Assembly (NCBI RefSeq): GCF_003258315.1
Contig: NZ_CP030032.1
Span: 4,571,501-4,635,500 of the forward strand
Source of the DNA: Bradymonas sediminis
Lineage (GTDB): Bacteria; Myxococcota_A; Bradymonadia; Bradymonadales; Bradymonadaceae
Reading direction: 5' to 3'
DNA: 64,000 nucleotides
Shown: positions 1 to 64,000 of the stretch, piece after piece
How the letters are laid out: each line of letters begins with the position of its first letter
Position numbering within the stretch: position 1 is the stretch's first letter
Position numbers and translations under genes: made by a program
The notes under the pieces: generated by a model
Told to the model about the DNA's origin: nothing
Database searches by the model: none
The model's input: only the letters and a program-made list of their open reading frames with translations

Positions 1-229
1 GCGCGTGGTTGGCCAATTGGGTGAGCGTGCGCCCCAATTTATGCAGGGCGCCGAGCAATGAGAGGCCGTCGGCCAACCAGCTAGAGGCGCTCTTGCCGGA
101 GGCGCGCGCTTGCTCAAAGGCCCTAAAAAGCCTGGGCAGGTGGGCGGCGATGCCCTCGGGCTGCGGGCCCCCGTCGGCCTTCGCGTTCTCTTGGTGCGTC
201 GTATTTTGTGGGGTGGGTTCGTCTTCCAC
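1..229 (-). CDS. Hypothetical protein, partial (N-terminus only)
   Basis: An open frame on the minus strand runs off the left edge of the window. It starts at a GTG at 229-227; an in-frame TGA lies two codons upstream, so this is the first usable start. The 76 visible residues begin with an acidic, Asn/Thr-rich stretch (VEDEPTPQNTTHQEN), followed by a helical, Ala/Leu-rich part. No family is recognised. It is co-directional with glgC and lies 137 bp downstream of the glgC stop, so it may be read from the same transcript. The ribosome site is weak, hence the modest confidence. Confidence 0.45.
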   Translation of the reverse strand, partial: MEDEPTPQNTTHQENAKADGGPQPEGIAAHLPRLFRAFEQARASGKSASSWLADGLSLLGALHKLGRTLTQLANHA

Positions 230-366
230 GACTCAAATCCGATGGGTGTATATATAGGGGCGAGCGGCGTCACATATTTGGGTGACTCGCCAGTCATTAT
301 TTGCGGTATCATGCGTCCGGGCCGACGCCTTTGCAAGCGCAAAAGATGGAGGACAGCGGCCGAAAA

Positions 367-1611
367 TTATTCGAAATCTTCTAAAGTCGTGCCCTTCGGA
401 ATGACCACGACGCCCTCGGGTGACACGGTGAAGCGGCGGCGGTCTTCTTCGAGATTAAAGCCGATCTCCGCATAAGGTGGGATTTCGACATCCTTGTCGA
501 TCACGCAGCGGCGCAGGCGCGCGTGGCGCCCGACCTGCACCCGGGTAAAGAGCACCGATTCCTCGATGCTCGAATATGAATTCACCCGCACGCGCGGGAA
601 GAGAATGCTATTTCGGATCAGCCCACCCGAGACGATCACACCCTCGGCGACCATCGAATTCACCGCGCTTCCCACGCGGTTATTGTCCGGGTCATCGTGG
701 ACAAATTTGGCCGGCGCGTAGTGTTTATAGCGCGTGCGGATGGGCCACTTGGGGTTATAGAGGTCGAATTGCGGTGACAACGCCACCAGGTCCATCGAGC
801 TCTGCCAATAGGCGTCGATGCTGCCGACGTCGCGCCAATAGCCCTGCTCCGCCAGCGGTTGGCCGGGGATGATATTCGTGGAAAAATCGTAGACGAAGAC
901 CGGGCAATCCGCGTCCTGCACCATGCGGGTGACGATATTTTTGCCGAAGTCGTGCGCCGAGTTTTCGTCCTCGGCGTCGCGGGTGACTTCGCGCACCAGG
1001 GCCTGACTGCCGAAGATATAATTGCCCATCGAGGCCAGGCATCGCGTCGGGTCATTGGGCATCGGGCGCGGGTTGTCGGGCTTCTCCTCAAAACCGATGA
1101 TCCGCCCTTCTGCGTCGACCTCGATGATGCCGAATTGGGTGCCCTCTTCTAGGGGGACCGGGATGGCCGCGACCGTGAGCTCGGCGCCGCGATCCCGGTG
1201 GTGTTTGAGCATCTGAGCGACGTCCATCTTATAGATATGATCGCCGCCGAAGACACAGATATCGCGCGGGTTGGCGTCGTCGATGAGATTGAGGTTTTGG
1301 TAGATCGCGTCGGCGCTGCCGCTATACCAATGGGGCCCGCGCCGCTGCTGGGCGGGCACCGCGTCGACATAATGGCTGAGCATCTCCGAGAGCCGCCATC
1401 CCCTGGAGATATGGTTGATCATGCTGTCCGCTTTGTATTGGGTCAGCACTTTGATCTTATAAAACCCGCTATTGACGAAATTCGACAACACGAAGTCAAT
1501 GATGCGGTAGCGGCCACCGAAGGGAACCGCGGGCTTAGCGCGGTCCAGGGTCAAAGGGCGCAGGCGACTGCCGACACCACCCGCAAGAATCATCACCAGC
1601 GCGTCTTCCAT
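367..1611 (-). CDS. glgC: Glucose-1-phosphate adenylyltransferase
   Basis: GlgC makes ADP-glucose from ATP and glucose-1-phosphate, the committed step of bacterial glycogen synthesis, in the cytoplasm. The 414-residue protein has the usual length. The N-terminal nucleotide-binding signature [11 protein letters not shown] (residues 11-21) is followed by AKPAVPFGG and the [10 protein letters not shown] segment. GSADAIYQN, the [10 protein letters not shown] metal-binding region and the FGIIEVD and GFEEKP motifs follow in order. The C-terminal part shows the left-handed beta-helix hexad pattern typical of the family. The ATG start at 1611 has an AGGAC ribosome site. It is convergent with nothing; the kinase gene lies 65 bp upstream on the same strand. 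Confidence 0.95.
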
Positions 1612-1676
1612 AGCGTCCTAAATAGCTAAAAATAGAGGAATTGAAGCCAATCAATTATTCTAGAATGAGCCCGAGA

Positions 1677-3236
1677 TCATGTCATAAAAACGACGGCAAC
1701 TCCAATGATAATCAGCAAGAGCAGGACGATGATAATCAGCGGCGCCTTGCCGCCGGTCTTCTCGCCGGTATTCGCGCTCGGCGGGGACTGCGGCAGCGCC
1801 CCAAAGGAGTGCTGGGGAGCCTGAGCGGGTTGGACTTCGGGCAACTCAGCGGGCGCGGGTTGCGCTTCAGGGCGGCGAGGTTGGGCCGGTGGTTGAGGGC
1901 GCGCCTGCGGTGGCGGCTCTTCTTGTTTTGGGGTCGGTTGTGACGGCCGCTGCATGGCGCTTCGCGCCGCATCGCGCACCTCCTGGGGGACCTTGATCGC
2001 CTCCATCGTCTGGGTCGCGCGGGCGACGTCTTGGAGGCCGCCAGCCTGCCATTTATCGCCGCCACCGCCCGGAATCGGCGTATTATGCGCGGGGTCCATC
2101 GACGGCACAAAATCATCGCCGCTAAAGCCCAGATCCATCCACTCGCGCGGGTCTTCGCCGTCGCCGCTATATTCGCCGGATTCCTCGGCGTCGGGGGTGA
2201 TCTGACCGTATCGCTGGGTCATCAGCAGGTCGAGATTCCCCATCTCCTCGAGTGACATCAGCTTATTGAGCTCGCGCTGAACCTGCTTGCCGGCGGCGAC
2301 GTCGGCCGCGGTGGCGCGCTCGTCCTTCTTCTCCAGGATATTATCGACCAGATGGGCGATGTCGAAGGCCGAGACGACCTTGCCGTATTCGAAGAGAAAG
2401 CGGGCCAGATGCGCGCCCAACTCCTTGGCGCTCTGGTAGCGCTGGGCCGGGTCGCGGGCCAGCGCCCTCTTGAGGATATGCTCGAGTCGCGGCGGCACGC
2501 GGCACCCGAATTGGGCCAGCGAGGGGATCTTCGCCTCGCGAACAAGTTGGAGGGTCTTATAGTCCGTCTCGCCCAGGAAGAGCCGCCGCCCGGCGATCAT
2601 CTCCCAGAGCAAAATACCGACCGCAAAGAGGTCCGTGCGCGCGTCGACATTCTCGCCGGTGGCGGCCTCGGGCGACAGATAACCGAATTTGCCCTTCACC
2701 ACGCCGGGATCGGTCACTTCGGCCTGATCGCGCGCCTTGGCCAACCCGAAGTCGGTGATTTTGACCTCGCCCTCGCGCGACAACAGCACGTTCGGCGGGC
2801 TGATGTCACGGTGGACAATCCCCAGATGCGCCCCGCGCTGGTCCAAGAGCGCGTGCGCGTGGGCCAACCCCTGGCAGACCTGCAGCGCGATATAAACCGC
2901 CTGCTCGACCGACAAGCGCTGCTTCTTTTGTCCCAGAAGCTGAATGATCTTCTTGAGGTTACTCCCGTCCACATACTCCATCACGATGAAATATGTTTCG
3001 TCGGCGATGCCGAGATCGAAGACCTGGACCACGTTGGTGTGGTTTAGGTGAAGGCTGACCTTCGCCTCGTCCAAGAACATGCGCACGAAGCGCTCGTTCT
3101 GGGTCAGCTCCGGCAAAACTCGCTTGATCGCCACGAGTTTTTGATAGCCTTGCAGGCTGGTTGAGTTCGCCTTGAACACCTCAGCCATTCCGCCGGCGTC
3201 GATGCGTTCAATTACCTGATATCGCTGTTCGGCCAT
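1677..3236 (-). CDS. Ser/Thr protein kinase with C-terminal membrane anchor
   Basis: A eukaryotic-type (Hanks) protein kinase of 519 residues. The catalytic domain spans about residues 6-280: the glycine loop is degenerate (DAGGMAEV), the lysine is K38 in VAIK, the catalytic loop is HRDISPPN (D144), and DFG is at 162-164, followed by SPEA. All residues needed for activity are present. Residues 330-490 form a Pro/Gln/Ala-rich linker. The protein ends in a run of about 22 hydrophobic residues with only two residues after it, so it should be a tail-anchored inner-membrane protein with a cytoplasmic kinase and no extracellular sensor domain. The input signal is unknown. Confidence 0.9.
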   Translation of the reverse strand: MAEQRYQVIERIDAGGMAEVFKANSTSLQGYQKLVAIKRVLPELTQNERFVRMFLDEAKVSLHLNHTNVVQVFDLGIADETYFIVMEYVDGSNLKKIIQLLGQKKQRLSVEQAVYIALQVCQGLAHAHALLDQRGAHLGIVHRDISPPNVLLSREGEVKITDFGLAKARDQAEVTDPGVVKGKFGYLSPEAATGENVDARTDLFAVGILLWEMIAGRRLFLGETDYKTLQLVREAKIPSLAQFGCRVPPRLEHILKRALARDPAQRYQSAKELGAHLARFLFEYGKVVSAFDIAHLVDNILEKKDERATAADVAAGKQVQRELNKLMSLEEMGNLDLLMTQRYGQITPDAEESGEYSGDGEDPREWMDLGFSGDDFVPSMDPAHNTPIPGGGGDKWQAGGLQDVARATQTMEAIKVPQEVRDAARSAMQRPSQPTPKQEEPPPQARPQPPAQPRRPEAQPAPAELPEVQPAQAPQHSFGALPQSPPSANTGEKTGGKAPLIIIVLLLLIIIGVAVVFMT

Positions 3237-3679
3237 AAATCGGAGTTCTTCAAATAAGGGTTCAGTGGTTCACAGATCGACGTATTAAACACTCGATGCT
3301 CGCCCTTCCCCGCCTTGCGGCGACTGCTTAAAATCCTGCGATTTCAAAATAGAAGGGCTGCTATCTTATAAAGTTCATCGGATAGAATCTTATGGCAACA
3401 ATGCGCTGGTGTCACGGATGTTGCGCAGTTTCGAATCCGCGCGAGCGAAGTCGCAGAATCTTGCGCGTTTTGGCGATAAAGCGGCGTCTCGCGCCGCTCT
3501 GACAGGCATGGGAGGCTCGAGCCGATTAAAAAGCGCGGGCGCGATACGCGATCTCGACGCGCAGAAGCGAGAATGTTATGGCTGCTGCGCTAAAAGCTTC
3601 GTCTCCATATAGAGGCGGCGCGTTGGTTTTTAGCAGATATTCGCCATATCCTCGCTACGACAAATCCTGGTGCGACACG
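3237..3679. other. Divergent intergenic region
   Basis: About 440 bp separates the minus-strand kinase gene from the plus-strand nucleotidyltransferase-cyclase operon, so promoters for both should lie here. A short open frame from 3409 and an N-terminal extension of the downstream ORF from 3578 are not supported by ribosome sites or recognisable protein sequence. No tRNA, hairpin or repeat was convincing. Confidence 0.5.
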
Positions 3680-5563
3680 ATGTACAAAAAAGCCCTGATT
3701 CCCGCCGCCGGACGCGGCGCTCGCCTCGACCGTCCCAATACGCCCAAACCGCTCGTCGATGTCGGCGGACGCCCCATTATCTTCCACCTGCTCAAGCGAC
3801 TTGAGGAGGTTGGGGTGGAGCATGCGGTCATCGTCGTGGGCTATGAAGGCAAGAAGATCGAGCGCCAATTGGCCGCCCACCCCGACTTCAATATGAAGAT
3901 CGAGTTGGTCGAAAACGCCGAGTGGGAAAAGGGCCTGGCGAGCAGCCTGCTGGCGGCGCGCGGGGCGTTCGCGGGGAGCGATGAGCCCTTCTTATTGGCG
4001 ATGGCGGACCATCTTTTCGACGCCGAATTGGTGGCGAAGATGGCGGCGCTTGAGATCGGCGACGACCAGATCGTGTCGATGTTGGTGGACCGGGATACCG
4101 AGCGTATTTACGACATCGACGCGGCCGTGAAGCTCGCGCTCAAACACGACAAGGTCGTGGACGCAGGCCGCCATATCGAGAATTTCCAGGGGATCGACGC
4201 GGGGCTCTTTGCCTGCAAACCGGCGGTCTTCGACGCCCTCGAAGAAGTCCTTGAGGGCACCGATGGCGAACCTGTCGACCTCACCGCCGGCCTTGCAAAG
4301 CTCGGCGCCGCCCAAAAAGTCGGCGCTGCCTATGTCGACGGCGCGCTCTGGTTCGATATCGACACGCCCCCGATGATGATTCGCGCCGAGATGGCGATGC
4401 GCAAACAGCATCGCGTGCAGACGGTGCTGCGCCCCGAGTTCGCCGACGCGAGCGACGTGAAGACCAAAAAATACACCTTTACCACCGGCAAACCGCACGA
4501 GACCGACGTCTATGTGCAGCGCGGATTCGTGCGCAACCCCGACCGCCTGCAGCTTATCCCGGACGCCAGCGCCTCCTCGCCGGTCTATGTGTTCACCGAC
4601 ACGAAGGTGAACTCCATCTACGGCGATGACTTTGTCGGCGGCCTTAAAAAGATGGGCTACGACGTGCGCCGGGTCGTGATGGCCGAGGGCGAAGAAGCGA
4701 AGACCCTCGAGAATTATACCCGCCTGGTCGAGCATGTGATCGGCGAGGGGATCGATGAGCGATCGATCCTGATTTCGCTGGGCGGCGGCGCGGTTTGCAA
4801 CGTCTGCGGATTCCTCGCCTCGACGCTGTATCGCGGCATCGGGCTGGTGCACGTGCCGACGACTTTGATGGCCCAATGCGACGCGGCGATCAGCCACAAA
4901 CAGGGCGTTAACGGCGCGCGCGGCAAGAACCTGGTGGGCTCCTATTACCCGCCGATCAGCATCGCGGTCGACGTCGAGGTGCTCGCCACCCTCGAGGATT
5001 GGCTGATCCCCGACGGCCTCAGCGAGGTCGTCAAGCACGCCCTCGGCCAGGACCCGGAGTACCTGCAATACCTGCTCGACTACGACGGGAGCATCCACGA
5101 CCCGGACTTCTTGGAGACCGTCGTGCGCAAGAATATCGAGCTAAAATGCGAGCTTATGGCCGTCGACCCCAAGGAATACCGCGAGGGCATGGTCCTGCAA
5201 TATGGTCACACCGTCGGCCATCCGATCGAGTTCCTGTCGGCCTATGACCTCAACCACGGCCAGTCGGTGGGCATCGGCATGATGATCGCGGCGCGCGTCT
5301 CGCGCCTGCTGGGCGGTTGCGGCGACGATATCGTCGAGCTGCACGAGCGCCTCATCAAGCAATATAAGCTGCCGACCCGCATCCCCGCGTCGATCGATAT
5401 CGACGATATCATGTCGATGATGCGCTATAATAAGCGCTACCTGACCGAGGGAACGCGCATGGCCTTGGTCGACGGCCCGGGCAGCCTATGGTCGGTCGAC
5501 GGCGATTATGTGATCCCGGTCAGCGACGCTGTGTTGCGCGAGGCGATCAAGCAGACCTACTGA
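3680..5563 (+). CDS. Nucleotidyltransferase / sugar-phosphate-cyclase-like fusion protein
   Basis: A two-domain protein. Residues 1-235 are a sugar/cyclitol nucleotidyltransferase: MYKKALIPAAGRGARL carries the nucleotide-binding loop, followed by NTPKPLVDVGG and an AMADHLFD metal site, as in CTP:inositol-1-phosphate cytidylyltransferases. Residues 260-627 belong to the dehydroquinate-synthase superfamily. They show GGGAVCN, HVPTTLMAQCDA, the KQGVN-GKNLVG block, and metal ligands in SEVVKH, YGHTVGH and NHGQSVG. The SHKQGVN block is closer to 2-deoxy-scyllo-inosose synthases than to true AroB (which has GGKTAVN), so cyclisation of a hexose phosphate to an inosose-like ketone is inferred. Start chosen at 3680, where homology begins; the frame is open from 3578. 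First gene of an operon with the SDR and PfkB kinase. Confidence 0.8.
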   Translation: MYKKALIPAAGRGARLDRPNTPKPLVDVGGRPIIFHLLKRLEEVGVEHAVIVVGYEGKKIERQLAAHPDFNMKIELVENAEWEKGLASSLLAARGAFAGSDEPFLLAMADHLFDAELVAKMAALEIGDDQIVSMLVDRDTERIYDIDAAVKLALKHDKVVDAGRHIENFQGIDAGLFACKPAVFDALEEVLEGTDGEPVDLTAGLAKLGAAQKVGAAYVDGALWFDIDTPPMMIRAEMAMRKQHRVQTVLRPEFADASDVKTKKYTFTTGKPHETDVYVQRGFVRNPDRLQLIPDASASSPVYVFTDTKVNSIYGDDFVGGLKKMGYDVRRVVMAEGEEAKTLENYTRLVEHVIGEGIDERSILISLGGGAVCNVCGFLASTLYRGIGLVHVPTTLMAQCDAAISHKQGVNGARGKNLVGSYYPPISIAVDVEVLATLEDWLIPDGLSEVVKHALGQDPEYLQYLLDYDGSIHDPDFLETVVRKNIELKCELMAVDPKEYREGMVLQYGHTVGHPIEFLSAYDLNHGQSVGIGMMIAARVSRLLGGCGDDIVELHERLIKQYKLPTRIPASIDIDDIMSMMRYNKRYLTEGTRMALVDGPGSLWSVDGDYVIPVSDAVLREAIKQTY

Positions 5564-5590
5564 GTTTTTTAAACTGCGAAGGACCTGATT

Positions 5591-6367
5591 ATGGCTCGAA
5601 AGATTCTTATCACCGGTGGCTCGTCGGGCATTGGACTGGAGAGCGCGCGGGCGTTTCTGAGCGCGGCGTCTGCGCCGTCAGAAGTCGAGGTTATCCTGTG
5701 CGCGCGCAACGCCGAGCGCCTGGCCGAGGCGAAAGCCTCGCTGGTCGCAGGCGGCGCCGCGGCCGAGCAGGTGCGCACGCATTCGCTCGACGTGAGCGAC
5801 CCGGCGGCGGTCGAGGCGTTCTTCGCCGAGGTCGGCCCGGTCGATATTCTGGTCGCAGCCGCCGGCGTCTGCGAGCAGGCGCGCCTGGACGATGAGAATA
5901 GCGACGCGGTGTGGCATCGGGCGATGAATATCAACGTGCACGGCGTCTATAACTGCGTCAAAGCCGCCGCGCGCACGATGCCCGACGGCGGGAGCATCGT
6001 GACGGTGTCCTCCGGCTTGGGAAAGAACGCGCGGGCGGGCTACGAGGCGTATACGGCGAGCAAGCACGCGGTGCTTGGGTTGACCCGCTGCGTGGCCCTG
6101 GAGTTGGCGGCGCGAAAGATCCGCGTCAACGCGGTGTGCCCCGGCTGGGTCGACACGCCAATGTCACGGGCGGACGCGCGCGAGGGCGCGCGGCGCGCCG
6201 GGATGTCCGAAGAGGCATACCGCGCCCAGGCTATCGCCGGCATTCCCCTGGGCCGCATGGTCGCGGCCGAAGACGTGGCCGAGCTTATCGCCTTCTTATG
6301 CTCCGACGCCGCGTCGGTTATCACCGGGCAATCCTATAATATTGCCGGCGGCGAGTTTTTGAATTGA
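5591..6367 (+). CDS. Short-chain dehydrogenase/reductase
   Basis: A classical SDR of 258 residues that should use NAD(P)H. The cofactor motif TGGSSGIG is at residues 8-15, the structural AAAG motif is in VAAAGVC, and the catalytic Ser-Tyr-Lys is seen in VSSGLG and YTASK. The C-terminal PGWVDTPM and GQSYNIAGG segments are typical. It starts 27 bp after the cyclase fusion gene with an AAGGACC ribosome site and is followed within 8 bp by the PfkB kinase. From this context it probably reduces the keto group of the cyclitol ketone made by the upstream enzyme; the substrate itself cannot be read from the sequence. Confidence 0.85.
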   Translation: MARKILITGGSSGIGLESARAFLSAASAPSEVEVILCARNAERLAEAKASLVAGGAAAEQVRTHSLDVSDPAAVEAFFAEVGPVDILVAAAGVCEQARLDDENSDAVWHRAMNINVHGVYNCVKAAARTMPDGGSIVTVSSGLGKNARAGYEAYTASKHAVLGLTRCVALELAARKIRVNAVCPGWVDTPMSRADAREGARRAGMSEEAYRAQAIAGIPLGRMVAAEDVAELIAFLCSDAASVITGQSYNIAGGEFLN

Positions 6368-6374
6368 GGACATT

Positions 6375-7367
6375 ATGAAGACCCTGGTCGTCGGCCATAT
6401 TACCCATGATTATTACGGCGACGAGGTCGTCGCGGGGGGCTGCGCCTTCTACGGCGCGCGGGTTCACGCCGCGCTCGCCGAGCAGGCAAAGCGCGAGGAC
6501 GGCGCCAATTTAAGCGTGCATCTGGTGGCCGTGGCGGGCGATGATTTCGGCTGCGCGCACGAGGTCGCCGACCTCGATCTCACCCTGCATCAGGCCGGCG
6601 AGACGACCGTCTTCGCCAATTATTATCCGACCGATAAGCCGCGCGTTCAGCTCTTAAAGGCGCTGGCTGGCCCGGTCCTGCCGAAGATGGTCCCGCCAGA
6701 GTGGATGCAGGCGGACCTCATTCATCTGGCCCCGGTGCTCGGTGAGATCGACCTCGAAACGTGGAAGACCGCCATCCGCGAGGTCAACCCGGACGCGCTT
6801 ATCGCGATCAATATCCAGGGGTGGATCAAGCGCGCCGGGCCGCTGTTTAAGGGCGATGATTTCCCCGGCGCCCGGCGGGTTGTCCAGGAGTATTGGGGGG
6901 TGGTGGCCGAGGATTTTCGCGGCGTCGATATCGCCTGTTTGAGCGAAGAAGACGTGATCGGACAGCCCGGGCTGCTCGAGAAGCTGACCGAGGCGGTGCC
7001 CCTGGTCGCGTTTACCCGTGGCGAGCTGGGCAGCCAGATTTTCGTGTATGGAGAGCCGGTCGAGGTGGGCATCTATCCGACCGAGGCCAGCGATCCCACG
7101 GGCGCAGGAGACGTGTTCGCGGCGAGTTTTGCGCATCGGGTCGCGCTGGGCGAAGATATGATCGCCGCCGCGCGTTTCGCCGCCGCCGCCGCGTCGATCG
7201 TGGTCGAGGGGCGCGGCGCGCGCGCCCTGAGCCGCATCGACGAGGCCGTCGCCCGCGCCGAGCAGGTGCCCGCCGACGCCCTTGATCTGGGCGAAGAGGA
7301 CTACGGCGACGATGACGACGATGACTACGACGAGTTCGAATTTTGCGGCGAAGTCCACGATGACTAG
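6375..7367 (+). CDS. PfkB-family carbohydrate/cyclitol kinase
   Basis: A 330-residue ribokinase/PfkB-family kinase. The N-terminal VVGHITHDYYGD and AGGCAFYGARV segments match the substrate-binding lid, and the C-terminal SDPTGAGDVFAASFAHRVA contains the anion hole and catalytic Asp (GAGD). This pattern is shared with plant myo-inositol kinase-like PfkB members, although the class is broad. It ends in an unusual acidic tail with a run of six aspartates. It is the third gene of the operon (GAGGA ribosome site, 7 bp gap) and would phosphorylate the reduced cyclitol, giving a substrate for the nucleotidyltransferase domain encoded by the first gene. Confidence 0.8.
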   Translation: MKTLVVGHITHDYYGDEVVAGGCAFYGARVHAALAEQAKREDGANLSVHLVAVAGDDFGCAHEVADLDLTLHQAGETTVFANYYPTDKPRVQLLKALAGPVLPKMVPPEWMQADLIHLAPVLGEIDLETWKTAIREVNPDALIAINIQGWIKRAGPLFKGDDFPGARRVVQEYWGVVAEDFRGVDIACLSEEDVIGQPGLLEKLTEAVPLVAFTRGELGSQIFVYGEPVEVGIYPTEASDPTGAGDVFAASFAHRVALGEDMIAAARFAAAAASIVVEGRGARALSRIDEAVARAEQVPADALDLGEEDYGDDDDDDYDEFEFCGEVHDD

Positions 7368-7411
7368 GACAGCTTAAGCCCAGCCTTTGAGCCTCGGACG
7401 GCATTTTCTGC

Positions 7412-7774
7412 CAACGCTAAGGCCCTCACCCCTCCAGCCCCCCATATGCATCCCCCCAAAAGAGCGAGGCCTGTCAAAAAAGGGGCATCCCTATGGGGGG
7501 TCGAGCCCTCCCGGGGGCCTCGTGAGGCCATCTTAATGGCAGCTCTAGGGCCCTTACCCCACCAGCACCCCCATGCGCATGCCCCCAAAAGAGCGGGGCC
7601 TGTCAAAAAAGGGGCATCCCTATGGGGGGGCGAGCCCTCGCGGGGGCCTCGGGAGGCCATCCCAATGGCAACGCTAAGGCCCTGCCCCCTCCAGCCCCCC
7701 CATGTGCATGCCCCCAAAAGAGCGGGGCCTGCCAAAAAAGGGGCATCCCTATGGGGGGCGAGCCCTCGCGGGGG
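7412..7774. repeat. Three tandem copies of a ~129-bp GC-rich repeat
   Basis: The unit contains, in order, AACGCTAAGGCCCT, a C-rich stretch, CCCCCAAAAGAGCG, a CAAAAAAGGGGCATCCCTAT block, then CGAGCCCTCGCGGGGGCCT. The AGAGCG landmark recurs at 7461, 7589 and 7719, giving periods of 128 and 130 bp. Copies differ by scattered substitutions, and the last is cut short. The array fills the gap between two convergent transcription units (PfkB kinase and Rieske gene). Open frames on both strands across it merely translate the repeat and are not believed to be genes. It may act as a terminator region; a family of dispersed repeats elsewhere in the genome is possible but cannot be tested here. Confidence 0.85.
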
Positions 7775-7795
7775 GCATCAAAATCACGAAGCCCA

Positions 7796-8194
7796 TCAAC
7801 CCAACCGAAGCCCACCGCCGCGCCGAATCGTCGCGCTCGTCCCGTCCGCGCTCAACTCCACCCGCAATTCTTCAAGATATTCGCCATCACAGGGGCCCAA
7901 AATACACTCGCCGGTGTCGATCTCGAACCGGGCGCCGTGCATTTTGCATTGAATGAGGTGGCCGGAGTCGTCGAGAAATTCGCCGGTGCCGCCGTCCAGC
8001 GGCATCGACCAATGCGGGCAGAGGTTGCGGTAGGCGCGGTATTCGGTGGCTTCGGCGTCGCCGCTCAGGCGCACCAGGATGCCGGAGGCGGGGCGCCCAA
8101 ACCCATCGACATAATCGAAGGCCCACACGCGCTGATCTGCGCGTGCGGGTGCGTCGAGCGCAATCGTCGCGACGATATTTGAGGGATTAGTCAT
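7796..8194 (-). CDS. Rieske [2Fe-2S] domain protein
   Basis: A 132-residue protein consisting of a single Rieske domain, likely a soluble electron carrier or the ferredoxin component of an oxygenase/nitrite-reductase-type enzyme. Ligands are visible as C59-P-H61 and C83-K-M-H86, the full CxH...CxxH pattern. There is no signal peptide or membrane segment, so it is cytoplasmic. The chosen ATG at 8194 overlaps the last 8 bp of prfA, implying translational coupling; a longer in-frame reading from 8278 lies wholly within prfA. No partner oxygenase or reductase is adjacent, so its redox partner is unknown. Confidence 0.85.
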   Translation of the reverse strand: MTNPSNIVATIALDAPARADQRVWAFDYVDGFGRPASGILVRLSGDAEATEYRAYRNLCPHWSMPLDGGTGEFLDDSGHLIQCKMHGARFEIDTGECILGPCDGEYLEELRVELSADGTSATIRRGGGLRLG

Positions 8195-9257
8195 CGCTGA
8201 GGTTCTGCAGTCGCTCGGCCTGGAAATGGGTGTGGATCGGGTCCAGGATGGCGTCGAGATCACCGGCCAAAATATCATCCAAACGCCGCGTGCTATAACC
8301 GATGCGATGGTCGGTGATGCGCGATTGGGGGAAATTATAGGTGCGGATTCGCTCGGAGCGGTCGCCGCTGCCGACCTGGTCGCGCCGCTCGGCAGCGCGC
8401 TCCTGGTGGGCGCTCTCGCGCTTGAGCTCGAGCAGACGGGTCTTCATGACCTTGAGGGCCTTGGCCCGGTTTTTGTGCTGACTCTTTTCGTCCTGGCAGG
8501 TCACGATCATCCCGGTCGGGATATAGGTGATGCGGATGGCCGAGTCCGTCGTGTTGACCGACTGGCCGCCGGGGCCCGACGAGCGATAGGTGTCGAATTT
8601 GAGGTCGTTCATGTCGAGGTCGAGCTCGACATCTTCGGCCTCGGGCAAAACGGCCACGGTGACCGCCGAGGTGTGGATGCGCCCCTGGCTCTCGGTCGCC
8701 GGCACGCGCTGAACCCGGTGGGTGCCGCCCTCGTATTTGAGGTGGCTATAGACGTCGTCGCCCTCGATCATGGCGATGACCTCTTTGAACCCGCCGGTGT
8801 CGGTCTGGCTGGCCTCGACGATGTCGACCTTCCAGCCGCGGTTGGCGGCGTAGCGGTCGTACATGCGGAAGAGGTCGCCCACAAAAAGCGCGGCCTCGTC
8901 GCCGCCGGTGCCCGCGCGGATCTCGAGCAAGATATTCTTCTCGTCGAGCGGATCTTTGGGGATCAAGAGCTGCTTGAGGTGCTTCTTGAGGCGCTCTTCT
9001 TCGGCCTCAAACTCGGCGATCTCGGCGCGCGCCATCGCCTTGAGCTCGTCGTCATCCTCTTCAAGCAGCGACTTATTTGCCTCGATCTCGTCTTCGACTT
9101 CGCGCAGGCGTGCGTAAGCATCAACGATATCTTGAAGGCTGGCGTGCTCCTTGGCCAACTTCTGATATCGCCCCGGATCTGCTGCAATGCTGGGGTCCGC
9201 GAGCTGACTATTCAGCTCGCGGTACCTTGCCTGTACTTCCTCTAACTTCTGAAACAT
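8187..9257 (-). CDS. prfA: Peptide chain release factor 1
   Basis: RF1 recognises UAA and UAG stop codons and triggers peptide release. The 356-residue protein has normal length. The tripeptide anticodon PAT is in [10 protein letters not shown], as in RF1 and unlike the SPF of RF2, and the catalytic GGQ loop is in [15 protein letters not shown]. The N-terminal coiled-coil domain is complete. It starts 7 bp after the rho stop codon and overlaps the Rieske gene at its 3' end, so rho, prfA and the Rieske gene should be one transcript. Confidence 0.97.
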
Positions 9258-9264
9258 GGGGGTA

Positions 9265-10512
9265 TTAGCCGCTCATTGAGTTGAGGAAATCGGCGTTCGA
9301 GTCGGTCTTGCCCATCTTGTCGATGAGGAATTCCATCGAGTCGACGACGTTGAGGGGGTGCAGGAGCTGGCGCAGGATCCAGACGCGGTTGAGCTGTTGC
9401 TCGCTCATGAGCAGCTCCTCTTTTCGCGTGCCGGACTTGTTGATGTTGAGGCACGGGAAGATACGCTTCTCCATGAGCTTGCGGTCCAGGTGCAGCTCGC
9501 AGTTACCGGTACCTTTGAACTCCTCGAAGATGACCTCGTCCATGCGGCTGCCGGTGTCGACAAGCGCGGTGGCGATGATGGTCAGGCTTCCGCCCTCTTC
9601 GATATTGCGCGCGGCGCCGAAGAAGCGCTTCGGCTTGTGCAGCGCGTTGGAGTCGACACCACCGGAGAGGATTTTCCCCGACGGCGGCACGACTGTATTA
9701 TAGGCGCGCGCAAGACGCGTGATCGAGTCGAGCAAGATGACCACGTCGCGCTGGTGCTCGACCAGGCGTTTGGCCTTCTCGATGACCATCTCGGCCACCT
9801 GCACATGACGCTCGGCCGGCTCGTCGAAGGTCGAGCTGATGACCTCGCCGTCGACCGAACGCTGCATGTCGGTGACCTCTTCGGGGCGCTCGTCGATGAG
9901 CAGCACGATGAGGGCGGCGTCCGGGTGGTTCTTGGCCACGCCGTGGGCGATGTCCTGCAGGAGCACCGTTTTACCGGTACGCGGCGGCGCGACGATGAGC
10001 GCGCGCTGGCCCTTCCCGATCGGCGTGAGCAGATCGAGGATGCGCAGGCTATGCTTCTCGGAGGCGCTCTCCAGGTCGATGCGCTCTTGCGGGTACAGCG
10101 GGGTCAGGTTGTCGAAGAGAATCTTGTCGCGCGAGCCTTCGGGGTCGTCGAAGTTGACGGCTTCGACCTTGAGCAAGGCGAAGTAGCGCTCGTTGTCTTT
10201 GGGGGGGCGAATCTGGCCGCTGATCGTGTCGCCGGTGCGAAGATTGAAGCGGCGAATCTGGCTCGGGGAGACGTAGATATCGTCGGGGCCCGGCAGGTAA
10301 TTATAGTCGGGGGCGCGCAAGAAGCCGAAGCCATCGGGCAGGATTTCAAGCGTTCCCTCGCCGTAGATTTGGCCGTCTTTTTCGGTCTGCGATTGCAGAA
10401 GCGCAAAGATGAGCTCCTGCTTTCGCATATTTGGCGCGCCTTCGATCTTGGCCTTTTTGGCCATCTTGGCGAGCTCGCCGATTTTTAGTGCTTTTAAACT
10501 TTTCAGGTTCAT
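9265..10512 (-). CDS. rho: Transcription termination factor Rho
   Basis: Hexameric RNA-dependent ATPase that terminates transcription. At 415 residues it has the standard architecture: an N-terminal helical Rho-N domain (1-45), the cold-shock-like RNA-binding domain with [25 protein letters not shown] (about 60-80), and a RecA-type motor with Walker A APPRTGKT and the Q-loop/R-loop region. [11 protein letters not shown] and SGGVD follow. The ATG at 10512 has a strong GAGGAG ribosome site. It is the first gene of the rho-prfA-Rieske operon. The roughly 890-bp region upstream presumably carries its promoter and leader. Confidence 0.97.
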
Positions 10513-11404
10513 GAATGCTCCTCAGAGGGATGACCCGGTGTGGGTATCAATTCTTTCGCTGCCGCAGACGGGGGATGCGCGAACGTGAAAAGTCGCAGCC
10601 TCCGAGTGGTCGGGCGAGGTAGGATTGGGGAAATATTTGGGTGGTTAAAAATAACGAAGGGTGGGGCAATGTAGGGCGCACTTATTGGTTATTTAGTGAA
10701 CTCTAGTTTGAAATGGCCGCCGTTCAAAACAATATATCAATTCTGGGATGCTCGGCCGCGCGATGCGACCGTTGAGCAAGATGCCAAGGGCGTTGAGGCG
10801 TGGTTAATACCTGAGCATACCGTCAATTTGAGGCGAAAAAACACACTCGCCGTCAAGAGCCCTCAAACCGCAAAAACGCCGCGGTATATGTGCTGGAAAT
10901 AGTAAGTCGGTGTTGTTCGTGCGGTTCTAGACGCGGAAGGGGGTCATAACATCATGGCGTTGGGTATGCCGCCATTAAGACAACCATACGTGTTCTCAAA
11001 CCGAGAACTCAGACTTCAAAGACGTCATCTTGCGCCGTGAAGCATAAACGCTTTTAACAGGCTGTCAAGTGGGTTTGTCAAGTCAAATTCGGTACTAAGG
11101 AAACGGATGAAGTTGTCGCCAAGTTATTTGCTTTTATTCGGCGTCGCCCTCAGCGGGTCGCGTCGCCTGGAACACGCGCAGTTCGGTTGCCTTCTCGTGA
11201 TCGCTCAGACGCTCGAAGTGGTCGGCCGCCTGTCGAGCGCTCTGATGGTGACCCCTGCATTGGGGTTGTCGCTGCTTTTCCCAGCCTTCAAGCACCCAGG
11301 TCCGAAGAGCTTTTCGCGGGCGCGCTAAGTGCCGGACCGCTCCGGGGCCACTCGCTCGGCGGGAAGTACGCGTGGCACTGCCACAATGTTCCAATTTCTA
11401 GGGA
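10513..11404. other. Intergenic region upstream of rho
   Basis: About 890 bp lies between the start of rho and the stop of the pilT-like gene, both on the minus strand. It contains an AT-rich stretch at roughly 10640-10730 that could hold the rho promoter. Short open frames (10696-10902 plus; 11107-11328 plus; 11134-11394 minus) show no recognisable protein, ribosome site or codon pattern like the neighbours and are not called as genes. Confidence 0.5.
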
Positions 11405-13129
11405 TCACTCGCTGGCCTCAATCGCGTGGCCTGCCGCTTTTAAGCGCCGCGCCAGCGTGCCCTTTTCGATGGCGTTATAATGCGCCTCTTCGGCGCTAAC
11501 GAGCCCCTGCTCGACCAGCGCGAAGAGCGAGTCGTTCAGGGCGACCATGCCCTCGCCTTTGGCGGTCTCCATGATCGAGGGGAGCTGGTGAGTCTTGGCG
11601 TTTCGGATCAGGTTGGCGACCGCGCGGTTGCCGATGAGCACCTCGAGGGCGGCGACGCGCCCGCCGCCGATCTTTTTGCACAGCGTCTGGGCGATGACCG
11701 CGCGCAGTGACTCCGACAGCATCGTGCGCACCTGGGATTGGCGGTCGGTGGGGAATTGGTCGATCAGCCGGTCGACCGTCGAGGGCGCGGTGTTAGTGTG
11801 CAGGGTGCCGAAGACCAGGTGGCCTGTCTCGGCGGTCTCGATCGCCATATGGATGGTCTCCAGGTCGCGCAGCTCGCCGACCAGGATGATATCCGGGTCT
11901 TCGCGCAGCGCCGCGCGAATCGCGTTCTTGAAGCTCATCGTATGCACCCCAACTTCGCGCTGATTGATCAGGCATTTTTTGTTCGGGTGCACAAACTCGA
12001 TGGGATCTTCGACCGTGATGATATGCGATTTTCGGGTGCGGTTTATATAGTCGATCATCGCGGCCAGGGTGGTGGATTTACCCGAGCCGGTGGGCCCGGT
12101 TACCAGCACCAACCCCTTGTTGAGCGCGCATAGGTCCAGGATATGTTGGGAGAGGCCGAGGGTCTCGGCCGTCAGGATATCTTCGGGGATGATGCGAAAG
12201 ACCGCGCCCGGGCCGAGGCGATCCATAAAGACGTTGCAGCGGAAGCGGCCAATGCCCTCAATCTCATAGGCGAAGTCGGTGTCGCGCAGCTCGATAAATT
12301 CTTCGTGGTTGCGGTCCGGCATGATCGGCAGCAGCAGCTCTTCGACCGCGCTTGGCGACAGTGATTTCATCTCGCCGATGAGCGCCATCTCACCGTCTTT
12401 TCGGTACATCGGCGGGTTGCCGCTGGTCATATGAAGGTCGGAGCAGTCCTGCTCATGCATCACCCGCAGATATTTGTCGATCGGCGCCTCGGTTCCGGGC
12501 TCCTGCATGGCGATCGCGCGCGCGCTGCTCGGGGCTTGCTCGGCGCGCCCCGCCGGCTCGCCGCGGCGCTCCTGGGAAGCCGCCGTGGGGCGCAAGGTGG
12601 CGTCGACAAACGACGATTGCTCGCCGAGCCCCGGGCTCTCAAGCGCCAATTCAAGCCCGGTCTGCTCGCGGCGCCACAGGCTATCCCCGGCGGTCTCGTC
12701 GGGCTGCGGGGGGGCGGCTGCCTCGGCGACTTCGGCGGGTTCGGGCGAGGGTTCTTCGCCAAGCCCCGACGGTTTGATCGCGGGCGCCCCGGCGCTGCGC
12801 TCGTTGGCGTCCTGATACTCGAGGGTGCGCGCGGTCGACACATAGACGCTGAGCTTCCCGCGCCGGCGAAGCGCGGTCATCCCGACCGGACCATGCGGCG
12901 AATCGTATTCAAATTCGGCCCGCCCCGTGTCGCGCAGCGACTCTTTGAGGTCGTCGGGCATCACCTCGGCCAGCAGCATCTCGACCTGGCGGGCGCTGAG
13001 GATATGGTTATTAAAGGGGCGCGTGTCGCCCCCTCCCATATCCAGCGTGATCTCCTTATCCGGTTGAAGGGCGGCCAGAGAGATCCGGCGAGCGACGAGG
13101 GTGCCAAGGAGTCGGTCAATTTGAGCCAC
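11405..13129 (-). CDS. pilT: PilT-like type IV pilus retraction ATPase with N-terminal extension
   Basis: A 574-residue secretion ATPase. Residues 215-570 are a full PilT: DLHMTSGNPPMYRKDG N-domain, Walker A GPTGSGKST, Asp box, Walker B DIILVGELRD, HTNTA histidine box and AVIAQTLCKK. It should power twitching or pilus retraction at the inner membrane. Residues 1-100 look like a degenerate second copy of the PilT N-domain (LSARQVEMLLAEVMP...TGRAEFEYD), followed by an Ala/Pro/Glu-rich linker of about 110 residues. Canonical PilT is about 350 residues, so this is an extended form. The GTG start at 13129 follows an AGGTGGA ribosome site. No other pilus genes are present in the window. Confidence 0.88.
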   Translation of the reverse strand: MAQIDRLLGTLVARRISLAALQPDKEITLDMGGGDTRPFNNHILSARQVEMLLAEVMPDDLKESLRDTGRAEFEYDSPHGPVGMTALRRRGKLSVYVSTARTLEYQDANERSAGAPAIKPSGLGEEPSPEPAEVAEAAAPPQPDETAGDSLWRREQTGLELALESPGLGEQSSFVDATLRPTAASQERRGEPAGRAEQAPSSARAIAMQEPGTEAPIDKYLRVMHEQDCSDLHMTSGNPPMYRKDGEMALIGEMKSLSPSAVEELLLPIMPDRNHEEFIELRDTDFAYEIEGIGRFRCNVFMDRLGPGAVFRIIPEDILTAETLGLSQHILDLCALNKGLVLVTGPTGSGKSTTLAAMIDYINRTRKSHIITVEDPIEFVHPNKKCLINQREVGVHTMSFKNAIRAALREDPDIILVGELRDLETIHMAIETAETGHLVFGTLHTNTAPSTVDRLIDQFPTDRQSQVRTMLSESLRAVIAQTLCKKIGGGRVAALEVLIGNRAVANLIRNAKTHQLPSIMETAKGEGMVALNDSLFALVEQGLVSAEEAHYNAIEKGTLARRLKAAGHAIEASE

Positions 13130-14091
13130 GGTAGTTCCACCTATCTGAAGAGGGTTTAGCGGCGCCTATGATACTCCGAAGCCGCGCTGAGACAAGTGAA
13201 ATGATGGGGAATTGGGGGCGGTTTGAGCGATCCACGATCAAATGAGGTGTCCAAGAAGCAGAAAAACGCCGGCCCAATTCGATTGGGTCGACGTCTTTCG
13301 AGGTGCTGGGAGCGCGCTGGATCGTTGGGGAACGTTTTGAGGCCTCCCGTGCAAACTCATTGATATGCACGGGGCGTGCCAACTTTTGTGGGGTGCCCCT
13401 GGCGGCCTTCTCGGGCGGGTTGCTCGCTTGACGGCTTGGCCCCGCTCGGGTGGGGCGCCGGATTCATGACATTAATGTCCGAGCCCCCACGGAGTCTTTC
13501 CGCCGATCGGCCCTATCAAATCCTAGTCGTGCCGAATCCACTATGGTATAGAAGAGGGCGGCAACAAGAGGAGGGCATCGCGGCCCATTACCCCAGTGAT
13601 TCTCAGTCTATTTCTTTTTGGAAATAAGTCGTCGAGGCGCAGGCTAAGCAATGCGGACGTGGCGTTCTCCTTGAGCGGTTTGCGCGCACCCTGGCAACCA
13701 AAAAAGCTATGGGCGCCCAGGCAATTACCGCTCGCGATTGAAGCCACACATTTAATGCAGGTGTTTTTTGGGAGGCACCAAAAAACACATAAGAAATATT
13801 TACGAGTCGTTCGCGAGCCGTCTTTTATGGATGTCTCAGAGACGATTCGGCATAAGACAGCTATCTTGCCATCAAAAGCGTTACACGCGCGCTCTTAGCG
13901 GCGCAGTGTTTCCGGTCGCGAGCGCGGTTCCAATGACTGCGGTTTGCGGCCTGGGGATTTTGGGAGCGAAGGATTTTAGTTTCGATGTCGACAAAAATTT
14001 TGAGCGTTGAAATTATTTGAGCGGCGCCGAGACTCCTCACCCAAGAACCTGATGGCTAAACCCAATTTTGCGCGTTTTCCAACAGGCTTTT
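13130..14091. other. Divergent intergenic region with no recognised gene
   Basis: About 960 bp separates the minus-strand pilT-like gene from plus-strand RNase G. Short open frames on both strands (for example 13376-13627, 13596-13898, 13768-14010) have no recognisable similarity and poor ribosome sites. Base composition is less GC-rich than in neighbouring genes, especially around 13740-14000. Promoters for both flanking genes should lie here. An unannotated small RNA cannot be excluded, but nothing in the sequence points to one. Confidence 0.45.
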
Positions 14092-15600
14092 ATGTCCGAC
14101 CTATTAGTAGTGAATTCGACGAGCGCAGAGACGCGCGTCGCTCTGATTGAAAATGGCATCATCAGCGAATTTTATATCGAGCGAAAGCGCGATCGCGATG
14201 TCGTGGGTAATATCTATAAGGGCAAGGTGGTGCGCGTGCTCCCGGGCATGCAGGCCGCGTTTGTCGATGTTGCCCAGCATAAAGCGGGCTTTCTACACGT
14301 CAGCGATTTTTATAGTTTTGACGACGATATCGCCGCGTTTGGCGACGAGGATCTGGAACTGTGGCCGCCGCCCTCGCGCGAGAAGAATAAAAAGCGCGTT
14401 AATATCCAGGACGTCCTCAAGGAGGGCGAGGAGATTATGGTCCAGGTCGCCAAGGAGCCGATGGGCACCAAGGGCGCGCGTTTAACCAGCCATATTTCGA
14501 TCCCCGGGCGCTTCCTGGTCTTTATGCCGACCGTGTCGCATATCGGGGTGTCGCGCCGGATCAACAGCGAGCGAAAACGCAAGCGCCTGCGCAAGATCGT
14601 CGAGGACCAGCGCAAGCCGGGCACCGGCTTCATCGTGCGCACCGTCAGCGAGAACGCCTCCGAGGAGATGATTCGCCGCGAGATCGACGTGCTCACCAAG
14701 CAGTGGGAAGATATTCTTGAGAAGTGCAGCAAGGTCACCGCGCCCTATCTGCTCAATGAGGAGCCGGATCTTTTGATTCGCGTCGCGCGCGACCTCTTCA
14801 CGCCGAATCTGGACCGCCTGGTGGTCGACGATGCTCGCGCCTTTGAGCGCGTGCGCGACTATGTCGAGCGCTTTATGCCCGAGTTCGTCGACTCGGTGGA
14901 CCTATACAAATATAGCGAGCCGATCTTCGACGCCTTCGGCATCGAGGCCGAGATCAACGGGGCGCTGTCGCGGCGCGTGCAGCTTAAGTCGGGCGGTGAG
15001 CTTGTCTTCGACAAGACCGAGGCGCTCACCAGTATCGACATCAACACCGGTAAATTCGTCGGCTCGAGCAGCCTGGAAGAGACGATTTTGCAGACCAACC
15101 TGGAGGCGGTCGATGAGATCGTCTACCAACTTCGCCTGCGAAATATCGGCGGCATCATCATCATCGACTTCATCGATATGGAGAAGGGCTCGCACCGCCA
15201 GAAGGTCTATCGCAGACTAGAGAAGGCGCTGGAGAAAGACCGCGTGACTACGAACTCGCTGGCGATCTCGGACTTCGGCCTGGTCGAGATGACCCGAAAG
15301 CGCGTGCGCGAGTCGCTGCACCAATTCCTCTGCGAGCCCTGCGAATATTGCGATTCGCGCGGGTTTGTGAAGTCCAAAGAGACGGTCTCCTACGAGATTA
15401 TCCGCGAGCTCAAGCGCGAGATCGTGATGATGACCGAGGAGAATATCTACATCCAGGCGCACCCCAGCGTGATTCAAATCCTGCGGGGCACCGAGCGAAA
15501 AGCGCTGGACGAGATCGCCCAGCGCTACAAAAAATTGCTCCACTATAAGAGCCAGCCCGACCGGCGTCTTGAGTCATTCGAGATCGCCCCTGCGAAGTGA
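14092..15600 (+). CDS. rng: Ribonuclease G / RNase E-family endoribonuclease
   Basis: RNase G/E cleaves single-stranded RNA and matures rRNA and mRNA 5' ends. The 502-residue protein (from the ATG at 14092) begins MSDLLVVNS and contains an S1 RNA-binding domain (GNIYKGKVVRVLPGMQAAFVD), the DNase-I-like catalytic core with TSIDINTG and IIIIDFIDM carrying the Mg-binding aspartates, and the zinc-link cysteines in CEPCEYCDSRGF. It lacks the long C-terminal scaffold of RNase E. An upstream in-frame ATG at 14068 gives eight unconserved residues and is not preferred. A hairpin and the PilZ gene follow. Confidence 0.93.
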   Translation: MSDLLVVNSTSAETRVALIENGIISEFYIERKRDRDVVGNIYKGKVVRVLPGMQAAFVDVAQHKAGFLHVSDFYSFDDDIAAFGDEDLELWPPPSREKNKKRVNIQDVLKEGEEIMVQVAKEPMGTKGARLTSHISIPGRFLVFMPTVSHIGVSRRINSERKRKRLRKIVEDQRKPGTGFIVRTVSENASEEMIRREIDVLTKQWEDILEKCSKVTAPYLLNEEPDLLIRVARDLFTPNLDRLVVDDARAFERVRDYVERFMPEFVDSVDLYKYSEPIFDAFGIEAEINGALSRRVQLKSGGELVFDKTEALTSIDINTGKFVGSSSLEETILQTNLEAVDEIVYQLRLRNIGGIIIIDFIDMEKGSHRQKVYRRLEKALEKDRVTTNSLAISDFGLVEMTRKRVRESLHQFLCEPCEYCDSRGFVKSKETVSYEIIRELKREIVMMTEENIYIQAHPSVIQILRGTERKALDEIAQRYKKLLHYKSQPDRRLESFEIAPAK

Positions 15601-15617
15601 TCTTTGTTTTATTCGGT

Positions 15618-15662
15618 GCTATCCTGCGTCACGCACTAACCCAAAATTGGGCGCAGGATAGC
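15618..15662. terminator. Nested inverted repeat after rng
   Basis: A perfect 11-bp outer stem (GCTATCCTGCG at 15618 with CGCAGGATAGC at 15652) encloses a second palindrome, CCCAAAATTGGG, at 15640-15651. It lies 17 bp after the rng stop and 26 bp before the PilZ start. There is no T-tract, so it is not a textbook intrinsic terminator; attenuation, mRNA stabilisation or a protein site are alternatives. Confidence 0.5.
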
Positions 15663-15688
15663 CCGCGTCGTCGCCTGAGAGGACGAAA

Positions 15689-16072
15689 ATGAGTGACCCG
15701 CAAAGTTCAGAAAATACCGTGATGAGTCACTCGGGGCCGCACGAACGCGCGCTCGACAACCGCCAGCATCGGCGGGTGCTGGTCAATCAGGAATTCGAGT
15801 GTATCGAAGATTATATCGCCGAATATGTCAGCAACATTTCCCAGGGCGGGGTCTTTATTCGGTCGAAAAACCCGCTGCCCCAGGGCACGCGGGTGACGCT
15901 GCAATTCTCGGTGATCCTCGACGATATCGAAGAAGTGACCGGCGAGGGCGAGGTGGTGCGCGTCAACGAGTCGCCGGAGAATAGCGGGATGGGCGTGGCA
16001 TTTACGCGCCTGGACGCGCGCAGCAAAGAACTCATCGACGAGATCTGCCTGCGCGCCGGCGTTGCGTTTTAA
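15689..16072 (+). CDS. PilZ-domain protein
   Basis: A 127-residue single-domain PilZ protein, a likely cyclic-di-GMP receptor. The arginine-containing binding patch is visible as NRQHRRVLVN (residues 24-33) and the second motif as NISQGGVFIRS (about 49-59), close to the canonical RxxxR and [D/N]xSxxG. The remainder forms the beta-barrel with GEGEVVRVNES and GMGVAFTRL. It has an AGAGGACG ribosome site. It ends 6 bp from the convergent J-domain gene. Stand-alone PilZ proteins of this shape often affect motility or secretion in Myxococcota; the target here is unknown. Confidence 0.88.
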   Translation: MSDPQSSENTVMSHSGPHERALDNRQHRRVLVNQEFECIEDYIAEYVSNISQGGVFIRSKNPLPQGTRVTLQFSVILDDIEEVTGEGEVVRVNESPENSGMGVAFTRLDARSKELIDEICLRAGVAF

Positions 16073-16078
16073 ACGCGC

Positions 16079-16471
16079 TCAATACCCCCCATTTTTTAAC
16101 CAACTTTTAACCGCGGTATAGGCCTGGGAGATCTCCTGGCTAAGCTCGGTCGCCAGCGCCTCCATCTCGGGGTCGTTCGTATAGCGATCGGGATGATAGC
16201 GGCGCATCAACTTCAAATAAGAGGCCTTCACGGTGTCGATATCCGAGCCGTAGGGGACCTCCAAATTCGCGTAATAGTCGCGAATTCCCTTCTTCCCCCC
16301 GCGCGGCGGCACCGGGTCGGTGCCTCCCGTGTGTCCGTCCCCCAGGCGGCTGCGCTCTTCGTCAAAAAGCGTCTCAAATCCCCCCTGAGATTCGAATTCA
16401 CGAATGCGATCGAGCACGTCGTTGAGATTCGCGCGCACGCTTCGAAAAATTCTGTCTTTAAATTGACTCAT
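16079..16471 (-). CDS. DnaJ-like J-domain protein
   Basis: A 130-residue protein whose C-terminal half is a J-domain (residues 64-128): DYYANLEVPYGSDIDTVKASY, then RRYHPDRY with the HPD triad that stimulates DnaK ATPase. The N-terminal 60 residues are charged and match no known DnaJ Gly/Phe or zinc-finger part, so this is a type III J-protein with specialised clients. The minus-strand gene is convergent with pilZ, and its start at 16471 faces the type III secretion genes, with which it shares the upstream region. Confidence 0.85.
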   Translation of the reverse strand: MSQFKDRIFRSVRANLNDVLDRIREFESQGGFETLFDEERSRLGDGHTGGTDPVPPRGGKKGIRDYYANLEVPYGSDIDTVKASYLKLMRRYHPDRYTNDPEMEALATELSQEISQAYTAVKSWLKNGGY

Positions 16472-16668
16472 AGATCGCTATTGCTTCCGGCGTCAGAGAA
16501 CACGGCGCGGCGGGTCGATACCGGGCGCTCGGGGGTTAAAAGCATTTCGCCTTATCAAGCTATTCCGCGCTCATCTTAAGCGGAATGCTCCGGGTTGTCA
16601 GTTGTCATCCTACTTTGGGCTCATTATAGTCGTTCGACACGCAGTAAACTCCAAAGGGGACGAGATGA

Positions 16669-17154
16669 ATGAAGACCACACCACAGCGCAAGATTGCTCT
16701 GTTCTTGGCGGCTCTTATCCTGTTGAGCGGCGTCCTATTGCTGCTCTTTCCGGCCGCGCCCGCGCCGCCCGCTGAGCGTCGGTTAGAGGCGTCGAGCGCG
16801 CCGCCCCAGGCGCTCGAAATCTCGCCGAAAACCGAGCGTGTCGCTGAGCCCAATGTGGGCGCGGATTATGGCATGATGCTCATCAAGATGATCATCGCCG
16901 TCGCGCTGGTCTGCCTGCTGGCCTACGCGATTCTTCGCTGGGGCGTGGGGCGTATCGCGGGGGGTCGGTCCGGCGGCGAGCAGATGCGGGTTTTAGGGCG
17001 CCTTCCCATCGCGCCAAACCGCACGGTGATGGTCGTGCAAGTCGGTCCTAAATTCCTGGTCCTGGGAAATACAGAAACACAGATCTCATTGTTGACCGAG
17101 CTTTCGCCCGAAAGCGCCGAGGAATATTTTCCATCCCAAGTGTCTGAAAAATAA
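16669..17154 (+). CDS. fliO: FliO-like export-gate assembly protein
   Basis: A 161-residue membrane protein. A signal-like hydrophobic segment lies at residues 9-28 and a second transmembrane helix at 64-85 (MMLIKMIIAVALVCLLAYAI). It ends in a small cytoplasmic domain with the FliO pattern MRVLGRLPIAPNRTVMVVQVG and LVLGNTETQISLLTEL. In flagella, FliO helps assemble the FliP ring. It lies just upstream of sctRSTU, in the flagellar fliO-P-Q-R-flhB order, although the next genes look like injectisome proteins, which normally have no FliO. Ribosome site GGGGACGAG precedes the ATG. Confidence 0.75.
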   Translation: MKTTPQRKIALFLAALILLSGVLLLLFPAAPAPPAERRLEASSAPPQALEISPKTERVAEPNVGADYGMMLIKMIIAVALVCLLAYAILRWGVGRIAGGRSGGEQMRVLGRLPIAPNRTVMVVQVGPKFLVLGNTETQISLLTELSPESAEEYFPSQVSEK

Positions 17155-17292
17155 GAGTTATATTCGTCATGTCGATGGGTCCGACGAGCCTCTCAAAAAT
17201 TAACTTCGCAAAAGACGCAACAAAATACCCTCCGCTGCCGAAAACCCATATAGGGCCGACGCAGGGTCGCGCCCGCGAGCGAGAGGGAATCT

Positions 17293-18102
17293 ATGGGAAG
17301 GCATGTCAGCAATATGCGTGTTTTCGCGCGTCGACGCGGTGTCGATATATGGCGAAAACGCGGCGGCCTGGGGATAAAAATAGCGGTCTTTGCGGGGGTG
17401 TTATTTTCGGCCGAATCGGCGTGGGCCCAGGCGCCCGGGGCGGGCGGAAGCCCGCTGACAATGGTGGTCGCGCTGGGCTTGCTCGCCCTGTTGCCATTTT
17501 TGCTGATTATGGTCACCAGCTTTGTGAAGGTCGCGGTGGTTTTGTCGCTACTTCGCACTGCGATTGGCGCTCAATCGGTGCCGCCCAATCAGGTGATCAC
17601 CGGTCTCGCGATCGTGTTGAGCATCTATATCATGGCGCCGGTGGGCATGCAGATCTACCAGGAAGTTGCGCCGACCGTCGAAGCCTTCGAAGAGAGCAAT
17701 ACCCGCCCCGGTTTTGACGAATACCGCGACCTCGCCCGGCGCACCGCCGACCCGCTGCGCGCGTTTTTGGTCAAACACGCGCACGCGGTCGAGAAGGAGC
17801 TGCTCTTTGACCTTGCGCTCGAGCTTCGCCCGCCGGAGCAGCGCGAGGACGTCGAGCGCGATGACCTCATCATCCTAATCCCGGCGTTCGTCGTAAGCGA
17901 GCTTAAGGAAGCGTTCACCATCGGGTTTATCCTATTTGTGCCCTTTATCGTGGTCGATATGGTGATCGCTAATATTCTGCTGAGCCTGGGCATGCATATG
18001 CTCAGCCCCACCACCATCAGTTTGCCCTTCAAATTATTGCTCTTTGTGCTCGTCGACGGCTGGTTTCTGGTCGTGAAGGGGCTTGTGCTGGGCTACGTCT
18101 AA
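17293..18102 (+). CDS. sctR: Type III secretion export-gate protein SctR (FliP family)
   Basis: A core subunit of the type III export gate in the inner membrane. The 269-residue protein has an N-terminal signal sequence ending AESAWAQ, as FliP proteins often do. The conserved core TSFVKVAVVLSLLRTAIG and PPNQVITGLAIVLSIYIMAP, then SELKEAFTIGF and LPFKLLLFVLVDGW, resembles SctR more than FliP. The periplasmic middle (about 120-180) is highly charged. The ATG at 17293 has a GAGAGGGA ribosome site. Next come sctS, sctT and sctU in the universal order. No needle, ATPase or ring genes are in the window, so the rest of the machine must lie elsewhere. Confidence 0.82.
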   Translation: MGRHVSNMRVFARRRGVDIWRKRGGLGIKIAVFAGVLFSAESAWAQAPGAGGSPLTMVVALGLLALLPFLLIMVTSFVKVAVVLSLLRTAIGAQSVPPNQVITGLAIVLSIYIMAPVGMQIYQEVAPTVEAFEESNTRPGFDEYRDLARRTADPLRAFLVKHAHAVEKELLFDLALELRPPEQREDVERDDLIILIPAFVVSELKEAFTIGFILFVPFIVVDMVIANILLSLGMHMLSPTTISLPFKLLLFVLVDGWFLVVKGLVLGYV

Positions 18103-18122
18103 TCTTCGCCGGAGAGCATGTG

Positions 18123-18386
18123 ATGGAGAATTATATTCTGCAGATTACCCGCCAGGCGCTTCTTTTGGTGCTGATTGTGTCGGCGCCGCCGGTGATGGCG
18201 AGTCTGGTGGTGGGGCTGATGCTGAGCGTGTTTCAGGCGACGACCCAGATTCAGGAGCAGACGCTGACCTTTGTGCCAAAGCTTATCGCGGTCTTTGTGA
18301 GTCTGGTCATCGCGGGGCCGTGGATCGGCGGGCAATTGCTGGCGTTTACACGCCTACTTTTCGAGGGCTTCCCGGAGTTCTTTTGA
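18123..18386 (+). CDS. sctS: Type III secretion export-gate protein SctS (FliQ family)
   Basis: An 87-residue protein with two hydrophobic hairpin helices (about 12-38 and 50-72), the SctS/FliQ fold that wraps the SctR-SctT pore. The segment SAPPVMASLVVGLMLSVFQATTQIQEQTL is the family signature; SAPPV and the TQIQEQTL turn are seen in injectisome SctS. It lies 20 bp after sctR with a GGAGAG ribosome site and 43 bp before sctT. Confidence 0.87.
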   Translation: MENYILQITRQALLLVLIVSAPPVMASLVVGLMLSVFQATTQIQEQTLTFVPKLIAVFVSLVIAGPWIGGQLLAFTRLLFEGFPEFF

Positions 18387-18429
18387 GCCCCATTCACCAG
18401 GCTGTGCGACAAAGCGAGGCGGTGGTTGC

Positions 18430-19248
18430 ATGTGGGAGTTTCTGACCGATCAGGGCGTTCAGCGGGGCATCGACCAGGCGATTTTGCTGGCGGTGCTGGT
18501 GTCTGCGCGCATGGCGCCGGTGGTCTATTTGGTGCCGTATTTGGGCGGGCAGGCGATGCCGCAGCAGGTGAAGATGGGCATCTCGATCGCGCTGACGATC
18601 CTGGTGTACCCGGCGGTGTGGCAGATGGGCGCGGCGGCGGCGCTGCCGGCCGGGTCGCTGCATATCACCGCGCTAATCCTCAAAGAGTTAGTGGTCGGGT
18701 TGATGATCGGTTTTATCGCCGCGCTCGCCTTCGACGCGATGCGAATCGCCGGGCAATTGATCGACGGGGCGCGGGGGCAAACGATGGCGACCGCGATGGT
18801 GCCGCAGCTCAAGAGCCAGGAGAGCGTGTCGGCCGATCTTCTCTACCAACTCGGGGTGGTGGTCTTTTTGCTCAGCGGCGGGCATCGGCTTTTTTTAGCG
18901 GCGTTGGTTCGCAGCTATGTGATGCTGCCGCCGACGCGGTTCCCGAATTTCGGGGAGAATCTGCAGACCATCACCTTCGGCCTGGTGCGCCTGGCCGCCG
19001 ACGCGATCACGCTCGGCGTTCTGCTCGCCTTTCCGGTCGTCGCGGCGATTCTGCTCATGAATATTATGCTCGCGCTGGTCAACAAAACCGCGCCGCAGAT
19101 CAACGTGTTCTTTCTGGGGATGCCGATTAAGGCGGTGCTGGGCGTGGCCATCTTATTGGTGGGCCTGCATGTCGTCATCGACCGGTTTTTGGAAGACGCG
19201 ACGCTCAGCGTGGTGCATGTGCTTCAGCTTTTGGAGCTTATGCAATGA
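18430..19248 (+). CDS. sctT: Type III secretion export-gate protein SctT (FliR family)
   Basis: A 272-residue polytopic inner-membrane protein, the SctT/FliR subunit that closes the export-gate ring. Family landmarks include SARMAPVVYLVPYLGGQAMP near the N-terminus, LKELVVGLMIGFIAALAFDAM, GQLIDGARGQTMA and, near the C-terminus, ALVNKTAPQINVFFLGMPIK. There are about seven hydrophobic segments. The stop codon overlaps the sctU start (ATGA), indicating coupled translation and roughly matched synthesis. Confidence 0.87.
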   Translation: MWEFLTDQGVQRGIDQAILLAVLVSARMAPVVYLVPYLGGQAMPQQVKMGISIALTILVYPAVWQMGAAAALPAGSLHITALILKELVVGLMIGFIAALAFDAMRIAGQLIDGARGQTMATAMVPQLKSQESVSADLLYQLGVVVFLLSGGHRLFLAALVRSYVMLPPTRFPNFGENLQTITFGLVRLAADAITLGVLLAFPVVAAILLMNIMLALVNKTAPQINVFFLGMPIKAVLGVAILLVGLHVVIDRFLEDATLSVVHVLQLLELMQ

Positions 19249-20306
19249 GCGAAAAGACCGAAAAACCCACACAGAAGCGCCGCGATAAGGCGCGCAAAGA
19301 GGGCAATGTTGCGAAGTCGGCGGAGTTCACCGGCGCGATGGTCGTGCTCTTTGCCTGGGCGGGGCTGAGCGCGTGGATGACGGTGATCGTGGGGCGCTCC
19401 GCCGGGTTGATTACGCATAGTATTGAGCTCGTATCGGGGCGCAACCCGACACAGGCCGATATTGGGCCATTCTTATTGGCCGCGCTCTCCGAGCTCGGCC
19501 TGATGATCGCGCCGCCGCTCGCGTTGGCTTTCGTGGCGGCGCTGTTTTTCAATTATGTGCAAATCGGCGCGCTCTTTACCCTGGAGCCGCTCATGCCCCA
19601 GGGCAAACGCCTCGACCCGGTTGGCGGCTTTAAGAAGATGTTCGCCCCCAAAAAGCTCGTCGATTTGGCCAAAAATATTGCAAAATTAACGGTCTCGGGC
19701 CTGCTCGGGTATCTGGTGATTCGCGATAAATTACCGATGCTTATCGAACTTCCGCGCATGACGCTGTCGAAGGGCATGATCATCGTGTCGGACGTGGTCT
19801 TCGACCTGTGCATGTATTTGGGCGGGGCGCTTATCGGGTTTGGGATCGCCGATTTATTCTGGCAGCGCCATCAGCATGAGCAGGGCCTGATGATGGGGAA
19901 AGACGAGATCAAACGCGAGTATAAGGAGGCCCAGGGAGACCAGCAGGTGAAGGGCGAGCGTAAAAAACTCCACCGCGAATTGCTGCGCGGCGGCGGCACC
20001 AAGCAGGTTAAAAAGGCCGACGCGGTGGTGGTCAACCCGACCCATATCGCGGTGGCGCTTCGCTATGACGCGGACGCCGGCGGCGCGCCGCGAGTGCTGT
20101 CGGCCGGGCGCGGTGAAGTCGCCAAGGAGATCAAACGTCTGGCTCGGCGCTACGGCATCCCGATCGTCAAGAATATCGACCTTGCGCGGGCGCTGGTCGA
20201 CACCGAGATCGACTCGGAGATCCCGGCCGAGTTTTACGAACCCGTGGCCGAATTGCTGACCTATGTGTATCGACTCAGACAGGAGAGGGAAAATGATTCT
20301 CAATGA
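19245..20306 (+). CDS. sctU: Type III secretion switch protein SctU (FlhB family)
   Basis: SctU switches substrate specificity of the export apparatus. The 353-residue protein begins with the charged EKTEKPTQKRRDKARKEGNV typical of the family and has four transmembrane helices (about 29-52, 76-105, 143-165, 175-203). The cytoplasmic domain contains the self-cleaving motif N264-P-T-H267, needed for the switch, followed by YGIPIVKNIDLARAL. All features of a working autoprotease are present. The 3' end overlaps the TPR gene by 14 bp. Confidence 0.9.
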   Translation: MSEKTEKPTQKRRDKARKEGNVAKSAEFTGAMVVLFAWAGLSAWMTVIVGRSAGLITHSIELVSGRNPTQADIGPFLLAALSELGLMIAPPLALAFVAALFFNYVQIGALFTLEPLMPQGKRLDPVGGFKKMFAPKKLVDLAKNIAKLTVSGLLGYLVIRDKLPMLIELPRMTLSKGMIIVSDVVFDLCMYLGGALIGFGIADLFWQRHQHEQGLMMGKDEIKREYKEAQGDQQVKGERKKLHRELLRGGGTKQVKKADAVVVNPTHIAVALRYDADAGGAPRVLSAGRGEVAKEIKRLARRYGIPIVKNIDLARALVDTEIDSEIPAEFYEPVAELLTYVYRLRQERENDSQ

Positions 20307-20703
20307 TACCGAGATTTGGAGTCTGTCGAAGCTGGGGTTTGTGCTCTATATGCGCGAGCATCACGAGGAGGCCGCCGCGATTTTTCGGGGCCTGCTGCAT
20401 CTGCAGCCGCGGCTGCCCTATAGTTGGTATGTGCTGGGGCTTATTCGCAGGGACCAGGGCGACGCGGGCGAGGCGGCCCAGGCGCTCAAACATGCGCTGA
20501 GCTGTGATGCCGAGTTTTGGGCTGCGCGGGTGGTGCTGGCGGAGCTCTTCTACCAGAATGGGCGCCCCGGGGAGGCGCTCACGATTCTTAAACCCATCTT
20601 GGGCGCTCGGAGAACACAGGACGCGACGCGTGATGCGGCGATCCGGCGCGGGCGGGCGCTATGGAAGTGTTGGCAGCGGGGCGGGCGGCTACGCGCAAAA
20701 TAA
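20293..20703 (+). CDS. TPR-repeat protein, possible type III chaperone
   Basis: A 136-residue cytoplasmic protein made of about three tetratricopeptide repeats (MREHHEEAAAIFRGLLHLQP, SWYVLGLIRRDQGDAGEAAQAL, and ARVVLAELFYQNGRPGEALTIL). Size and position after sctU recall the SycD/LcrH class of translocator chaperones, but these motifs are common to many TPR proteins, so the chaperone role is inference from context. The start at 20293 lies within sctU and has an AGGAGAGGG ribosome site; the frame opens earlier at 20263 without support. Confidence 0.75.
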   Translation: MILNDTEIWSLSKLGFVLYMREHHEEAAAIFRGLLHLQPRLPYSWYVLGLIRRDQGDAGEAAQALKHALSCDAEFWAARVVLAELFYQNGRPGEALTILKPILGARRTQDATRDAAIRRGRALWKCWQRGGRLRAK

Positions 20704-20711
20704 GCGCTGGT

Positions 20712-22061
20712 TCATGGCGTATCGGTATGCTCTAGCTCCAACGCCTCCTGGGCCTCCTCAACGCGCGCGATCGGGACCATGAGTTCGATAGGGATATAGG
20801 GACCGAAGAAATGAAAGAGGCTGCGCATGCAGGTGGCGCGCGCGAGGACCGGGATGCCGCGCCTCTCGATGAGCGCGAGCTCGGGCGGCAAGACATAGAG
20901 TCGATGCACCTCGTCGACGACCCCGAGGGCTCCGTGCTGCAAACGAAATGAGATCTCGCGCTGCAGGTCAATGGCGATCGCGACGCTCCAGCCCACGATG
21001 ATCGCGCCTAGCAGGCCAATGATGCCGTGAGTGACCGTGTCCGCGACGAATACCACGACCACGAAAGCCAGCGAGAGCTGGACGGCCTTTATCCACGCGC
21101 TTTTAAAATGTGCTTTGAGCTTTGCGGGCTCATAGCTTGGGTCGAAGACCTCCGCGACCGCGCTCCACAATCCCAGAACATATCGCTGGCGATAGAAAAG
21201 CATGCTCGCGAAGATACCGCCCAGGATAAGCACGCCGATGACAATAAAAAAGTCCGCGTTCCATCCTGGTGAAGGGTGACCGGCCCCGTGGGAGGGGACG
21301 TCGACATAGTAGTTCTTTATCGCCGCTATTAGGGTCGGCATTTCATAAGCCCAGTTGAGGGATACGAAGCCCATGGTGGGTGCGATAATGCCCCAGCGGC
21401 GCCAATCTATACCGGTGGGTGGGGCCTCGTCATTCGATGTGCCAAGCGTGGGCGGGCGCCGAAAGATCCACCAACACGCGCCTACGACGGCGAGCAGCGC
21501 GACGATGGAGACCAGATCTTCTCCTGACTGGCTCACGAGTTCCCACGCGAAGAGGCTGTCCACGGTGCCAAATGTCTCCAACACTGTGGCGGCGAGCAAA
21601 AAAAGCGAGAATCCCTGGCCAACCCCGACCCGCTCAATAGCTATGAGTAACCCGATGATCAGTGCGCATGCGCCCAGCCAAGATATGAGCATCAGGCCGG
21701 GCTGCATCCCACTGGTATCGGCTAGCATTTGAGTCATGGCCGAGCCCTGAATCGCCGTCAAAATAAAGCCCAGCACATAGCTGGCCCGCCGGAGCTTCTG
21801 GCGTCCCGGGACTCCGGAGATACGTAGCTTTCGCCACGGCGGCACAATCAGCGCAGCGAATTCGACGAGCATAAAGGCGCTGACAATCGGCGTGATATTA
21901 AAGGCCCCCAGAGTGAGGTACGATACAGAGCTTCCTTGTTCAAATAGAGGCGAAGCGCCGGGCGTGGGCAGGAACCAAAGAATGATAAATACGCTGACGG
22001 CTGTGACGGTGACAAAAAGTTGCCTGGCTAGGGCAACGGCGTGAGGCTGGGTGGTAGGCAA
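20712..22061 (-). CDS. SecY-like polytopic membrane protein (divergent paralogue)
   Basis: A 449-residue protein with nine to ten transmembrane segments arranged like SecY. Landmarks follow SecY order: FLPTPG after helix 1; LTLGAFNITPIVSAFMLVEF (SecY: LGIMPYISASIIIQ); GVPGRQKLRRAS (SecY: GESGRRKISQY); IERVGVGQGFSLFLLAATV (SecY: TERGIGNGISIIIFAGIV); and a final hydrophobic pair before the C-terminus. The long basic cytoplasmic loops that bind SecA and ribosomes are eroded. About 80 extra C-terminal residues form a small soluble domain not found in SecY. TTG start with an AAAGGG ribosome site. Whether it conducts protein is unknown; it sits between type III secretion and two-component genes. 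Confidence 0.65.
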   Translation of the reverse strand: MPTTQPHAVALARQLFVTVTAVSVFIILWFLPTPGASPLFEQGSSVSYLTLGAFNITPIVSAFMLVEFAALIVPPWRKLRISGVPGRQKLRRASYVLGFILTAIQGSAMTQMLADTSGMQPGLMLISWLGACALIIGLLIAIERVGVGQGFSLFLLAATVLETFGTVDSLFAWELVSQSGEDLVSIVALLAVVGACWWIFRRPPTLGTSNDEAPPTGIDWRRWGIIAPTMGFVSLNWAYEMPTLIAAIKNYYVDVPSHGAGHPSPGWNADFFIVIGVLILGGIFASMLFYRQRYVLGLWSAVAEVFDPSYEPAKLKAHFKSAWIKAVQLSLAFVVVVFVADTVTHGIIGLLGAIIVGWSVAIAIDLQREISFRLQHGALGVVDEVHRLYVLPPELALIERRGIPVLARATCMRSLFHFFGPYIPIELMVPIARVEEAQEALELEHTDTP

Positions 22062-22274
22062 TTTGTTGACCCTTTGTTGATGGTGAACTTTTGGGCGCGT
22101 CGCACTTAAGTCTCAGAGGTCGACTTACAGTCCTCGAGTCAATTTGTAAAAGATGCGAAGACGTTTGCCATGCCCGCCGCCGCCGTCGTATGCTCCGAAG
22201 TAGTTCGTTTTTGAGCAGAATAAATATCGTGTCGCGCGGATCGACTTTGTCCTTCTAACTGATTGTAAACCTCT

Positions 22275-23972
22275 ATGACATCGCCACCCGAAGCTGAGGC
22301 CAAGCAACTCGCCGCCGCGTTGAGTGAACTTCAGAAACGTTTCGAGCGCCTGGGCGCCGACGAGATGCGTCTGACGGCGGGGGCGCGCACGCTGTCTGAG
22401 GGCGTGGGACTATTGCTCGAGGAGCTGAGCGGGGACGCCGAGGCAAAACCGGCGCGCCTCGGCTTGCTATGCGGCGGGCTTGAGGGGCTGGCGGATTTGC
22501 TCGAGGCCTATGCCCCGGGGCTGCCGGCGGCCGAAGACAGTGACGCCCAGAGCCAGCCCGAAGAAGACGCCGACCCGATGGCGCAATTTCGGGAGATGTT
22601 TCGCGCCGAAGCTCGCCAGCGCCTAAGGGCCTTGTCGATCTCGATGATGAGCATCTTCAACGAGTGGAGCGCGCGGGAGGCGTTGACCGAGTCGGCGGCT
22701 CATCTGCACGCGATTCGCGGCGCGGCGTCGATGCTCGGGTTGGATAAGATCGCGAAGCTGACCACCCTGATGGAAGAGGTGGTGTTGCAGATGGCCGAGG
22801 CCGAATCGTTCGAGCGGGCCTGGCCGACGCGCGCGCTGCTGCGCGGCGTGCATTTGCTCGACGCGGCGGTGGCCGATGAATTCTTGGAGCTCGACATCAG
22901 CCGCACGGTCGGCGCGATGCGCGCGCTGCACGCGTATTCCACGCGCAACGCCCAGGAGCTTCCAGCCGAGCTCGCCGGTGAGCCGGTGAGTGAATCGGGC
23001 GGTGAGGCCGCCGAGGCTTCGCGCATCACTCAGCCCCTGGAGCAGGTCGAGCGCGAGAGCGTCGGGCTCGTCGGCGCGCCCAAGAAGAAGGCGCCGCCGG
23101 TGTATACGGGAGAGATGGGCAAGCGCATCCTTATCGTCGATGATATCGAGACCATCGCGGCGAGCGTGGGCTTTATTTTGTCGGAGCTCGAGGTGCCGAT
23201 TGATATGGCCGAGAACGGCGCCAAGGCGCTGGAGATGATGCGCGAGCGTCCGTACTCGCTGGTGGTCAGCGACGTCGATATGCCGCGCATGGACGGGGTG
23301 ACGCTGACGCGCATGGTGCGCGAGGACCCGGAGATGCGCGCGATTCCGGTGATCTTGCTCACCAGCCTGGACCGCCCGGATGAGCGCGACGCGGGGATCG
23401 AGGCCGGCGCGACCGACTATGTGATCAAGGGGACCATCGGCGGCGGCGAGTTGCTTAACCGGGTGAAGGAATTGCTCGTCAGTGCGCCCGATGTGCCGAC
23501 CGGGGAGTATCCGCAGCAGGCAGATCGTCTGCGCGTGTTGATCGCCGAAGATGTGGAAACAATCGCGGCCTCGATCGCGTTTGTGCTCTCGGAGGGACCG
23601 TTTGATATCGAGATCGCCGAGAACGGCGCCCTCGCGCTTTCGCGATTGCGCCGCGAGCGCTACGATTTGCTCCTGAGCGACGTCGAGATGCCCGAGATGG
23701 GCGGGCTCGAGTTGCTCGAGGCCGTGCGGGCCGATGACGCGTTGATCGACCTGCCGGTGATTTTATTAACGAGTTTGCAGAACCCCGAAGTTCAGCAGCG
23801 CGCGCTCAATATCGGCGCCGATCGCTTCTTAATTAAGGGAGAGGTTGGCGCGGATTCGTTGCGCCAAATCTTGGAAGATGTCGCGAAGGCGCGCGCCGAA
23901 CAACCGCCGATTGAGGTGGTCGAGGTTGATATAATGGACACCCCATTCCCCAGCGAGAAGTCATCGCAGTGA
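22275..23972 (+). CDS. Hpt-REC-REC hybrid signalling protein
   Basis: A 565-residue cytoplasmic phosphorelay protein without an output domain. A helical N-terminus (1-100) is followed by an Hpt domain around residues 105-200 with the phosphorylatable histidine in HAIRGAASMLGL (H145). Receiver 1 (283-403) has acidic pair D289-D290, phospho-Asp D333 and the K385 position in VIKG. Receiver 2 (418-538) has E425-D426, D469 and K521. Both receivers look active. The two receivers are similar (both have the VETIAAS or IETIAAS segment), suggesting internal duplication. It overlaps the next response regulator gene (GTGA). Confidence 0.85.
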   Translation: MTSPPEAEAKQLAAALSELQKRFERLGADEMRLTAGARTLSEGVGLLLEELSGDAEAKPARLGLLCGGLEGLADLLEAYAPGLPAAEDSDAQSQPEEDADPMAQFREMFRAEARQRLRALSISMMSIFNEWSAREALTESAAHLHAIRGAASMLGLDKIAKLTTLMEEVVLQMAEAESFERAWPTRALLRGVHLLDAAVADEFLELDISRTVGAMRALHAYSTRNAQELPAELAGEPVSESGGEAAEASRITQPLEQVERESVGLVGAPKKKAPPVYTGEMGKRILIVDDIETIAASVGFILSELEVPIDMAENGAKALEMMRERPYSLVVSDVDMPRMDGVTLTRMVREDPEMRAIPVILLTSLDRPDERDAGIEAGATDYVIKGTIGGGELLNRVKELLVSAPDVPTGEYPQQADRLRVLIAEDVETIAASIAFVLSEGPFDIEIAENGALALSRLRRERYDLLLSDVEMPEMGGLELLEAVRADDALIDLPVILLTSLQNPEVQQRALNIGADRFLIKGEVGADSLRQILEDVAKARAEQPPIEVVEVDIMDTPFPSEKSSQ

Positions 23973-24346
23973 AGCCATTAATTTTAATAATTGACGATAG
24001 TGAGCTGATCCTGCAGATGCTCACGATGATCTGTGAGCAGGCGGGATATCGGGTGGCGTCATGCCCGGATATGGCGGCGGTTGCGCCGGCGATCCGGGCC
24101 GAGGCGCCCGCGCTCATCCTGAGCGATCTGAACCTGCCCGACCTGGGCGGGCGGGATCCGGTCAGCGTTTTGCGCGAAGACCCCGCGCTAGCGCACACGC
24201 CCATTGTCCTGATCTCGGGGATGGACCCCGAAGAGTTGCGCCAGAAGGCGCGGGCGCTGGGGGCCGACGGGTCCTTGTCGAAAGAAGCGGGTATGCCGGG
24301 GATGATGAGCGGGTTGCCGCCCTTGATCGCCAGCCTTATTAAGTAG
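23969..24346 (+). CDS. Stand-alone response-regulator receiver protein
   Basis: A 125-residue CheY-like receiver. IIDDSELILQML gives the acidic pocket, ILSDLNLP the phospho-acceptor aspartate and VLISGM the switch residue; the conserved lysine is in SLSKEAG. There is no output domain, so it acts by binding a partner. The GTG start overlaps the upstream stop (GTGA), so it is co-translated with the Hpt-REC-REC protein, which can be its phosphate source or sink. Confidence 0.88.
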   Translation: MKPLILIIDDSELILQMLTMICEQAGYRVASCPDMAAVAPAIRAEAPALILSDLNLPDLGGRDPVSVLREDPALAHTPIVLISGMDPEELRQKARALGADGSLSKEAGMPGMMSGLPPLIASLIK

Positions 24347-24366
24347 CCGAAATCTCGGAAGATTCT

Positions 24367-25125
24367 ATGAGCTTCGATATCTTGATGACCGGGGTTGGCA
24401 ACGCGTTCTCACGCCAACATTACGGGATGAGCTTCTTGCTGCAAAAAGACGACTTTTTGCTCGCCGTTGACTGCCCGGATAACTATCGCACTGCGCTGCA
24501 AGAGCACGATTTTCAACACACGGTGGGTGGGGAAGGCCGCACGATCGACGTCGACATTATCGACGCGATTGTGATCACCCATTTGCATGGCGACCACGTC
24601 AACGGCTTGGAGATGTCGCTGGCCTACCGGCGCTACGCCGCCGGTGGAATCTGGGATGTGCATACCTCCCCCGAAGCCGCCCGCGACCTCTGGGAGAAGC
24701 GCCTGGAGGTGGCGCTCGGGACGTCTTATAACGGCGAGACCTACGATAAATTGGGCCCCGAAGATTATTATCGTCTCCACGAAATCCCCTGGGCAGAGCC
24801 TCGCCAGATCGGCCCCTTCGAGATCACGACGCGCCCCACGGTGCATCATCTCCCGACGATGGCCATGCGCATTAGCGACGGCGAGCATACCTTCGGCTAT
24901 TCCTGTGACACGGCCTATGACCCGGCGTTGATCGAGTGGCTCGCGGACGCCGACTTTATCCTGCATGAGACGAGCTTTGGCCCCGGGCACACCCCGCTAA
25001 AAGATCTGATGGCGCTGCCGGTCGAGCTGCGCGAGAAGATGATCGTCGGGCACCTTCCCGAGAATTTCGCCGATATCGACGAGCTCGAGTTCGCGCGCCA
25101 GGGCGCGCGTTATTCGGTGGGTTGA
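24367..25125 (+). CDS. Metallo-beta-lactamase-fold hydrolase
   Basis: A 252-residue MBL-fold protein with the dinuclear-metal signature TH72LH74GD76H77, a later HHLP histidine, the bridging aspartate in GYSCDTAY and the C-terminal histidine in VGHLPEN. The placement of motifs is like that of RNase Z/phosphodiesterase-type members rather than lactamases. A signal peptide is absent, so it is cytoplasmic. It follows the receiver gene by 20 bp and is the last plus-strand gene before a minus-strand lipoprotein cluster. Possible substrates are RNA 3' ends or cyclic nucleotides; the sequence does not decide. Confidence 0.82.
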   Translation: MSFDILMTGVGNAFSRQHYGMSFLLQKDDFLLAVDCPDNYRTALQEHDFQHTVGGEGRTIDVDIIDAIVITHLHGDHVNGLEMSLAYRRYAAGGIWDVHTSPEAARDLWEKRLEVALGTSYNGETYDKLGPEDYYRLHEIPWAEPRQIGPFEITTRPTVHHLPTMAMRISDGEHTFGYSCDTAYDPALIEWLADADFILHETSFGPGHTPLKDLMALPVELREKMIVGHLPENFADIDELEFARQGARYSVG

Positions 25126-25162
25126 TAGGGCGGCCTAAAGTGGGCGTTGGCTCACAAAGCGC

Positions 25163-26758
25163 TTAGAAGATTCGGTCGAATTTAAAGCGCAATAAGAGGT
25201 CGGCGCTGCGGACCTGCGCGCCCTCGAGTCGCAGCGAAGAATTGGGCATTAAGGGGAGGGGGAAGTGGAAGAAGTCTTCCAGAATCAGCAGCAGCGCGCG
25301 CTGGGTCCAGCGGCGAAGCTCCGGGTTTGAGTCGGCGTCGGAGAGGTCCGCGCTCGACCAATGAGACTCGATGGAGAGGTTGCTGAGTTCGAGGGCGTTG
25401 ACCGTAAATCGCACCTCACTCTGGGTGATGCCCCACCCCTGCGTTTGCAAATGAAGCGACATTTCGAGGTCTGCGCGAAGCTCGAGAATACGCACCCGTA
25501 CGCCCTGAATTTCGGCGTAGAGGTCGACCGTGAGTTGCGGCCAATTTACGAGCAGAGCGGCGTTTGCGGGGTCGGTTGAGACGGTGGGCAATGTGCCGGC
25601 GATCAGCAGCGCGCTGGTGTTGGGGCCGAGGTCAAGGTCGGCCAGTCCCAGCGCGGCGAGGTTGAGGTCCTGGGTGGATAATCGGAGGCCGAGGCTGCGC
25701 GCATCGGCCTCGATTGAGGAGTCTTCGAGGCCGCGGCAGGCGAAGCCGGCCGAGACGCTGGCCTGGGCCATGCGCGCCAGAAGCGGCGTGGCGATGGCAA
25801 GCGCGGCGTGGGCGCCGGCCAGGTCGTTCTGGGTCAGCGGGCCGGCGGAGTCGGCGGCCGGCGCCTCGGGCACCAGCGCGGGCGCGCAGCCGGCGCGTTT
25901 GCTATTTAGCGCGATATCCATGTCCATCACGAGGCCGTCGCCATTGACCTCGGCGCCGGCGACGCCGGCCGCGTTCATGCGCCCGTTTGCCCACAATTCG
26001 CCGCGCCGATTCGGGAAGTTGCTGACGCGCGCGACCGCTGCGGGCGTGTAGAGGAGCCCGAGGGACTCGACCGGTGAGAGCGCAATGGCGGCGGCGGTGG
26101 AGTCAGCGAGGGTTTGCTCGAAATAGGCCAGGATATTCTGGTGGATCGCGTCGACTTTGCCCGCCTCAAGCCCGTCGATGGGCGGGCAGGCTGCGATCGC
26201 TTCGACCTTCGCGGCGCTCAGCGCGACGTCCGGCGTGGTGGTGGGGGATAGGAACGGGAGCGAGCCACTGCCATTGGCTGGCACGGAGTCCAGCGTTGCC
26301 TCGGCGGTGATGATCGCCTGATCGGCGCTGACGTTAAATCGGCAGATTCGGGTGGCGTGACTTCCCAGAGAGGCGTCGCGCACGCGCAGGGGAATGGTCA
26401 CGAAAAATGGGCTCGACTCAATCGAGATGTCCAATTTGCTCGCCGCGCTCTGGACCTGCCAATTGTCGACCGCGAAGTCTTGGGCGATGGGGCCGATGGA
26501 GAGTTCGAGTCCGTAGGCGTTGGCTTGCTGGGCGCTATTCGCCAGGGAAATCCCCTGGCGATATTCGTCTTCGAGCAGCCGCTCGACGCCGCTTTGGCTG
26601 AGCAGGGTGCGCAGGGTCTTGGGCTGAAAGGACGTGGCCTGTGCGTGCGGGGCGTTGGTGTTGAGCCTTGCCTGGTCACAGCCGGTGCTCGGCGCGAGCA
26701 GCGTGAGCGCGGCGAGGAGCAGGAGCCTTTTTTGAAGTTGAGCGCGCGGCCGGCTCAT
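25163..26758 (-). CDS. Secreted lipoprotein of unknown function
   Basis: A 531-residue protein. From the ATG at 26758 it starts with a basic n-region, a hydrophobic core LLLLAALTLLAPSTGC and a lipobox cysteine, so it should be anchored to a membrane as a lipoprotein. The mature part has no recognised domain; it is rich in Ala/Leu/Ser/Asp with alternating beta-like segments, and repeatedly uses phrases such as LGLADLDLGP. The start overlaps the upstream gene's stop (ATGA), tying it to the propeller lipoprotein. The frame is open for another 52 codons upstream, but those lie inside the neighbouring gene. Confidence 0.75.
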   Translation of the reverse strand: MSRPRAQLQKRLLLLAALTLLAPSTGCDQARLNTNAPHAQATSFQPKTLRTLLSQSGVERLLEDEYRQGISLANSAQQANAYGLELSIGPIAQDFAVDNWQVQSAASKLDISIESSPFFVTIPLRVRDASLGSHATRICRFNVSADQAIITAEATLDSVPANGSGSLPFLSPTTTPDVALSAAKVEAIAACPPIDGLEAGKVDAIHQNILAYFEQTLADSTAAAIALSPVESLGLLYTPAAVARVSNFPNRRGELWANGRMNAAGVAGAEVNGDGLVMDMDIALNSKRAGCAPALVPEAPAADSAGPLTQNDLAGAHAALAIATPLLARMAQASVSAGFACRGLEDSSIEADARSLGLRLSTQDLNLAALGLADLDLGPNTSALLIAGTLPTVSTDPANAALLVNWPQLTVDLYAEIQGVRVRILELRADLEMSLHLQTQGWGITQSEVRFTVNALELSNLSIESHWSSADLSDADSNPELRRWTQRALLLILEDFFHFPLPLMPNSSLRLEGAQVRSADLLLRFKFDRIF

Positions 26759-28167
26759 AGGGCGTCCTCGGTCAGGAAGTGCAGCGAGGAGTCGACGCCT
26801 TGGGCGGTCGGCGCGAAATATTCGGCGGCCAACCCGAGGCCAAATTCTGGGGAGTAGCCAAGCGATGTCGAGAATCCGGTGGGGGCAGCGGCGCCCAGGG
26901 TGCGCAGGACCCACTGGCCATTGGCGCCGAATTTACGGGTGCGTCGGGCCAGGCGCACACGCGTGGTCGTCGCGTCAAGATACGCGATCCAGGGGATATC
27001 ATCTTCGTCGAAGACCAGGCTGGCGAAGCCGCCGACCTGGTGTTTTCGCTGGCGCGAGGTTTCGTCGATCTGCAGGCCCGGGTCGATGACTTCGAGGTCG
27101 AAGCTGCCGGCGCGCTCTAGCGCCAGGCGCAATTGTCCGCGGGTGACGTCCAGGTAGGCGATGGCGAGTCTTCCGCGTGCGTCGAGGTTCAGTGAGGCGA
27201 AGCGGCCGGTGTTGCCGCGGGCCATCGCGTGCTCGTTGTCGCGTCGGGAGTCACCGGTGTCGACGACGGTCACCTGCCACTGGCCGTCGAGGCGGCGGGC
27301 GAGGCGAAGGTCGCCGCAATCGGCGTCCTGGTAGGCGACATAGGTCGAGGTGCCGCGGTGGATGATGTCGGGGTCATAGCCCACCCCTTGGCCGACGCTT
27401 GCGCGCTGGGCGGCGGAGCAATTGGCCAGGTCGACCTGTTCTTTCAGGTCGTCGATATTCTCAAGTGTCCAGCGCGTGGAGTTTAATTTTCGGGGCAGAT
27501 CAAAGGCGGCGCTGATGACGCGCAGGCCGCGCGTGCGGGCGTCGTGGAAGGCCAGGCGCACGCGCTGGGAGCCCTCGGTGGTCGCGCCCTGGTCGAGGCC
27601 CTGTGTGTGGATGCTCAGGTCAAAATGCTGGGAGCCGCGGTAGTCGTCGCCGTCGAGATCGCCGTTGGGTTGGGAGCGAAAGATCTGCCAATCATCGGCC
27701 GGCCCGTCGATCTGGCGAAGCGCGATGCGGTAGAGGGAGTCGGCGTCGAGCCAGGCCACGGCGACGGTCGTCTCGGAGGTGGCCAGCGCGATCTTTTGGG
27801 GCGTGCGGCGGTTGAACTCAGTCAACGTATAAAATTTTGCTTCTTCGGTGGCGCGCGCCTCGCCGACCAGCAGGCGCTGTTCGGTGGGGTGAATCATCGC
27901 CAAATAGGCGCGATCTTTGCGCACCTCAAGGCGCACGGCGCGCCCGGGGATGGGGCCGTCGAAACGCTCAAGGCGCGGGGCGACGCAGGTGTTGGTGACC
28001 GGGTCGCAGGTGCTCCCGCTCTCGCAGGCCGGCGAGCAACCCTCGTCCTCGGGGGTGTCGCAGCTTGCGCCAAGCAGCGCTGTTCCAAACGCAAAAGCGA
28101 GCATCAGTGTGCTCGCCAGCAGTGGGTGTCGGATTTTTCGGGGAGGATAATTCAAGGTTCGATGCAT
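26755..28167 (-). CDS. Lipoprotein with propeller-like repeats
   Basis: A 470-residue lipoprotein: signal sequence with hydrophobic core and lipobox LLGASC, then a Cys-rich segment (CSPACESGSTCDPVTNTC) typical of Myxococcota surface proteins. The rest contains repeated blades of the form ...LAIAYLDVTRGQLRLALERAG..., ...TYVAYQDADCGDLRLARR... and ...PWIAYLDATTTRVRLARR..., suggesting a beta-propeller. Start set at the ATG at 28167; an in-frame GTG at 28230 would run through an 18-bp hairpin and is rejected. It is translationally coupled to the next lipoprotein gene. The C-terminal part of the 1435-residue protein upstream carries similar blades. Confidence 0.75.
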   Translation of the reverse strand: MHRTLNYPPRKIRHPLLASTLMLAFAFGTALLGASCDTPEDEGCSPACESGSTCDPVTNTCVAPRLERFDGPIPGRAVRLEVRKDRAYLAMIHPTEQRLLVGEARATEEAKFYTLTEFNRRTPQKIALATSETTVAVAWLDADSLYRIALRQIDGPADDWQIFRSQPNGDLDGDDYRGSQHFDLSIHTQGLDQGATTEGSQRVRLAFHDARTRGLRVISAAFDLPRKLNSTRWTLENIDDLKEQVDLANCSAAQRASVGQGVGYDPDIIHRGTSTYVAYQDADCGDLRLARRLDGQWQVTVVDTGDSRRDNEHAMARGNTGRFASLNLDARGRLAIAYLDVTRGQLRLALERAGSFDLEVIDPGLQIDETSRQRKHQVGGFASLVFDEDDIPWIAYLDATTTRVRLARRTRKFGANGQWVLRTLGAAAPTGFSTSLGYSPEFGLGLAAEYFAPTAQGVDSSLHFLTEDAL

Positions 28168-28180
28168 GGGTGGCCTGAGC

Positions 28181-28221
28181 GCCGCGGGTCGCGCAAGCAG
28201 AGGGCTTGCGCGACCCGCGGC
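28181..28221. terminator. Perfect 18-bp inverted repeat between lipoprotein genes
   Basis: GCCGCGGGTCGCGCAAGC at 28181-28198 pairs perfectly with its reverse complement at 28204-28221 around a 5-nt loop. It lies 9 bp past the stop of the 1435-residue lipoprotein gene and 13 bp before the start of the next gene. There is no T-tract, so it could cause partial termination, stabilise the upstream mRNA, or reduce downstream expression. Confidence 0.7.
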
Positions 28222-28230
28222 GGTATTCAC

Positions 28231-31200
28231 TCAGGGCAGGGTGTGGAATTCCGGCTGACCAACGGTGGGATCGGCTTGTTGGTTGAGCACGAAATCTACC
28301 GCGAGCGACGAGGTGCTCGGCTCGCGAACCATCGTGGCGAAGAAGCCGTGGGCGCCGGTGTACGGCGAGCCCGGCTCGCTAAGCGTGGTGCTGGTCCAGG
28401 CGCCGGCCGGGTCGCGCGTGGCCAGGACCAGGGTGTGCGCGGTGGCGTCCTGATAGAGCAATTCGACGCTGCCGTCGGCGAGGAGTCGAAGGTCAACGTC
28501 TTCGCCGATATCGGCGAGGATATAGCCGTTGACGGTGTCGCGGGCGCCGTCTGCGACGACCTCGGGCGTGCCGTTGCCGACCTGCTCATAGAGGAGCTGT
28601 TGAGCCACCGGGTCCATATAGGCCAGGTGCAATTGACCGTTGGCGTCGAAGGCGCCGGAGACGTACGGGCCGCTGGTGTTGCCCAGGAATTGAGCGGCGT
28701 CCCAGGTCTGGTCGTTGCGTTTCGCCCAGCCAACCTGCTGGTTGATATGGTCATAGAAGGTGACCGCGATGCCGGTATCGGTGGAGCTCAACTGCGAGAA
28801 GAGGCCGGTCATCAGCGGGTACTCCTTGGCCTGGCTGACGAAGATGGTCTCGCAGGTGCCGTCGATGCAGGCGAAGCCGTCGTCGCAGGTGGCCGAGCAA
28901 TCGCGGGTCTTGATGACACATGCGGCCGGGGTCTGGCTGGTCACGCAGACCTCGGTGCCGACGCAGGAGTTGCCGCAGGGGTCGTGGTTCGCCGCGGTGG
29001 CGACGAGGTCTGCGGCAGGCTCAAGTTGGTCCATCGGCGCGTCGATCGCGAAGTTGATCGAGCGCATCTGGGTCTGCCACCCGTCGGTCGGGTCTTCGAA
29101 GTTGGTGACCGAGTAGACAGCGTGGACGACGCCGTCGGCGACGAGGACGCTGGAATAGAAACCGCTGTCGCCGTCTTCGTTGAGGGTCTTGGTTTCGAAG
29201 GTATACGCGTCGCCGGCTTTGGTGCCGCGGGCGTATTTCAAGGAGCTATTATCCTCGTCGCGATAGAGGACGTGCAGGGTGTCGTTGGCGTCGATTCCGA
29301 TGGCGGTGTGCGTGCCGACTTTGGGTCCGCGGGTGGCGATGCCGCCACGCGGGCCGTCGAGGGCGCCGGTGACCGGGCCGGTCTCGGGCAGGCCGTCGAC
29401 GAAATACCAGGTCGGCTCGCCGGTGGCGCTAAGAGTGGCCACCATCAGGTCGCCGTAGGTCTTGTTATAGACGGCCGTCGCGCGAACCTCGCCGCGCTCG
29501 GCGACGCTTGCGTAGAGACCGTGCACGCCGAGCGAAAGCGGGGGCAGGGCGACGCAGTCACAGACGGCGCCGCTGACCTCACAGGTGGCCGGGTCCATGG
29601 TCCCAGCCGACGTGGCCGAGGGCTCAAAGCCTGGGTCGCAGGTGGTCTGCGCGCAGGGGTCGGGCAGCTCGGTCGGGCAGGCTTCGGTGCAGCCGCAGGT
29701 TCCGTCGTCGTTGCAGACCGCGACGCCGCCGTTCTCGCAGGCGCCGCAATCGTCGGCCGATGTGCACGCGTCTTCCTCGGGGGCCTGGCAGGTGCCGTCG
29801 ACGCAGATATCGTCGCCGGTGCAGACCGGGTCACAATCGCCGCCTTCGACGAGGTTCTTCTGCGAGGCGTCGTCGTCACAGCCGGTCAGGCCGAGCGTGG
29901 CGACCGCGAGGAACGCGAGCATCAGCGAGGCGGCGCGGCCGCTCAGGCGCTTGCGGCGCGCAAAGAACAGGCCGCCCAATAGGGCGAGGGCGCCGGCGAG
30001 CGAGCCCATGGGCGATTGGTCGCCGGTGGCGGAGCAGCCGCCGGATTTCGACTCATTGGCCGGGGTGGTGCCGGTGGTGGTGTCGTCCACGCTGTTGAGG
30101 GCGGATTCGCGACGGTCCCAGGCGATCTCTTGCTCTTGCTGAGCGACATGACCAGCGCGGTCACGGGCTTCGGCGATGAGGGTGAAGCGTGCGGGAGCGT
30201 CCATCTCAAGCAGGTTGATGGCGCGGGTTGAGCCCCACGCGCTCCACTCACTGGTGAGCTCGTGGCTGACGATGCGGTGGCGGAATTGGAGCTGCTCGGC
30301 GGTGTCGATCGCGTCGGTAGCCAGCAGGTTTACGATGGCGTTTTGACGCGAAATCTCCAGCGTCGGCGCGGTGTAGTCGACGTCGACGATGACCATCGAC
30401 GGCACCGGCTCGGTGCTGCGGTGGTCGCCGCGGAAGCGCGCGCGTACCTCAACGCGGTGCTTGCCTTGAAGCACGAGCATCGGGTCGCGAATCTCAAGCG
30501 TCTCGCTGCTTTGATACAGGCTCCAGATGCCGCCGTTGACGCGCCAGCTATACTCGATATCCATGGCCGCGTCGGCCGGCATGAAGTCCGGCAGGTCGGC
30601 CATGACGTTGAGGGTGAGCACCGGGCGCGGCACGCCCGCCTCGGTCGTCTGGCTCAGGTCGAGCTGGTGTCCGAGGATGCGCGAGTTGAATTGGATGCCC
30701 AGCGGCTGGGTGACCGGCACCAGCTCGGCGAAGATCCCGAGCATCGTCTTATTGTCGATGCTGGTGATATTCTTTTGCTCCATGGCGATGCGGTAGCCGA
30801 AGACCTCCGGCAGCTCGATGGGCTGGCTGATCGAGCCGGCGAGGCTCGGCAGCGCCATGCCGACCAGCGTCGGGATGAGGTCGATCAGCACCTGCGGGTC
30901 TTCTTTGAGCAGCTCGGTTTGCATCGGGCGCACGTTGGTCACGGCGTTCTCCATATCGCCCAGCACCGGGATGATGCTTCCCTGGCCGTCGGAGGCCAAA
31001 GCGATCGGCAGGAGCAGGTCGGTGCGAAGCGAGAACGCGCGCACGTATCGGTCGTTGGCGTAGACGTAGAAATGCAGGTCGAGATCCTTCCAATCGAGGT
31101 TCATCAACGCCTCGTCAATGGTGTAGCCGTCCGCGGTCTCGGTGACCGTATTGGCGCCGAGCGTGATCGCGGGGGCGGTCTGCGGGGCGATCTGCAAGAA

Positions 31201-32538
31201 GGTGCTGGCGCCGGAGCCGGCCAGGTCCTTGATGCTCGGCAGCAGCAGGCCCAGGGTGTCGGTGCTGAGCTGGGAGATCTGGGCGCTGTCGAGCTTCATG
31301 CAAAGCGCTCCGCCGCCCCAGGTGGACCACAGGACATGCTCAAGCGCGCGTTTGTGTACGCCAATGCCGAGCATGAAGGGGTCGCCGTTCGGGGTCACAT
31401 CGGCGAGCAGTTCGGGCGAGGGCGGGATGGCGTCGAAGCTGGGGCGCGCGGTCGGGTCGATCGGCACGCAGCGGCCGAATTCGGTGGGCTGTGCGCCGAT
31501 GCGAAGGCCCAGGTTCAGGCCGGTGTCCACGGTCGCCATATCGGCGAGTTTGGCCAAAATCGCGACCTCGGAGGTCGGGTTTTGGGAGAAGGAGCCGATC
31601 AATTCGCCGAGCTTCAGGTTTCCTTCCATGCCCAGGGTGCGCGGCACGCACTCGCCGCTGGGGTACATGCAGGAGTCGGTGCCGCCGTTGTCGCCGCAGG
31701 TCGAGTTGCCCGGGCAAGCGGGCTGGTCGGCGCCACAGGCGCGGCAGAGCTGCTCGTTGGTCAGCCCGTCGACGATCGACCCGAGTTGGTCCTGGAGCAT
31801 ATTATTGATCGTGCCGTTAAACAGCGGCGCGATCCAGCCGCCGATCGTGCAGCCGGCGCCTCCTCGAAGCTTATAGGAGACCTGGTCAGTGAAGTCTGCC
31901 ATGGCGATATCGCCGACATCGATGCGAACATCGCCCGTGGGTGAGTTGTTGTCGACGCTAAATGTGATCGGCAATTGAGCCTGGATCTGAGCGGGCAGGG
32001 ATTCGTCGCCGTTCTTATTGTAGATGACCAGGTCGCAGGTCATGCGCATACCAAGAAATCTGAGGCGAACATCAATTACGTCCTGGCGGTCGCCGTTGGC
32101 ATCTTTGCCGCCGATGTCGCCGACGGTGATGTCGACATTGAGCGTGTCATTGGGCTCGGGGAGCAGCGCGGCGTCATCGATCTCGAGGTCGAGCTGGCAG
32201 CCCTCCGTGCCGTCGGTGCAGGTTGATGTGGGGCAAATCTCAGGGGTCCCAGATGTGTCGCGCGGAATGCAAAAGCTCAGCCCGCCGGGCTGGAATTGCT
32301 CGATCAGGTTGGGCACCTGGCCTTCCATGAACTCAAGGCCCGGCTGGCTGATGCGCAATTGCCCGCCGCTGGCGAGCGTCTTGTCATAGTGGGCCGCGGG
32401 GAACTCCGCCTGCTCAAAGCCGTCGCAACTGCAACTATCTGTAGAACAAGCCGCCAAAAAGATGAGCACTGAAAAGAGCGCAAATTTGGGTGAAATCCAG
32501 TGGGGGAGCCCCAGTCGATTCGTCGATGTTGGCATCAT
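28231..32538 (-). CDS. Giant lipoprotein: two secreted units joined in one frame
   Basis: A 1435-residue protein beginning with a lipoprotein signal (FLAAC, then a Cys-rich start). Residues up to about 830 form a large unknown domain with scattered disulphide-rich loops. It then has a MYXO-CTERM-like tail: SGGCSATGDQ, a hydrophobic stretch SLAGALALLGGLFF and the basic cluster ARRKR. Directly after this comes a second typical lipoprotein signal, MLAFLAVATLGLTGC (ATG at 29922-29920), Cys-rich repeats such as CDPVCTGDDICVDGTC, and propeller-like blades. Thus one frame carries two complete secretion units. It may be a gene fusion, or the second protein may start internally at 29922 (563 residues). 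It heads a cluster of three lipoprotein genes. Confidence 0.7.
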   Translation of the reverse strand: MMPTSTNRLGLPHWISPKFALFSVLIFLAACSTDSCSCDGFEQAEFPAAHYDKTLASGGQLRISQPGLEFMEGQVPNLIEQFQPGGLSFCIPRDTSGTPEICPTSTCTDGTEGCQLDLEIDDAALLPEPNDTLNVDITVGDIGGKDANGDRQDVIDVRLRFLGMRMTCDLVIYNKNGDESLPAQIQAQLPITFSVDNNSPTGDVRIDVGDIAMADFTDQVSYKLRGGAGCTIGGWIAPLFNGTINNMLQDQLGSIVDGLTNEQLCRACGADQPACPGNSTCGDNGGTDSCMYPSGECVPRTLGMEGNLKLGELIGSFSQNPTSEVAILAKLADMATVDTGLNLGLRIGAQPTEFGRCVPIDPTARPSFDAIPPSPELLADVTPNGDPFMLGIGVHKRALEHVLWSTWGGGALCMKLDSAQISQLSTDTLGLLLPSIKDLAGSGASTFLQIAPQTAPAITLGANTVTETADGYTIDEALMNLDWKDLDLHFYVYANDRYVRAFSLRTDLLLPIALASDGQGSIIPVLGDMENAVTNVRPMQTELLKEDPQVLIDLIPTLVGMALPSLAGSISQPIELPEVFGYRIAMEQKNITSIDNKTMLGIFAELVPVTQPLGIQFNSRILGHQLDLSQTTEAGVPRPVLTLNVMADLPDFMPADAAMDIEYSWRVNGGIWSLYQSSETLEIRDPMLVLQGKHRVEVRARFRGDHRSTEPVPSMVIVDVDYTAPTLEISRQNAIVNLLATDAIDTAEQLQFRHRIVSHELTSEWSAWGSTRAINLLEMDAPARFTLIAEARDRAGHVAQQEQEIAWDRRESALNSVDDTTTGTTPANESKSGGCSATGDQSPMGSLAGALALLGGLFFARRKRLSGRAASLMLAFLAVATLGLTGCDDDASQKNLVEGGDCDPVCTGDDICVDGTCQAPEEDACTSADDCGACENGGVAVCNDDGTCGCTEACPTELPDPCAQTTCDPGFEPSATSAGTMDPATCEVSGAVCDCVALPPLSLGVHGLYASVAERGEVRATAVYNKTYGDLMVATLSATGEPTWYFVDGLPETGPVTGALDGPRGGIATRGPKVGTHTAIGIDANDTLHVLYRDEDNSSLKYARGTKAGDAYTFETKTLNEDGDSGFYSSVLVADGVVHAVYSVTNFEDPTDGWQTQMRSINFAIDAPMDQLEPAADLVATAANHDPCGNSCVGTEVCVTSQTPAACVIKTRDCSATCDDGFACIDGTCETIFVSQAKEYPLMTGLFSQLSSTDTGIAVTFYDHINQQVGWAKRNDQTWDAAQFLGNTSGPYVSGAFDANGQLHLAYMDPVAQQLLYEQVGNGTPEVVADGARDTVNGYILADIGEDVDLRLLADGSVELLYQDATAHTLVLATRDPAGAWTSTTLSEPGSPYTGAHGFFATMVREPSTSSLAVDFVLNQQADPTVGQPEFHTLP

Positions 32539-32590
32539 TTGTTATCCTTTCAGGCTATTTTGGGGAGCAAGCAAGTCAAGTGGTGAAGGC

Positions 32591-34093
32591 TCAGGATTCC
32601 TTAAGGAAATCTGGATCAACCCTGCGCGTATATTCGATATAATAGTTGGCACTTCGCCGTGATTCAATGCGTTCGTCGATAATCTCCTCTTCGAGCCAAT
32701 TTTTCAACTCTCCTATAATTGGCGAGGGCTTAAGGCCCAGCGCCTTCATCAGGGGATTGCCGATTCCGGAGGGGAGCTCGGGGCGAAGCGTTTGCTTGGC
32801 GGCCAATTGAGCGATGCGCCCGGCGAGCTCCTCGATATGGGCGAGCTTCTCGTCACGGGCGTCTTGGGGCTCGATCGTCGCGGTCGAGGCGCGCGCGAAG
32901 TTCAGCAGCGGCTCCACATAGGGGTCGATCTGGCGCACGAAGCGGCGAATCTGCGGATCGCTCCAGCTCGGCTGGTAGAAATTGTCGGGGTCGAAGTTGA
33001 GCAGGAGCGCGCGGACCTCGCGCGAGGTCTCATTGTCGAAGCGAAAGCGCGCGGCGACCTCGGCCGCCGCGTGGGCGGCGACCTTTTGGTGGCCGGGGTA
33101 GCTGATCTTCGGGTTGCCGTCGGCGTCGCGGGTGACCGTCTTCGTCCAGCGCTTGCCGATATGCTGCAAGAGCAGCGCCCAGCACAGCCGGGCGTCGGCG
33201 TTCGCGTCGACCGAGGGTGCGGCGTTGAGGGCGCGGATGGTGTCCTGCCAGAACGGTCCGGGGGGCAATTCCTGGGTGTCGTCGGCGTCGGCGTCCTGGG
33301 CGCAGGGCGGCGTGTGCGGATAAAACCCGAAGAGCGCGTCGACCTCCGGCAGGATCATGCCGAGGATGCGAATCTCGTGCAGAAAAACCAGCGCCTGGCC
33401 CACATAATCGCCGCGCAATAATTTCGACATCTCCTGGAGCCAGCGCTCGGCGCTGATGTCCAGGATGCCGTCGGCGCGCGCGTCGGCCGCCTGGCGAAGC
33501 TCCTCGGTCGGCTCAAAGCCCAGGCGGCTGATGAATCGACCGACCCGCAGGATGCGCAGCGGGTCCTCGGCTAGGGTCTCCAGCGGGTCGCCGATGACCC
33601 GCAGGACGCCGTCTTTCAGGTCTTTTTTGCCATTATAGGGGTCGAAGAGGTCGCCATTTGGGTCCAGGGCCATCGAGTTGATCGAGAAGTCTCGGCGCTT
33701 GAGGTCCTGCTCGATCGTGTCGCCAAATTGGACCGACGGATGGCGGCTTCCGCGGCTATAAAATTCCTCGGAGCGGTACGTCGTGATCTGGCAGTCTTTG
33801 GGGTAGACCGCGTCGGGGGAGGGCGTGTAGTCCGGGTCTTTTTTGGAGGGACCGTAGATGACCGCGCCCACGGTGCCGAATTCGGCGCCGAGCTCGTAGA
33901 TGGAGAATTTATTGTCGCGCAGGATTTTGAGCGTCTCGGGAGGCCGCGCGTTGGTGCAAAAATCAAGGTCATCGAGCGACTCAAAGGGCTGGCCGAGCTC
34001 GAAGTCGCGGACCGCCCCGCCGACGAGGTAGAGGTCGCGGCCCGCGCGCGAAAAGGCGTCGAAGAGTGCTTGTACTGTTTTTGGATATTTCAT
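32591..34093 (-). CDS. CCA-adding / poly(A)-polymerase-type nucleotidyltransferase
   Basis: A 500-residue class II tRNA nucleotidyltransferase/poly(A) polymerase. The signature LVGGAVRD is at residues 23-30, the metal-binding aspartates in LDDLDFCTNA, and the RRDFSINSMALD template motif and the DPLRILRVGRFISRLGF motif follow. Residues 250-400 resemble an HD-type region but with degenerate metal ligands. It should add CCA to tRNA 3' ends or A-tails to RNA; the motifs alone do not separate these. The ATG has a weak ribosome site. It is divergent from the acyl-CoA dehydrogenase gene. Confidence 0.88.
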   Translation of the reverse strand: MKYPKTVQALFDAFSRAGRDLYLVGGAVRDFELGQPFESLDDLDFCTNARPPETLKILRDNKFSIYELGAEFGTVGAVIYGPSKKDPDYTPSPDAVYPKDCQITTYRSEEFYSRGSRHPSVQFGDTIEQDLKRRDFSINSMALDPNGDLFDPYNGKKDLKDGVLRVIGDPLETLAEDPLRILRVGRFISRLGFEPTEELRQAADARADGILDISAERWLQEMSKLLRGDYVGQALVFLHEIRILGMILPEVDALFGFYPHTPPCAQDADADDTQELPPGPFWQDTIRALNAAPSVDANADARLCWALLLQHIGKRWTKTVTRDADGNPKISYPGHQKVAAHAAAEVAARFRFDNETSREVRALLLNFDPDNFYQPSWSDPQIRRFVRQIDPYVEPLLNFARASTATIEPQDARDEKLAHIEELAGRIAQLAAKQTLRPELPSGIGNPLMKALGLKPSPIIGELKNWLEEEIIDERIESRRSANYYIEYTRRVDPDFLKES

Positions 34094-34361
34094 ATTGGCT
34101 GTCAGTCTCGCTCACCGGCGAGCTGCACTCGCTGGGGTCGTTATCTTTGAGTTAACACGTCGGCTCCATAACATAAGGAGCGCGTAGGCCGCGACTCTGT
34201 TGGACGCAGTTTGCTTTGTTTTTTGCGCGAAAAAGCTCGCTTGAAGGCGTCTCATGGTAGAGATCCAACTCGACAAAAATCGAGCGTTCACCCATCATGG
34301 CGCTCAAATTCGCTGTTTTTCCCCCCACCAATCGTCCACGCTCCATAATATAGGATAAAAA

Positions 34362-35528
34362 ATGCTTAGCTTCGGACTGACTGAAGAGCAGAAGATGTAC
34401 CAGACCACCGCCCACGACTTCGCCGCCAAGGTGATGCGCCCGGTCGAGGCCCACCACGACCGCACCGGCGAATACCCCTGGGAGGTCATTCGCAAGGCGT
34501 ATGAGCTGGGGCTGATGAATACGATGGTGCCGGCCGAATACGGCGGCCTCGGCCTGCCGGCGCTTGACGCCACCATCGTCGCCGAAGAACTCGCCTGGGG
34601 CTGCTCCGGCATCTCGACCGCCATGGAGGCCAACCAGCTCGCCAGCGGCCCGGTCATTATGTACGGCACCGAAGAGCAGAAGCAGAAGTATCTGGGCATG
34701 CTCACCGGCCCCGTCGACGCCGACGGAAACCCCCATATGGCGGCTTACGGTGTGACCGAGCCGGGCGCCGGCAGCGACGTCGCCGGCATGCTGACCACCG
34801 CCACCAAAGACGGCGACCACTATGTGCTCAACGGCCAAAAGATGTGGATCACCAACGCCGCCAAGGCGACCTGGTATTTCGTGGTCTGCTACACCGACAA
34901 AACCGCACGCTACAAGGGCATGAGCGGCTTTTTGGTCGACGCCGACACCCCCGGCATCACCGTCGGCAAAAAAGAAGACAATATGGGCCAGCGCGCCTCG
35001 GACACCCGCGCCATCACCTTCGATAATGTGCGCGTGCCGGCCGAAAACCTGCTCGGCGGCAAAGAAGGCGTCGGCTGGATGCAAGCCATGCACGCCTTCG
35101 ACAAGTCGCGCCCGCTGGTCGCCTCCGGCGCCGTCGGCCTGGCCCGCGCCGCGTTCGAATACGCCCGCGACTACTCCATGGAGCGCCAGGCCTTCGGAAA
35201 ACCCATCGCCAAAAATCAGGCCGTGAGCTTCATGGTCTCCGACATGGCCATGAATATCGAAGCCGCCCGCCTGCTGGTCCAAAAGGCCGCCTACATCCAC
35301 GACCAGGGCCAGCGCAACACCAAGGCCGCCGCCTTCGCCAAGGCGTTCGCCGCCGATATGGCCCAGAAGGTCGCCACCGACGCCGTCCAGGTGTACGGCG
35401 GCTACGGGTTCAGCAAGGAATACCCGGTCGAGAAGTTGTACCGGGATTCGAAGATCTATCAGATCTATGAGGGGACCAGTCAGATCCAGCGGTTGATCAT
35501 GAGTCGGGAGATTTATAGCGGGGTTTGA
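34362..35528 (+). CDS. Acyl-CoA dehydrogenase
   Basis: A 388-residue FAD-dependent acyl-CoA dehydrogenase for beta-oxidation or related pathways. It shows AYGVTEPGAGSDVAGM and WITNA (FAD/substrate contacts), FGKPIAKNQAV, and the C-terminal [16 protein letters not shown] with the catalytic glutamate of the short/medium-chain group. Length is normal and the frame intact. AGGATAAAAA precedes the ATG. Its last 245 bp (35287-35531) are repeated 3,944 bp downstream, so the gene is the left border of an inserted module, and its 3' end may itself come from the insertion event. Confidence 0.93.
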   Translation: MLSFGLTEEQKMYQTTAHDFAAKVMRPVEAHHDRTGEYPWEVIRKAYELGLMNTMVPAEYGGLGLPALDATIVAEELAWGCSGISTAMEANQLASGPVIMYGTEEQKQKYLGMLTGPVDADGNPHMAAYGVTEPGAGSDVAGMLTTATKDGDHYVLNGQKMWITNAAKATWYFVVCYTDKTARYKGMSGFLVDADTPGITVGKKEDNMGQRASDTRAITFDNVRVPAENLLGGKEGVGWMQAMHAFDKSRPLVASGAVGLARAAFEYARDYSMERQAFGKPIAKNQAVSFMVSDMAMNIEAARLLVQKAAYIHDQGQRNTKAAAFAKAFAADMAQKVATDAVQVYGGYGFSKEYPVEKLYRDSKIYQIYEGTSQIQRLIMSREIYSGV

Positions 35529-35531
35529 GGG
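35287..35531. repeat. 245-bp direct repeat, copy A (within acyl-CoA dehydrogenase)
   Basis: This block begins CCGCCTACATCCACGACC and ends at GTTTGAGGG just after the stop codon. The same 245 bp recur at 39231-39475 with no indels and, by eye, four substitutions. All four are third-position synonymous changes (GCGTTC/GCGTTT, ATGGCC/ATGGCG, GGGTTC/GGGTTT, TTGATC/TTGATT). Confidence 0.93.
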
Positions 35532-35629
35532 AGTGTTTAGAGGGTCGGGCTTCATCCGGAGCCAGACCCTCTGGGTCTGGTAGTTGGGCGTGAGTCTGCC
35601 CATTTCATTTGCGCGAAAGAGGCGATCCC

Positions 35630-36751
35630 GTGAGCAAGAGTATCAAAATTGAGACATTGAGCATCACGGGATTCAAGTCCATTAAGTCGCTCGACGCATT
35701 GGAACTCAAACCTATCAACGTGCTGATCGGCGCCAACGGCTCCGGCAAAAGTAATTTCGTGAGCTTCTTCAAGATGCTCGGCGAGATGATGGAGGGTCGG
35801 CTGCAGACTTGGACGCGCAAGCAGGGCTCTGCGGATCGTATTGTTAGCTTTGGCGTTCAGGAAACCGACAAAATCACCGCGTCCATCCGCTTTAATTTGC
35901 ACGGATACGATTTTGAGATTGAGCCGACGGTAGATGGAGGCTTTGTTTTTTCGAACGAGTCTGTTCACTACGATGGTTCGATGCATGGCGCCCCCCATCA
36001 ATTGCTGGGCTCAGGGCATATTGAAGCAATGCTTAAATCGATTGCCGAGATATCGGATAAGGGCGATAGCTCGGCAGTTTATTGCTATCACGCCATCTCT
36101 AACTGGAAGGTCTTTCACTTCCACGACACAAGCGACACCGCCGGCGTCAAACGTCTACACTCCCTCCACGACAACGCCTATCTGCGCCCCGACGCCTCAA
36201 ACCTCGCCGCATATTTATATCGCCTGTGCAACGAGCACCCAGATGTCTACGCCCAGATCCGCAAAACCGTGCGCCTGGCGATTCCCTTCTTCGACGATTT
36301 TATCCTCAACCCGCAGCCCCTTTCGACCGAAGAAGAGCAAATTCGGCTGCTGTGGTCCCAGCGGGATAGCGACTACCCCTTCTGGCCGAGTCAATTATCC
36401 GACGGCTCTATTCGTTTTATCTGTCTGGCGGCGGCTCTGCTTCAACCGAACTCCGACTCTCCGTTTGCCATCATTATCGACGAGCCCGAGCTTGGCCTGC
36501 ACCCTTACGCCATCACATTGCTCGGCTCGCTGATCCGCTCCGCCTCAAAGCAGATGCAGGTCATTATTTCGACCCAATCGGTGCCCCTGGTCGACGAGTT
36601 TTCGATCGATGACCTGATCGTCGTCGAGCGCGAAGATGGCGCTTCGGTGTTCCGCCGACCCGACGAGCAGGATTTTAGCGATTGGTTGGAGACCTACACC
36701 GTCGGCGAGTTGTGGGAGAAGAATATACTCGGCGGGAGGCCCGGCGCGTGA
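35630..36751 (+). CDS. OLD/AbiL-like AAA ATPase of a two-gene defence module
   Basis: A 373-residue SMC/RecF-type ATPase (AAA_21/AAA_15 class). Walker A GANGSGKS is at about residues 34-41, the ABC-like signature region is around LSDGSIRFICLAAALL, and Walker B is IIIDEPELGLHP, followed by a switch histidine-like STQSVPLVDEF. The coiled-coil arm is short. The GTG at 35630 with an AGAGG ribosome site is preferred over the TTG at 35609. The stop overlaps the DUF4276 gene (GTGA). ATPase plus DUF4276 pairs are known from abortive-infection systems such as AbiL; that role is inferred. Codon use is visibly less GC-rich than the host genes. Confidence 0.78.
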   Translation: MSKSIKIETLSITGFKSIKSLDALELKPINVLIGANGSGKSNFVSFFKMLGEMMEGRLQTWTRKQGSADRIVSFGVQETDKITASIRFNLHGYDFEIEPTVDGGFVFSNESVHYDGSMHGAPHQLLGSGHIEAMLKSIAEISDKGDSSAVYCYHAISNWKVFHFHDTSDTAGVKRLHSLHDNAYLRPDASNLAAYLYRLCNEHPDVYAQIRKTVRLAIPFFDDFILNPQPLSTEEEQIRLLWSQRDSDYPFWPSQLSDGSIRFICLAAALLQPNSDSPFAIIIDEPELGLHPYAITLLGSLIRSASKQMQVIISTQSVPLVDEFSIDDLIVVEREDGASVFRRPDEQDFSDWLETYTVGELWEKNILGGRPGA

Positions 36752-37410
36752 CCCGAGTTCACGTGATATGCGAAGGCCAGACCGAAGAGACCTTCGTCAA
36801 TGAGCTTCTTTGCGAGCCGTTCGCCGCCCGCAAAATCTATCTGCAGCCCTCGCAGATCGGCAAACCACGGCATAAAGGTGGTAATTTCAAGGTCGAGCGC
36901 CTTATCACCGATCTTCGTAATCGGCTCCGCAAGGACCGGAATTGCTATTGTACGACCTTCTTTGATTTTTACGGACTACCTGCGGACTTTCCGGGTAAGC
37001 GAGAAGCATCGGCTGAGTTAAGCGCGCAGGATAAGGCAAATTGTCTTATCGCGGAGCTTCAGAAGGCTCTTAGCGCGAAGTTCGACCATGACGAAATGCG
37101 GCGCTTCATTCCGTATGTGCAGATGTATGAGTTCGAGGGTTTGCTATTTAGTGACCCCGAGCGATTTGCGCGTGGAATCGACCAGCCTCATCTTGCCTCG
37201 GAGTTCTCGGCGATTCGAGAGGATTTTTCTACGCCTGAGGAGATCAATAACTCTCCGATGACCGCCCCGAGTAAGCGGATTGAAGGGCTTTATCGTCGCT
37301 ATGAGAAACCTCTACATGGCTCGCTCGCAGCGCTTGAGATTGGGTTGGCGACGATTCGGGCGGAATGTCCGATTTTTGATGGGTGGTTGGAGCGGCTGGA
37401 GGGGTTATAG
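36748..37410 (+). CDS. DUF4276-family protein, partner of the AAA ATPase
   Basis: A 220-residue protein with the DUF4276 start VTRVHVICEGQTEETFVNEL, whose glutamate pattern resembles a TOPRIM-like nuclease fold. The internal TTFFDFYGLP and YVQMYEFEGLLFSDPE segments are characteristic. In OLD-like systems such a TOPRIM protein supplies the nuclease or effector activity controlled by the ATPase. The GTG start overlaps the ATPase stop, with a GGGAGG ribosome site, so both are produced together. Confidence 0.78.
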   Translation: MTRVHVICEGQTEETFVNELLCEPFAARKIYLQPSQIGKPRHKGGNFKVERLITDLRNRLRKDRNCYCTTFFDFYGLPADFPGKREASAELSAQDKANCLIAELQKALSAKFDHDEMRRFIPYVQMYEFEGLLFSDPERFARGIDQPHLASEFSAIREDFSTPEEINNSPMTAPSKRIEGLYRRYEKPLHGSLAALEIGLATIRAECPIFDGWLERLEGL

Positions 37411-37602
37411 GCGTATAATTTGCACCAATACGTCATGAGCATAAGTAGACGTCTCGGACTAACATTTCGGTCGACGCTACAGCTTTTGGGGGCAAGGTCA
37501 AAGCGACCACAGAATCCGTACTTCTGGGTCCGCGCCATTTGAAGTTGATTAGCTACCGCGCGGCAATTAAAGCGACCTACTCAAGAAGAAATCTGTTTTC
37601 AC

Positions 37603-39018
37603 TTATTCTTCCGTGTGAGACCGGAGACTCGATTCACCGAGTGTTTCGGCCACCCCCACTCCATACCAACAGTTCTGACCGTTTCGTTCAAAATGCTCCC
37701 ATGGCTTCGTGGAGCAAGTGTCGAAACTATCGCGTCGCTTGTTTAGGTGGCAGCACGTCAGGTACGGGCAAGGAGCTTCCGCCTGCTCCGACGTTTTGAA
37801 TGCGTCCCAACCTCGCTCCACATGTGCTTTCACATAAACCTGCTGGGCCTGGAGCGTTCGCAAGTAAGTGGTTACCTTATTGCCGTTCGGAAAAAACGAA
37901 GTCAGAAGATCTCGCATAAACGTCCTCTCATCGCCGGAACGTGCTTGTAAGAGATCGCATGGATTCTCAATATGAAAATTACTGAGGTTCTGCTTTGTGA
38001 GACCACTTGCTAGTCTCCGAACATCAAAAATCGGATCTTCAAGCCTAGCCTCAAGATTACGGGAAACCGTTTCTTGTAAGAAACACAACGCTCCCTTAGT
38101 AAATTCACGTCCTTCTCGGATAGTTACTAAGTCCTTTAAGTCTGCTCTGATAACCTCCACTGCTTTCTCAAACTGTTCCGATCGCTCCTCAACTAGGAGG
38201 TCAATAACCTCCAATGGCTCTAGTTTGGATTGAAAAGCGGCCTTTGTCTTATATGATTCAAACAGTTCCGCAAGTTCAGCTCCTGGATGTGGCGACAGCA
38301 GAGCCAATGTGCCGAGCGCCGCAACTACGGCGAGACTGTTAATTTTAAGCTCTTGTTCAACCAAGTGATCAAGATATTTATAGGGAAATGTCGGGCACTC
38401 AAAGAGCGGTATTTGCAATTGTTGAGCAATCAGACGCTCCAGTGCAAAAACAACGCTTTCTTCGATGACCACTGACCCAACGACGAACTGCTCTGATGCA
38501 ACTCGCCCGTTAACCGTGTACTCAACGGTAGCGGTGACTTTCGGCCACTTCGTCGGCTGCCCTTCACCAAAGTCAACCTCTCGCTCCTCAACTTCCACAT
38601 TGCTGCTCAGGATTTCCACATCGAAATCGTCGTCCGTTTCTGTGCAAGTTCCTGCGGGCCCTAGCTGACCGTCGAGAAAAGTCCTCTCTCTTCCTACGAA
38701 CTCGACGGCGGTGGAAGCCTCATCTAGTGCGGTCGATCCGACACTTGTGCCATCCTTGTTGACCATCAAAGTTTGGGTAAAGGCTGTCACTAATTTTTGG
38801 GTAAGCAGTATCGACTTGAATCCTGAGACGGTCGATACATTGTGGAAATAGTGCATGTACTCGTGGGCGAAAATTGCGAGGTAGCATTCGTCCACACGAA
38901 TATTAGAATCCTGCTCGGATAGAAACGGCGTATCCCATGATAAAGAAACGAGAAAGTCATCCGGCCAGTATTCATCTCCAATCTCCCATTTGGACCAGTG
39001 TTTTCGTCGTTTTTGCAT
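37603..39018 (-). CDS. Putative HExxH zinc metallopeptidase in the inserted module
   Basis: A 471-residue protein of unknown family. It contains H52EYMH56 followed by YFHN, a zinc-metallopeptidase HExxH motif, in YLAIFAHEYMHYFHNVST. A glutamate pair in VVIEESVVFALERL about 140 residues later could supply a third ligand, but this is speculative. Several Cys residues near the C-terminus (CPYLTCC) could bind a metal. No signal peptide is present. The ATG at 39018 is chosen because GGGAGA lies 7 nt upstream; the frame is open from 39063. The gene is markedly AT-richer than the host and faces the AAA-DUF4276 pair. A toxin or effector role is possible. Confidence 0.65.
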   Translation of the reverse strand: MQKRRKHWSKWEIGDEYWPDDFLVSLSWDTPFLSEQDSNIRVDECYLAIFAHEYMHYFHNVSTVSGFKSILLTQKLVTAFTQTLMVNKDGTSVGSTALDEASTAVEFVGRERTFLDGQLGPAGTCTETDDDFDVEILSSNVEVEEREVDFGEGQPTKWPKVTATVEYTVNGRVASEQFVVGSVVIEESVVFALERLIAQQLQIPLFECPTFPYKYLDHLVEQELKINSLAVVAALGTLALLSPHPGAELAELFESYKTKAAFQSKLEPLEVIDLLVEERSEQFEKAVEVIRADLKDLVTIREGREFTKGALCFLQETVSRNLEARLEDPIFDVRRLASGLTKQNLSNFHIENPCDLLQARSGDERTFMRDLLTSFFPNGNKVTTYLRTLQAQQVYVKAHVERGWDAFKTSEQAEAPCPYLTCCHLNKRRDSFDTCSTKPWEHFERNGQNCWYGVGVAETLGESSLRSHTEE

Positions 39019-39230
39019 AACAACTCTCCCAACGGAAAAGAATGAAGTCATATCGGTGACCACAGTGTCCGTTTACCGGTGATTCAAGTATAGTGTAGGA
39101 TTCTGGGGCTACTCTCCACAACAGCTTCGCCTGGCTCTTCCTAACTCGCCATGTCTTCATTGGTCCATGTCGACTTGGCACCTGTAGCGGAGACTAATAC
39201 GCAGCAAACGACGGATCACTCCGGGCAACT

Positions 39231-39472
39231 CCGCCTACATCCACGACCAGGGCCAGCGCAACACCAAGGCCGCCGCCTTCGCCAAGGCGTTTGCCGCCGA
39301 TATGGCGCAGAAGGTCGCCACCGACGCCGTCCAGGTGTACGGCGGCTACGGGTTTAGCAAGGAATACCCGGTCGAGAAGTTGTACCGGGATTCGAAGATC
39401 TATCAGATCTATGAGGGGACCAGTCAGATCCAGCGGTTGATTATGAGTCGGGAGATTTATAGCGGGGTTTGA
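39231..39472 (+). pseudogene. Acyl-CoA dehydrogenase 3' fragment
   Basis: The in-frame fragment encodes the last ~80 residues of the dehydrogenase ([16 protein letters not shown] to REIYSGV stop) with no amino-acid change relative to the intact gene at 34362. It has no start region and is a relic of duplication or of element insertion. Confidence 0.92.
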
Positions 39473-39475
39473 GGG
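39231..39475. repeat. 245-bp direct repeat, copy B
   Basis: Second copy of the acyl-CoA dehydrogenase 3' end, offset by exactly 3,944 bp from copy A. The left edge (after CAACT) and right edge (before TAAGG) are sharp. The two copies bracket the AAA ATPase, DUF4276 and metallopeptidase genes. Confidence 0.93.
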
Positions 39476-39866
39476 TAAGGGGCGCGGACGGCTCGTCCGC
39501 CCTCCCGTTTTCTTGCAACACCCCCACAAGCATCCCCGAAGGCCGCCTTTTTATTGCAAAGGCGGCCTTCGCGCATCTCGAACGCTCTATTCGCGATGCA
39601 ATAAGCCCACCCAGCACCCGTCAAACGTCGTTTTTCGTCGCGAAATCCCTACAGCAACCCGCGCCCGGCCTCATCGCGCCGCTAAGACGCTGCCAGAAGC
39701 CGCCAAACGGCATTTTGCATCGCTAAGGCGGCGAGTAGGAGACCTTTAAGGGTACCATCGCGGCGTGACAGCGGCTTCAAGGATATCTCAAAGGGTGTTG
39801 TCGCAACAAAACGACGAACCAGGCTGCAGGTTGCCCCCGGCCCCCAACCCTCAATCCGTCAATCCC
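39476..39866. other. Intergenic region with terminator-like hairpin
   Basis: About 390 bp without a gene. It contains the hairpin GAAGGCCGCCTTT (39538-39550) / AAAGGCGGCCTTC (39558-39570) with a 7-nt loop. The arms end in T and start with A runs, so it could act on both strands, ending the transcript of the transporter gene on the minus strand or of the dehydrogenase on the plus strand in the pre-insertion arrangement. The remainder shows only short, unsupported open frames. Confidence 0.6.
39538..39570. terminator. Bidirectional terminator-like hairpin
   Basis: Perfect 13-bp stem GAAGGCCGCCTTT / AAAGGCGGCCTTC around TTATTGC. It is a compact GC-rich hairpin downstream of the dehydrogenase fragment and of the convergent transporter gene. 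Confidence 0.6.
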
Positions 39867-42071
39867 TCAGTCCGTCAACATCTCCGCAAAATCCATGGGC
39901 CCCGATGACAAAAAGAACACCGTCGTCGGCATATCGGCCATGCTGGCGCGCAGGTCCTGGTAATAGGCGGTGAAGTCCTCGGTGTCTTCGGGGGCCGCCA
40001 TGCCCATAAAGATGATATCGGCGTCGCGAGACGACTCGTGGACGACCTCCTTAAAGGCGCGTCGCTGGCTGACCAGCACCTCCAGGCGAGCGCCCGTGCG
40101 CATGCGCTCGACGATGGGCCCGACATTGGCCCGGACGCCTTTGACGGCCTCTTCGGTGGGCACGACCATTTTTATGGTGACCTGGGCGTTTTGCCAGCGC
40201 AGGCTGGTCTGAAGAAGATAGGCCATCACCTTCATCAGCCCGCCGTTGCCCTTGAGGCCGCCCCACCACACGTCAATGGAGCGGTAGTCGCCGAAGCCCT
40301 GGTCTCCATGTTGTTGGACGATCACCACGTTGCGGTGGGCGCGGTGGCAGTGGCGGATGGTGTCGCAGAAGGCCTCGTAATTCGCCTGCTCCTGGGTGTC
40401 CCCGAGCATGACCGTATTCGGCACGACCTGGCCGAGCCCATAGGCGTCGACCAGGCGCTGCGCGCCGTCAAAGGGGCTCGACGCCGGGATCGTGCAGACC
40501 AGGCTTTGCACCCCGTTGTCGGCCAGATATTCGGTGATCAGGTGGTCCATATTTCGCTGGCGTTCCTCACTGATCCCCTCGGGGAGCACGGTCGCGACGG
40601 TCATCAAGGCTTTATTATGGCTCCAGGACGAGGCCAGCTCGATCAGGTGCCAGCGTTTGGTGGGCGTCCCGGTGAGCACGAGCAGGTGGGGGCGCCAGTT
40701 TTTGGGGTCGGGGCGCCGCCCGTCGTAGCGCAACAGGCCCGCGCGCACCGCGGCCATCCACAGGCCCTGGCCCACGCTCCCCCAGGTGGCCTTCATATCG
40801 CGGCGCTTGAGCCAGACAAAGACCAGGGTCACGAGGCTGATGGCGACGACCGTCGCCACGGCGTTGATCAAAAACATGACCGCCGCGCAGCCAAACGCGC
40901 CCAGCATGGACACCGCCCAGTGGACGCGGAAGGTCGGGCGAAACGACGGGCTGTCCAGCGCTGTTTCCAGCCAGGCCGCCACGTTTAGCACGCAATAGGT
41001 GGTCAAAAAGAACATCGTGATCACCGGCGCGATGGCGTTAAGGTCGCCGAGCATCACCGCCAAAAGCGCGATCCCCATCGTCACCAGCGTGCCGTAGCGC
41101 GGGGTGTCCTCTTTGCCGCTGCCCTTTCCTAGCCAGCGCAGCCAATGCGGCAAGACCCCATCTCGGGCCAGCGCCTGCAGCACCCGCGGCCCGCCCATAA
41201 TACTCCCCACGGCGCTTGAGAGCGTCGCCCCCCACACCCCGAGTAAGATGGCGTCGCCCCAGAACGAGATTTTGCGCATGATCATGGGGTCGGCGATTAG
41301 GGTGGCCGCGTCGGCTCGCGACGCGAGCACCAGGGGCAGCGTCATATAGATCAAATAGCCCACGCCCACGGCCAACAGGGTGCCCCGGGGGATCGAGCGC
41401 CCCGGGTTTTTTAGATCCCCCGAGAGATTGACCCCCGACATAATCCCCGTCACCGCCGGGAAAAAGACCGCAAAGACCACCCAGAAGGGGGCTGAATCCG
41501 CCGGCGCCGCCCCCCACACCTCCATCTCGGTGGCCTCCACGGGGCTGCCGAAATAAAGCGAGACCAGGGAGACGCCGATGGCGGCCATAATAAAATATTG
41601 CGCCCGGATCGCCGCCTTGGCGCTCACCAGGGCCAGGACCGTCACCCCGATGGTCGTCACGACGCCGATGGTGCGCTGGTATTCGCCCAGGGAAGGAAAG
41701 GCGCTGACCACGCTCTCGGCGAAACCCACCGTATACAGCGCGACGGACAGCCCCAGCGAGAAGAAGAGTGGAATCCCCACCGCCCCGCCGGTCTCCAGCC
41801 CCAGGGAGCGGCTGATCATATAATACGCGCCCCCCGTGCGAACCCGCTGATCGGTCGCGATCGCCGAGATCGAAAAGGAGGTCAAGAGCGTAATCAGCGT
41901 CGCCAGGGTGACGATGAGCAAGGTGCCGGCTAGGCCGACATTGCCCACGACCCACCCGTAGCGCAGGTACATAATCACGCCCAGGATGGTCAGAATCGAC
42001 GGCGTAAAGACCCCGCCGAAGGTTCCCAGACCGGTCGGGTTTTCTTCCATCACGGCTGCAGATGTTTTCAC
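39867..42071 (-). CDS. SLC12-type cation-chloride cotransporter / amino-acid permease family
   Basis: A 734-residue APC-superfamily transporter. The N-terminal LGTFGGVFTPSILTILGVIMYLRYG is the hallmark of Na-K-Cl/K-Cl cotransporters, and GGAYYMISRSLG follows at helix 3. Twelve hydrophobic helices extend to about residue 430. The C-terminal 300 residues are a cytoplasmic regulatory domain (RPHLLVLTG, then NVVIVQQHG and DAYGLGQVVPNTVMLG), as in SLC12 proteins. It probably moves K+ or Na+ with Cl-, for osmotic control. GTG start at 42071; an ATG seven codons later is an alternative. Confidence 0.85.
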   Translation of the reverse strand: MKTSAAVMEENPTGLGTFGGVFTPSILTILGVIMYLRYGWVVGNVGLAGTLLIVTLATLITLLTSFSISAIATDQRVRTGGAYYMISRSLGLETGGAVGIPLFFSLGLSVALYTVGFAESVVSAFPSLGEYQRTIGVVTTIGVTVLALVSAKAAIRAQYFIMAAIGVSLVSLYFGSPVEATEMEVWGAAPADSAPFWVVFAVFFPAVTGIMSGVNLSGDLKNPGRSIPRGTLLAVGVGYLIYMTLPLVLASRADAATLIADPMIMRKISFWGDAILLGVWGATLSSAVGSIMGGPRVLQALARDGVLPHWLRWLGKGSGKEDTPRYGTLVTMGIALLAVMLGDLNAIAPVITMFFLTTYCVLNVAAWLETALDSPSFRPTFRVHWAVSMLGAFGCAAVMFLINAVATVVAISLVTLVFVWLKRRDMKATWGSVGQGLWMAAVRAGLLRYDGRRPDPKNWRPHLLVLTGTPTKRWHLIELASSWSHNKALMTVATVLPEGISEERQRNMDHLITEYLADNGVQSLVCTIPASSPFDGAQRLVDAYGLGQVVPNTVMLGDTQEQANYEAFCDTIRHCHRAHRNVVIVQQHGDQGFGDYRSIDVWWGGLKGNGGLMKVMAYLLQTSLRWQNAQVTIKMVVPTEEAVKGVRANVGPIVERMRTGARLEVLVSQRRAFKEVVHESSRDADIIFMGMAAPEDTEDFTAYYQDLRASMADMPTTVFFLSSGPMDFAEMLTD

Positions 42072-42426
42072 GATTGTCTACATCCCTGTCTATTATAGCT
42101 TGGTGTTAGGAGGCGCAGCGATCGAAAGAGGTGATGTTTTTGCGGGGCTTTGGCGTGGCGATGCCTGCGGTGTTGAGTCGTATCTTTGCTGCTGGCGACG
42201 GATAAGTTGATGGGTCGAGTTCTCGAATCGCTGACGAAAGCACTTGTACTAGGCCATAAGAGTCATGGTTTTCAAGCGTGGAACAGGCGGGGTCAGCAGG
42301 AAGGTGGGGGCTGCGGCGTTTTACACCGCGAACCCCAAGCGCATCGGTAGCGCAACGCAAATCCTCCCCCGGCACGGGGGAGGTGGCGGCGAAGCGAAGC
42401 CGACGGAGGGGGGCGCGCAAGTCGAC
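42072..42426. other. Intergenic region with REP-like hairpin element
   Basis: About 355 bp between two minus-strand genes. The second half (42285-42420) is very GC-rich and built of short palindromes: CCTCCCCCG-GCA-CGGGGGAGG at 42363-42383, then GGCGGCGAAGCGAAGCCG. The overall form (hairpin followed by GAAGCGAAGCCGACGG and a G-run) is that of a dispersed repetitive extragenic element. An open frame of 104 codons on the minus strand covers it but translates the repeat and is not called. Confidence 0.5.
42363..42383. repeat. REP-like GC-rich hairpin
   Basis: Perfect 9-bp stem with a 3-nt loop (CCTCCCCCG / CGGGGGAGG). It is adjacent to a second imperfect palindrome. Copies elsewhere in the genome would confirm a repeat family; none other was seen in this window. 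Confidence 0.45.
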
Positions 42427-43284
42427 CTATAATCGTCCAGAGCTAATGAGATCCGCCTCCAGGGTGGACATCAAGGACGCGTAGACCCACCAGGTGTTCA
42501 GCCCAAAGATCAGGTATATCGAGGTCGCGATGGTGTCGCCAATGACGGGGAGCATTTCGAAAATACTGGCGACGCAGCTTATCGAAAACAAGAGTAGCGC
42601 GAATGTGAGGAGGTACCCCAGGAAGGGGAGCCAGTATTTGAAGAGTATCTTAAATGCGCGCTTGAGCGCGGTGAGGGGGCCGACGCGGGCGGCGATAAAC
42701 CAGGGCAGCGTCACGAGGGGAGCCGCGGCAAATAGGCCGATGATGACTATCCCCGGGATGGCATCCGGCCTTCTGTAGATAGCCATCGCTGACGGGAGGT
42801 AGAAGATGAGCCCGAAAAAGGCGCCAAAGATCCAGACCCACACGCTTGAGCGCAGGGTTTCTTTGGCGGCCCAGAGCACTCCCCGCGGGCTATCTGGGGG
42901 TTCGAGGAGGGCCTTGCGCATTGGGCCCAACAGGCTGATCTGGGTGTTTATGGTCACGATCCACCCAAGCGCGATGACCACCAGCAGGGTGATGGGTATC
43001 CAATCGCGCGCGAGGTCCACGCCTTGAAGCATCATCAGGATGAAGACTCCTGTATACTCACTCATAACGACTTCAAACGCGACCACTAAGACAAATTGGA
43101 CCAGCGCCAGCAGCACGAAGATTACAAGAACGCCCGACTCCAGGGAGGTCTTGAGTACGGCCACGAGATTGCGCAGCGCGCTGATGAACCCCGGCGGGCG
43201 CGTCGAGGGCGCGATATTCGTTGGAAGGGGGGAACCATCGAATTCCCCGGCGGGCGATGGAATTGGGTCATGATGGATGGACAT
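42427..43284 (-). CDS. Polytopic membrane protein of unknown function
   Basis: A 285-residue inner-membrane protein with about six hydrophobic segments (roughly 48-72, 97-113, 148-168, 178-200, 215-240, 245-275). The N-terminal 35 residues are Pro/Ser-rich and cytoplasmic. Positions such as PLVTLPWFIAARVGPLTALKRAF resemble membrane domains of the DUF975/glycerophosphodiester-membrane-domain type, but no assignment is firm. The ATG has a GGAGG ribosome site. It shows no operon link to its neighbours. Confidence 0.7.
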   Translation of the reverse strand: MSIHHDPIPSPAGEFDGSPLPTNIAPSTRPPGFISALRNLVAVLKTSLESGVLVIFVLLALVQFVLVVAFEVVMSEYTGVFILMMLQGVDLARDWIPITLLVVIALGWIVTINTQISLLGPMRKALLEPPDSPRGVLWAAKETLRSSVWVWIFGAFFGLIFYLPSAMAIYRRPDAIPGIVIIGLFAAAPLVTLPWFIAARVGPLTALKRAFKILFKYWLPFLGYLLTFALLLFSISCVASIFEMLPVIGDTIATSIYLIFGLNTWWVYASLMSTLEADLISSGRL

Positions 43285-43678
43285 GCGAGCCTCCGGTCAA
43301 GGGCAAGGGAGTAGGTGAAGAGTCGCCGAAGCGCGCGTTCGCGCTACGGGACTCGAGACGATCCTGGGGACTCGCACAATAATGATCGTGCGTACTAAAT
43401 TGTCGGTATGGCTAGAATATGCATGGGAGGTGGAGGGGGCGTCAAGGCTGGGGGGCGTGGATTTAAATTTTGGGCCGGAGGATATATCCTGGGTATTTTC
43501 GGGGCCGCAAATGTGTGGTTCGAACTCTGGCCGGGAGCAATAAATGTCGATTAGTGAGCCTTCTCGGCTTTAGTTGGTCGCTCCGCGTTGGGCGTCGTTC
43601 TGTTGTTCGGAGTGGTGGGTAATTCCGATGAAGTGGGTAATTCGGATGAGGTGGGGCCAATGTTTGGAGGTTCTTCGC
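43285..43678. other. Intergenic region with short tandem repeat
   Basis: About 390 bp with no supported gene. An 18-bp unit, GTGGGTAATTCCGATGAA, is repeated once more at 43633-43650 with two changes and begins a third time at 43651. Minus-strand open frames across it (for example 43551-43736, reading PTSSELPTSSELP) overlap the end of the neighbouring gene and are judged spurious. Confidence 0.5.
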
Positions 43679-44206
43679 TCATTGAGGATAGACGAGGGAG
43701 AAACGCCACATCTGAGCTTCTTCCATGGCCTCCCAATCATAAGCAAAAGCGATTAGGGCATCGACATTCATAAAACTGTTTGCGAAGGCGAGTGCCTTCA
43801 GCGTGGCCGAGTAATTAGTGTCAGTTCGTCGTGCTGAAATCCATTTGTATCGAGGGACCAGAACAACCCCGACGCGCGTGCCTTCATGAACGTGAAACTT
43901 CAGAATGTCTTTATAGATCTCATCATCGGCGCGATATCCCATCACTTCAAGCGCGACGCCATCGCACGCTCGCCAGAAGTCGTACTCAAAGCCGTCGCCG
44001 GTTTGTGGATGCAAAAGGCGTATATGATGTTGAAACTCACTCGCTTCTAATCCTGGGCGTAGCGCCTTCTCAAGATCTGTACTCTGAGGATGGGCAATCG
44101 ACGAGCGCGCGGGCGCCGCCCGCAACACTGGCGAGGTCTCCTGGGCGTGCAATCTCTCTTGTATCTCCTCGAGAATTGCGGGCGAAACGTTACCAAATAC
44201 ATGCAT
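43679..44206 (-). CDS. Hypothetical protein, possible PD-(D/E)XK-type nuclease next to mcrBC
   Basis: A 175-residue cytoplasmic protein. The central region (residues 72-120), YDFWRACDGVALEVMGY then IYKDILKFHVHEGTRVGVVLVPRYKW, follows the general plan of BglII-like restriction nucleases: an acidic residue, a beta-strand with E-x-hydrophobic, then a helix-K-F and a GVVLVP strand. The classical ExK or ExQ is not exact (EVM), so catalysis is doubtful. It starts 88 bp downstream of the mcrC stop, in the same direction, with AAGGAC before the ATG. It may be an accessory of McrBC or an unrelated passenger. Confidence 0.5.
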   Translation of the reverse strand: MHVFGNVSPAILEEIQERLHAQETSPVLRAAPARSSIAHPQSTDLEKALRPGLEASEFQHHIRLLHPQTGDGFEYDFWRACDGVALEVMGYRADDEIYKDILKFHVHEGTRVGVVLVPRYKWISARRTDTNYSATLKALAFANSFMNVDALIAFAYDWEAMEEAQMWRFSLVYPQ

Positions 44207-44293
44207 ATCAAAGTCCTTAGTTCATTTGTTGCCTTAAAATAGACACTATTTCATTAATTTACCGAAGCGCTTGAGCAAACACGTCTTATTGCC

Positions 44294-45325
44294 CTACACA
44301 ATCCCCAAAAGCTCCGCGTGAACCTCTCTCCACGGCCGAGCCAGATCCACCGTGCACACCCGCACGCGGTGGTCTCCCATTCGATATTCGAGTCGGTACT
44401 CCTGGTCGACGACCGGATAGAGCAGGATCCCCTCGAGCTCGCCCTCGTAGCTTTTGGTGGCTTCGAAATTCTTCAGATAGGCAAAGAGCTGGTATAGGTC
44501 TCCGGATTTAACCGACTCGCCGAAACGTCCTTTTTGCAATGTGTTTTTGCTAAATTTGGTGTCGATGAGGGTGACGCGCTCATTGCCGCGAATCGTTATG
44601 TCGGTCCGCATTTCGGGAAGAAACCTTTCCGCAATTTCATCTGCCGACGTCGCATTCCAGTTAATCTTTTCAGCGCCGACCCCAAACCCGGAAAGCTCGC
44701 GCGTATAAAAATTTCGGACAAACTTTTCGAATAAATAGGGCATCTTGCCATCATCGCGCACGACGTCGCGAAACCAGACCTCGCCGCTCTCTTCGCTCAC
44801 CAGGAGGTTTCGCGCGATTAACTCACAGATATTGAGCAGATGCCGATAGATTCGATTGTTTCGATGGAACTGCACCCGGCGAAAAAGACCGGGAGAAAGA
44901 TGAGGGAGCGCGCCTACTCCTCGAAAATGGCGCACCTGCTGGCGGATCCTGTCTCGTAGATTTCTGTCGATTGACCCCAGCCGACCCAATTGAATGAGCG
45001 TCGATTTTAGAAGTTGGTTATGCAGCACATTGGGTGTTCGCTCGTCGAGACGGCATTGTGCGCGGCCCTGCTCGAAGAGCATCTTTCGCAGCGATGTGTT
45101 GAAGTCGATCTGGCCGCGCACCCCCGGGATCTCCTGCGAATAGGTCTGGTACGCGGTGTCCAGGCCTCGGCGCAGCAGCCGGGACGTCCCTTCGATGAGC
45201 ACGCGGGCGAATAGGTTCGCCAAGTCGCTGCTCTCGAGCGACTCGACGTCGGCCCGTTCAGCCAACTCGAGCTCATTCCAGGCGTAGGAGAGCATATAAT
45301 AGATATTCTGAACCGGTATGCTCAT
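44294..45325 (-). CDS. mcrC: McrC, nuclease subunit of a McrBC-type restriction system
   Basis: A 343-residue McrC. The start SIPVQNIYYMLSYAWNEL is characteristic. The PD-(D/E)XK nuclease site is visible as LPEMRTDITIRGNERVTLIDTKF (aspartate, then D-x-K) at about residues 250-273, so the nuclease looks intact. It pairs with McrB to cut DNA containing modified cytosine (or other recognised marks) using GTP energy. It lies 4 bp after the mcrB stop. A short relic of a second mcrC 3' end is found at 63269-63307. Confidence 0.9.
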   Translation of the reverse strand: MSIPVQNIYYMLSYAWNELELAERADVESLESSDLANLFARVLIEGTSRLLRRGLDTAYQTYSQEIPGVRGQIDFNTSLRKMLFEQGRAQCRLDERTPNVLHNQLLKSTLIQLGRLGSIDRNLRDRIRQQVRHFRGVGALPHLSPGLFRRVQFHRNNRIYRHLLNICELIARNLLVSEESGEVWFRDVVRDDGKMPYLFEKFVRNFYTRELSGFGVGAEKINWNATSADEIAERFLPEMRTDITIRGNERVTLIDTKFSKNTLQKGRFGESVKSGDLYQLFAYLKNFEATKSYEGELEGILLYPVVDQEYRLEYRMGDHRVRVCTVDLARPWREVHAELLGIV

Positions 45326-45329
45326 GGCC

Positions 45330-48300
45330 TTAAAATGCCTCCAGGAGCGCCCGGATTTTCTCTTCGGCCTGTTCCGGTCGGTCGAACCAATATTCGCGTA
45401 AAAGCGGCGCGATATCGTATTCGATCACACGCCGATACCACGCCTCGCCGTCCTGGGCGCCACGGGCAGAGCAAAAATAACTATGCCCGACGCAAAAGCC
45501 CTCGCCGAGTTCCGGTTTATCGGCCGCGATGTCTCGATTGAGGCGCGTCAAACGTGTGACGATTTGCTCGATAACACTCTTATGAACGTCTTGTTGGGCC
45601 AGGAAGGCTTCGAATTTCTTGTTAAATTTGGGCTTGAGATCCACAAACGCAAATCGGCGGCGCAGCGCGTAGTCCACCAGCGCCAACGAGCGATCCGCGG
45701 TGTTCATCATGCCGATTAAATGCACATTCTCAGGGACCGAAAATTTCGCCTCTCCGGGCTGGGCATATTGAAGGTTAATGCCCCATTCTCGGCCGCGCTT
45801 ATCCGGCTCGATCGACATCATCAACTCGCCGAAGATCTTCGACAGGTTACCCCGATTGATCTCATCAATAATGAAGATATAGGGGATGTTTGGGTCGGCC
45901 TGGCGCGCCCGCTCACAGAACTCAAAAAAGACGCCGTTTGCCCGGTGAAATCCCGCCCCTTCTTCGCTGGGGCGATACCCTTGAATAAAATCTTCGTAGG
46001 TATAGGATTGATGAAATTGAACCATCTCAACCCGGCTTTCGTCTTTTTCGCCCATCAGCGCGTACGCCAACCGCTTGCAAATAAAAGTCTTCCCGATGCC
46101 GGGCGGCCCCTGCAGGATGATATTTTTTCGCGCGGATAATAGCTCTAAAATGACCTTGAATTTATCGCGTGAGACAAAGAGATCCTCCAGCGCATCTTCG
46201 AGACGATAGACCGGAGCCTCGTTGGGCTCCTCGGCGGCCTGCCACCCGTTCAATAAGATGAAGCGGCGCGTCGGGTCATCAAAGAGGGCTTCAAAGAGCG
46301 GCTGTATATGATCATTCCGGTATTTACTGCGTGTCCAATGCGCGTATTTATCCCGAGTCTGCTCGAGCGCGCGCTCAGACGCCTCTCGAAGCGGCGCGCC
46401 CAAGGACTTGGCCTGTTTTATCGACATTCGATAGATCCCGATTTGGGGCTCATCTTCGGCGCTCGCGAATAGATATGTTTGCGGAATTCCCAGCTCGCTC
46501 GCCAACTCGCAGTCCAGCGCCAGCTTCACACGCTCGTCGCTCCAACCCGACCATCCGATCGCCATCACCTTGCGCTCGCCGAAAAATAGCCCGAACTCCA
46601 GACTATCGCGCTCCCACTTATAGAGTGAAAAGCGCGCATCATCTTTGCCGCGAACTCCGAGCTGCTCCGCCGTGTGACGCATTAGATCGAACGTCCAATT
46701 GGCCTCGTCAATATCCGTAAAATGTGTGGCAAAGGGCTCGGCCATCTCCAGCTTCGACGGGTCCGCCTCCACGTCTAGCCCCTCTAAAAGCTCTGGAAAT
46801 AAGAAGAGCAGCCGATTGAACGCTTCCTTCGACACCCGAAAATTTGTGCCTTGAGGAGCTCTAATGATAGGCAAATCTTTGAGTTGAGCGTCTCGCTTTA
46901 GAGTATCGCGTAAAATGGGCTGGTCCAGGATATTCACGAGCTCAAAATCAACCGTGCAGCTCGGGTCCGCGGGGCCATCAGCTTGCGCTTGGACAGGGTC
47001 CGTCACAAGACGTCCTACCGCGTAAACGCCGGCGTTCGCACCGGACTCCCAAAGCAAAACCACATCGTCTTTAGCAATCTCATCTCTATAGCGCGTAACG
47101 CGCCACCAATCCGTGTCGCCCACCTCTTGATTTTGTAGCTTCTCGCTCAGCGCATACTCGTTCGTATTCGCCTGAAAGATCCAGACCCTTGGGATCGCCT
47201 TAAGCCCACGAAACTCCGCGTAGGCTCGCCTTTCCTCGTCGGACAAGAACTCCAATTCACTCAGAGATGCGCGCGTCACCATAAATAGGAGTCCCTGTGC
47301 GTCCAGTCGGTCTCGCAGCTCAACACCTTTTGCAGCGATCTCCTCGATAAATGCATCGAGAAACTCCAGCGTATGTAAATAGGTATCGGCTTCGACACGT
47401 TTGTCTTCGGGCTTGGTATAGTCGACGTACTCAAAAGCCCTCCACACGACAGTGTATTTATAGAAGGCGTAGCGCGCCGGGTCCTGGCCCATGAGTAGAA
47501 AGGAGGCGATACTCAAGCGGCCACTGGGGCCGCTGATCACCTGTTTGGGTAAGCGCTCAAAAAAGCCGAGCAACCGTTCTCTAAGGTTTTCTTCCTCATC
47601 CCACAGTTGAAGAAGCGCCAGGCGAGCTGTGTCTGGGTTTGTGTCACACCAGTTTAGAAAGGCGTCGTGCGCGCGCCACGACGTCAGGTTATTTGGCGAG
47701 CCAAAGGCGCGTCTGAGCGTCTTGCTCCAACCCGGGCGCTCGTCCCGAACAGCGGTGATGGCCGCTTGAATATGCTGCGCGATCTTGAGTTTATAGTCGC
47801 GCTCCCTCGCCTCGAAGTGACCGCTTTCATAGAAGCGTTTGGCCCACTTTAGAACTTCATGCCAGGGGTTGGCTTCGGGCTTCCATAATCGGAGGATTTC
47901 GGGATCCCAGAAAGCTTCAAACCCCTCTCCCCGCTCCTGACTCAGGTTATGACGAATTTGGCCAAGCTGGCGGTCAATATTTGCGCTCGGGTCATCGATA
48001 TAGGGGGACAACCCGCGCGCAATATCGCGCTTCATTTTCACCGAGGTGATCGCCTCAAATCGCTCGGGGTGAACAAGATGAAGGAGCGCGTGTCGCTGGG
48101 TGCGCGCTTTCGAACGATCAATTTTGAAGAGAAACTCCCGAAAGGCCCACCCATCCTCAAGAAGCCGGTCTTTCTGAGTGGAGTCCCGCTTCTTCCACGC
48201 ACGCACAAAGTCCAGGACATAATAGATCATGAACGGGCGATGGATCAGAAACGCCATGCCCGGATTGGCTACCCCGTTATCGAGGGCTTGCCTAAGATCT

Positions 48301-48662
48301 GCCGGGATCTTTATTGGCGCTTCCATGCCACTGAGCACCCCTTGAATCATGCTGCGCTTGGACTTCCCGCCGATACACTCTTTCGTGGCGATCAAGAGAT
48401 GGACAAATAAGAACTCCGCCATGAGCTGAATGGTCTGATCCGGCGCACCTGATAGCTGACGTTCCAGCTTTTCGGTGAATTTCAGCTCGGTCCCTTCAAT
48501 TGGGTTATTTACGAAATAATCATGCAAACTCTCGACGTTCTCCGCCGTCCAGATGGCATGACCCGGGGTAAATAAGGAGTCGTCTTGGCGAAGCCCACGC
48601 TCAATGAATTGGGCCGCGGCGGCGTAGACTTGCTGAGCATGCGGGCTTGTCAGTCGAGACAC
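45330..48662 (-). CDS. mcrB: McrB, large GTPase with EVE domain
   Basis: A 1110-residue McrB, more than twice the E. coli length (459). Residues 845-1030 are the AAA+ GTPase: Walker A GPPGIGKT (852-859), Walker B IIDEINRG (931-938) and the MNTADRS element that marks McrB GTPases (986-992), then LRRRFAF. Residues 491-620 form an EVE/PUA-like domain (PRVWIFQANTNEYAL... VVLLWESGANAGVYAVGRL), the kind that binds modified bases. Residues 1-480 are a helical region of unknown function and 650-800 a further unassigned domain. The EVE reader suggests a target of modified phage DNA. GTG start with AGGA upstream. Confidence 0.9.
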   Translation of the reverse strand: MSRLTSPHAQQVYAAAAQFIERGLRQDDSLFTPGHAIWTAENVESLHDYFVNNPIEGTELKFTEKLERQLSGAPDQTIQLMAEFLFVHLLIATKECIGGKSKRSMIQGVLSGMEAPIKIPADLRQALDNGVANPGMAFLIHRPFMIYYVLDFVRAWKKRDSTQKDRLLEDGWAFREFLFKIDRSKARTQRHALLHLVHPERFEAITSVKMKRDIARGLSPYIDDPSANIDRQLGQIRHNLSQERGEGFEAFWDPEILRLWKPEANPWHEVLKWAKRFYESGHFEARERDYKLKIAQHIQAAITAVRDERPGWSKTLRRAFGSPNNLTSWRAHDAFLNWCDTNPDTARLALLQLWDEEENLRERLLGFFERLPKQVISGPSGRLSIASFLLMGQDPARYAFYKYTVVWRAFEYVDYTKPEDKRVEADTYLHTLEFLDAFIEEIAAKGVELRDRLDAQGLLFMVTRASLSELEFLSDEERRAYAEFRGLKAIPRVWIFQANTNEYALSEKLQNQEVGDTDWWRVTRYRDEIAKDDVVLLWESGANAGVYAVGRLVTDPVQAQADGPADPSCTVDFELVNILDQPILRDTLKRDAQLKDLPIIRAPQGTNFRVSKEAFNRLLFLFPELLEGLDVEADPSKLEMAEPFATHFTDIDEANWTFDLMRHTAEQLGVRGKDDARFSLYKWERDSLEFGLFFGERKVMAIGWSGWSDERVKLALDCELASELGIPQTYLFASAEDEPQIGIYRMSIKQAKSLGAPLREASERALEQTRDKYAHWTRSKYRNDHIQPLFEALFDDPTRRFILLNGWQAAEEPNEAPVYRLEDALEDLFVSRDKFKVILELLSARKNIILQGPPGIGKTFICKRLAYALMGEKDESRVEMVQFHQSYTYEDFIQGYRPSEEGAGFHRANGVFFEFCERARQADPNIPYIFIIDEINRGNLSKIFGELMMSIEPDKRGREWGINLQYAQPGEAKFSVPENVHLIGMMNTADRSLALVDYALRRRFAFVDLKPKFNKKFEAFLAQQDVHKSVIEQIVTRLTRLNRDIAADKPELGEGFCVGHSYFCSARGAQDGEAWYRRVIEYDIAPLLREYWFDRPEQAEEKIRALLEAF

Positions 48663-48794
48663 GTGTGATTCCTGTGTTGGGGGGATTTGAGTTCGGTTTT
48701 GTGGGTTAGGATTAATGAAGGTATCGTGTTTATCGTTGGTGTTTCAAGGTGAATTCTGGGGTTAATCTGGTGTTGTTGGCGTCGAGGTTCGCCT

Positions 48795-49262
48795 CCTCAC
48801 CTCACCGGCAACTCAAAGCTCTCCACCCGCGACGCCCCTTTCTCCCCGACCTCTTCAACACCGACATAAAGCCTCGCCTCGCCGGCCCGTTCCGACTGCA
48901 AGCGCCAACCATAGAATCGATCGCCCTCCTCCTCCTCCTCACCGATGCTATACAGCGTCTCAATTAATCGGTGGCGACGAGGCTTGTGTCCGGCAAATGA
49001 ATAGTAATTAATCGAGAAGAAATAGTCGCCATGCCCCATATAAGAGCTCGAGCACACAAGGTCATCGCGCCGAGGGTTTATTGGAACTTTTAAGCAGGCG
49101 TCGGCCACGCCGCTGCCTTCGTCGATTTGGCGGGGCTGCCAGCCGGTGGCGCGAGCCTCGTAGATGACGCGCCCACACATAAAGTTAGGAAGCGCGTTTG
49201 TGTTTGCTGAGGGGAGTATAGCGGGAAGAGGTTGACGGGCAATGGCCGCGTTGGAGTGGATG
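48795..49262. repeat. Truncated duplicate of the zinc-ribbon gene region (left copy)
   Basis: Positions 48795-49150 match 61306-61676, and 49160-49262 match 63161-63262, both with a few substitutions. The left copy therefore equals the right locus with about 1.5 kb (61.68-63.16 kb) removed. The join lies at the similar words GATGACGCGCCCACAC and GATGATGCGCCCG, consistent with deletion by short homology. Confidence 0.85.
48797..49180 (-). pseudogene. Truncated copy of the C-terminal domain of the zinc-ribbon protein
   Basis: The 127-codon frame encodes the C-terminal third of the protein at 61308-62390: shared blocks include YEARATGWQPRQIDEGSG, SINYYSFAGHKPRR and FYGWRLQSERAGEARLYVG. The N-terminal zinc ribbon and membrane helix are missing; the ATG is created at the deletion joint (MCGRV). 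Differences are scattered and largely conservative, and the frame remains open, so a short product is possible but probably not functional. Confidence 0.8.
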
Positions 49263-49671
49263 ATCGTAATGCGGGTGTTATGCGTGGCGATATTGGCGAG
49301 TGCTTTCTTGATCGTAATCGGCGTTCAGAATGGCCAGATCCCCGGCCCTTCGCCGAAAATGGTGGTTGATATGTGTGTCTAGAATGTCAGGCACATCGAG
49401 GACGTCGAGCATAATACGGTCGACACCCACCCCGCCGAGAGTCGACGCGTTAAGCTCACCATTGTGGCGCAAGCCTCGGCGCGGCTTCGGTGCGTGAACG
49501 CCTCATAAGAAGTCGAAGAGTCAAATGATTGTTTTTAAAAAATATAAAGGCCCAATAAAAGATCGTATAAGGAGAGATAGAAGCCTACCGTGGGTGAGCT
49601 AACACTAGACTGTTCACCATGGCCGTGCCATGATTGTAGGGGTAATCGAAGCTTTTTTTGGAGGGTAAAAC
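49181..49671. promoter_or_regulatory. Upstream region of the RNA polymerase-like gene
   Basis: About 490 bp. The first 80 bp belong to the duplicated block. The stretch 49510-49560 is AT-rich and likely holds a promoter for the plus-strand operon. At 49618-49632 lies a perfect inverted repeat CATGGC-CGT-GCCATG, 40 bp before the start codon, a possible operator. A strong ribosome site, TTGGAGGGTAAAAC, precedes the ATG at 49672. No regulator gene is adjacent. Confidence 0.5.
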
Positions 49672-52600
49672 ATGCGCGCGATCAACTTCCCAGCCAACCA
49701 ACTCGCACAGCTAATCGCGCTCACCGATAAACTGCGCAACCGGCCTACTTTCGACGAAACGGTGGCGCTACTGCGAGAACTCTTCGTCGACATCCTTCGC
49801 TACGGCGCCGATGATATCGATGTGGCCCGGCGGGTCGGACTCCCTCCGAGCGCGCGGACTCGGCGTATCGTGTCGCTCGCCGGGGCGGGCGGAATCAGAG
49901 TCTGTGTCCTGGAGCGCGAACGTCTTTCCTTTTATCCCAACACCTATCTAAAGCTATTTCGCCTTTATCCGGATTGCCTGGTTTTTGTACATTCCAACGA
50001 AGATCAGCGGGTTCGCGTGTTGGTGCGCCCGCGGCGTAGCGCCCGGCATACCTATCGTTATCGAAGTCTCACTCCACGCGCCGTCATGGGGCCGCGTGGA
50101 GATTATCTGGCCTCCTGGGCGCTTCGGCTTGGGCTTCTTCAGCCGGATATCTCGGAGCCATCACATGTAAATTACGCATTTTTCGAAAAGGTCTTATTTG
50201 GCTCACCGGCGGATCTAATAGCACTTTACGACCCCTTTGAATGGGGTAATCGGGCGGTCTGGGCCGACGCGCTGGGGATGCCGGCATGGGAAAATTACCT
50301 GGAAAATGTGGTCCACCGCTTTCTTCAGGCCGACCGGCTCCCGCTTGAGCGCCGCGCAGTCGGGCTACATGAGGCGTTGCTGCGTTCTTTCCCCATTTAC
50401 GTCGAGGCAGACACAGGCCAGAAGCTATTCTACGACCACTATCGCGTTCAGGCACCGACCGAGGAGAACGACGACGTCTGGCGCATCTCGCTTCATCTTC
50501 GTCTGAGCCTAAAAATAGACGGGTTCACGACGCAGACACCAATTTGTCTGGACTTCGACTTCCCCCGCATGACCCGCGCCGGCTACTTGGTTTGGATGGG
50601 ACGCAGGTGGAAATTTCAGGCAACGGCAGGTCTGGACATCAGTTGGAATGACGGGCCACCCGGCGAGAAAACAGGCGGTGATGATCAGGACGAGGAGGAA
50701 GACGCTCAGGAAAATGACGTTTTGAGCCAGACTCTGGTGGAATTTGGAGTTGAGGAGCTGTTCAAAAAGGAAACTGCATCCCAAATCGAGGAGGAAGCGG
50801 ACGCAACTTCACTCGCACTTGATGAGCTAGACTTCGATATCGACGAGGCGGACTTCGGTGTGCAAAAGTTGCAGTTTTTGGCCATCTCTCGTGCCTTTGC
50901 CTACGGTGTATCCAGCGAGTTGCGCCGCCTTCGCTGGCATCTTCGAAATCGCTCACGCGACGACGGATGTTCGGTCGTCACGCATGTAGAGCACCTGGTC
51001 CGTGAATGGAGCGTCGGGTGCTCCCGACAAGCACCGCGCTCATTATTGCCACATCTCTTCGTGCAGGATTATTTTGAACCGATATCCCAGGAAGGGCTCA
51101 AATACTCGTCGCTTGGACACCATCTTAATGCACATGCCGTCGCTTGGAATGCCCCCGAACAACCCTTATGGAGTTGCGAAGTATATGCCGAGCTTAACTC
51201 GCACGAAGTCCTGCCTATTGCAGGCGCAGTTTTACATCCAATCCGGCGCGAATTTGTTGCAGCTCCCGACGCCGAGAGAATCTGCGCCGCAGCGCATTAC
51301 GCGGCGTTAAAGGTGGGCCGAGCCCGCAGTGCCGACGCGCTTCGCTATGAGTGCATGGCGAATCGCTGGACCTCCAAGCGCACACTTGTCGTCCCCGGAG
51401 ATATTGCTGGAGCTGCGCTCCGATGCGGCGCATTTGCCGGAAGCCCTCGTCAGACTCTCTATTCAAAGATGCGGCGTCACCTCTCCGCTGCGGTTGAAGG
51501 CATCACCACTCATACCGACGACGAACATGCACTCGACGCCAAATCGGGTTTTGTGCGCATCGGCAATCCACTTCGCCCGGGCGATCTTATCGCTCGAAGA
51601 TTCGCTGGTACCGCACAGATTCCACTCAACCCCGAAGAGAAACTCTTCAACGCCATTGTCGCCGATGATCCGAAGGCGCTCTTACCTACAATCTGGCGAG
51701 ATCGCTCTTGGTGGGCACCGGCCGGTGTGGCGGGCGTGGTGCGCAGTGTTGTGTTTGAGGGAGCTGCGCCCGCCTCCGGCGTCTTGAGTGTTCAGGTGGA
51801 GCAAAATCTTGCGCTGGACATAGGCGGTCACATTACGACTGATTTTGGAGCCATGGCGCCCATTGTCGCGCACTTGAGGACGGAAGACGCTCCGTTTCTC
51901 GCGGACGGTGAACCCGTCGATATGCTCATCACGCTCCCACGAGCGCAATTTCACACCATGCGCATCGCCGAAACTGACCGGCCGGTTGTCTTTGATTGCC
52001 AGGGAGAGCTTATCGCGGAGGCATTCGTCGTTCAAGCGCATCAATTCGCTATTTCGACTCTGCCGAAGGTGTATGCTCAGGAAAGATCGTTGTGTTTTAA
52101 TCTCCGAGGACGCTCGCTTCGTGAGCAAAGCGGAGACCGCTTCTCGGCGCTTACGCTCGCCGCCCAGCTCAACGCCTTCTCGGCGTGCGCAGGACTGCGC
52201 GAGTTTATCAAAGGGTTGAGTCCCCATCGCGATCCGAAGGTATCTCACCTCCAGGTGGTCCAGCGATTCGAGCAGTTGTTCGCGGCCTGCGGGTTTGATC
52301 TTCGCATACGGGGTGACTCGGCAAGCGTTACGCTCCGGGCATCTAGGCTAACGGATGGCCCTATTCTAAAAAAGCCAGCGGAGACACTGCATTATCGAAC
52401 CCAGCACCCGGTCGAGGGTGGGCTTTTCGATCCGATATTATTTCGCCCGTTGCCGAGGGCTTTTTTGGAAGCAGGCGGAATGAATTGGGTGTTGGAAGAG
52501 CCGAAGAGGTGGGTTCGGAACGAGCAGCAAATCGGCACTAAATACAGGGACGGGAGCATGAAAGGGCGCGGTCATCTTCGTTTAGGCGAACGCTTTGAGC

Positions 52601-54198
52601 CCGGACGCGGGCTCGGGCTTATCGAGTTGCCTGAGCCGATAGTCAACCCCTTATTGGAGCAAAAGCTCGCCGAATTCCTAGGGTTGGACCTCGCGGATTT
52701 GGTTGCCGTGAGCTGCGGGACACTCAGTTTAACAATGGATCGCGACGAATCCGGGCGTCTCATCTGGTGGGTTGGCGATGCCCCTAACTGCGACGGAGTT
52801 CTCGACCTGGATTTCAATGAGCAGTCCGCCGACACAGGCGTCCGCGCGATCGAATATCTGTTGGAAGGCTTGGCCGAATACGACCCGAAGGCAGTGCGGT
52901 TCCGGGAGGCGATATGGCACGCTGTACCGGTATTGCCTCCGCATTGGCGCCCCATTGTCGACAGCAATGACGACATTCCATGGGCAGTGAGCGACCTAAA
53001 CATACTTTATAGCAGGGTCGGACACGCAGCGAAGCGTGTGGCGACGGCGCTAAAGCACTCGAGCGTGATCCCCCAGGCCCATCTTCAATCAACACGTCGT
53101 ATGCTCCGTGAGCATCTCCATGCGCTTTATGGTGTTGCTGAGGATGCGCCTTCTACCCGGGTCGCCTATCGGCGCCATAGATGGGAGGAGCGGACCCACG
53201 CACTGCGCGGCATCAAGCAACTGCTCGCTCAGTTTCGTCGAGAATGCCTGTTGATGAGTGAGCCTGATGCGCTGCCTTTCTCTATTCGTGGGAACTGGTT
53301 CAGGAGTAAACAGATCGTCGGGGTGAGTGTTGCGGTCGATTATCTGTTGGAGTGTTGGCATACATCATTCGCGCAGCAGCTCTTTGAGGCGGGCCGCTAT
53401 CCGAGCCCGCGCGCGGCCCATCAGGCCCTCAAACGTAAGGATTCAGATGCCACAACGTTATGCCGCGAAATCCTCGAGGAGGACAATCTCTTCGGTTATG
53501 TGCTCACCGAGGGGGGCACATTAATGTCTGTTCGTTTGGCCGTTGTGTGTGACCAGGTGGCCATCGGTGTGAACGATGTGCTGGCGACCCGACTCGGACT
53601 TTCGCTTTACGAGGATGTGCTGCTATATCTTCCGCCCGCTCCAGACGCTCAGGTTGAGGCGCGACATCTCGTTGCGAACAATGCGATGGCACAGTCCGGT
53701 CAGCTATGGGTCGAGCCGGCCGGCGACCCCGCCGCGCCGCAACACTTCTGGCGGCTCGCCCAGGTTGAAACCCTCGCCGCCGTCGCCGCATCCCCCGTCG
53801 AAGTTCAGCTTGATGATTTTCTCAGCGCGCTTTGTCTTGGGCGAGTCGCTGACGACAGGGAAGAGCACGCATTGGAAAACGCGGCGCACGCCGAGCCCTC
53901 CACAGTTTTTATTGATGAAATTACGCCCACCGATCTGTCGTCCGAACCGAGTGCGCAGGTACATTTCCCACCAGTAGTCGAACCGGTTGATGAGGCGACC
54001 CATTTAGAACCCGCTGAGCCCTCCGAAGCGCCAAAACCGCAGCCGATAAAAGACGCGTATTCAGACGACGCGACGGTGCATGTTGGTTCGTTGCGGGACG
54101 CTTGGGCGACACTTTTGAAAAACACCGCAACCCATCTGAGCCGATCGAATAGCCGCCCGACCGAGCAGGGCGAGCCGGCAACCGAGGAACAATTTTGA
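49672..54198 (+). CDS. RNA polymerase beta/beta-prime-like fusion protein without catalytic aspartates
   Basis: A 1508-residue protein that follows bacterial RNA polymerase in colinear order. Beta-like marks: LDFDFPRMTRAGYLVWMG (294-310; beta: GDFPLMTERGTFIING), GFVRIGNPLRPGDLIARR (626-643), LNPEEKLFNAI (652-662), APAGVAGVV (682-690), EDAPFLADGEPVDM (738-751), LPKVYAQERS (797-806). Beta-prime-like marks: KPAETLHYRTQHPVEGGLFD (901-920; beta-prime: KPETINYRTLKPERDGLF), GRGHLRLGERF (965-975), VPVLPPHWRPIVDSNDD (1085-1101), VSDLNILYSRV (1106-1116), LPPAPDAQVEARHLV (1320-1334). The position of NADFDGD reads LGLSLYE (1308-1314), so the three Mg-binding aspartates are lost and polymerase activity is not expected. 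It ends soon after this point with a Pro/Glu-rich tail. Residues 1-280 and an acidic insert (335-349) are unassigned. Strong GGAGGG ribosome site; overlaps the helicase gene. Confidence 0.75.
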   Translation: MRAINFPANQLAQLIALTDKLRNRPTFDETVALLRELFVDILRYGADDIDVARRVGLPPSARTRRIVSLAGAGGIRVCVLERERLSFYPNTYLKLFRLYPDCLVFVHSNEDQRVRVLVRPRRSARHTYRYRSLTPRAVMGPRGDYLASWALRLGLLQPDISEPSHVNYAFFEKVLFGSPADLIALYDPFEWGNRAVWADALGMPAWENYLENVVHRFLQADRLPLERRAVGLHEALLRSFPIYVEADTGQKLFYDHYRVQAPTEENDDVWRISLHLRLSLKIDGFTTQTPICLDFDFPRMTRAGYLVWMGRRWKFQATAGLDISWNDGPPGEKTGGDDQDEEEDAQENDVLSQTLVEFGVEELFKKETASQIEEEADATSLALDELDFDIDEADFGVQKLQFLAISRAFAYGVSSELRRLRWHLRNRSRDDGCSVVTHVEHLVREWSVGCSRQAPRSLLPHLFVQDYFEPISQEGLKYSSLGHHLNAHAVAWNAPEQPLWSCEVYAELNSHEVLPIAGAVLHPIRREFVAAPDAERICAAAHYAALKVGRARSADALRYECMANRWTSKRTLVVPGDIAGAALRCGAFAGSPRQTLYSKMRRHLSAAVEGITTHTDDEHALDAKSGFVRIGNPLRPGDLIARRFAGTAQIPLNPEEKLFNAIVADDPKALLPTIWRDRSWWAPAGVAGVVRSVVFEGAAPASGVLSVQVEQNLALDIGGHITTDFGAMAPIVAHLRTEDAPFLADGEPVDMLITLPRAQFHTMRIAETDRPVVFDCQGELIAEAFVVQAHQFAISTLPKVYAQERSLCFNLRGRSLREQSGDRFSALTLAAQLNAFSACAGLREFIKGLSPHRDPKVSHLQVVQRFEQLFAACGFDLRIRGDSASVTLRASRLTDGPILKKPAETLHYRTQHPVEGGLFDPILFRPLPRAFLEAGGMNWVLEEPKRWVRNEQQIGTKYRDGSMKGRGHLRLGERFEPGRGLGLIELPEPIVNPLLEQKLAEFLGLDLADLVAVSCGTLSLTMDRDESGRLIWWVGDAPNCDGVLDLDFNEQSADTGVRAIEYLLEGLAEYDPKAVRFREAIWHAVPVLPPHWRPIVDSNDDIPWAVSDLNILYSRVGHAAKRVATALKHSSVIPQAHLQSTRRMLREHLHALYGVAEDAPSTRVAYRRHRWEERTHALRGIKQLLAQFRRECLLMSEPDALPFSIRGNWFRSKQIVGVSVAVDYLLECWHTSFAQQLFEAGRYPSPRAAHQALKRKDSDATTLCREILEEDNLFGYVLTEGGTLMSVRLAVVCDQVAIGVNDVLATRLGLSLYEDVLLYLPPAPDAQVEARHLVANNAMAQSGQLWVEPAGDPAAPQHFWRLAQVETLAAVAASPVEVQLDDFLSALCLGRVADDREEHALENAAHAEPSTVFIDEITPTDLSSEPSAQVHFPPVVEPVDEATHLEPAEPSEAPKPQPIKDAYSDDATVHVGSLRDAWATLLKNTATHLSRSNSRPTEQGEPATEEQF

Positions 54199-57100
54199 AA
54201 AATCAATCGCCTTCTATATTGGAAGACCTTGTACCGATGGCCACCGACCTCGACCTGGAGGCCATCGACGTCGCCGTCGGCGCGCCGCGGCTCGACATCG
54301 TGCGCTTGCTCGCCGCGGCCCTGGAACAATACCCGCAGGTTTCGCTACGCATCTTATGTGCTGCGCCCGGTGACGCCATCGTTGCGCCCAGCGCTGTGAG
54401 CCAGGGGTTGACCCTGGCGCACGATTTGTCGATGGAGCTTGCCGAGGCGTGGAAGCAGCGACTGCTGGAGGTATTTACCCGCGACGTCGACGGCGTTGAG
54501 AAGACGAACACGTCCCAGGAAGCGGTCATCAAGCTCGCTACGTTACTCAGGGAAGGGCGCATCCAATTTGGTTTTTTTGACCGCCGCCTCAACTTCACCC
54601 GCACGCTGCTACTTCACACCAAAACAGGTCCGCTAAGCCTCGCCGCCCACGGCGGTTTTCACCCGGCGGCGCTAAGCGAGGCGATGGAACTTCGCACCCT
54701 TCAGTTCGGCGAGGCCGCACAGCAGGTCGAGGCCTGGTTCGAGCGAATGTGGGCCGACAGTCGCGACCTGAGCGCCGAGGTCACGCAGCTCGTCATGGAC
54801 TCCTGGGCGTGCCAACTGCTCTCGCCGACCGACGCATATCACAAGGTGCTCATCGAGTACTTCTCGGAGATGCTCGAATCCGGCGACCCCTTCGTTGATA
54901 ATAACTCGATGCTCGAGTATTTGGCGGTGTTTCAAAAACACGCCTACGCCCACGCCAAAGGCATCTTGCGCCGCTTCGGTGGGGTGTTCATCTCGGACGT
55001 GGTCGGGCTGGGGAAGACCTTCATCGGCCTGGCGCTGCTCAAACATACCGTTGAAATCCAGCAGGCGCGACCCTTGATCATCGCCCCGCCGCGGTTATGT
55101 GGAATGTGGGACGAACTCACCCTGAAATACGGTATCGAGAAGGAGATCCTATCAAGCCATCAGCTCGAAAAGCTCGACGGCTACCAGAGCCGGGATTTGC
55201 TCCTCATCGATGAGAGCCATGCTTTTCGAAATAAGAATACGCAGCGCTACGAAATGCTCATGAATTTTCTGCGCCCCAACGGTGAACCCTCGCGCAGAAA
55301 AGTGATCCTGTTGAGCGCAACGCCGCAGAATAACACGTGCTGGGACGTCTATAACCAACTGCAATTTTTCCCGGACGTCTACGGCCAACTCCCCTATGAC
55401 GGTGAGGATCTTAAGGAGTTTTTCCAGCGCGTGGACCGCGGTGAAGCCGATCTTGCGTCGTTGATGCAATATGTGTTGGTGCGCCGAACCCGGGCGTTTA
55501 TCCAGCAGGAATACCCGGACGCCACACTCCCCGGTGTTGACGCGGATGGGAATGCGACCACCCAGCCGATCGTATTTCCCGAGCGCCGAGACGGCGAAAA
55601 GATGGCGCTTCGCTACAGCATTGAGGCCGCCTACGACGGCCTATACGACGATATTATCGAGACGCTCAGGACAATGACATACGCGCGTTATGGACTCAGC
55701 GCATACCTTCGCGACGAGGCGCGCGGGGCCGAAGAATATAAAAATATGATGCGTGTGGGTAACTCGTTGCGCGGCCTATTCAAGGCGATTCTCTTGAAGC
55801 GCTGCGAGAGCAGTCTGGCCGCCTTCAAGGGGACTTTGAGACGGCTTATCTCCACCCACGACGCGTTTTATTCGGGGCTTATGACCCAGGACCGGGTGCT
55901 CGCCAAACCCGCTCACGTTGGCGCGCGCGCGGACGCGATGGATGTCGAGGATATCATCGAGCTTTTCCAGGTGTCGTACCCCGCCTCCGACTTCGACCGG
56001 GAGCGGCTGGCTGCGGACATAACGGCCGACTGGAAAAAGTTAATGCGGCTTCGAGAGAAGATCGACCGGATTCCACTTACCCACGACGCCAAGTTTCAGC
56101 GGCTGCGAACACACCTGGAAGCGCATCCTCCCACCCGACACCGCACGCTTGTATTCACCCAGTTTACGGACACCGCGCGCTACCTTTATGACCAATTGAG
56201 ACACCTGGATATGCGTGTGGAGCTGATCACCTCCGATGACGGAAACCAAGCCGATATCGTGCGTCGTTTTGCCCCGCGCGCCACCGAGGCCGAGGTTGAG
56301 CCCGCTGAGCAAATTGACCTGCTTATCTCGACCGACGTCCTTTCGGAGGGCGTCAACCTGCAGGACGCTGATACCATCATCAATTACGACCTACACTGGA
56401 ATCCGGTGCGCTTGATTCAACGAGCGGGCCGAATTGATCGTATCGGCTCTCAGAATAAGGAGATTTTCCTGTATAATTTTCTGCCCGAGACCGCGATCGA
56501 AGAGGCCCTTGGTTTAGAGCGTGTCCTTCGCAGGCGCATCCGAGAGATCCAGCAGGTCTTCGGCGAGGACGGGCAAATCCTATCAGCCGAGCAGCAGCTC
56601 GAAGATGCCCGACTTATCGACGTCTACACCGGAAAGGCGCTGCGAGACGCCGAGGAAGACCAGTCGCTCGACCATCTATCGCACCACCTTACCGAGGCAT
56701 TTCATATCAAACAAAAGCGTCCTCGAGACTATAAGCGTTTGAGCGAAATGCGCCCGGGGCAACGCGCGATGCTCGACTCTTCAGGCCAGATCAGCGTCGT
56801 GATGGGTCAGGCTGGTTGGTATAAGCGATTTTACACGGTCCAGGACGCCGCCCGGCCGCGCATTCTACTCGATGAGCAGGCGCTCGGACTTTTGCGCGAC
56901 TGGGCTCAGTGCTCCGAATGGGTTAAAAGTGCCACCATCAACGCGCAGCTCAACCATGCCACCTACCGGGTTGAGCAGGATTTTGCCCAGGAAGTGCGCC
57001 GGCTCCGGGAAAAGCGCGATCAACCCAGGCTCACGCCCGCCCAGAGCTTTATCCGCGAGCAACTTGTCGCGCTGCATCGGCGGTTGACCGGCGAGAAAGA

Positions 57101-57305
57101 GCGCGGCGAGGTCAACCGGATGATCGCTTGGATTGAGCGCGGCAGCTATAAGATACTCTTCGACGAACACGCCCGCCGCTGGCAGCGCAACAAGCTCTCC
57201 GCCGAAGCCATCCGCGGCGAGCTCCGCAGTTGGCTTCGCCAATACCCTGAGCGCGAGGAAGCGCTGCCGGAGCCCCAAATTGTTGTGAGCATGTTGGGAG
57301 GATGA
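54195..57305 (+). CDS. SNF2/RapA-like helicase with PLD-like N-terminal domain
   Basis: A 1036-residue superfamily 2 ATPase of the SNF2/HepA type. Walker A is DVVGLGKTF (about 267-275), the DEAH box is IDESHAF (about 335-341), motif III is LLSATPQNN, and the C-terminal motor has TDVLSEGVNLQDADTIINYD and QRAGRIDRIGS (about 712-750). Residues 1-235 resemble a phospholipase-D-like domain (LLLHTKTGPLSLAAHGGFHP, then WFERMWADS), though the HKD residues are incomplete. RapA is known to bind RNA polymerase and recycle it; a partner role for the upstream polymerase-like protein is inferred. DrmD-type defence helicases are an alternative relation. The TTG start overlaps the upstream TGA (TTGA), preceded by GAGG. 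Confidence 0.82.
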   Translation: MKNQSPSILEDLVPMATDLDLEAIDVAVGAPRLDIVRLLAAALEQYPQVSLRILCAAPGDAIVAPSAVSQGLTLAHDLSMELAEAWKQRLLEVFTRDVDGVEKTNTSQEAVIKLATLLREGRIQFGFFDRRLNFTRTLLLHTKTGPLSLAAHGGFHPAALSEAMELRTLQFGEAAQQVEAWFERMWADSRDLSAEVTQLVMDSWACQLLSPTDAYHKVLIEYFSEMLESGDPFVDNNSMLEYLAVFQKHAYAHAKGILRRFGGVFISDVVGLGKTFIGLALLKHTVEIQQARPLIIAPPRLCGMWDELTLKYGIEKEILSSHQLEKLDGYQSRDLLLIDESHAFRNKNTQRYEMLMNFLRPNGEPSRRKVILLSATPQNNTCWDVYNQLQFFPDVYGQLPYDGEDLKEFFQRVDRGEADLASLMQYVLVRRTRAFIQQEYPDATLPGVDADGNATTQPIVFPERRDGEKMALRYSIEAAYDGLYDDIIETLRTMTYARYGLSAYLRDEARGAEEYKNMMRVGNSLRGLFKAILLKRCESSLAAFKGTLRRLISTHDAFYSGLMTQDRVLAKPAHVGARADAMDVEDIIELFQVSYPASDFDRERLAADITADWKKLMRLREKIDRIPLTHDAKFQRLRTHLEAHPPTRHRTLVFTQFTDTARYLYDQLRHLDMRVELITSDDGNQADIVRRFAPRATEAEVEPAEQIDLLISTDVLSEGVNLQDADTIINYDLHWNPVRLIQRAGRIDRIGSQNKEIFLYNFLPETAIEEALGLERVLRRRIREIQQVFGEDGQILSAEQQLEDARLIDVYTGKALRDAEEDQSLDHLSHHLTEAFHIKQKRPRDYKRLSEMRPGQRAMLDSSGQISVVMGQAGWYKRFYTVQDAARPRILLDEQALGLLRDWAQCSEWVKSATINAQLNHATYRVEQDFAQEVRRLREKRDQPRLTPAQSFIREQLVALHRRLTGEKERGEVNRMIAWIERGSYKILFDEHARRWQRNKLSAEAIRGELRSWLRQYPEREEALPEPQIVVSMLGG

Positions 57306-57643
57306 GTTGAACACGGCATACCCAATCACGCTTTGCGTATCCGCCTCAGAAATGGGCGAAGGGGTGTGAGGCACGAAGTAGCCTGACCTGGAATTCTCGG
57401 ACACTGAAATAGCAGTATATACGCCGCTTGGTGTTTATTGGTTGTGGTTGGCGTTGCTTGTGGTATAGTGTGTCTGGGGGTTTCTGGTATATCTTCGCGG
57501 TGGTTGCTATCATTTGCCCAGCGCCGTGCCTATGAAGAAGGGGGAGATTTCATCCGGTCTATTTGGACATTAAGACACCAAATCTTGTTAACAGTAGATT
57601 TCTGGCAGAGTTTCAAATTTCGGAAAATTGAAAAGGGATAAAC
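57306..57643. other. Spacer between helicase and small gene
   Basis: About 340 bp with lower GC content than the helicase gene. A 67-codon frame (57438-57641) with a hydrophobic N-terminus ends 2 bp before the next ATG, but it lacks a clear start or ribosome site and is not called. A promoter for the following small gene could lie here. Confidence 0.4.
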
Positions 57644-57952
57644 ATGGACGCAGGTAGGTACCGTATCGACGAACTCAATAATTGTGAGGGAAACATAACT
57701 CTTGGAGATGGATCAGCGGAACTCGAATTTAGTCCGTATGGAGAAAGTGTCTTGATCGTCTACGATGGCGCATCGAATGCAGCAAAGCTCCTGGACACCT
57801 CTAAGATTATACCAATTGACGGCTTTGTTGCTCGAACGAATGACGATCAATTGATTAATCTCGGAAGGGTCAGTTGGAAGAGCGGCGAGCAAACCGAAGA
57901 ACGTAAATATTCACTGAGGGACACACGTGTTCTTCTGATGCCTCAAGGCTGA
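57644..57952 (+). CDS. Small hypothetical protein downstream of the helicase
   Basis: A 102-residue protein, acidic and beta-rich by eye (NITLGDGSAELEFSPYGESVLIVYDG). It has no signal peptide, membrane segment or recognised motif. AAAGGGAT lies 7 nt before the ATG, and codon use is AT-richer than in the RNA polymerase-like gene. It is co-directional with the polymerase-like/helicase pair, 338 bp after it. It may be a third component or an unrelated passenger. Confidence 0.55.
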   Translation: MDAGRYRIDELNNCEGNITLGDGSAELEFSPYGESVLIVYDGASNAAKLLDTSKIIPIDGFVARTNDDQLINLGRVSWKSGEQTEERKYSLRDTRVLLMPQG

Positions 57953-58132
57953 CGGTACTTTGATTTTATGGGCTCCGGACTTCCGTCACTAAGCCATCTC
58001 GTCTCTAGCCGCGCTCTCCACATTGCGACGTTGCGTCTTTCCATTTAAGTTTGGTCTCCACCAATCCACAGCCTGCAACACCCCGCCGGATATCCGTACC
58101 CGGCGGAGGTATTATAATCTCAAGCGTCAATC

Positions 58133-59314
58133 CTATTTACTGCTACACGCATGCCAGCAACGCCCCTGGCAGTCATGCCAGCAATCCGTCGCGACCGCGT
58201 GGTTGCGCAACATCGCCTCGCCGAAGTCCTTCTCGTACAACTCGGCGGTCTCGTAAAACGAGTCCTCCAGGTCTTGCGCATCGTCGTCGCCGCGCATCCC
58301 GAAATACGGGAAGTGATGGAAATACTCGCCGAATACCTCGTCGCAGTCTTTGTGGTAGGCGCGGGTGTCGAGGATGTGGAAATGCCACATGGTGTCGATC
58401 TGTTTGGTCGGAACGATGGCGCGGTCCTCGTAGCGCATATTCAGCGTGAGGTAGCGCTTATACTCGAGTTCGGCCTCTTCACATTCGGCCGGCGTCCAGC
58501 CTGCCCCCTCATCGGCGTCCTGCAATTTCATTTTGACCATCGACATATCGATCGCGGCCACCGCCGGCTCAACTCCTTTGTCCATCAATTCCGCGACGCG
58601 AGCCTCGCAGATTTTCTCGGGCAACACATATCCCTTCACGCTTCGCAGCTTCGGGTCCGCCACCTCCTGTTCGCCGACCCAATAGCGCTTGAGCAAACGA
58701 TTTTTGTTGCCTTTGATAGCCGTTCGGCCGTGTAAAATCCGGCGGTTATCGATGACGAGCAGATCGCCGGGTTCCAGGCGAATCTGCACTTCTTCGGCCT
58801 CTTCGACGCCGCGGCGAAAAGCCTCAGCGGCTGCCGTCTGACGCGCGTTGAGTTCGTTTTCGAGAAGCCAGAACGAATAATATACTTGGTAGGAGTCGTC
58901 CTTTTGGCGTAGGAGCGGGCGACGATGGGGGTCGCCCTTAAAGACTTGATGCTCGGTCAGATAAACGCCCTGCAGGGTTTGTTTTTCGCGCTCGCTCAGC
59001 ATTTCGAGAACGGCGTGCGTATCGACCAGGCGGCTGACGCCACCGTCGTCGCATTGGGCGACACACTCCCACACAATATAATCGACGCCGCCGTGGTCGG
59101 TGTGCAGTCCGAGTTCCTGGCTGCCGGTGACCATTTGCTCGGATTTTTCATTGACGGTCACATCGGTGATTTGAAGGACCGGGCCGAGTTCGCTGGCGAG
59201 TTGTTCACCGGAGCCGAGACCGGCCTGGCGGATGAGGGCGAAGCCGTTGAGCGCAAGCTCTTTAAGAGCATCAAATTCAGGAGCGATGGTGTACGAAATC
59301 ATGTCAGCAGTCAT
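58133..59314 (-). CDS. TauD-like Fe(II)/2-oxoglutarate oxygenase fused to a WHxH domain with Cys/His tail
   Basis: A 393-residue protein. Residues 1-215 are a TauD/clavaminate-synthase-type dioxygenase: H71-T-D73 and H195 form the iron-binding triad, and RLLKRYWV carries the 2-oxoglutarate arginine. Residues 255-345 match the GRDP/DUF1399-like pattern IDTMWHFHILDTRAYHKDC...FGEYFHHFPYFG. The last 20 residues contain C378WHDCQGRCWHAC390, four cysteines spaced every four residues with two histidines, a likely metal site or a substrate-like tail. The ATG at 59314 has AAAAGGA upstream; the frame opens earlier at 59413. Substrate unknown. Confidence 0.8.
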   Translation of the reverse strand: MTADMISYTIAPEFDALKELALNGFALIRQAGLGSGEQLASELGPVLQITDVTVNEKSEQMVTGSQELGLHTDHGGVDYIVWECVAQCDDGGVSRLVDTHAVLEMLSEREKQTLQGVYLTEHQVFKGDPHRRPLLRQKDDSYQVYYSFWLLENELNARQTAAAEAFRRGVEEAEEVQIRLEPGDLLVIDNRRILHGRTAIKGNKNRLLKRYWVGEQEVADPKLRSVKGYVLPEKICEARVAELMDKGVEPAVAAIDMSMVKMKLQDADEGAGWTPAECEEAELEYKRYLTLNMRYEDRAIVPTKQIDTMWHFHILDTRAYHKDCDEVFGEYFHHFPYFGMRGDDDAQDLEDSFYETAELYEKDFGEAMLRNHAVATDCWHDCQGRCWHACSSK

Positions 59315-59428
59315 TATTTTTCCTTTTCGAAAAGTAACGCGCGCTCGGCGCGGGGGGACGGCTTTTCCGTCTCTCACTAGGTTCCACGTACGAGTGGCAG
59401 TTTTGTGACACATTTATTTTAATTAATT

Positions 59429-60238
59429 TTAGCCGGCCATTGGGGCAGTTGCGGCCGCCGCTATCGCCAGCACGCCCTGTCGCGTGTCTTCGATAATGTT
59501 GGTGGCTTGGTCCGACTCGCTATGTGTTCGGGTCGCGGTGACGAGTGAGTGGCGCGGCGTTTGGGTGCCATCTTTGGTGCTAAGCAGAAATGGACTCGTT
59601 AGCGCCGAAGCCGCGACAAGCACCCCAAGGGGCATCGCTACGGCTAGTTGCATAGCACGCTCTTTGTTCTGAGTTCCCCAAGCGCTGGACGATACGCAGA
59701 AGGCTCCATGACGCCCGCCCGATAGCCACGGGAGGCACAAACCAGATATAAAGGAGGCTTCCCAAGATTGCGGTCGTGCTCATGATATCGGGTACATCGA
59801 AAGCTGCGAATTCCAACCAACTCATCACCACTGCGGGTACAAAGAATACGATCAGAAGCGACACAGAGGGCTGCACTAACAAACGCATCCCCGCTCGAGA
59901 GTTGTCTCGCCGCAAACGAAGACGCATGGCGACTCCGCCGATGATGAGCAGGCCGGCGATTATCCCGGCGGCAACGAGTCCCCCCCAAACGTCGAGCTAA
60001 ACAGCCCGTCCGTATCGACGAGCGCTAGAGTCGCTGCCATCGTTCCAACGGTGGCAATCATCACATAGCCGAGCACCAGCAGGGGCGCGTATCCAAGAGC
60101 CGACAGCCATATCGTGAGACGCAGTATCCCGCGCTGGCCCGAGGGCAGTGCTTTGTCACTCGGGCGGGGGAATTCATTTAATAACTCCGATGAGCCAATA
60201 TCCGCATTTGGGATATTTTGCGGCGAACTTTGGCTCAT
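59429..60238 (-). pseudogene. Membrane protein gene with two compensating frameshifts
   Basis: Three minus-strand frames join into one hydrophobic protein. The first (from 60238, MSQSSPQNIPNADIGSS) runs to a tract of seven G at about 59982-59988. Adding one G there continues the sequence as FGGGLVAAGIIAGLLIIGGVAMRLRLRR in the second frame. A second shift near TTGGGG at about 59680 returns to the first frame as RLGTQNKERAMQLAVAMPLG. The joined product would have about 270 residues and five to six membrane helices. Both shifts lie at G-runs, so either sequencing/assembly errors or true mutations are possible. No family is recognised. Confidence 0.6.
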
Positions 60239-60464
60239 GGTGCTCCCCCCCCAGAGGTTCAGATAATATTCTAAAACGGCAGTTGTATTTTAGCCGTACA
60301 GTGGTTGCGACAAGTCGAGGTGTTGGTAGAACTAAGTTGCGGCATGGGCCGTAGTTCGGTCAACTTGAATTGTTGATGTTTGCCGCGTCCTCATGCGTTT
60401 CGGATGGATGAGTCTTGAATCGCTTAAAGTCGGTCGACCTAACAAAGGCCATCACGCCCCAAAC

Positions 60465-61214
60465 TCAGTGGCAAACGGTTCGACCGCCGTTTTCGGCATT
60501 CGCACACTCCGAGTCGCTCTTGCAGCCCGTAAACAGGCATACACCCTCCATGCACGTGTACTTGTCGGCATCGGCGGCGGTGCCGCCGTTGGAACGGCGT
60601 ACGCAGTCCAGCGGCGTGTCGCAGCGCAGCGAACATCCCGTCGAATGCGAGACCTCAAAGCCGCGCTTCGTGGCGCAAATCCAACCTCTGCCCATTCCCT
60701 CAGCACACTCCTGGTCGTTATTACAGCCGTGATTTTGGCAGGCACCGTCGACGCAGGCGACATTGTCGGCGTCGAATAAAGCGGGCGCATCCGGGGTGGT
60801 ACAACGCTCGGCGTTGTCACATTGCAGTTGGCACATGGGAGGGCGCTGGCCGCCAGGGTATTCGGCGCAGGTGTAGCCATACGTGAAGGATTGAACGCAC
60901 TCCGTCTCAGAGTTGCAGCCGAGCGGGATACAGGCACCGTCTTCACAGAGGAAATTATCGGCATCCGAATCCGCGCTGCCGGTGCCACAATCCGCGGGCG
61001 TCTCGCACGCAAACCGGCAATGCGGAACATTCAATTCGCTGCGCTCGTCGCTGACTGGGCCCTCGACATCTGCGTTCGACGCCCCGTCCCCGTCGGCACC
61101 GGTTGCCACGTCAGACGCTTCCGGATTAAGCGCCTCGCTGCTCGAATCGTCGTCGGCCGAGCATGCGGTGAGGCCAAAAAAGATCAACGCGAGTAATATG
61201 AGAAGCTGTTTCAT
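60465..61214 (-). CDS. Cys-rich lipoprotein
   Basis: A 249-residue lipoprotein: signal MKQLLILLALIFFGLTAC with lipobox LTAC, an acidic Asp/Ser/Glu linker (residues 20-60), then four similar Cys-rich units, each with the pattern C-x-x-x-C-x(4-5)-C ... ADxxxCxDGxCxxxGC (for example NFLCEDGACIPLGC, NVACVDGACQNHGC, KYTCMEGVCLFTGC). This is a short internal repeat stabilised by disulphides, common in surface proteins of Myxococcota and relatives. No enzymatic motif. Function unknown. Confidence 0.82.
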   Translation of the reverse strand: MKQLLILLALIFFGLTACSADDDSSSEALNPEASDVATGADGDGASNADVEGPVSDERSELNVPHCRFACETPADCGTGSADSDADNFLCEDGACIPLGCNSETECVQSFTYGYTCAEYPGGQRPPMCQLQCDNAERCTTPDAPALFDADNVACVDGACQNHGCNNDQECAEGMGRGWICATKRGFEVSHSTGCSLRCDTPLDCVRRSNGGTAADADKYTCMEGVCLFTGCKSDSECANAENGGRTVCH

Positions 61215-61305
61215 CTATTTTTCCCTAGTATATTAGTGTGGTTGCCTACCGCAGTAGCGTAAGGCGGCATCGGCGGCAAGAGAGGTCATGGGGAATCTGA
61301 GGTTG

Positions 61306-61676
61306 CCTCACCTCACCGGCAACTCAAAGCTCTCAACCCGCGACGCCCCTCTCTCCCCGACCTCTTCAACACCAACATAAAGCCTCGCCTCGCCAGCCCG
61401 CTCCGACTGCAAGCGCCAACCATAGAATTGAGAGCCGCCCTCCGCCTCAGAGTTAGCGCTAAATCTCGTGGCGATTAACTCGCTGCGGCGAGGCTTGTGT
61501 CCGGCGAATGAATAGTAATTAATCGAGGATGAATACTCGCCAAACCCCATATACGAGCTCGTGCACACCAGGTCATCGCGATGCGTGCTCACCGGAACTT
61601 TTAAGCAGGCGTCGGCCACGCCGCTGCCTTCGTCGATTTGGCGGGGCTGCCAGCCGGTGGCGCGAGCCTCGTAGAT
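61306..61676. repeat. Duplicated block, right copy part 1
   Basis: Homologous to 48795-49150. It contains the 3' third of the zinc-ribbon membrane protein gene. Together with 63161-63262 it forms the intact version of the sequence that is fused in the left copy. Confidence 0.85.
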
Positions 61677-62390
61677 GATGCGCCCGCCGAAATTGCTCGA
61701 ATGAGGCTCGCAGCCTCTATAGAAGGCGACGATGCGTTCGGCTTTGTGGTCACCAAAATATCCTCGAATATATTTGGCAATACGAAACTCATTCGCGCGC
61801 GCACCCGCGTCTGCTGTAAACGCGGGGCAACGCCTACACGTCACGACCTCCCCCGGCTCAACAATCGTCGGGGGCGAAACTTCAGGGGGCGCGTCGCAAA
61901 TACCCTCGAGCAAGCGTTTGGCCAGGCCCACCGGGGGCTTTTGCAGCGCGTCGTCAAGAATCGGTTCGCCGTAGGCGTTTGTGCGGCGCGGCACTTCGAC
62001 GACGGTGTTTTGGGGGAGCTTGGCGTCAGGGAGCGCCTCATCTCGTTCGTTCGGCTCATCCTGAGCCTCGGGCGGGGTGGGCGCGGCCAGCTTAGCATTG
62101 GATGGTGTGTCGTAGGGCTTCTCTTCTCGGATTTTCTCAGGCTCTTCGGCGAAGCTCTGTGTTTTGGACTTATCGGGCTCACGGGTGCCGTAGATGCTTG
62201 CCGCCAGCCCGATCAGCACTATCAGCGCGGCAACAACTCCCATGACACGTCTTTGCGTGAGTTTAGGCCCATAAGACGCCGCGGGCGAAATATCTGCGCT
62301 ACCCGCGCCCTCGCCGCGCCCACAATGCGGGCATTTCGGAGCCGCCGAGGAGATCCGCTGTCCACAATATTTACAGGGAATCAGCGCCAT
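61308..62390 (-). CDS. Zinc-ribbon membrane protein
   Basis: A 360-residue protein. The N-terminus has a zinc ribbon (C6KYC...C20PHC, residues 6-23), then a single transmembrane helix (about 50-68). A Pro/Glu-rich spacer leads to a C-terminal domain (about 165-360) with conserved cysteines (GEVVTCRRC, ADACLK, DDLVCTSSY) that may be exported. The C-terminal domain is the part duplicated at 48797-49180. The ATG lies 3 bp after the stop of the upstream zinc-ribbon gene, so the two form an operon. Confidence 0.75.
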   Translation of the reverse strand: MALIPCKYCGQRISSAAPKCPHCGRGEGAGSADISPAASYGPKLTQRRVMGVVAALIVLIGLAASIYGTREPDKSKTQSFAEEPEKIREEKPYDTPSNAKLAAPTPPEAQDEPNERDEALPDAKLPQNTVVEVPRRTNAYGEPILDDALQKPPVGLAKRLLEGICDAPPEVSPPTIVEPGEVVTCRRCPAFTADAGARANEFRIAKYIRGYFGDHKAERIVAFYRGCEPHSSNFGGRIIYEARATGWQPRQIDEGSGVADACLKVPVSTHRDDLVCTSSYMGFGEYSSSINYYSFAGHKPRRSELIATRFSANSEAEGGSQFYGWRLQSERAGEARLYVGVEEVGERGASRVESFELPVR

Positions 62391-62393
62391 TGC

Positions 62394-63119
62394 TTAATCC
62401 CCCGCCGCGTTGGGAGTTACTGTGACATCCGAGGAGGGCTCCTCCACCGAGTGAATCTTCATTTTGGGCAAGCGGAGCGCCACTTCGCGCATCTGCCAGA
62501 CAGACTCCGCGATATGATAGATGACGCGCAATAGAGTCGTGCCAAACACCGCTTGGATGATGAGTGCGATGCCCATTGATTGATAGTCAATCACCAGACC
62601 AATAAATCCAGCGGATCCCGCAATCAATAGGTTCAAATAGCCCAGCATCCCCAAAAAAACGATGCTCGGGGGAAGCTCGTTTGTTCGCTTCGGCAGCTTA
62701 ACCTCGGAGCTAAATGCTCGTAGGCCGTTAGGTGTTACAACCTCCGCCGTGTCGGGCTCTCGCGCAAAAAATAGAGCGCTCGGAGACGCAGTAAATTGCA
62801 GCGCCCCGCGCTGTCCCACGGCAAGTTCTGGCTCGTGCTGGATAAACCCGACGGCGAGTTGCCGGGGATTGGTGAGCACAACCACCTGGCCGCCGAAGAT
62901 GTCGTCGCGGTGCGCGATCACTCCCTCAATACGCCCACTTCGCTCGCGCTGCAGGCTATCGCTGCGATGGGTTGCCTCTGTCTGCTCGACGTATTGAATA
63001 AGTTCCTGCATCGGAAATCCGCACCCCGGGCAGAGCCCGTCTGCAAGCCCGTTAATCTGCTCTTTGCACTCGGGACAACGCGTTTGGTCGACCCTTGAGC
63101 GACGTTGAACTTCCGTCAT
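62394..63119 (-). CDS. Zinc-ribbon membrane protein (partner)
   Basis: A 241-residue protein. It starts with a zinc ribbon, RCPECKEQINGLADGLCPGCG (four Cys), then a small soluble domain (GRIEGVIAHRDDIFGGQVVV), and two hydrophobic helices near residues 165-190 and 192-215. The ATG at 63119 has AGGGGAT upstream; the longer frame from 63383 runs through the mcrC relic and is rejected. Coupled with the following zinc-ribbon gene. Function unknown; both may form a membrane complex. Confidence 0.72.
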   Translation of the reverse strand: MTEVQRRSRVDQTRCPECKEQINGLADGLCPGCGFPMQELIQYVEQTEATHRSDSLQRERSGRIEGVIAHRDDIFGGQVVVLTNPRQLAVGFIQHEPELAVGQRGALQFTASPSALFFAREPDTAEVVTPNGLRAFSSEVKLPKRTNELPPSIVFLGMLGYLNLLIAGSAGFIGLVIDYQSMGIALIIQAVFGTTLLRVIYHIAESVWQMREVALRLPKMKIHSVEEPSSDVTVTPNAAGD

Positions 63120-63160
63120 GAAATCCCCTGAAAAATCTTTGAAATTAATGGCGAAGATCG

Positions 63161-63262
63161 GGATGACGCGCCCACATAAAGTAGGAAGCGCGTTTGTGTT
63201 TGCTGGGAGGAGTATAGCGGGAACAGCTTGATGGGCAATGGCCGCGTTGAGGGAAAAGATCG
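63161..63262. repeat. Duplicated block, right copy part 2
   Basis: Matches 49160-49262 with a few changes (GATGACGCGCCCAC, AGGAAGCGCGTTTGTGTTTG, GGCAATGGCCGCGTTG). It is the upstream part of the zinc-ribbon operon, abutting an mcrC relic. Confidence 0.8.
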
Positions 63263-63268
63263 TGATGC

Positions 63269-63307
63269 GATCGAGCCAAATCCACCGTGCACACCCGTAC
63301 GTGATGT
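63269..63307 (-). pseudogene. Relic of an mcrC 3' region
   Basis: Thirteen codons read HHVRVCTVDLARS, matching McrC residues DHRVRVCTVDLARP near its C-terminus, and the DNA word CCACCGTGCACACCCG is shared with the mcrC gene at about 44350. The match is short but at both DNA and protein level. It suggests a second mcrC once ended here. Confidence 0.6.
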
Positions 63308-63315
63308 GAAACAAC

Positions 63316-63358
63316 AAATAAAAACTCCCCTCCCGACCCGTCACGGTCAAGAGGAGAG
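63316..63358 (-). terminator. Intrinsic terminator of the disrupted periplasmic-protein gene
   Basis: On the minus strand CTCTCCTC (63358-63351) pairs with GAGGGGAG (63332-63325), one G-T pair, and is followed by TTTTTATTT. This is a standard Rho-independent terminator 54 bp after the stop at 63412. Confidence 0.75.
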
Positions 63359-63485
63359 CCTGGTAGTCGAGCAGACCTACCACATCCGCCCACTCGCCAA
63401 ACTTAGCGGTCTTATTTGCCGCGCTTCCCGACGCGCTGCTTCGTCTGCTCGCGTAGCTGCTGGAACTTCTGCTTTTGCTCAGCGT

Positions 63486-63815
63486 CTAAGACCTTCTCGA
63501 TCTCGGCGGCGCGATTCTCCATGATACTCTTGGCTTCGCCCCTGAAGGCATCGCGGTCGAAAAACTGCCGTCACGATCCCGTGGAACTCTCAAATCCAGC
63601 GTGCCCACGCGGCTGGTCATCTTGCGGGTATAGTGGCCATTTCGCTGGCCCTGGCGCCCGTCTGTGTGCTCATATCGCTCTGCCTGCAGGTGCTCAGTCA
63701 TCTCGGATTCAAGCACCTGGTTCAATACCACCTCGGCGAGCTTCTCAATGCCGCGGTCATTCAAAAATAGGTCTTGGATCAGCTTGCTATCGATTGTAAC
63801 CTCAAACTCAGCCAT
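63486..63815 (-). pseudogene. IS256-family transposase, 5' fragment
   Basis: Residues 1-87 are the N-terminus of an IS256-family (mutator-type) transposase: GIEKLAEVVLNQVLESEMTE, then YEHTDGRQGQRNGHYTRKM and TLDLRVPRDRDGSFST. Family members have about 400 residues, so the DDE domain is absent. The reading frame continues for 22 codons into unrelated sequence from 63554 on. Confidence 0.88.
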
Positions 63816-63917
63816 CGTCTTTCTCCGTTTTTAGCTTCTTGTTTCTACTCAATCAGAAGCCTAACGGAGGGCGGTGGCCTTTTTAAGTCCGACCAGAATT
63901 TACACAATCATACGGAC
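63555..63917 (-). mobile_element. Truncated IS256-family element
   Basis: One end lies near 63917 next to the broken signal-peptide gene, where TAAGTCCG and CGGACTTA form an inverted pair (63885-63920) in the terminal region typical of IS256 ends. The element breaks off at about 63555 after 87 transposase codons. The other end is missing, so it is not mobile by itself. Confidence 0.7.
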
Positions 63918-64000
63918 TTAACTGAGGGCGATGAGACAGGTCATGATGATTCGCGATGCTTTCATGTGTTTTGCTCCGTTCTTAAGGGGAGTGGTTTCTT

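Follow-up and report, generated by a model that had tools for sequence, protein, structure and literature searches.

The predatory marine bacterium Bradymonas sediminis carries three neighbouring genes on the forward strand at positions 3680–7367 of the window, i.e., of the whole 64,000-nucleotide stretch of contig NZ_CP030032.1 that was analysed (Table 1). The first gene encodes a nucleotidyltransferase and a sugar-phosphate cyclase within one polypeptide, the second an SDR oxidoreductase and the third a PfkB-family kinase; the intergenic gaps of 27 and then 7 bases are compatible with a single predicted transcript. In Pfam searches one frame of the fusion matched NTP_transferase (E 5e-10), NTP_transf_3 (E 4e-17), DHQ_synthase (E 5e-32) and DHQS_C (E 3e-30), adh_short_C2 was found on the SDR (E 5e-52) and PfkB on the kinase (E 3e-15). 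This gene content had been proposed in a sequence-only reading of the window and was confirmed by the open reading frames and Pfam; also the ATG at 3680, at which that reading placed the start of the fusion, is the one used by relatives.

Table 1. Features of the fusion–SDR–PfkB cassette; positions are those of the window, residues of the fusion are numbered from 3680
Feature	Position	Strand	Basis and remarks
Nucleotidyltransferase–cyclase fusion	3680..5563	+	627 aa from conserved ATG; ORF open from upstream ATG at 3578
N-terminal COG1213-type nucleotidyltransferase, CTP:inositol-1-phosphate cytidylyltransferase-like	3689..4399	+	Pfam NTP_transferase span
C-terminal sugar-phosphate cyclase domain, DOIS-type	4550..5485	+	TIGR01357 span; trees
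'SHKQ' loop, H406-K407-Q408	4895..4903	+	Alignment; K407 aligns with BtrC K141
G503...Q507-Y508-G509-H510-T511	5186..5212	+	Alignment
SDR oxidoreductase	5591..6367	+	adh_short_C2; predicted inosose reductase; catalytic N115/S141/Y154/K158 invariant
PfkB-family kinase	6375..7367	+	Predicted cyclitol (inositol-type) kinase; D12, G21/G22, Q148, K152, D246 invariant

The fusion is a single uninterrupted frame also in genome G010 (74% identity), in Lujinxingia and in many other Myxococcota, which rules out an assembly artefact as its source. The gene order fusion–SDR–PfkB is kept across relatives, and the cassette recurs patchily across Myxococcota, its flanks being variable otherwise; no neighbours conserved across its holders were found except an inositol-lipid cluster in two genera. 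The kinase was found in all 17 fusion-bearing genomes and in 2 of the 41 others, and this co-occurrence holds also in three genomes (G005, G029 and G051) where the kinase gene is unlinked.

The cyclase domain and its relatives

The DHQS-fold inosose synthases are known mainly from antibiotic (aminoglycoside) makers. In two trees the cyclase domains of the fusions constitute one group (support 100/99–100) that is sister to the 2-deoxy-scyllo-inosose synthases (DOIS; support 100/98), the second tree including only three DOIS rows and having long branches; some mistranslated rows, from loci on the opposite strand, were excluded. Fusion and DOIS have in common the GGGxxxN motif, the (S/G)xKQ(A/G)xN loop and a Gly at the position of a conserved Arg of dehydroquinate synthases (DHQS). 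In the loop the 'SHKQ' of the fusion is common to DOIS, where DHQS has GGKT, and the DHQS Arg264 and Asn268 positions are occupied by Gly503 and Gln507, with the metal-ligand His kept. All catalytic and metal residues of the domain are retained, as in BtrC and other DOIS of 2-deoxystreptamine-aminoglycoside pathways, which resemble the fusion also in clade, KQ loop and the Gly at the DHQS Arg position. In contrast to these enzymes, the cyclase described here is fused to a nucleotidyltransferase and is patchy in Myxococcota, with no aminotransferase or antibiotic genes adjoining the cassette, and Gln is present in the window fusion and in all aligned fusions where the aligned DOIS carry Glu (BtrC E243). 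This replacement may indicate a substrate other than glucose-6-phosphate, and on account of the Gln the domain is termed DOIS-like rather than DOIS. Conversion of glucose-6-phosphate to deoxyinosose is a somewhat favoured prediction from the sequence relationships.

If the cyclase acted on a heptulose phosphate (sedoheptulose-7-phosphate), the operon would lead to the nucleotide of a C7 carbasugar, in the manner of acarbose and validamycin formation; an analogy with the logic of these two pathways was drawn already in the sequence-only reading. The overall logic is alike (cyclase, reductase, kinase and nucleotidyltransferase that cyclise, reduce, phosphorylate and activate), and the departure of the fusion from DOIS at the Glu243 position would agree with such a route. 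However, the EEVS cyclases of those pathways, which use the C7 sugar, lie elsewhere in the cyclase superfamily, in a separate and supported clade of EEVS, DDGS and EboD, and constraining the fusion to join it was rejected (AU p 0.023); the EEVS/DDGS motif near the metal His (NLxE...GHxxSP) is also missing from the fusion. The analogy thus stands as to the overall logic and is wrong in detail, because the sedoheptulose-7-phosphate cyclases are excluded by tree and motifs, and we consider a C7 product unlikely. The formation of CDP-inositol and, from the aminoglycoside pathways, the DOIS step serve better as models. The EboD cluster of eustigmatophytes and bacteria is likewise a conserved non-antibiotic operon with an uncharacterised sugar-phosphate cyclase, but EboD falls with EEVS and DDGS and is accompanied by UbiA and EboE instead of a kinase and a nucleotidyltransferase.

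It is highly improbable that the domain is an ordinary DHQS fused by chance to a nucleotidyltransferase. In favour of such a DHQS, aroB is the best named model in Pfam and NCBIfam and DHQS structures rank first in Foldseek, a fold comparison that does not separate DOIS from DHQS. The 258 bits of the fusion lie below the NCBIfam aroB cut-off of 305, but so do the 239 bits of the genome's own AroB–AroA. Against it, the AU test disfavoured a grouping with DHQS (p 0.024), and the fusion has lost both the carboxylate-region Arg and the GGKT loop, which are retained in the separate AroB–AroA fusion encoded in the same genome. We are nearly certain that the cyclase domain is not a DHQS. The claim that it is 'deoxy-inosose-synthase-like' is therefore borne out by the trees, in which a comparison with AroB, DOI and EEV synthases, suggested together with that claim, places it on the DOIS side and rejects the DHQS and EEVS-type groupings (p of about 0.02). 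The same reading would have been abandoned for a domain placed among true DHQS in a genome with no other aroB; it has withstood its own test, since a separate aroB is present and the cyclase lies outside DHQS.

Kinase, reductase and nucleotidyltransferase

The PfkB protein is quite probably a cyclitol kinase, as judged from profile, fold and residue comparisons. Among the PDB matches listed, the sole full-length matches of its profile are the Thermococcus myo-inositol 3-kinase and the PPi-dependent inositol kinase family of Thermotoga TM0415, and its top Foldseek match is the inositol kinase 3w4s (E 4e-20, TM 0.85 by target). The inositol contacts of the Thermococcus enzyme, D12, G26, Q136, R140 and D219 (PMC5931981), align with D12, G21/22, Q148, K152 and D246; four of the five are identical, the exception being Lys for Arg140, at about 20% identity to these kinases. 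A heptose (HldE-like) kinase was rejected, since the NCBIfam match spans only the C-terminal third and lies far below the cut-off. The SDR, for which no PDB match was found at E 1e-60, is a predicted inosose reductase.

The best PDB match of the nucleotidyltransferase is 2xme (E 8e-21), a CTP:inositol-1-phosphate cytidylyltransferase, and its best NCBIfam domain match is NF041135. Its R15, K23 and D110 are invariant among relatives and correspond, when paired by motif position, to the active-site R16, K26 and D112 of the Thermotoga enzyme (IPCT; PMC12275187). The tree of this family is poorly resolved as to placement relative to IPCT and other transferases; relatives are encoded within MIPS operons both in Sphingomonas and in other Myxococcota, in some cases together with a CDP-alcohol transferase. 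CTP is the likely nucleotide donor on these comparisons. The kinase and the nucleotidyltransferase, each on its own, indicate substrates of the inositol type, in agreement with the cyclitol activation proposed earlier. IPCT and the MIPS–nucleotidyltransferase–CDP-alcohol transferase operons share with the cassette the nucleotidyltransferase family, its catalytic Arg/Lys/Asp and the logic of leading from a hexose phosphate to a CDP-cyclitol. However, the MIPS ring arises already phosphorylated, whereas here three steps (cyclase, SDR and kinase) would be used, the first of them by a domain that is fused to the transferase.

Alternatively, kinase and nucleotidyltransferase might belong to the salvage of myo-inositol, with cyclase and SDR making an unrelated product. 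This would fit the agreement of kinase residues with the inositol contacts and the presence of MIPS in many holders, but it is an improbable explanation, given that cyclase and nucleotidyltransferase are one polypeptide, that the kinase accompanies the fusion in all 17 genomes that have it and that Lujinxingia-type genomes have the cassette and no MIPS. MIPS is present in each of the 9 non-holders of family f1, and 6 of its 12 cassette holders are without it, a post hoc pattern drawn from few lineages, some of them incomplete.

A proposed pathway and the destination of its product

From the computed gene content, cassette conservation, cyclase phylogeny and residues, and kinase and nucleotidyltransferase relationships we infer the substrates, the order of reactions, CTP as the donor and the destination. 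The cassette would, with better than even confidence, constitute a complete pathway of its own to a six-membered cyclitol that is activated with a nucleotide and has no carboxylate. Phosphate would be lost as the cyclase half converts glucose-6-phosphate to 2-deoxy-scyllo-inosose, whose ketone would be reduced by the SDR to give a deoxyinositol (a quercitol); the PfkB kinase would phosphorylate a ring hydroxyl, and the nucleotidyltransferase half would move CMP from CTP, yielding probably CDP-deoxyinositol. The presence of the first and last enzymes in one polypeptide may channel or balance flux. A CDP-alcohol phosphotransferase or similar enzyme would hand the activated cyclitol to a lipid, solute or glycan.

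It is quite possible, if short of probable, that the activated cyclitol becomes a lipid head group. In two genera the cassette lies divergently beside the inositol-lipid cluster MIPS–CDP-alcohol transferase–MMPL–PAP2_3, and in one further genome an unfused cassette adjoins a CDP-alcohol transferase and a nucleotidyltransferase. The MIPS-less members of family f1, moreover, are all cassette holders. The cluster was rejected as a required partner, since PIPS and PAP2_3 are missing from MIPS-less holders. No inositol-like lipid is listed among the polar lipids recorded for Bradymonas and for Persicimonas, although these include unidentified ones (PMC7188933).

The other possible destination is a solute (a di-inositol-phosphate analogue) or a surface polysaccharide. 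The nearest characterised nucleotidyltransferases and inositol kinases are enzymes of hyperthermophiles, in which CDP-inositol feeds di-myo-inositol phosphate (PMC12275187), and Bradymonadales live in saline habitats (PMC7460792); variable neighbours and the lack of a holder-specific class of CDP-alcohol phosphotransferase (68 sequences, 11 genomes) also speak for it, against which stand the neighbourhoods with CDP-alcohol transferases mentioned above. The suggestion of a lipid head group or compatible solute made in the sequence-only reading is thus not established. Rather doubtful is the far-reaching form of the lipid destination, that primary metabolism of Myxococcota makes CDP-deoxyinositol (CDP-quercitol) from glucose-6-phosphate by means of the fused DOIS-type cyclase and cytidylyltransferase, replacing inositol in membrane lipids; if true, some lineages would have lost inositol synthesis altogether.

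No paper on CDP-deoxyinositol or on a cassette of such make-up was found in the literature searched. For annotation, aroB is the best-scoring database model for the fusion proteins and is misleading. A conserved DOIS relative fused to an activating transferase, with no aminoglycoside genes adjoining, would mean a role of such cyclases outside antibiotics; it would add a nucleotide-cyclitol absent from the literature searched and would point to deoxyinositol lipids, solutes or glycans.

Gene content and distribution of the cassette

The gene layout given by the sequence-only reading, i.e., fusion, SDR and PfkB kinase on one strand, matches the open reading frames recovered. The first frame contains a nucleotidyltransferase together with a complete two-part cyclase of the dehydroquinate synthase (DHQS, AroB) type (Pfam). 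Both flanks lie on the opposite strand and are unrelated to the cassette: a serine/threonine kinase upstream, and Rieske protein, PrfA and Rho downstream (PrfA and Rho recognized by eye).

Features of the window and of compared loci (L, fetched locus; G000, host genome)
Feature	Location	Strand	Remarks
Nucleotidyltransferase-cyclase fusion frame	window 3578-5563	+	661 codons; conserved start 3680; ORF calling
SDR	window 5591-6367	+	ORF calling
PfkB protein	window 6375-7367	+	ORF calling
Kinase C-terminal tail	window 7281-7364		Asp-rich, predicted disordered, not present in relatives
Tandem repeat	window 7412-7774		129 bp, 2.8 copies; immediately 3' of kinase gene
FliP/FliR/FlhB-like export-apparatus genes	window 17293-20306		flagellar or type III (by eye)
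Host shikimate DHQS fused to EPSP synthase (AroB-AroA)	L003 4581-6869 (G000 C1:2380580-2382868)		
Bradymonadaceae MIPS-CDP-alcohol transferase-MMPL-PAP2_3 (AUR1-like) cluster	L098 7920-14522 (G000 about C1:4829919-4836521)		
Unfused DOIS-like gene	L051 3791-4930		Glu of true DOIS; contig end, another Myxococcota family; long tree branch
CDP-alcohol transferase and phosphocholine-cytidylyltransferase-like gene	L049 1032-2524		divergent from unfused cyclase-SDR-kinase cassette

The fusion is a single frame in many relatives (identity 74% to 46%), and it was matched at E 1e-80 in 24 of 331 Myxococcota genomes, which represent at least eight families in a scattered pattern; a small number of the matches are partial or unfused. 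A non-exhaustive scan of a species-wide contig collection, built on short conserved peptides, gave 26 fusion or fragment loci, recorded as Myxococcota, Deltaproteobacteria, proteobacterium or plain bacterium, and outside them just distant unfused cyclases. The order fusion-SDR-PfkB is conserved and the flanking genes vary; in two genomes (G053, G208) the match is limited to the cyclase domain, followed downstream by SDR and PfkB.

Relationship of the cyclase

In a 45-row tree the fusions formed one group (100/100), which joined 2-deoxy-scyllo-inosose synthases (DOIS) together with a single unfused gene from Myxococcota (100/98), and this join held at 100/98 after long branches were dropped. 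In the alignment GGGxxxN, the KQ loop and a Gly link the fusion to BtrC and to two further proteins that are DOIS or DOIS-like; Ala stands at that Gly position in the Sodalis protein and some fusions. Because Gln replaces, at one key position, the Glu of the DOIS aligned here, the window cyclase is filed as DOIS-like rather than as DOIS, whose substrate is glucose-6-phosphate (PMC6170601).

The sequence-only reading had named as counter-evidence a cyclase lying among DHQS in a genome with no other aroB, and neither applies here. The host genome (a single contig of 5,045,683 bases) encodes another member of the cyclase family, a 762-residue AroB-AroA fusion, and relatives of the family also carry such frames (730-780 residues). 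AroB-AroA retains the GGKT loop of DHQS together with the Arg/Asn pair ahead of the metal-binding His (GIRTVLNLGH), in place of which the window domain aligns SHKQ and EGMVLQYGH; its Gly503 and Gln507 stand where Aspergillus DHQS has Arg264 and Asn268. The remaining catalytic and metal residues are all retained. The DHQS Arg helps to bind the carboxylate of DAHP. Given these losses, the separate AroB-AroA and the rejection of trees constraining the fusions with DHQS (p 0.024, a modest value with few DOIS rows, n=3), the shikimate reading was rejected. Grouping with EEVS, DDGS and EboD was likewise rejected (p 0.023, equally modest), so that the analogy once drawn to acarbose and validamycin does not follow.

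Kinase and nucleotidyltransferase

Single-sequence searches found the C-terminal half alone for the kinase. A profile of 15 cassette kinases matched Thermococcus myo-inositol 3-kinase over the full profile length (3w4s/4xf7, E 6e-16), and likewise the TM0415 group of Thermotoga (1vk4, 5ysp, 7e4l); nearly all other PfkB entries among the matches listed aligned with the C-terminal part of the profile only. The structure model is confident (pLDDT 90); its first PDB hit is the Thermococcus inositol kinase (TM 0.85 by target), with TM 0.75-0.81 to TM0415 versus at most 0.70 to the ribokinases among the matches listed. Inositol-touching residues reported for the archaeal enzyme (PMC5931981) align with invariant D12, G21/22, Q148, K152 and D246 of the cassette kinases. 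The kinase family occurs in 17 of 17 fusion genomes versus 2 of 41 without the fusion (Fisher p 9e-13, uncorrected for kinship), in three fusion genomes (G005, G029, G051) away from the fusion. Since it co-occurs even when unlinked, the kinase is tied to the cyclase beyond mere neighbourhood.

The best solved relative of the nucleotidyltransferase is CTP:inositol-1-phosphate cytidylyltransferase (2xme, E 8e-21) and its top NCBIfam match is the archaeal inositol-phosphate cytidylyltransferase model; the nucleotidyltransferase tree is weakly resolved. We infer that CTP is the nucleotide donor. In other Myxococcota and Sphingomonas related transferases adjoin inositol-phosphate synthase (MIPS) genes, some with CDP-alcohol phosphotransferase, which resembles the CDP-inositol route proposed from a comparable gene grouping in Bacteroidetes (PMC9246714). 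Five loci (L102, L103, L104, L111, L197) encode MIPS-type nucleotidyltransferases with ~235 additional C-terminal residues; this extension is weakly similar to CDP-alcohol transferase in L197, and the proteins of L102-L104 adjoin MIPS, pointing to a possible CDP-inositol route in Myxococcota.

Destination of the product and overall reading

In two genera (G006, G010) an inositol-lipid-like cluster (MIPS, CDP-alcohol transferase, MMPL, PAP2_3/AUR1-like) adjoins the cassette divergently, and in Bradymonas the same cluster lies ~253 kb away. The CDP-alcohol transferase motif occurs in the fetched flanks of 5 of 24 cassette loci versus 0.46 expected, two of the five looking like housekeeping PgsA. 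Within one family (f1) MIPS is present in 9 of 9 genomes lacking the fusion and absent from 6 of 12 carrying it (p 0.019; post hoc, few lineages); PIPS and PAP2_3 were also not found in the f1 carriers without MIPS. We hypothesize that the cassette product replaces inositol as head group, and go no further because no class of CDP-alcohol transferase tracks the cassette across the 11 genomes compared; the lipid or solute destination proposed from sequence does not follow either.

The main idea of an activated cyclitol survives, as cyclase, kinase and nucleotidyltransferase are each independently predicted to act on inositol-like substrates, with the SDR as the reductase alongside. The cassette is predicted to provide a route to an activated deoxyinositol, one with no description in the literature searched.
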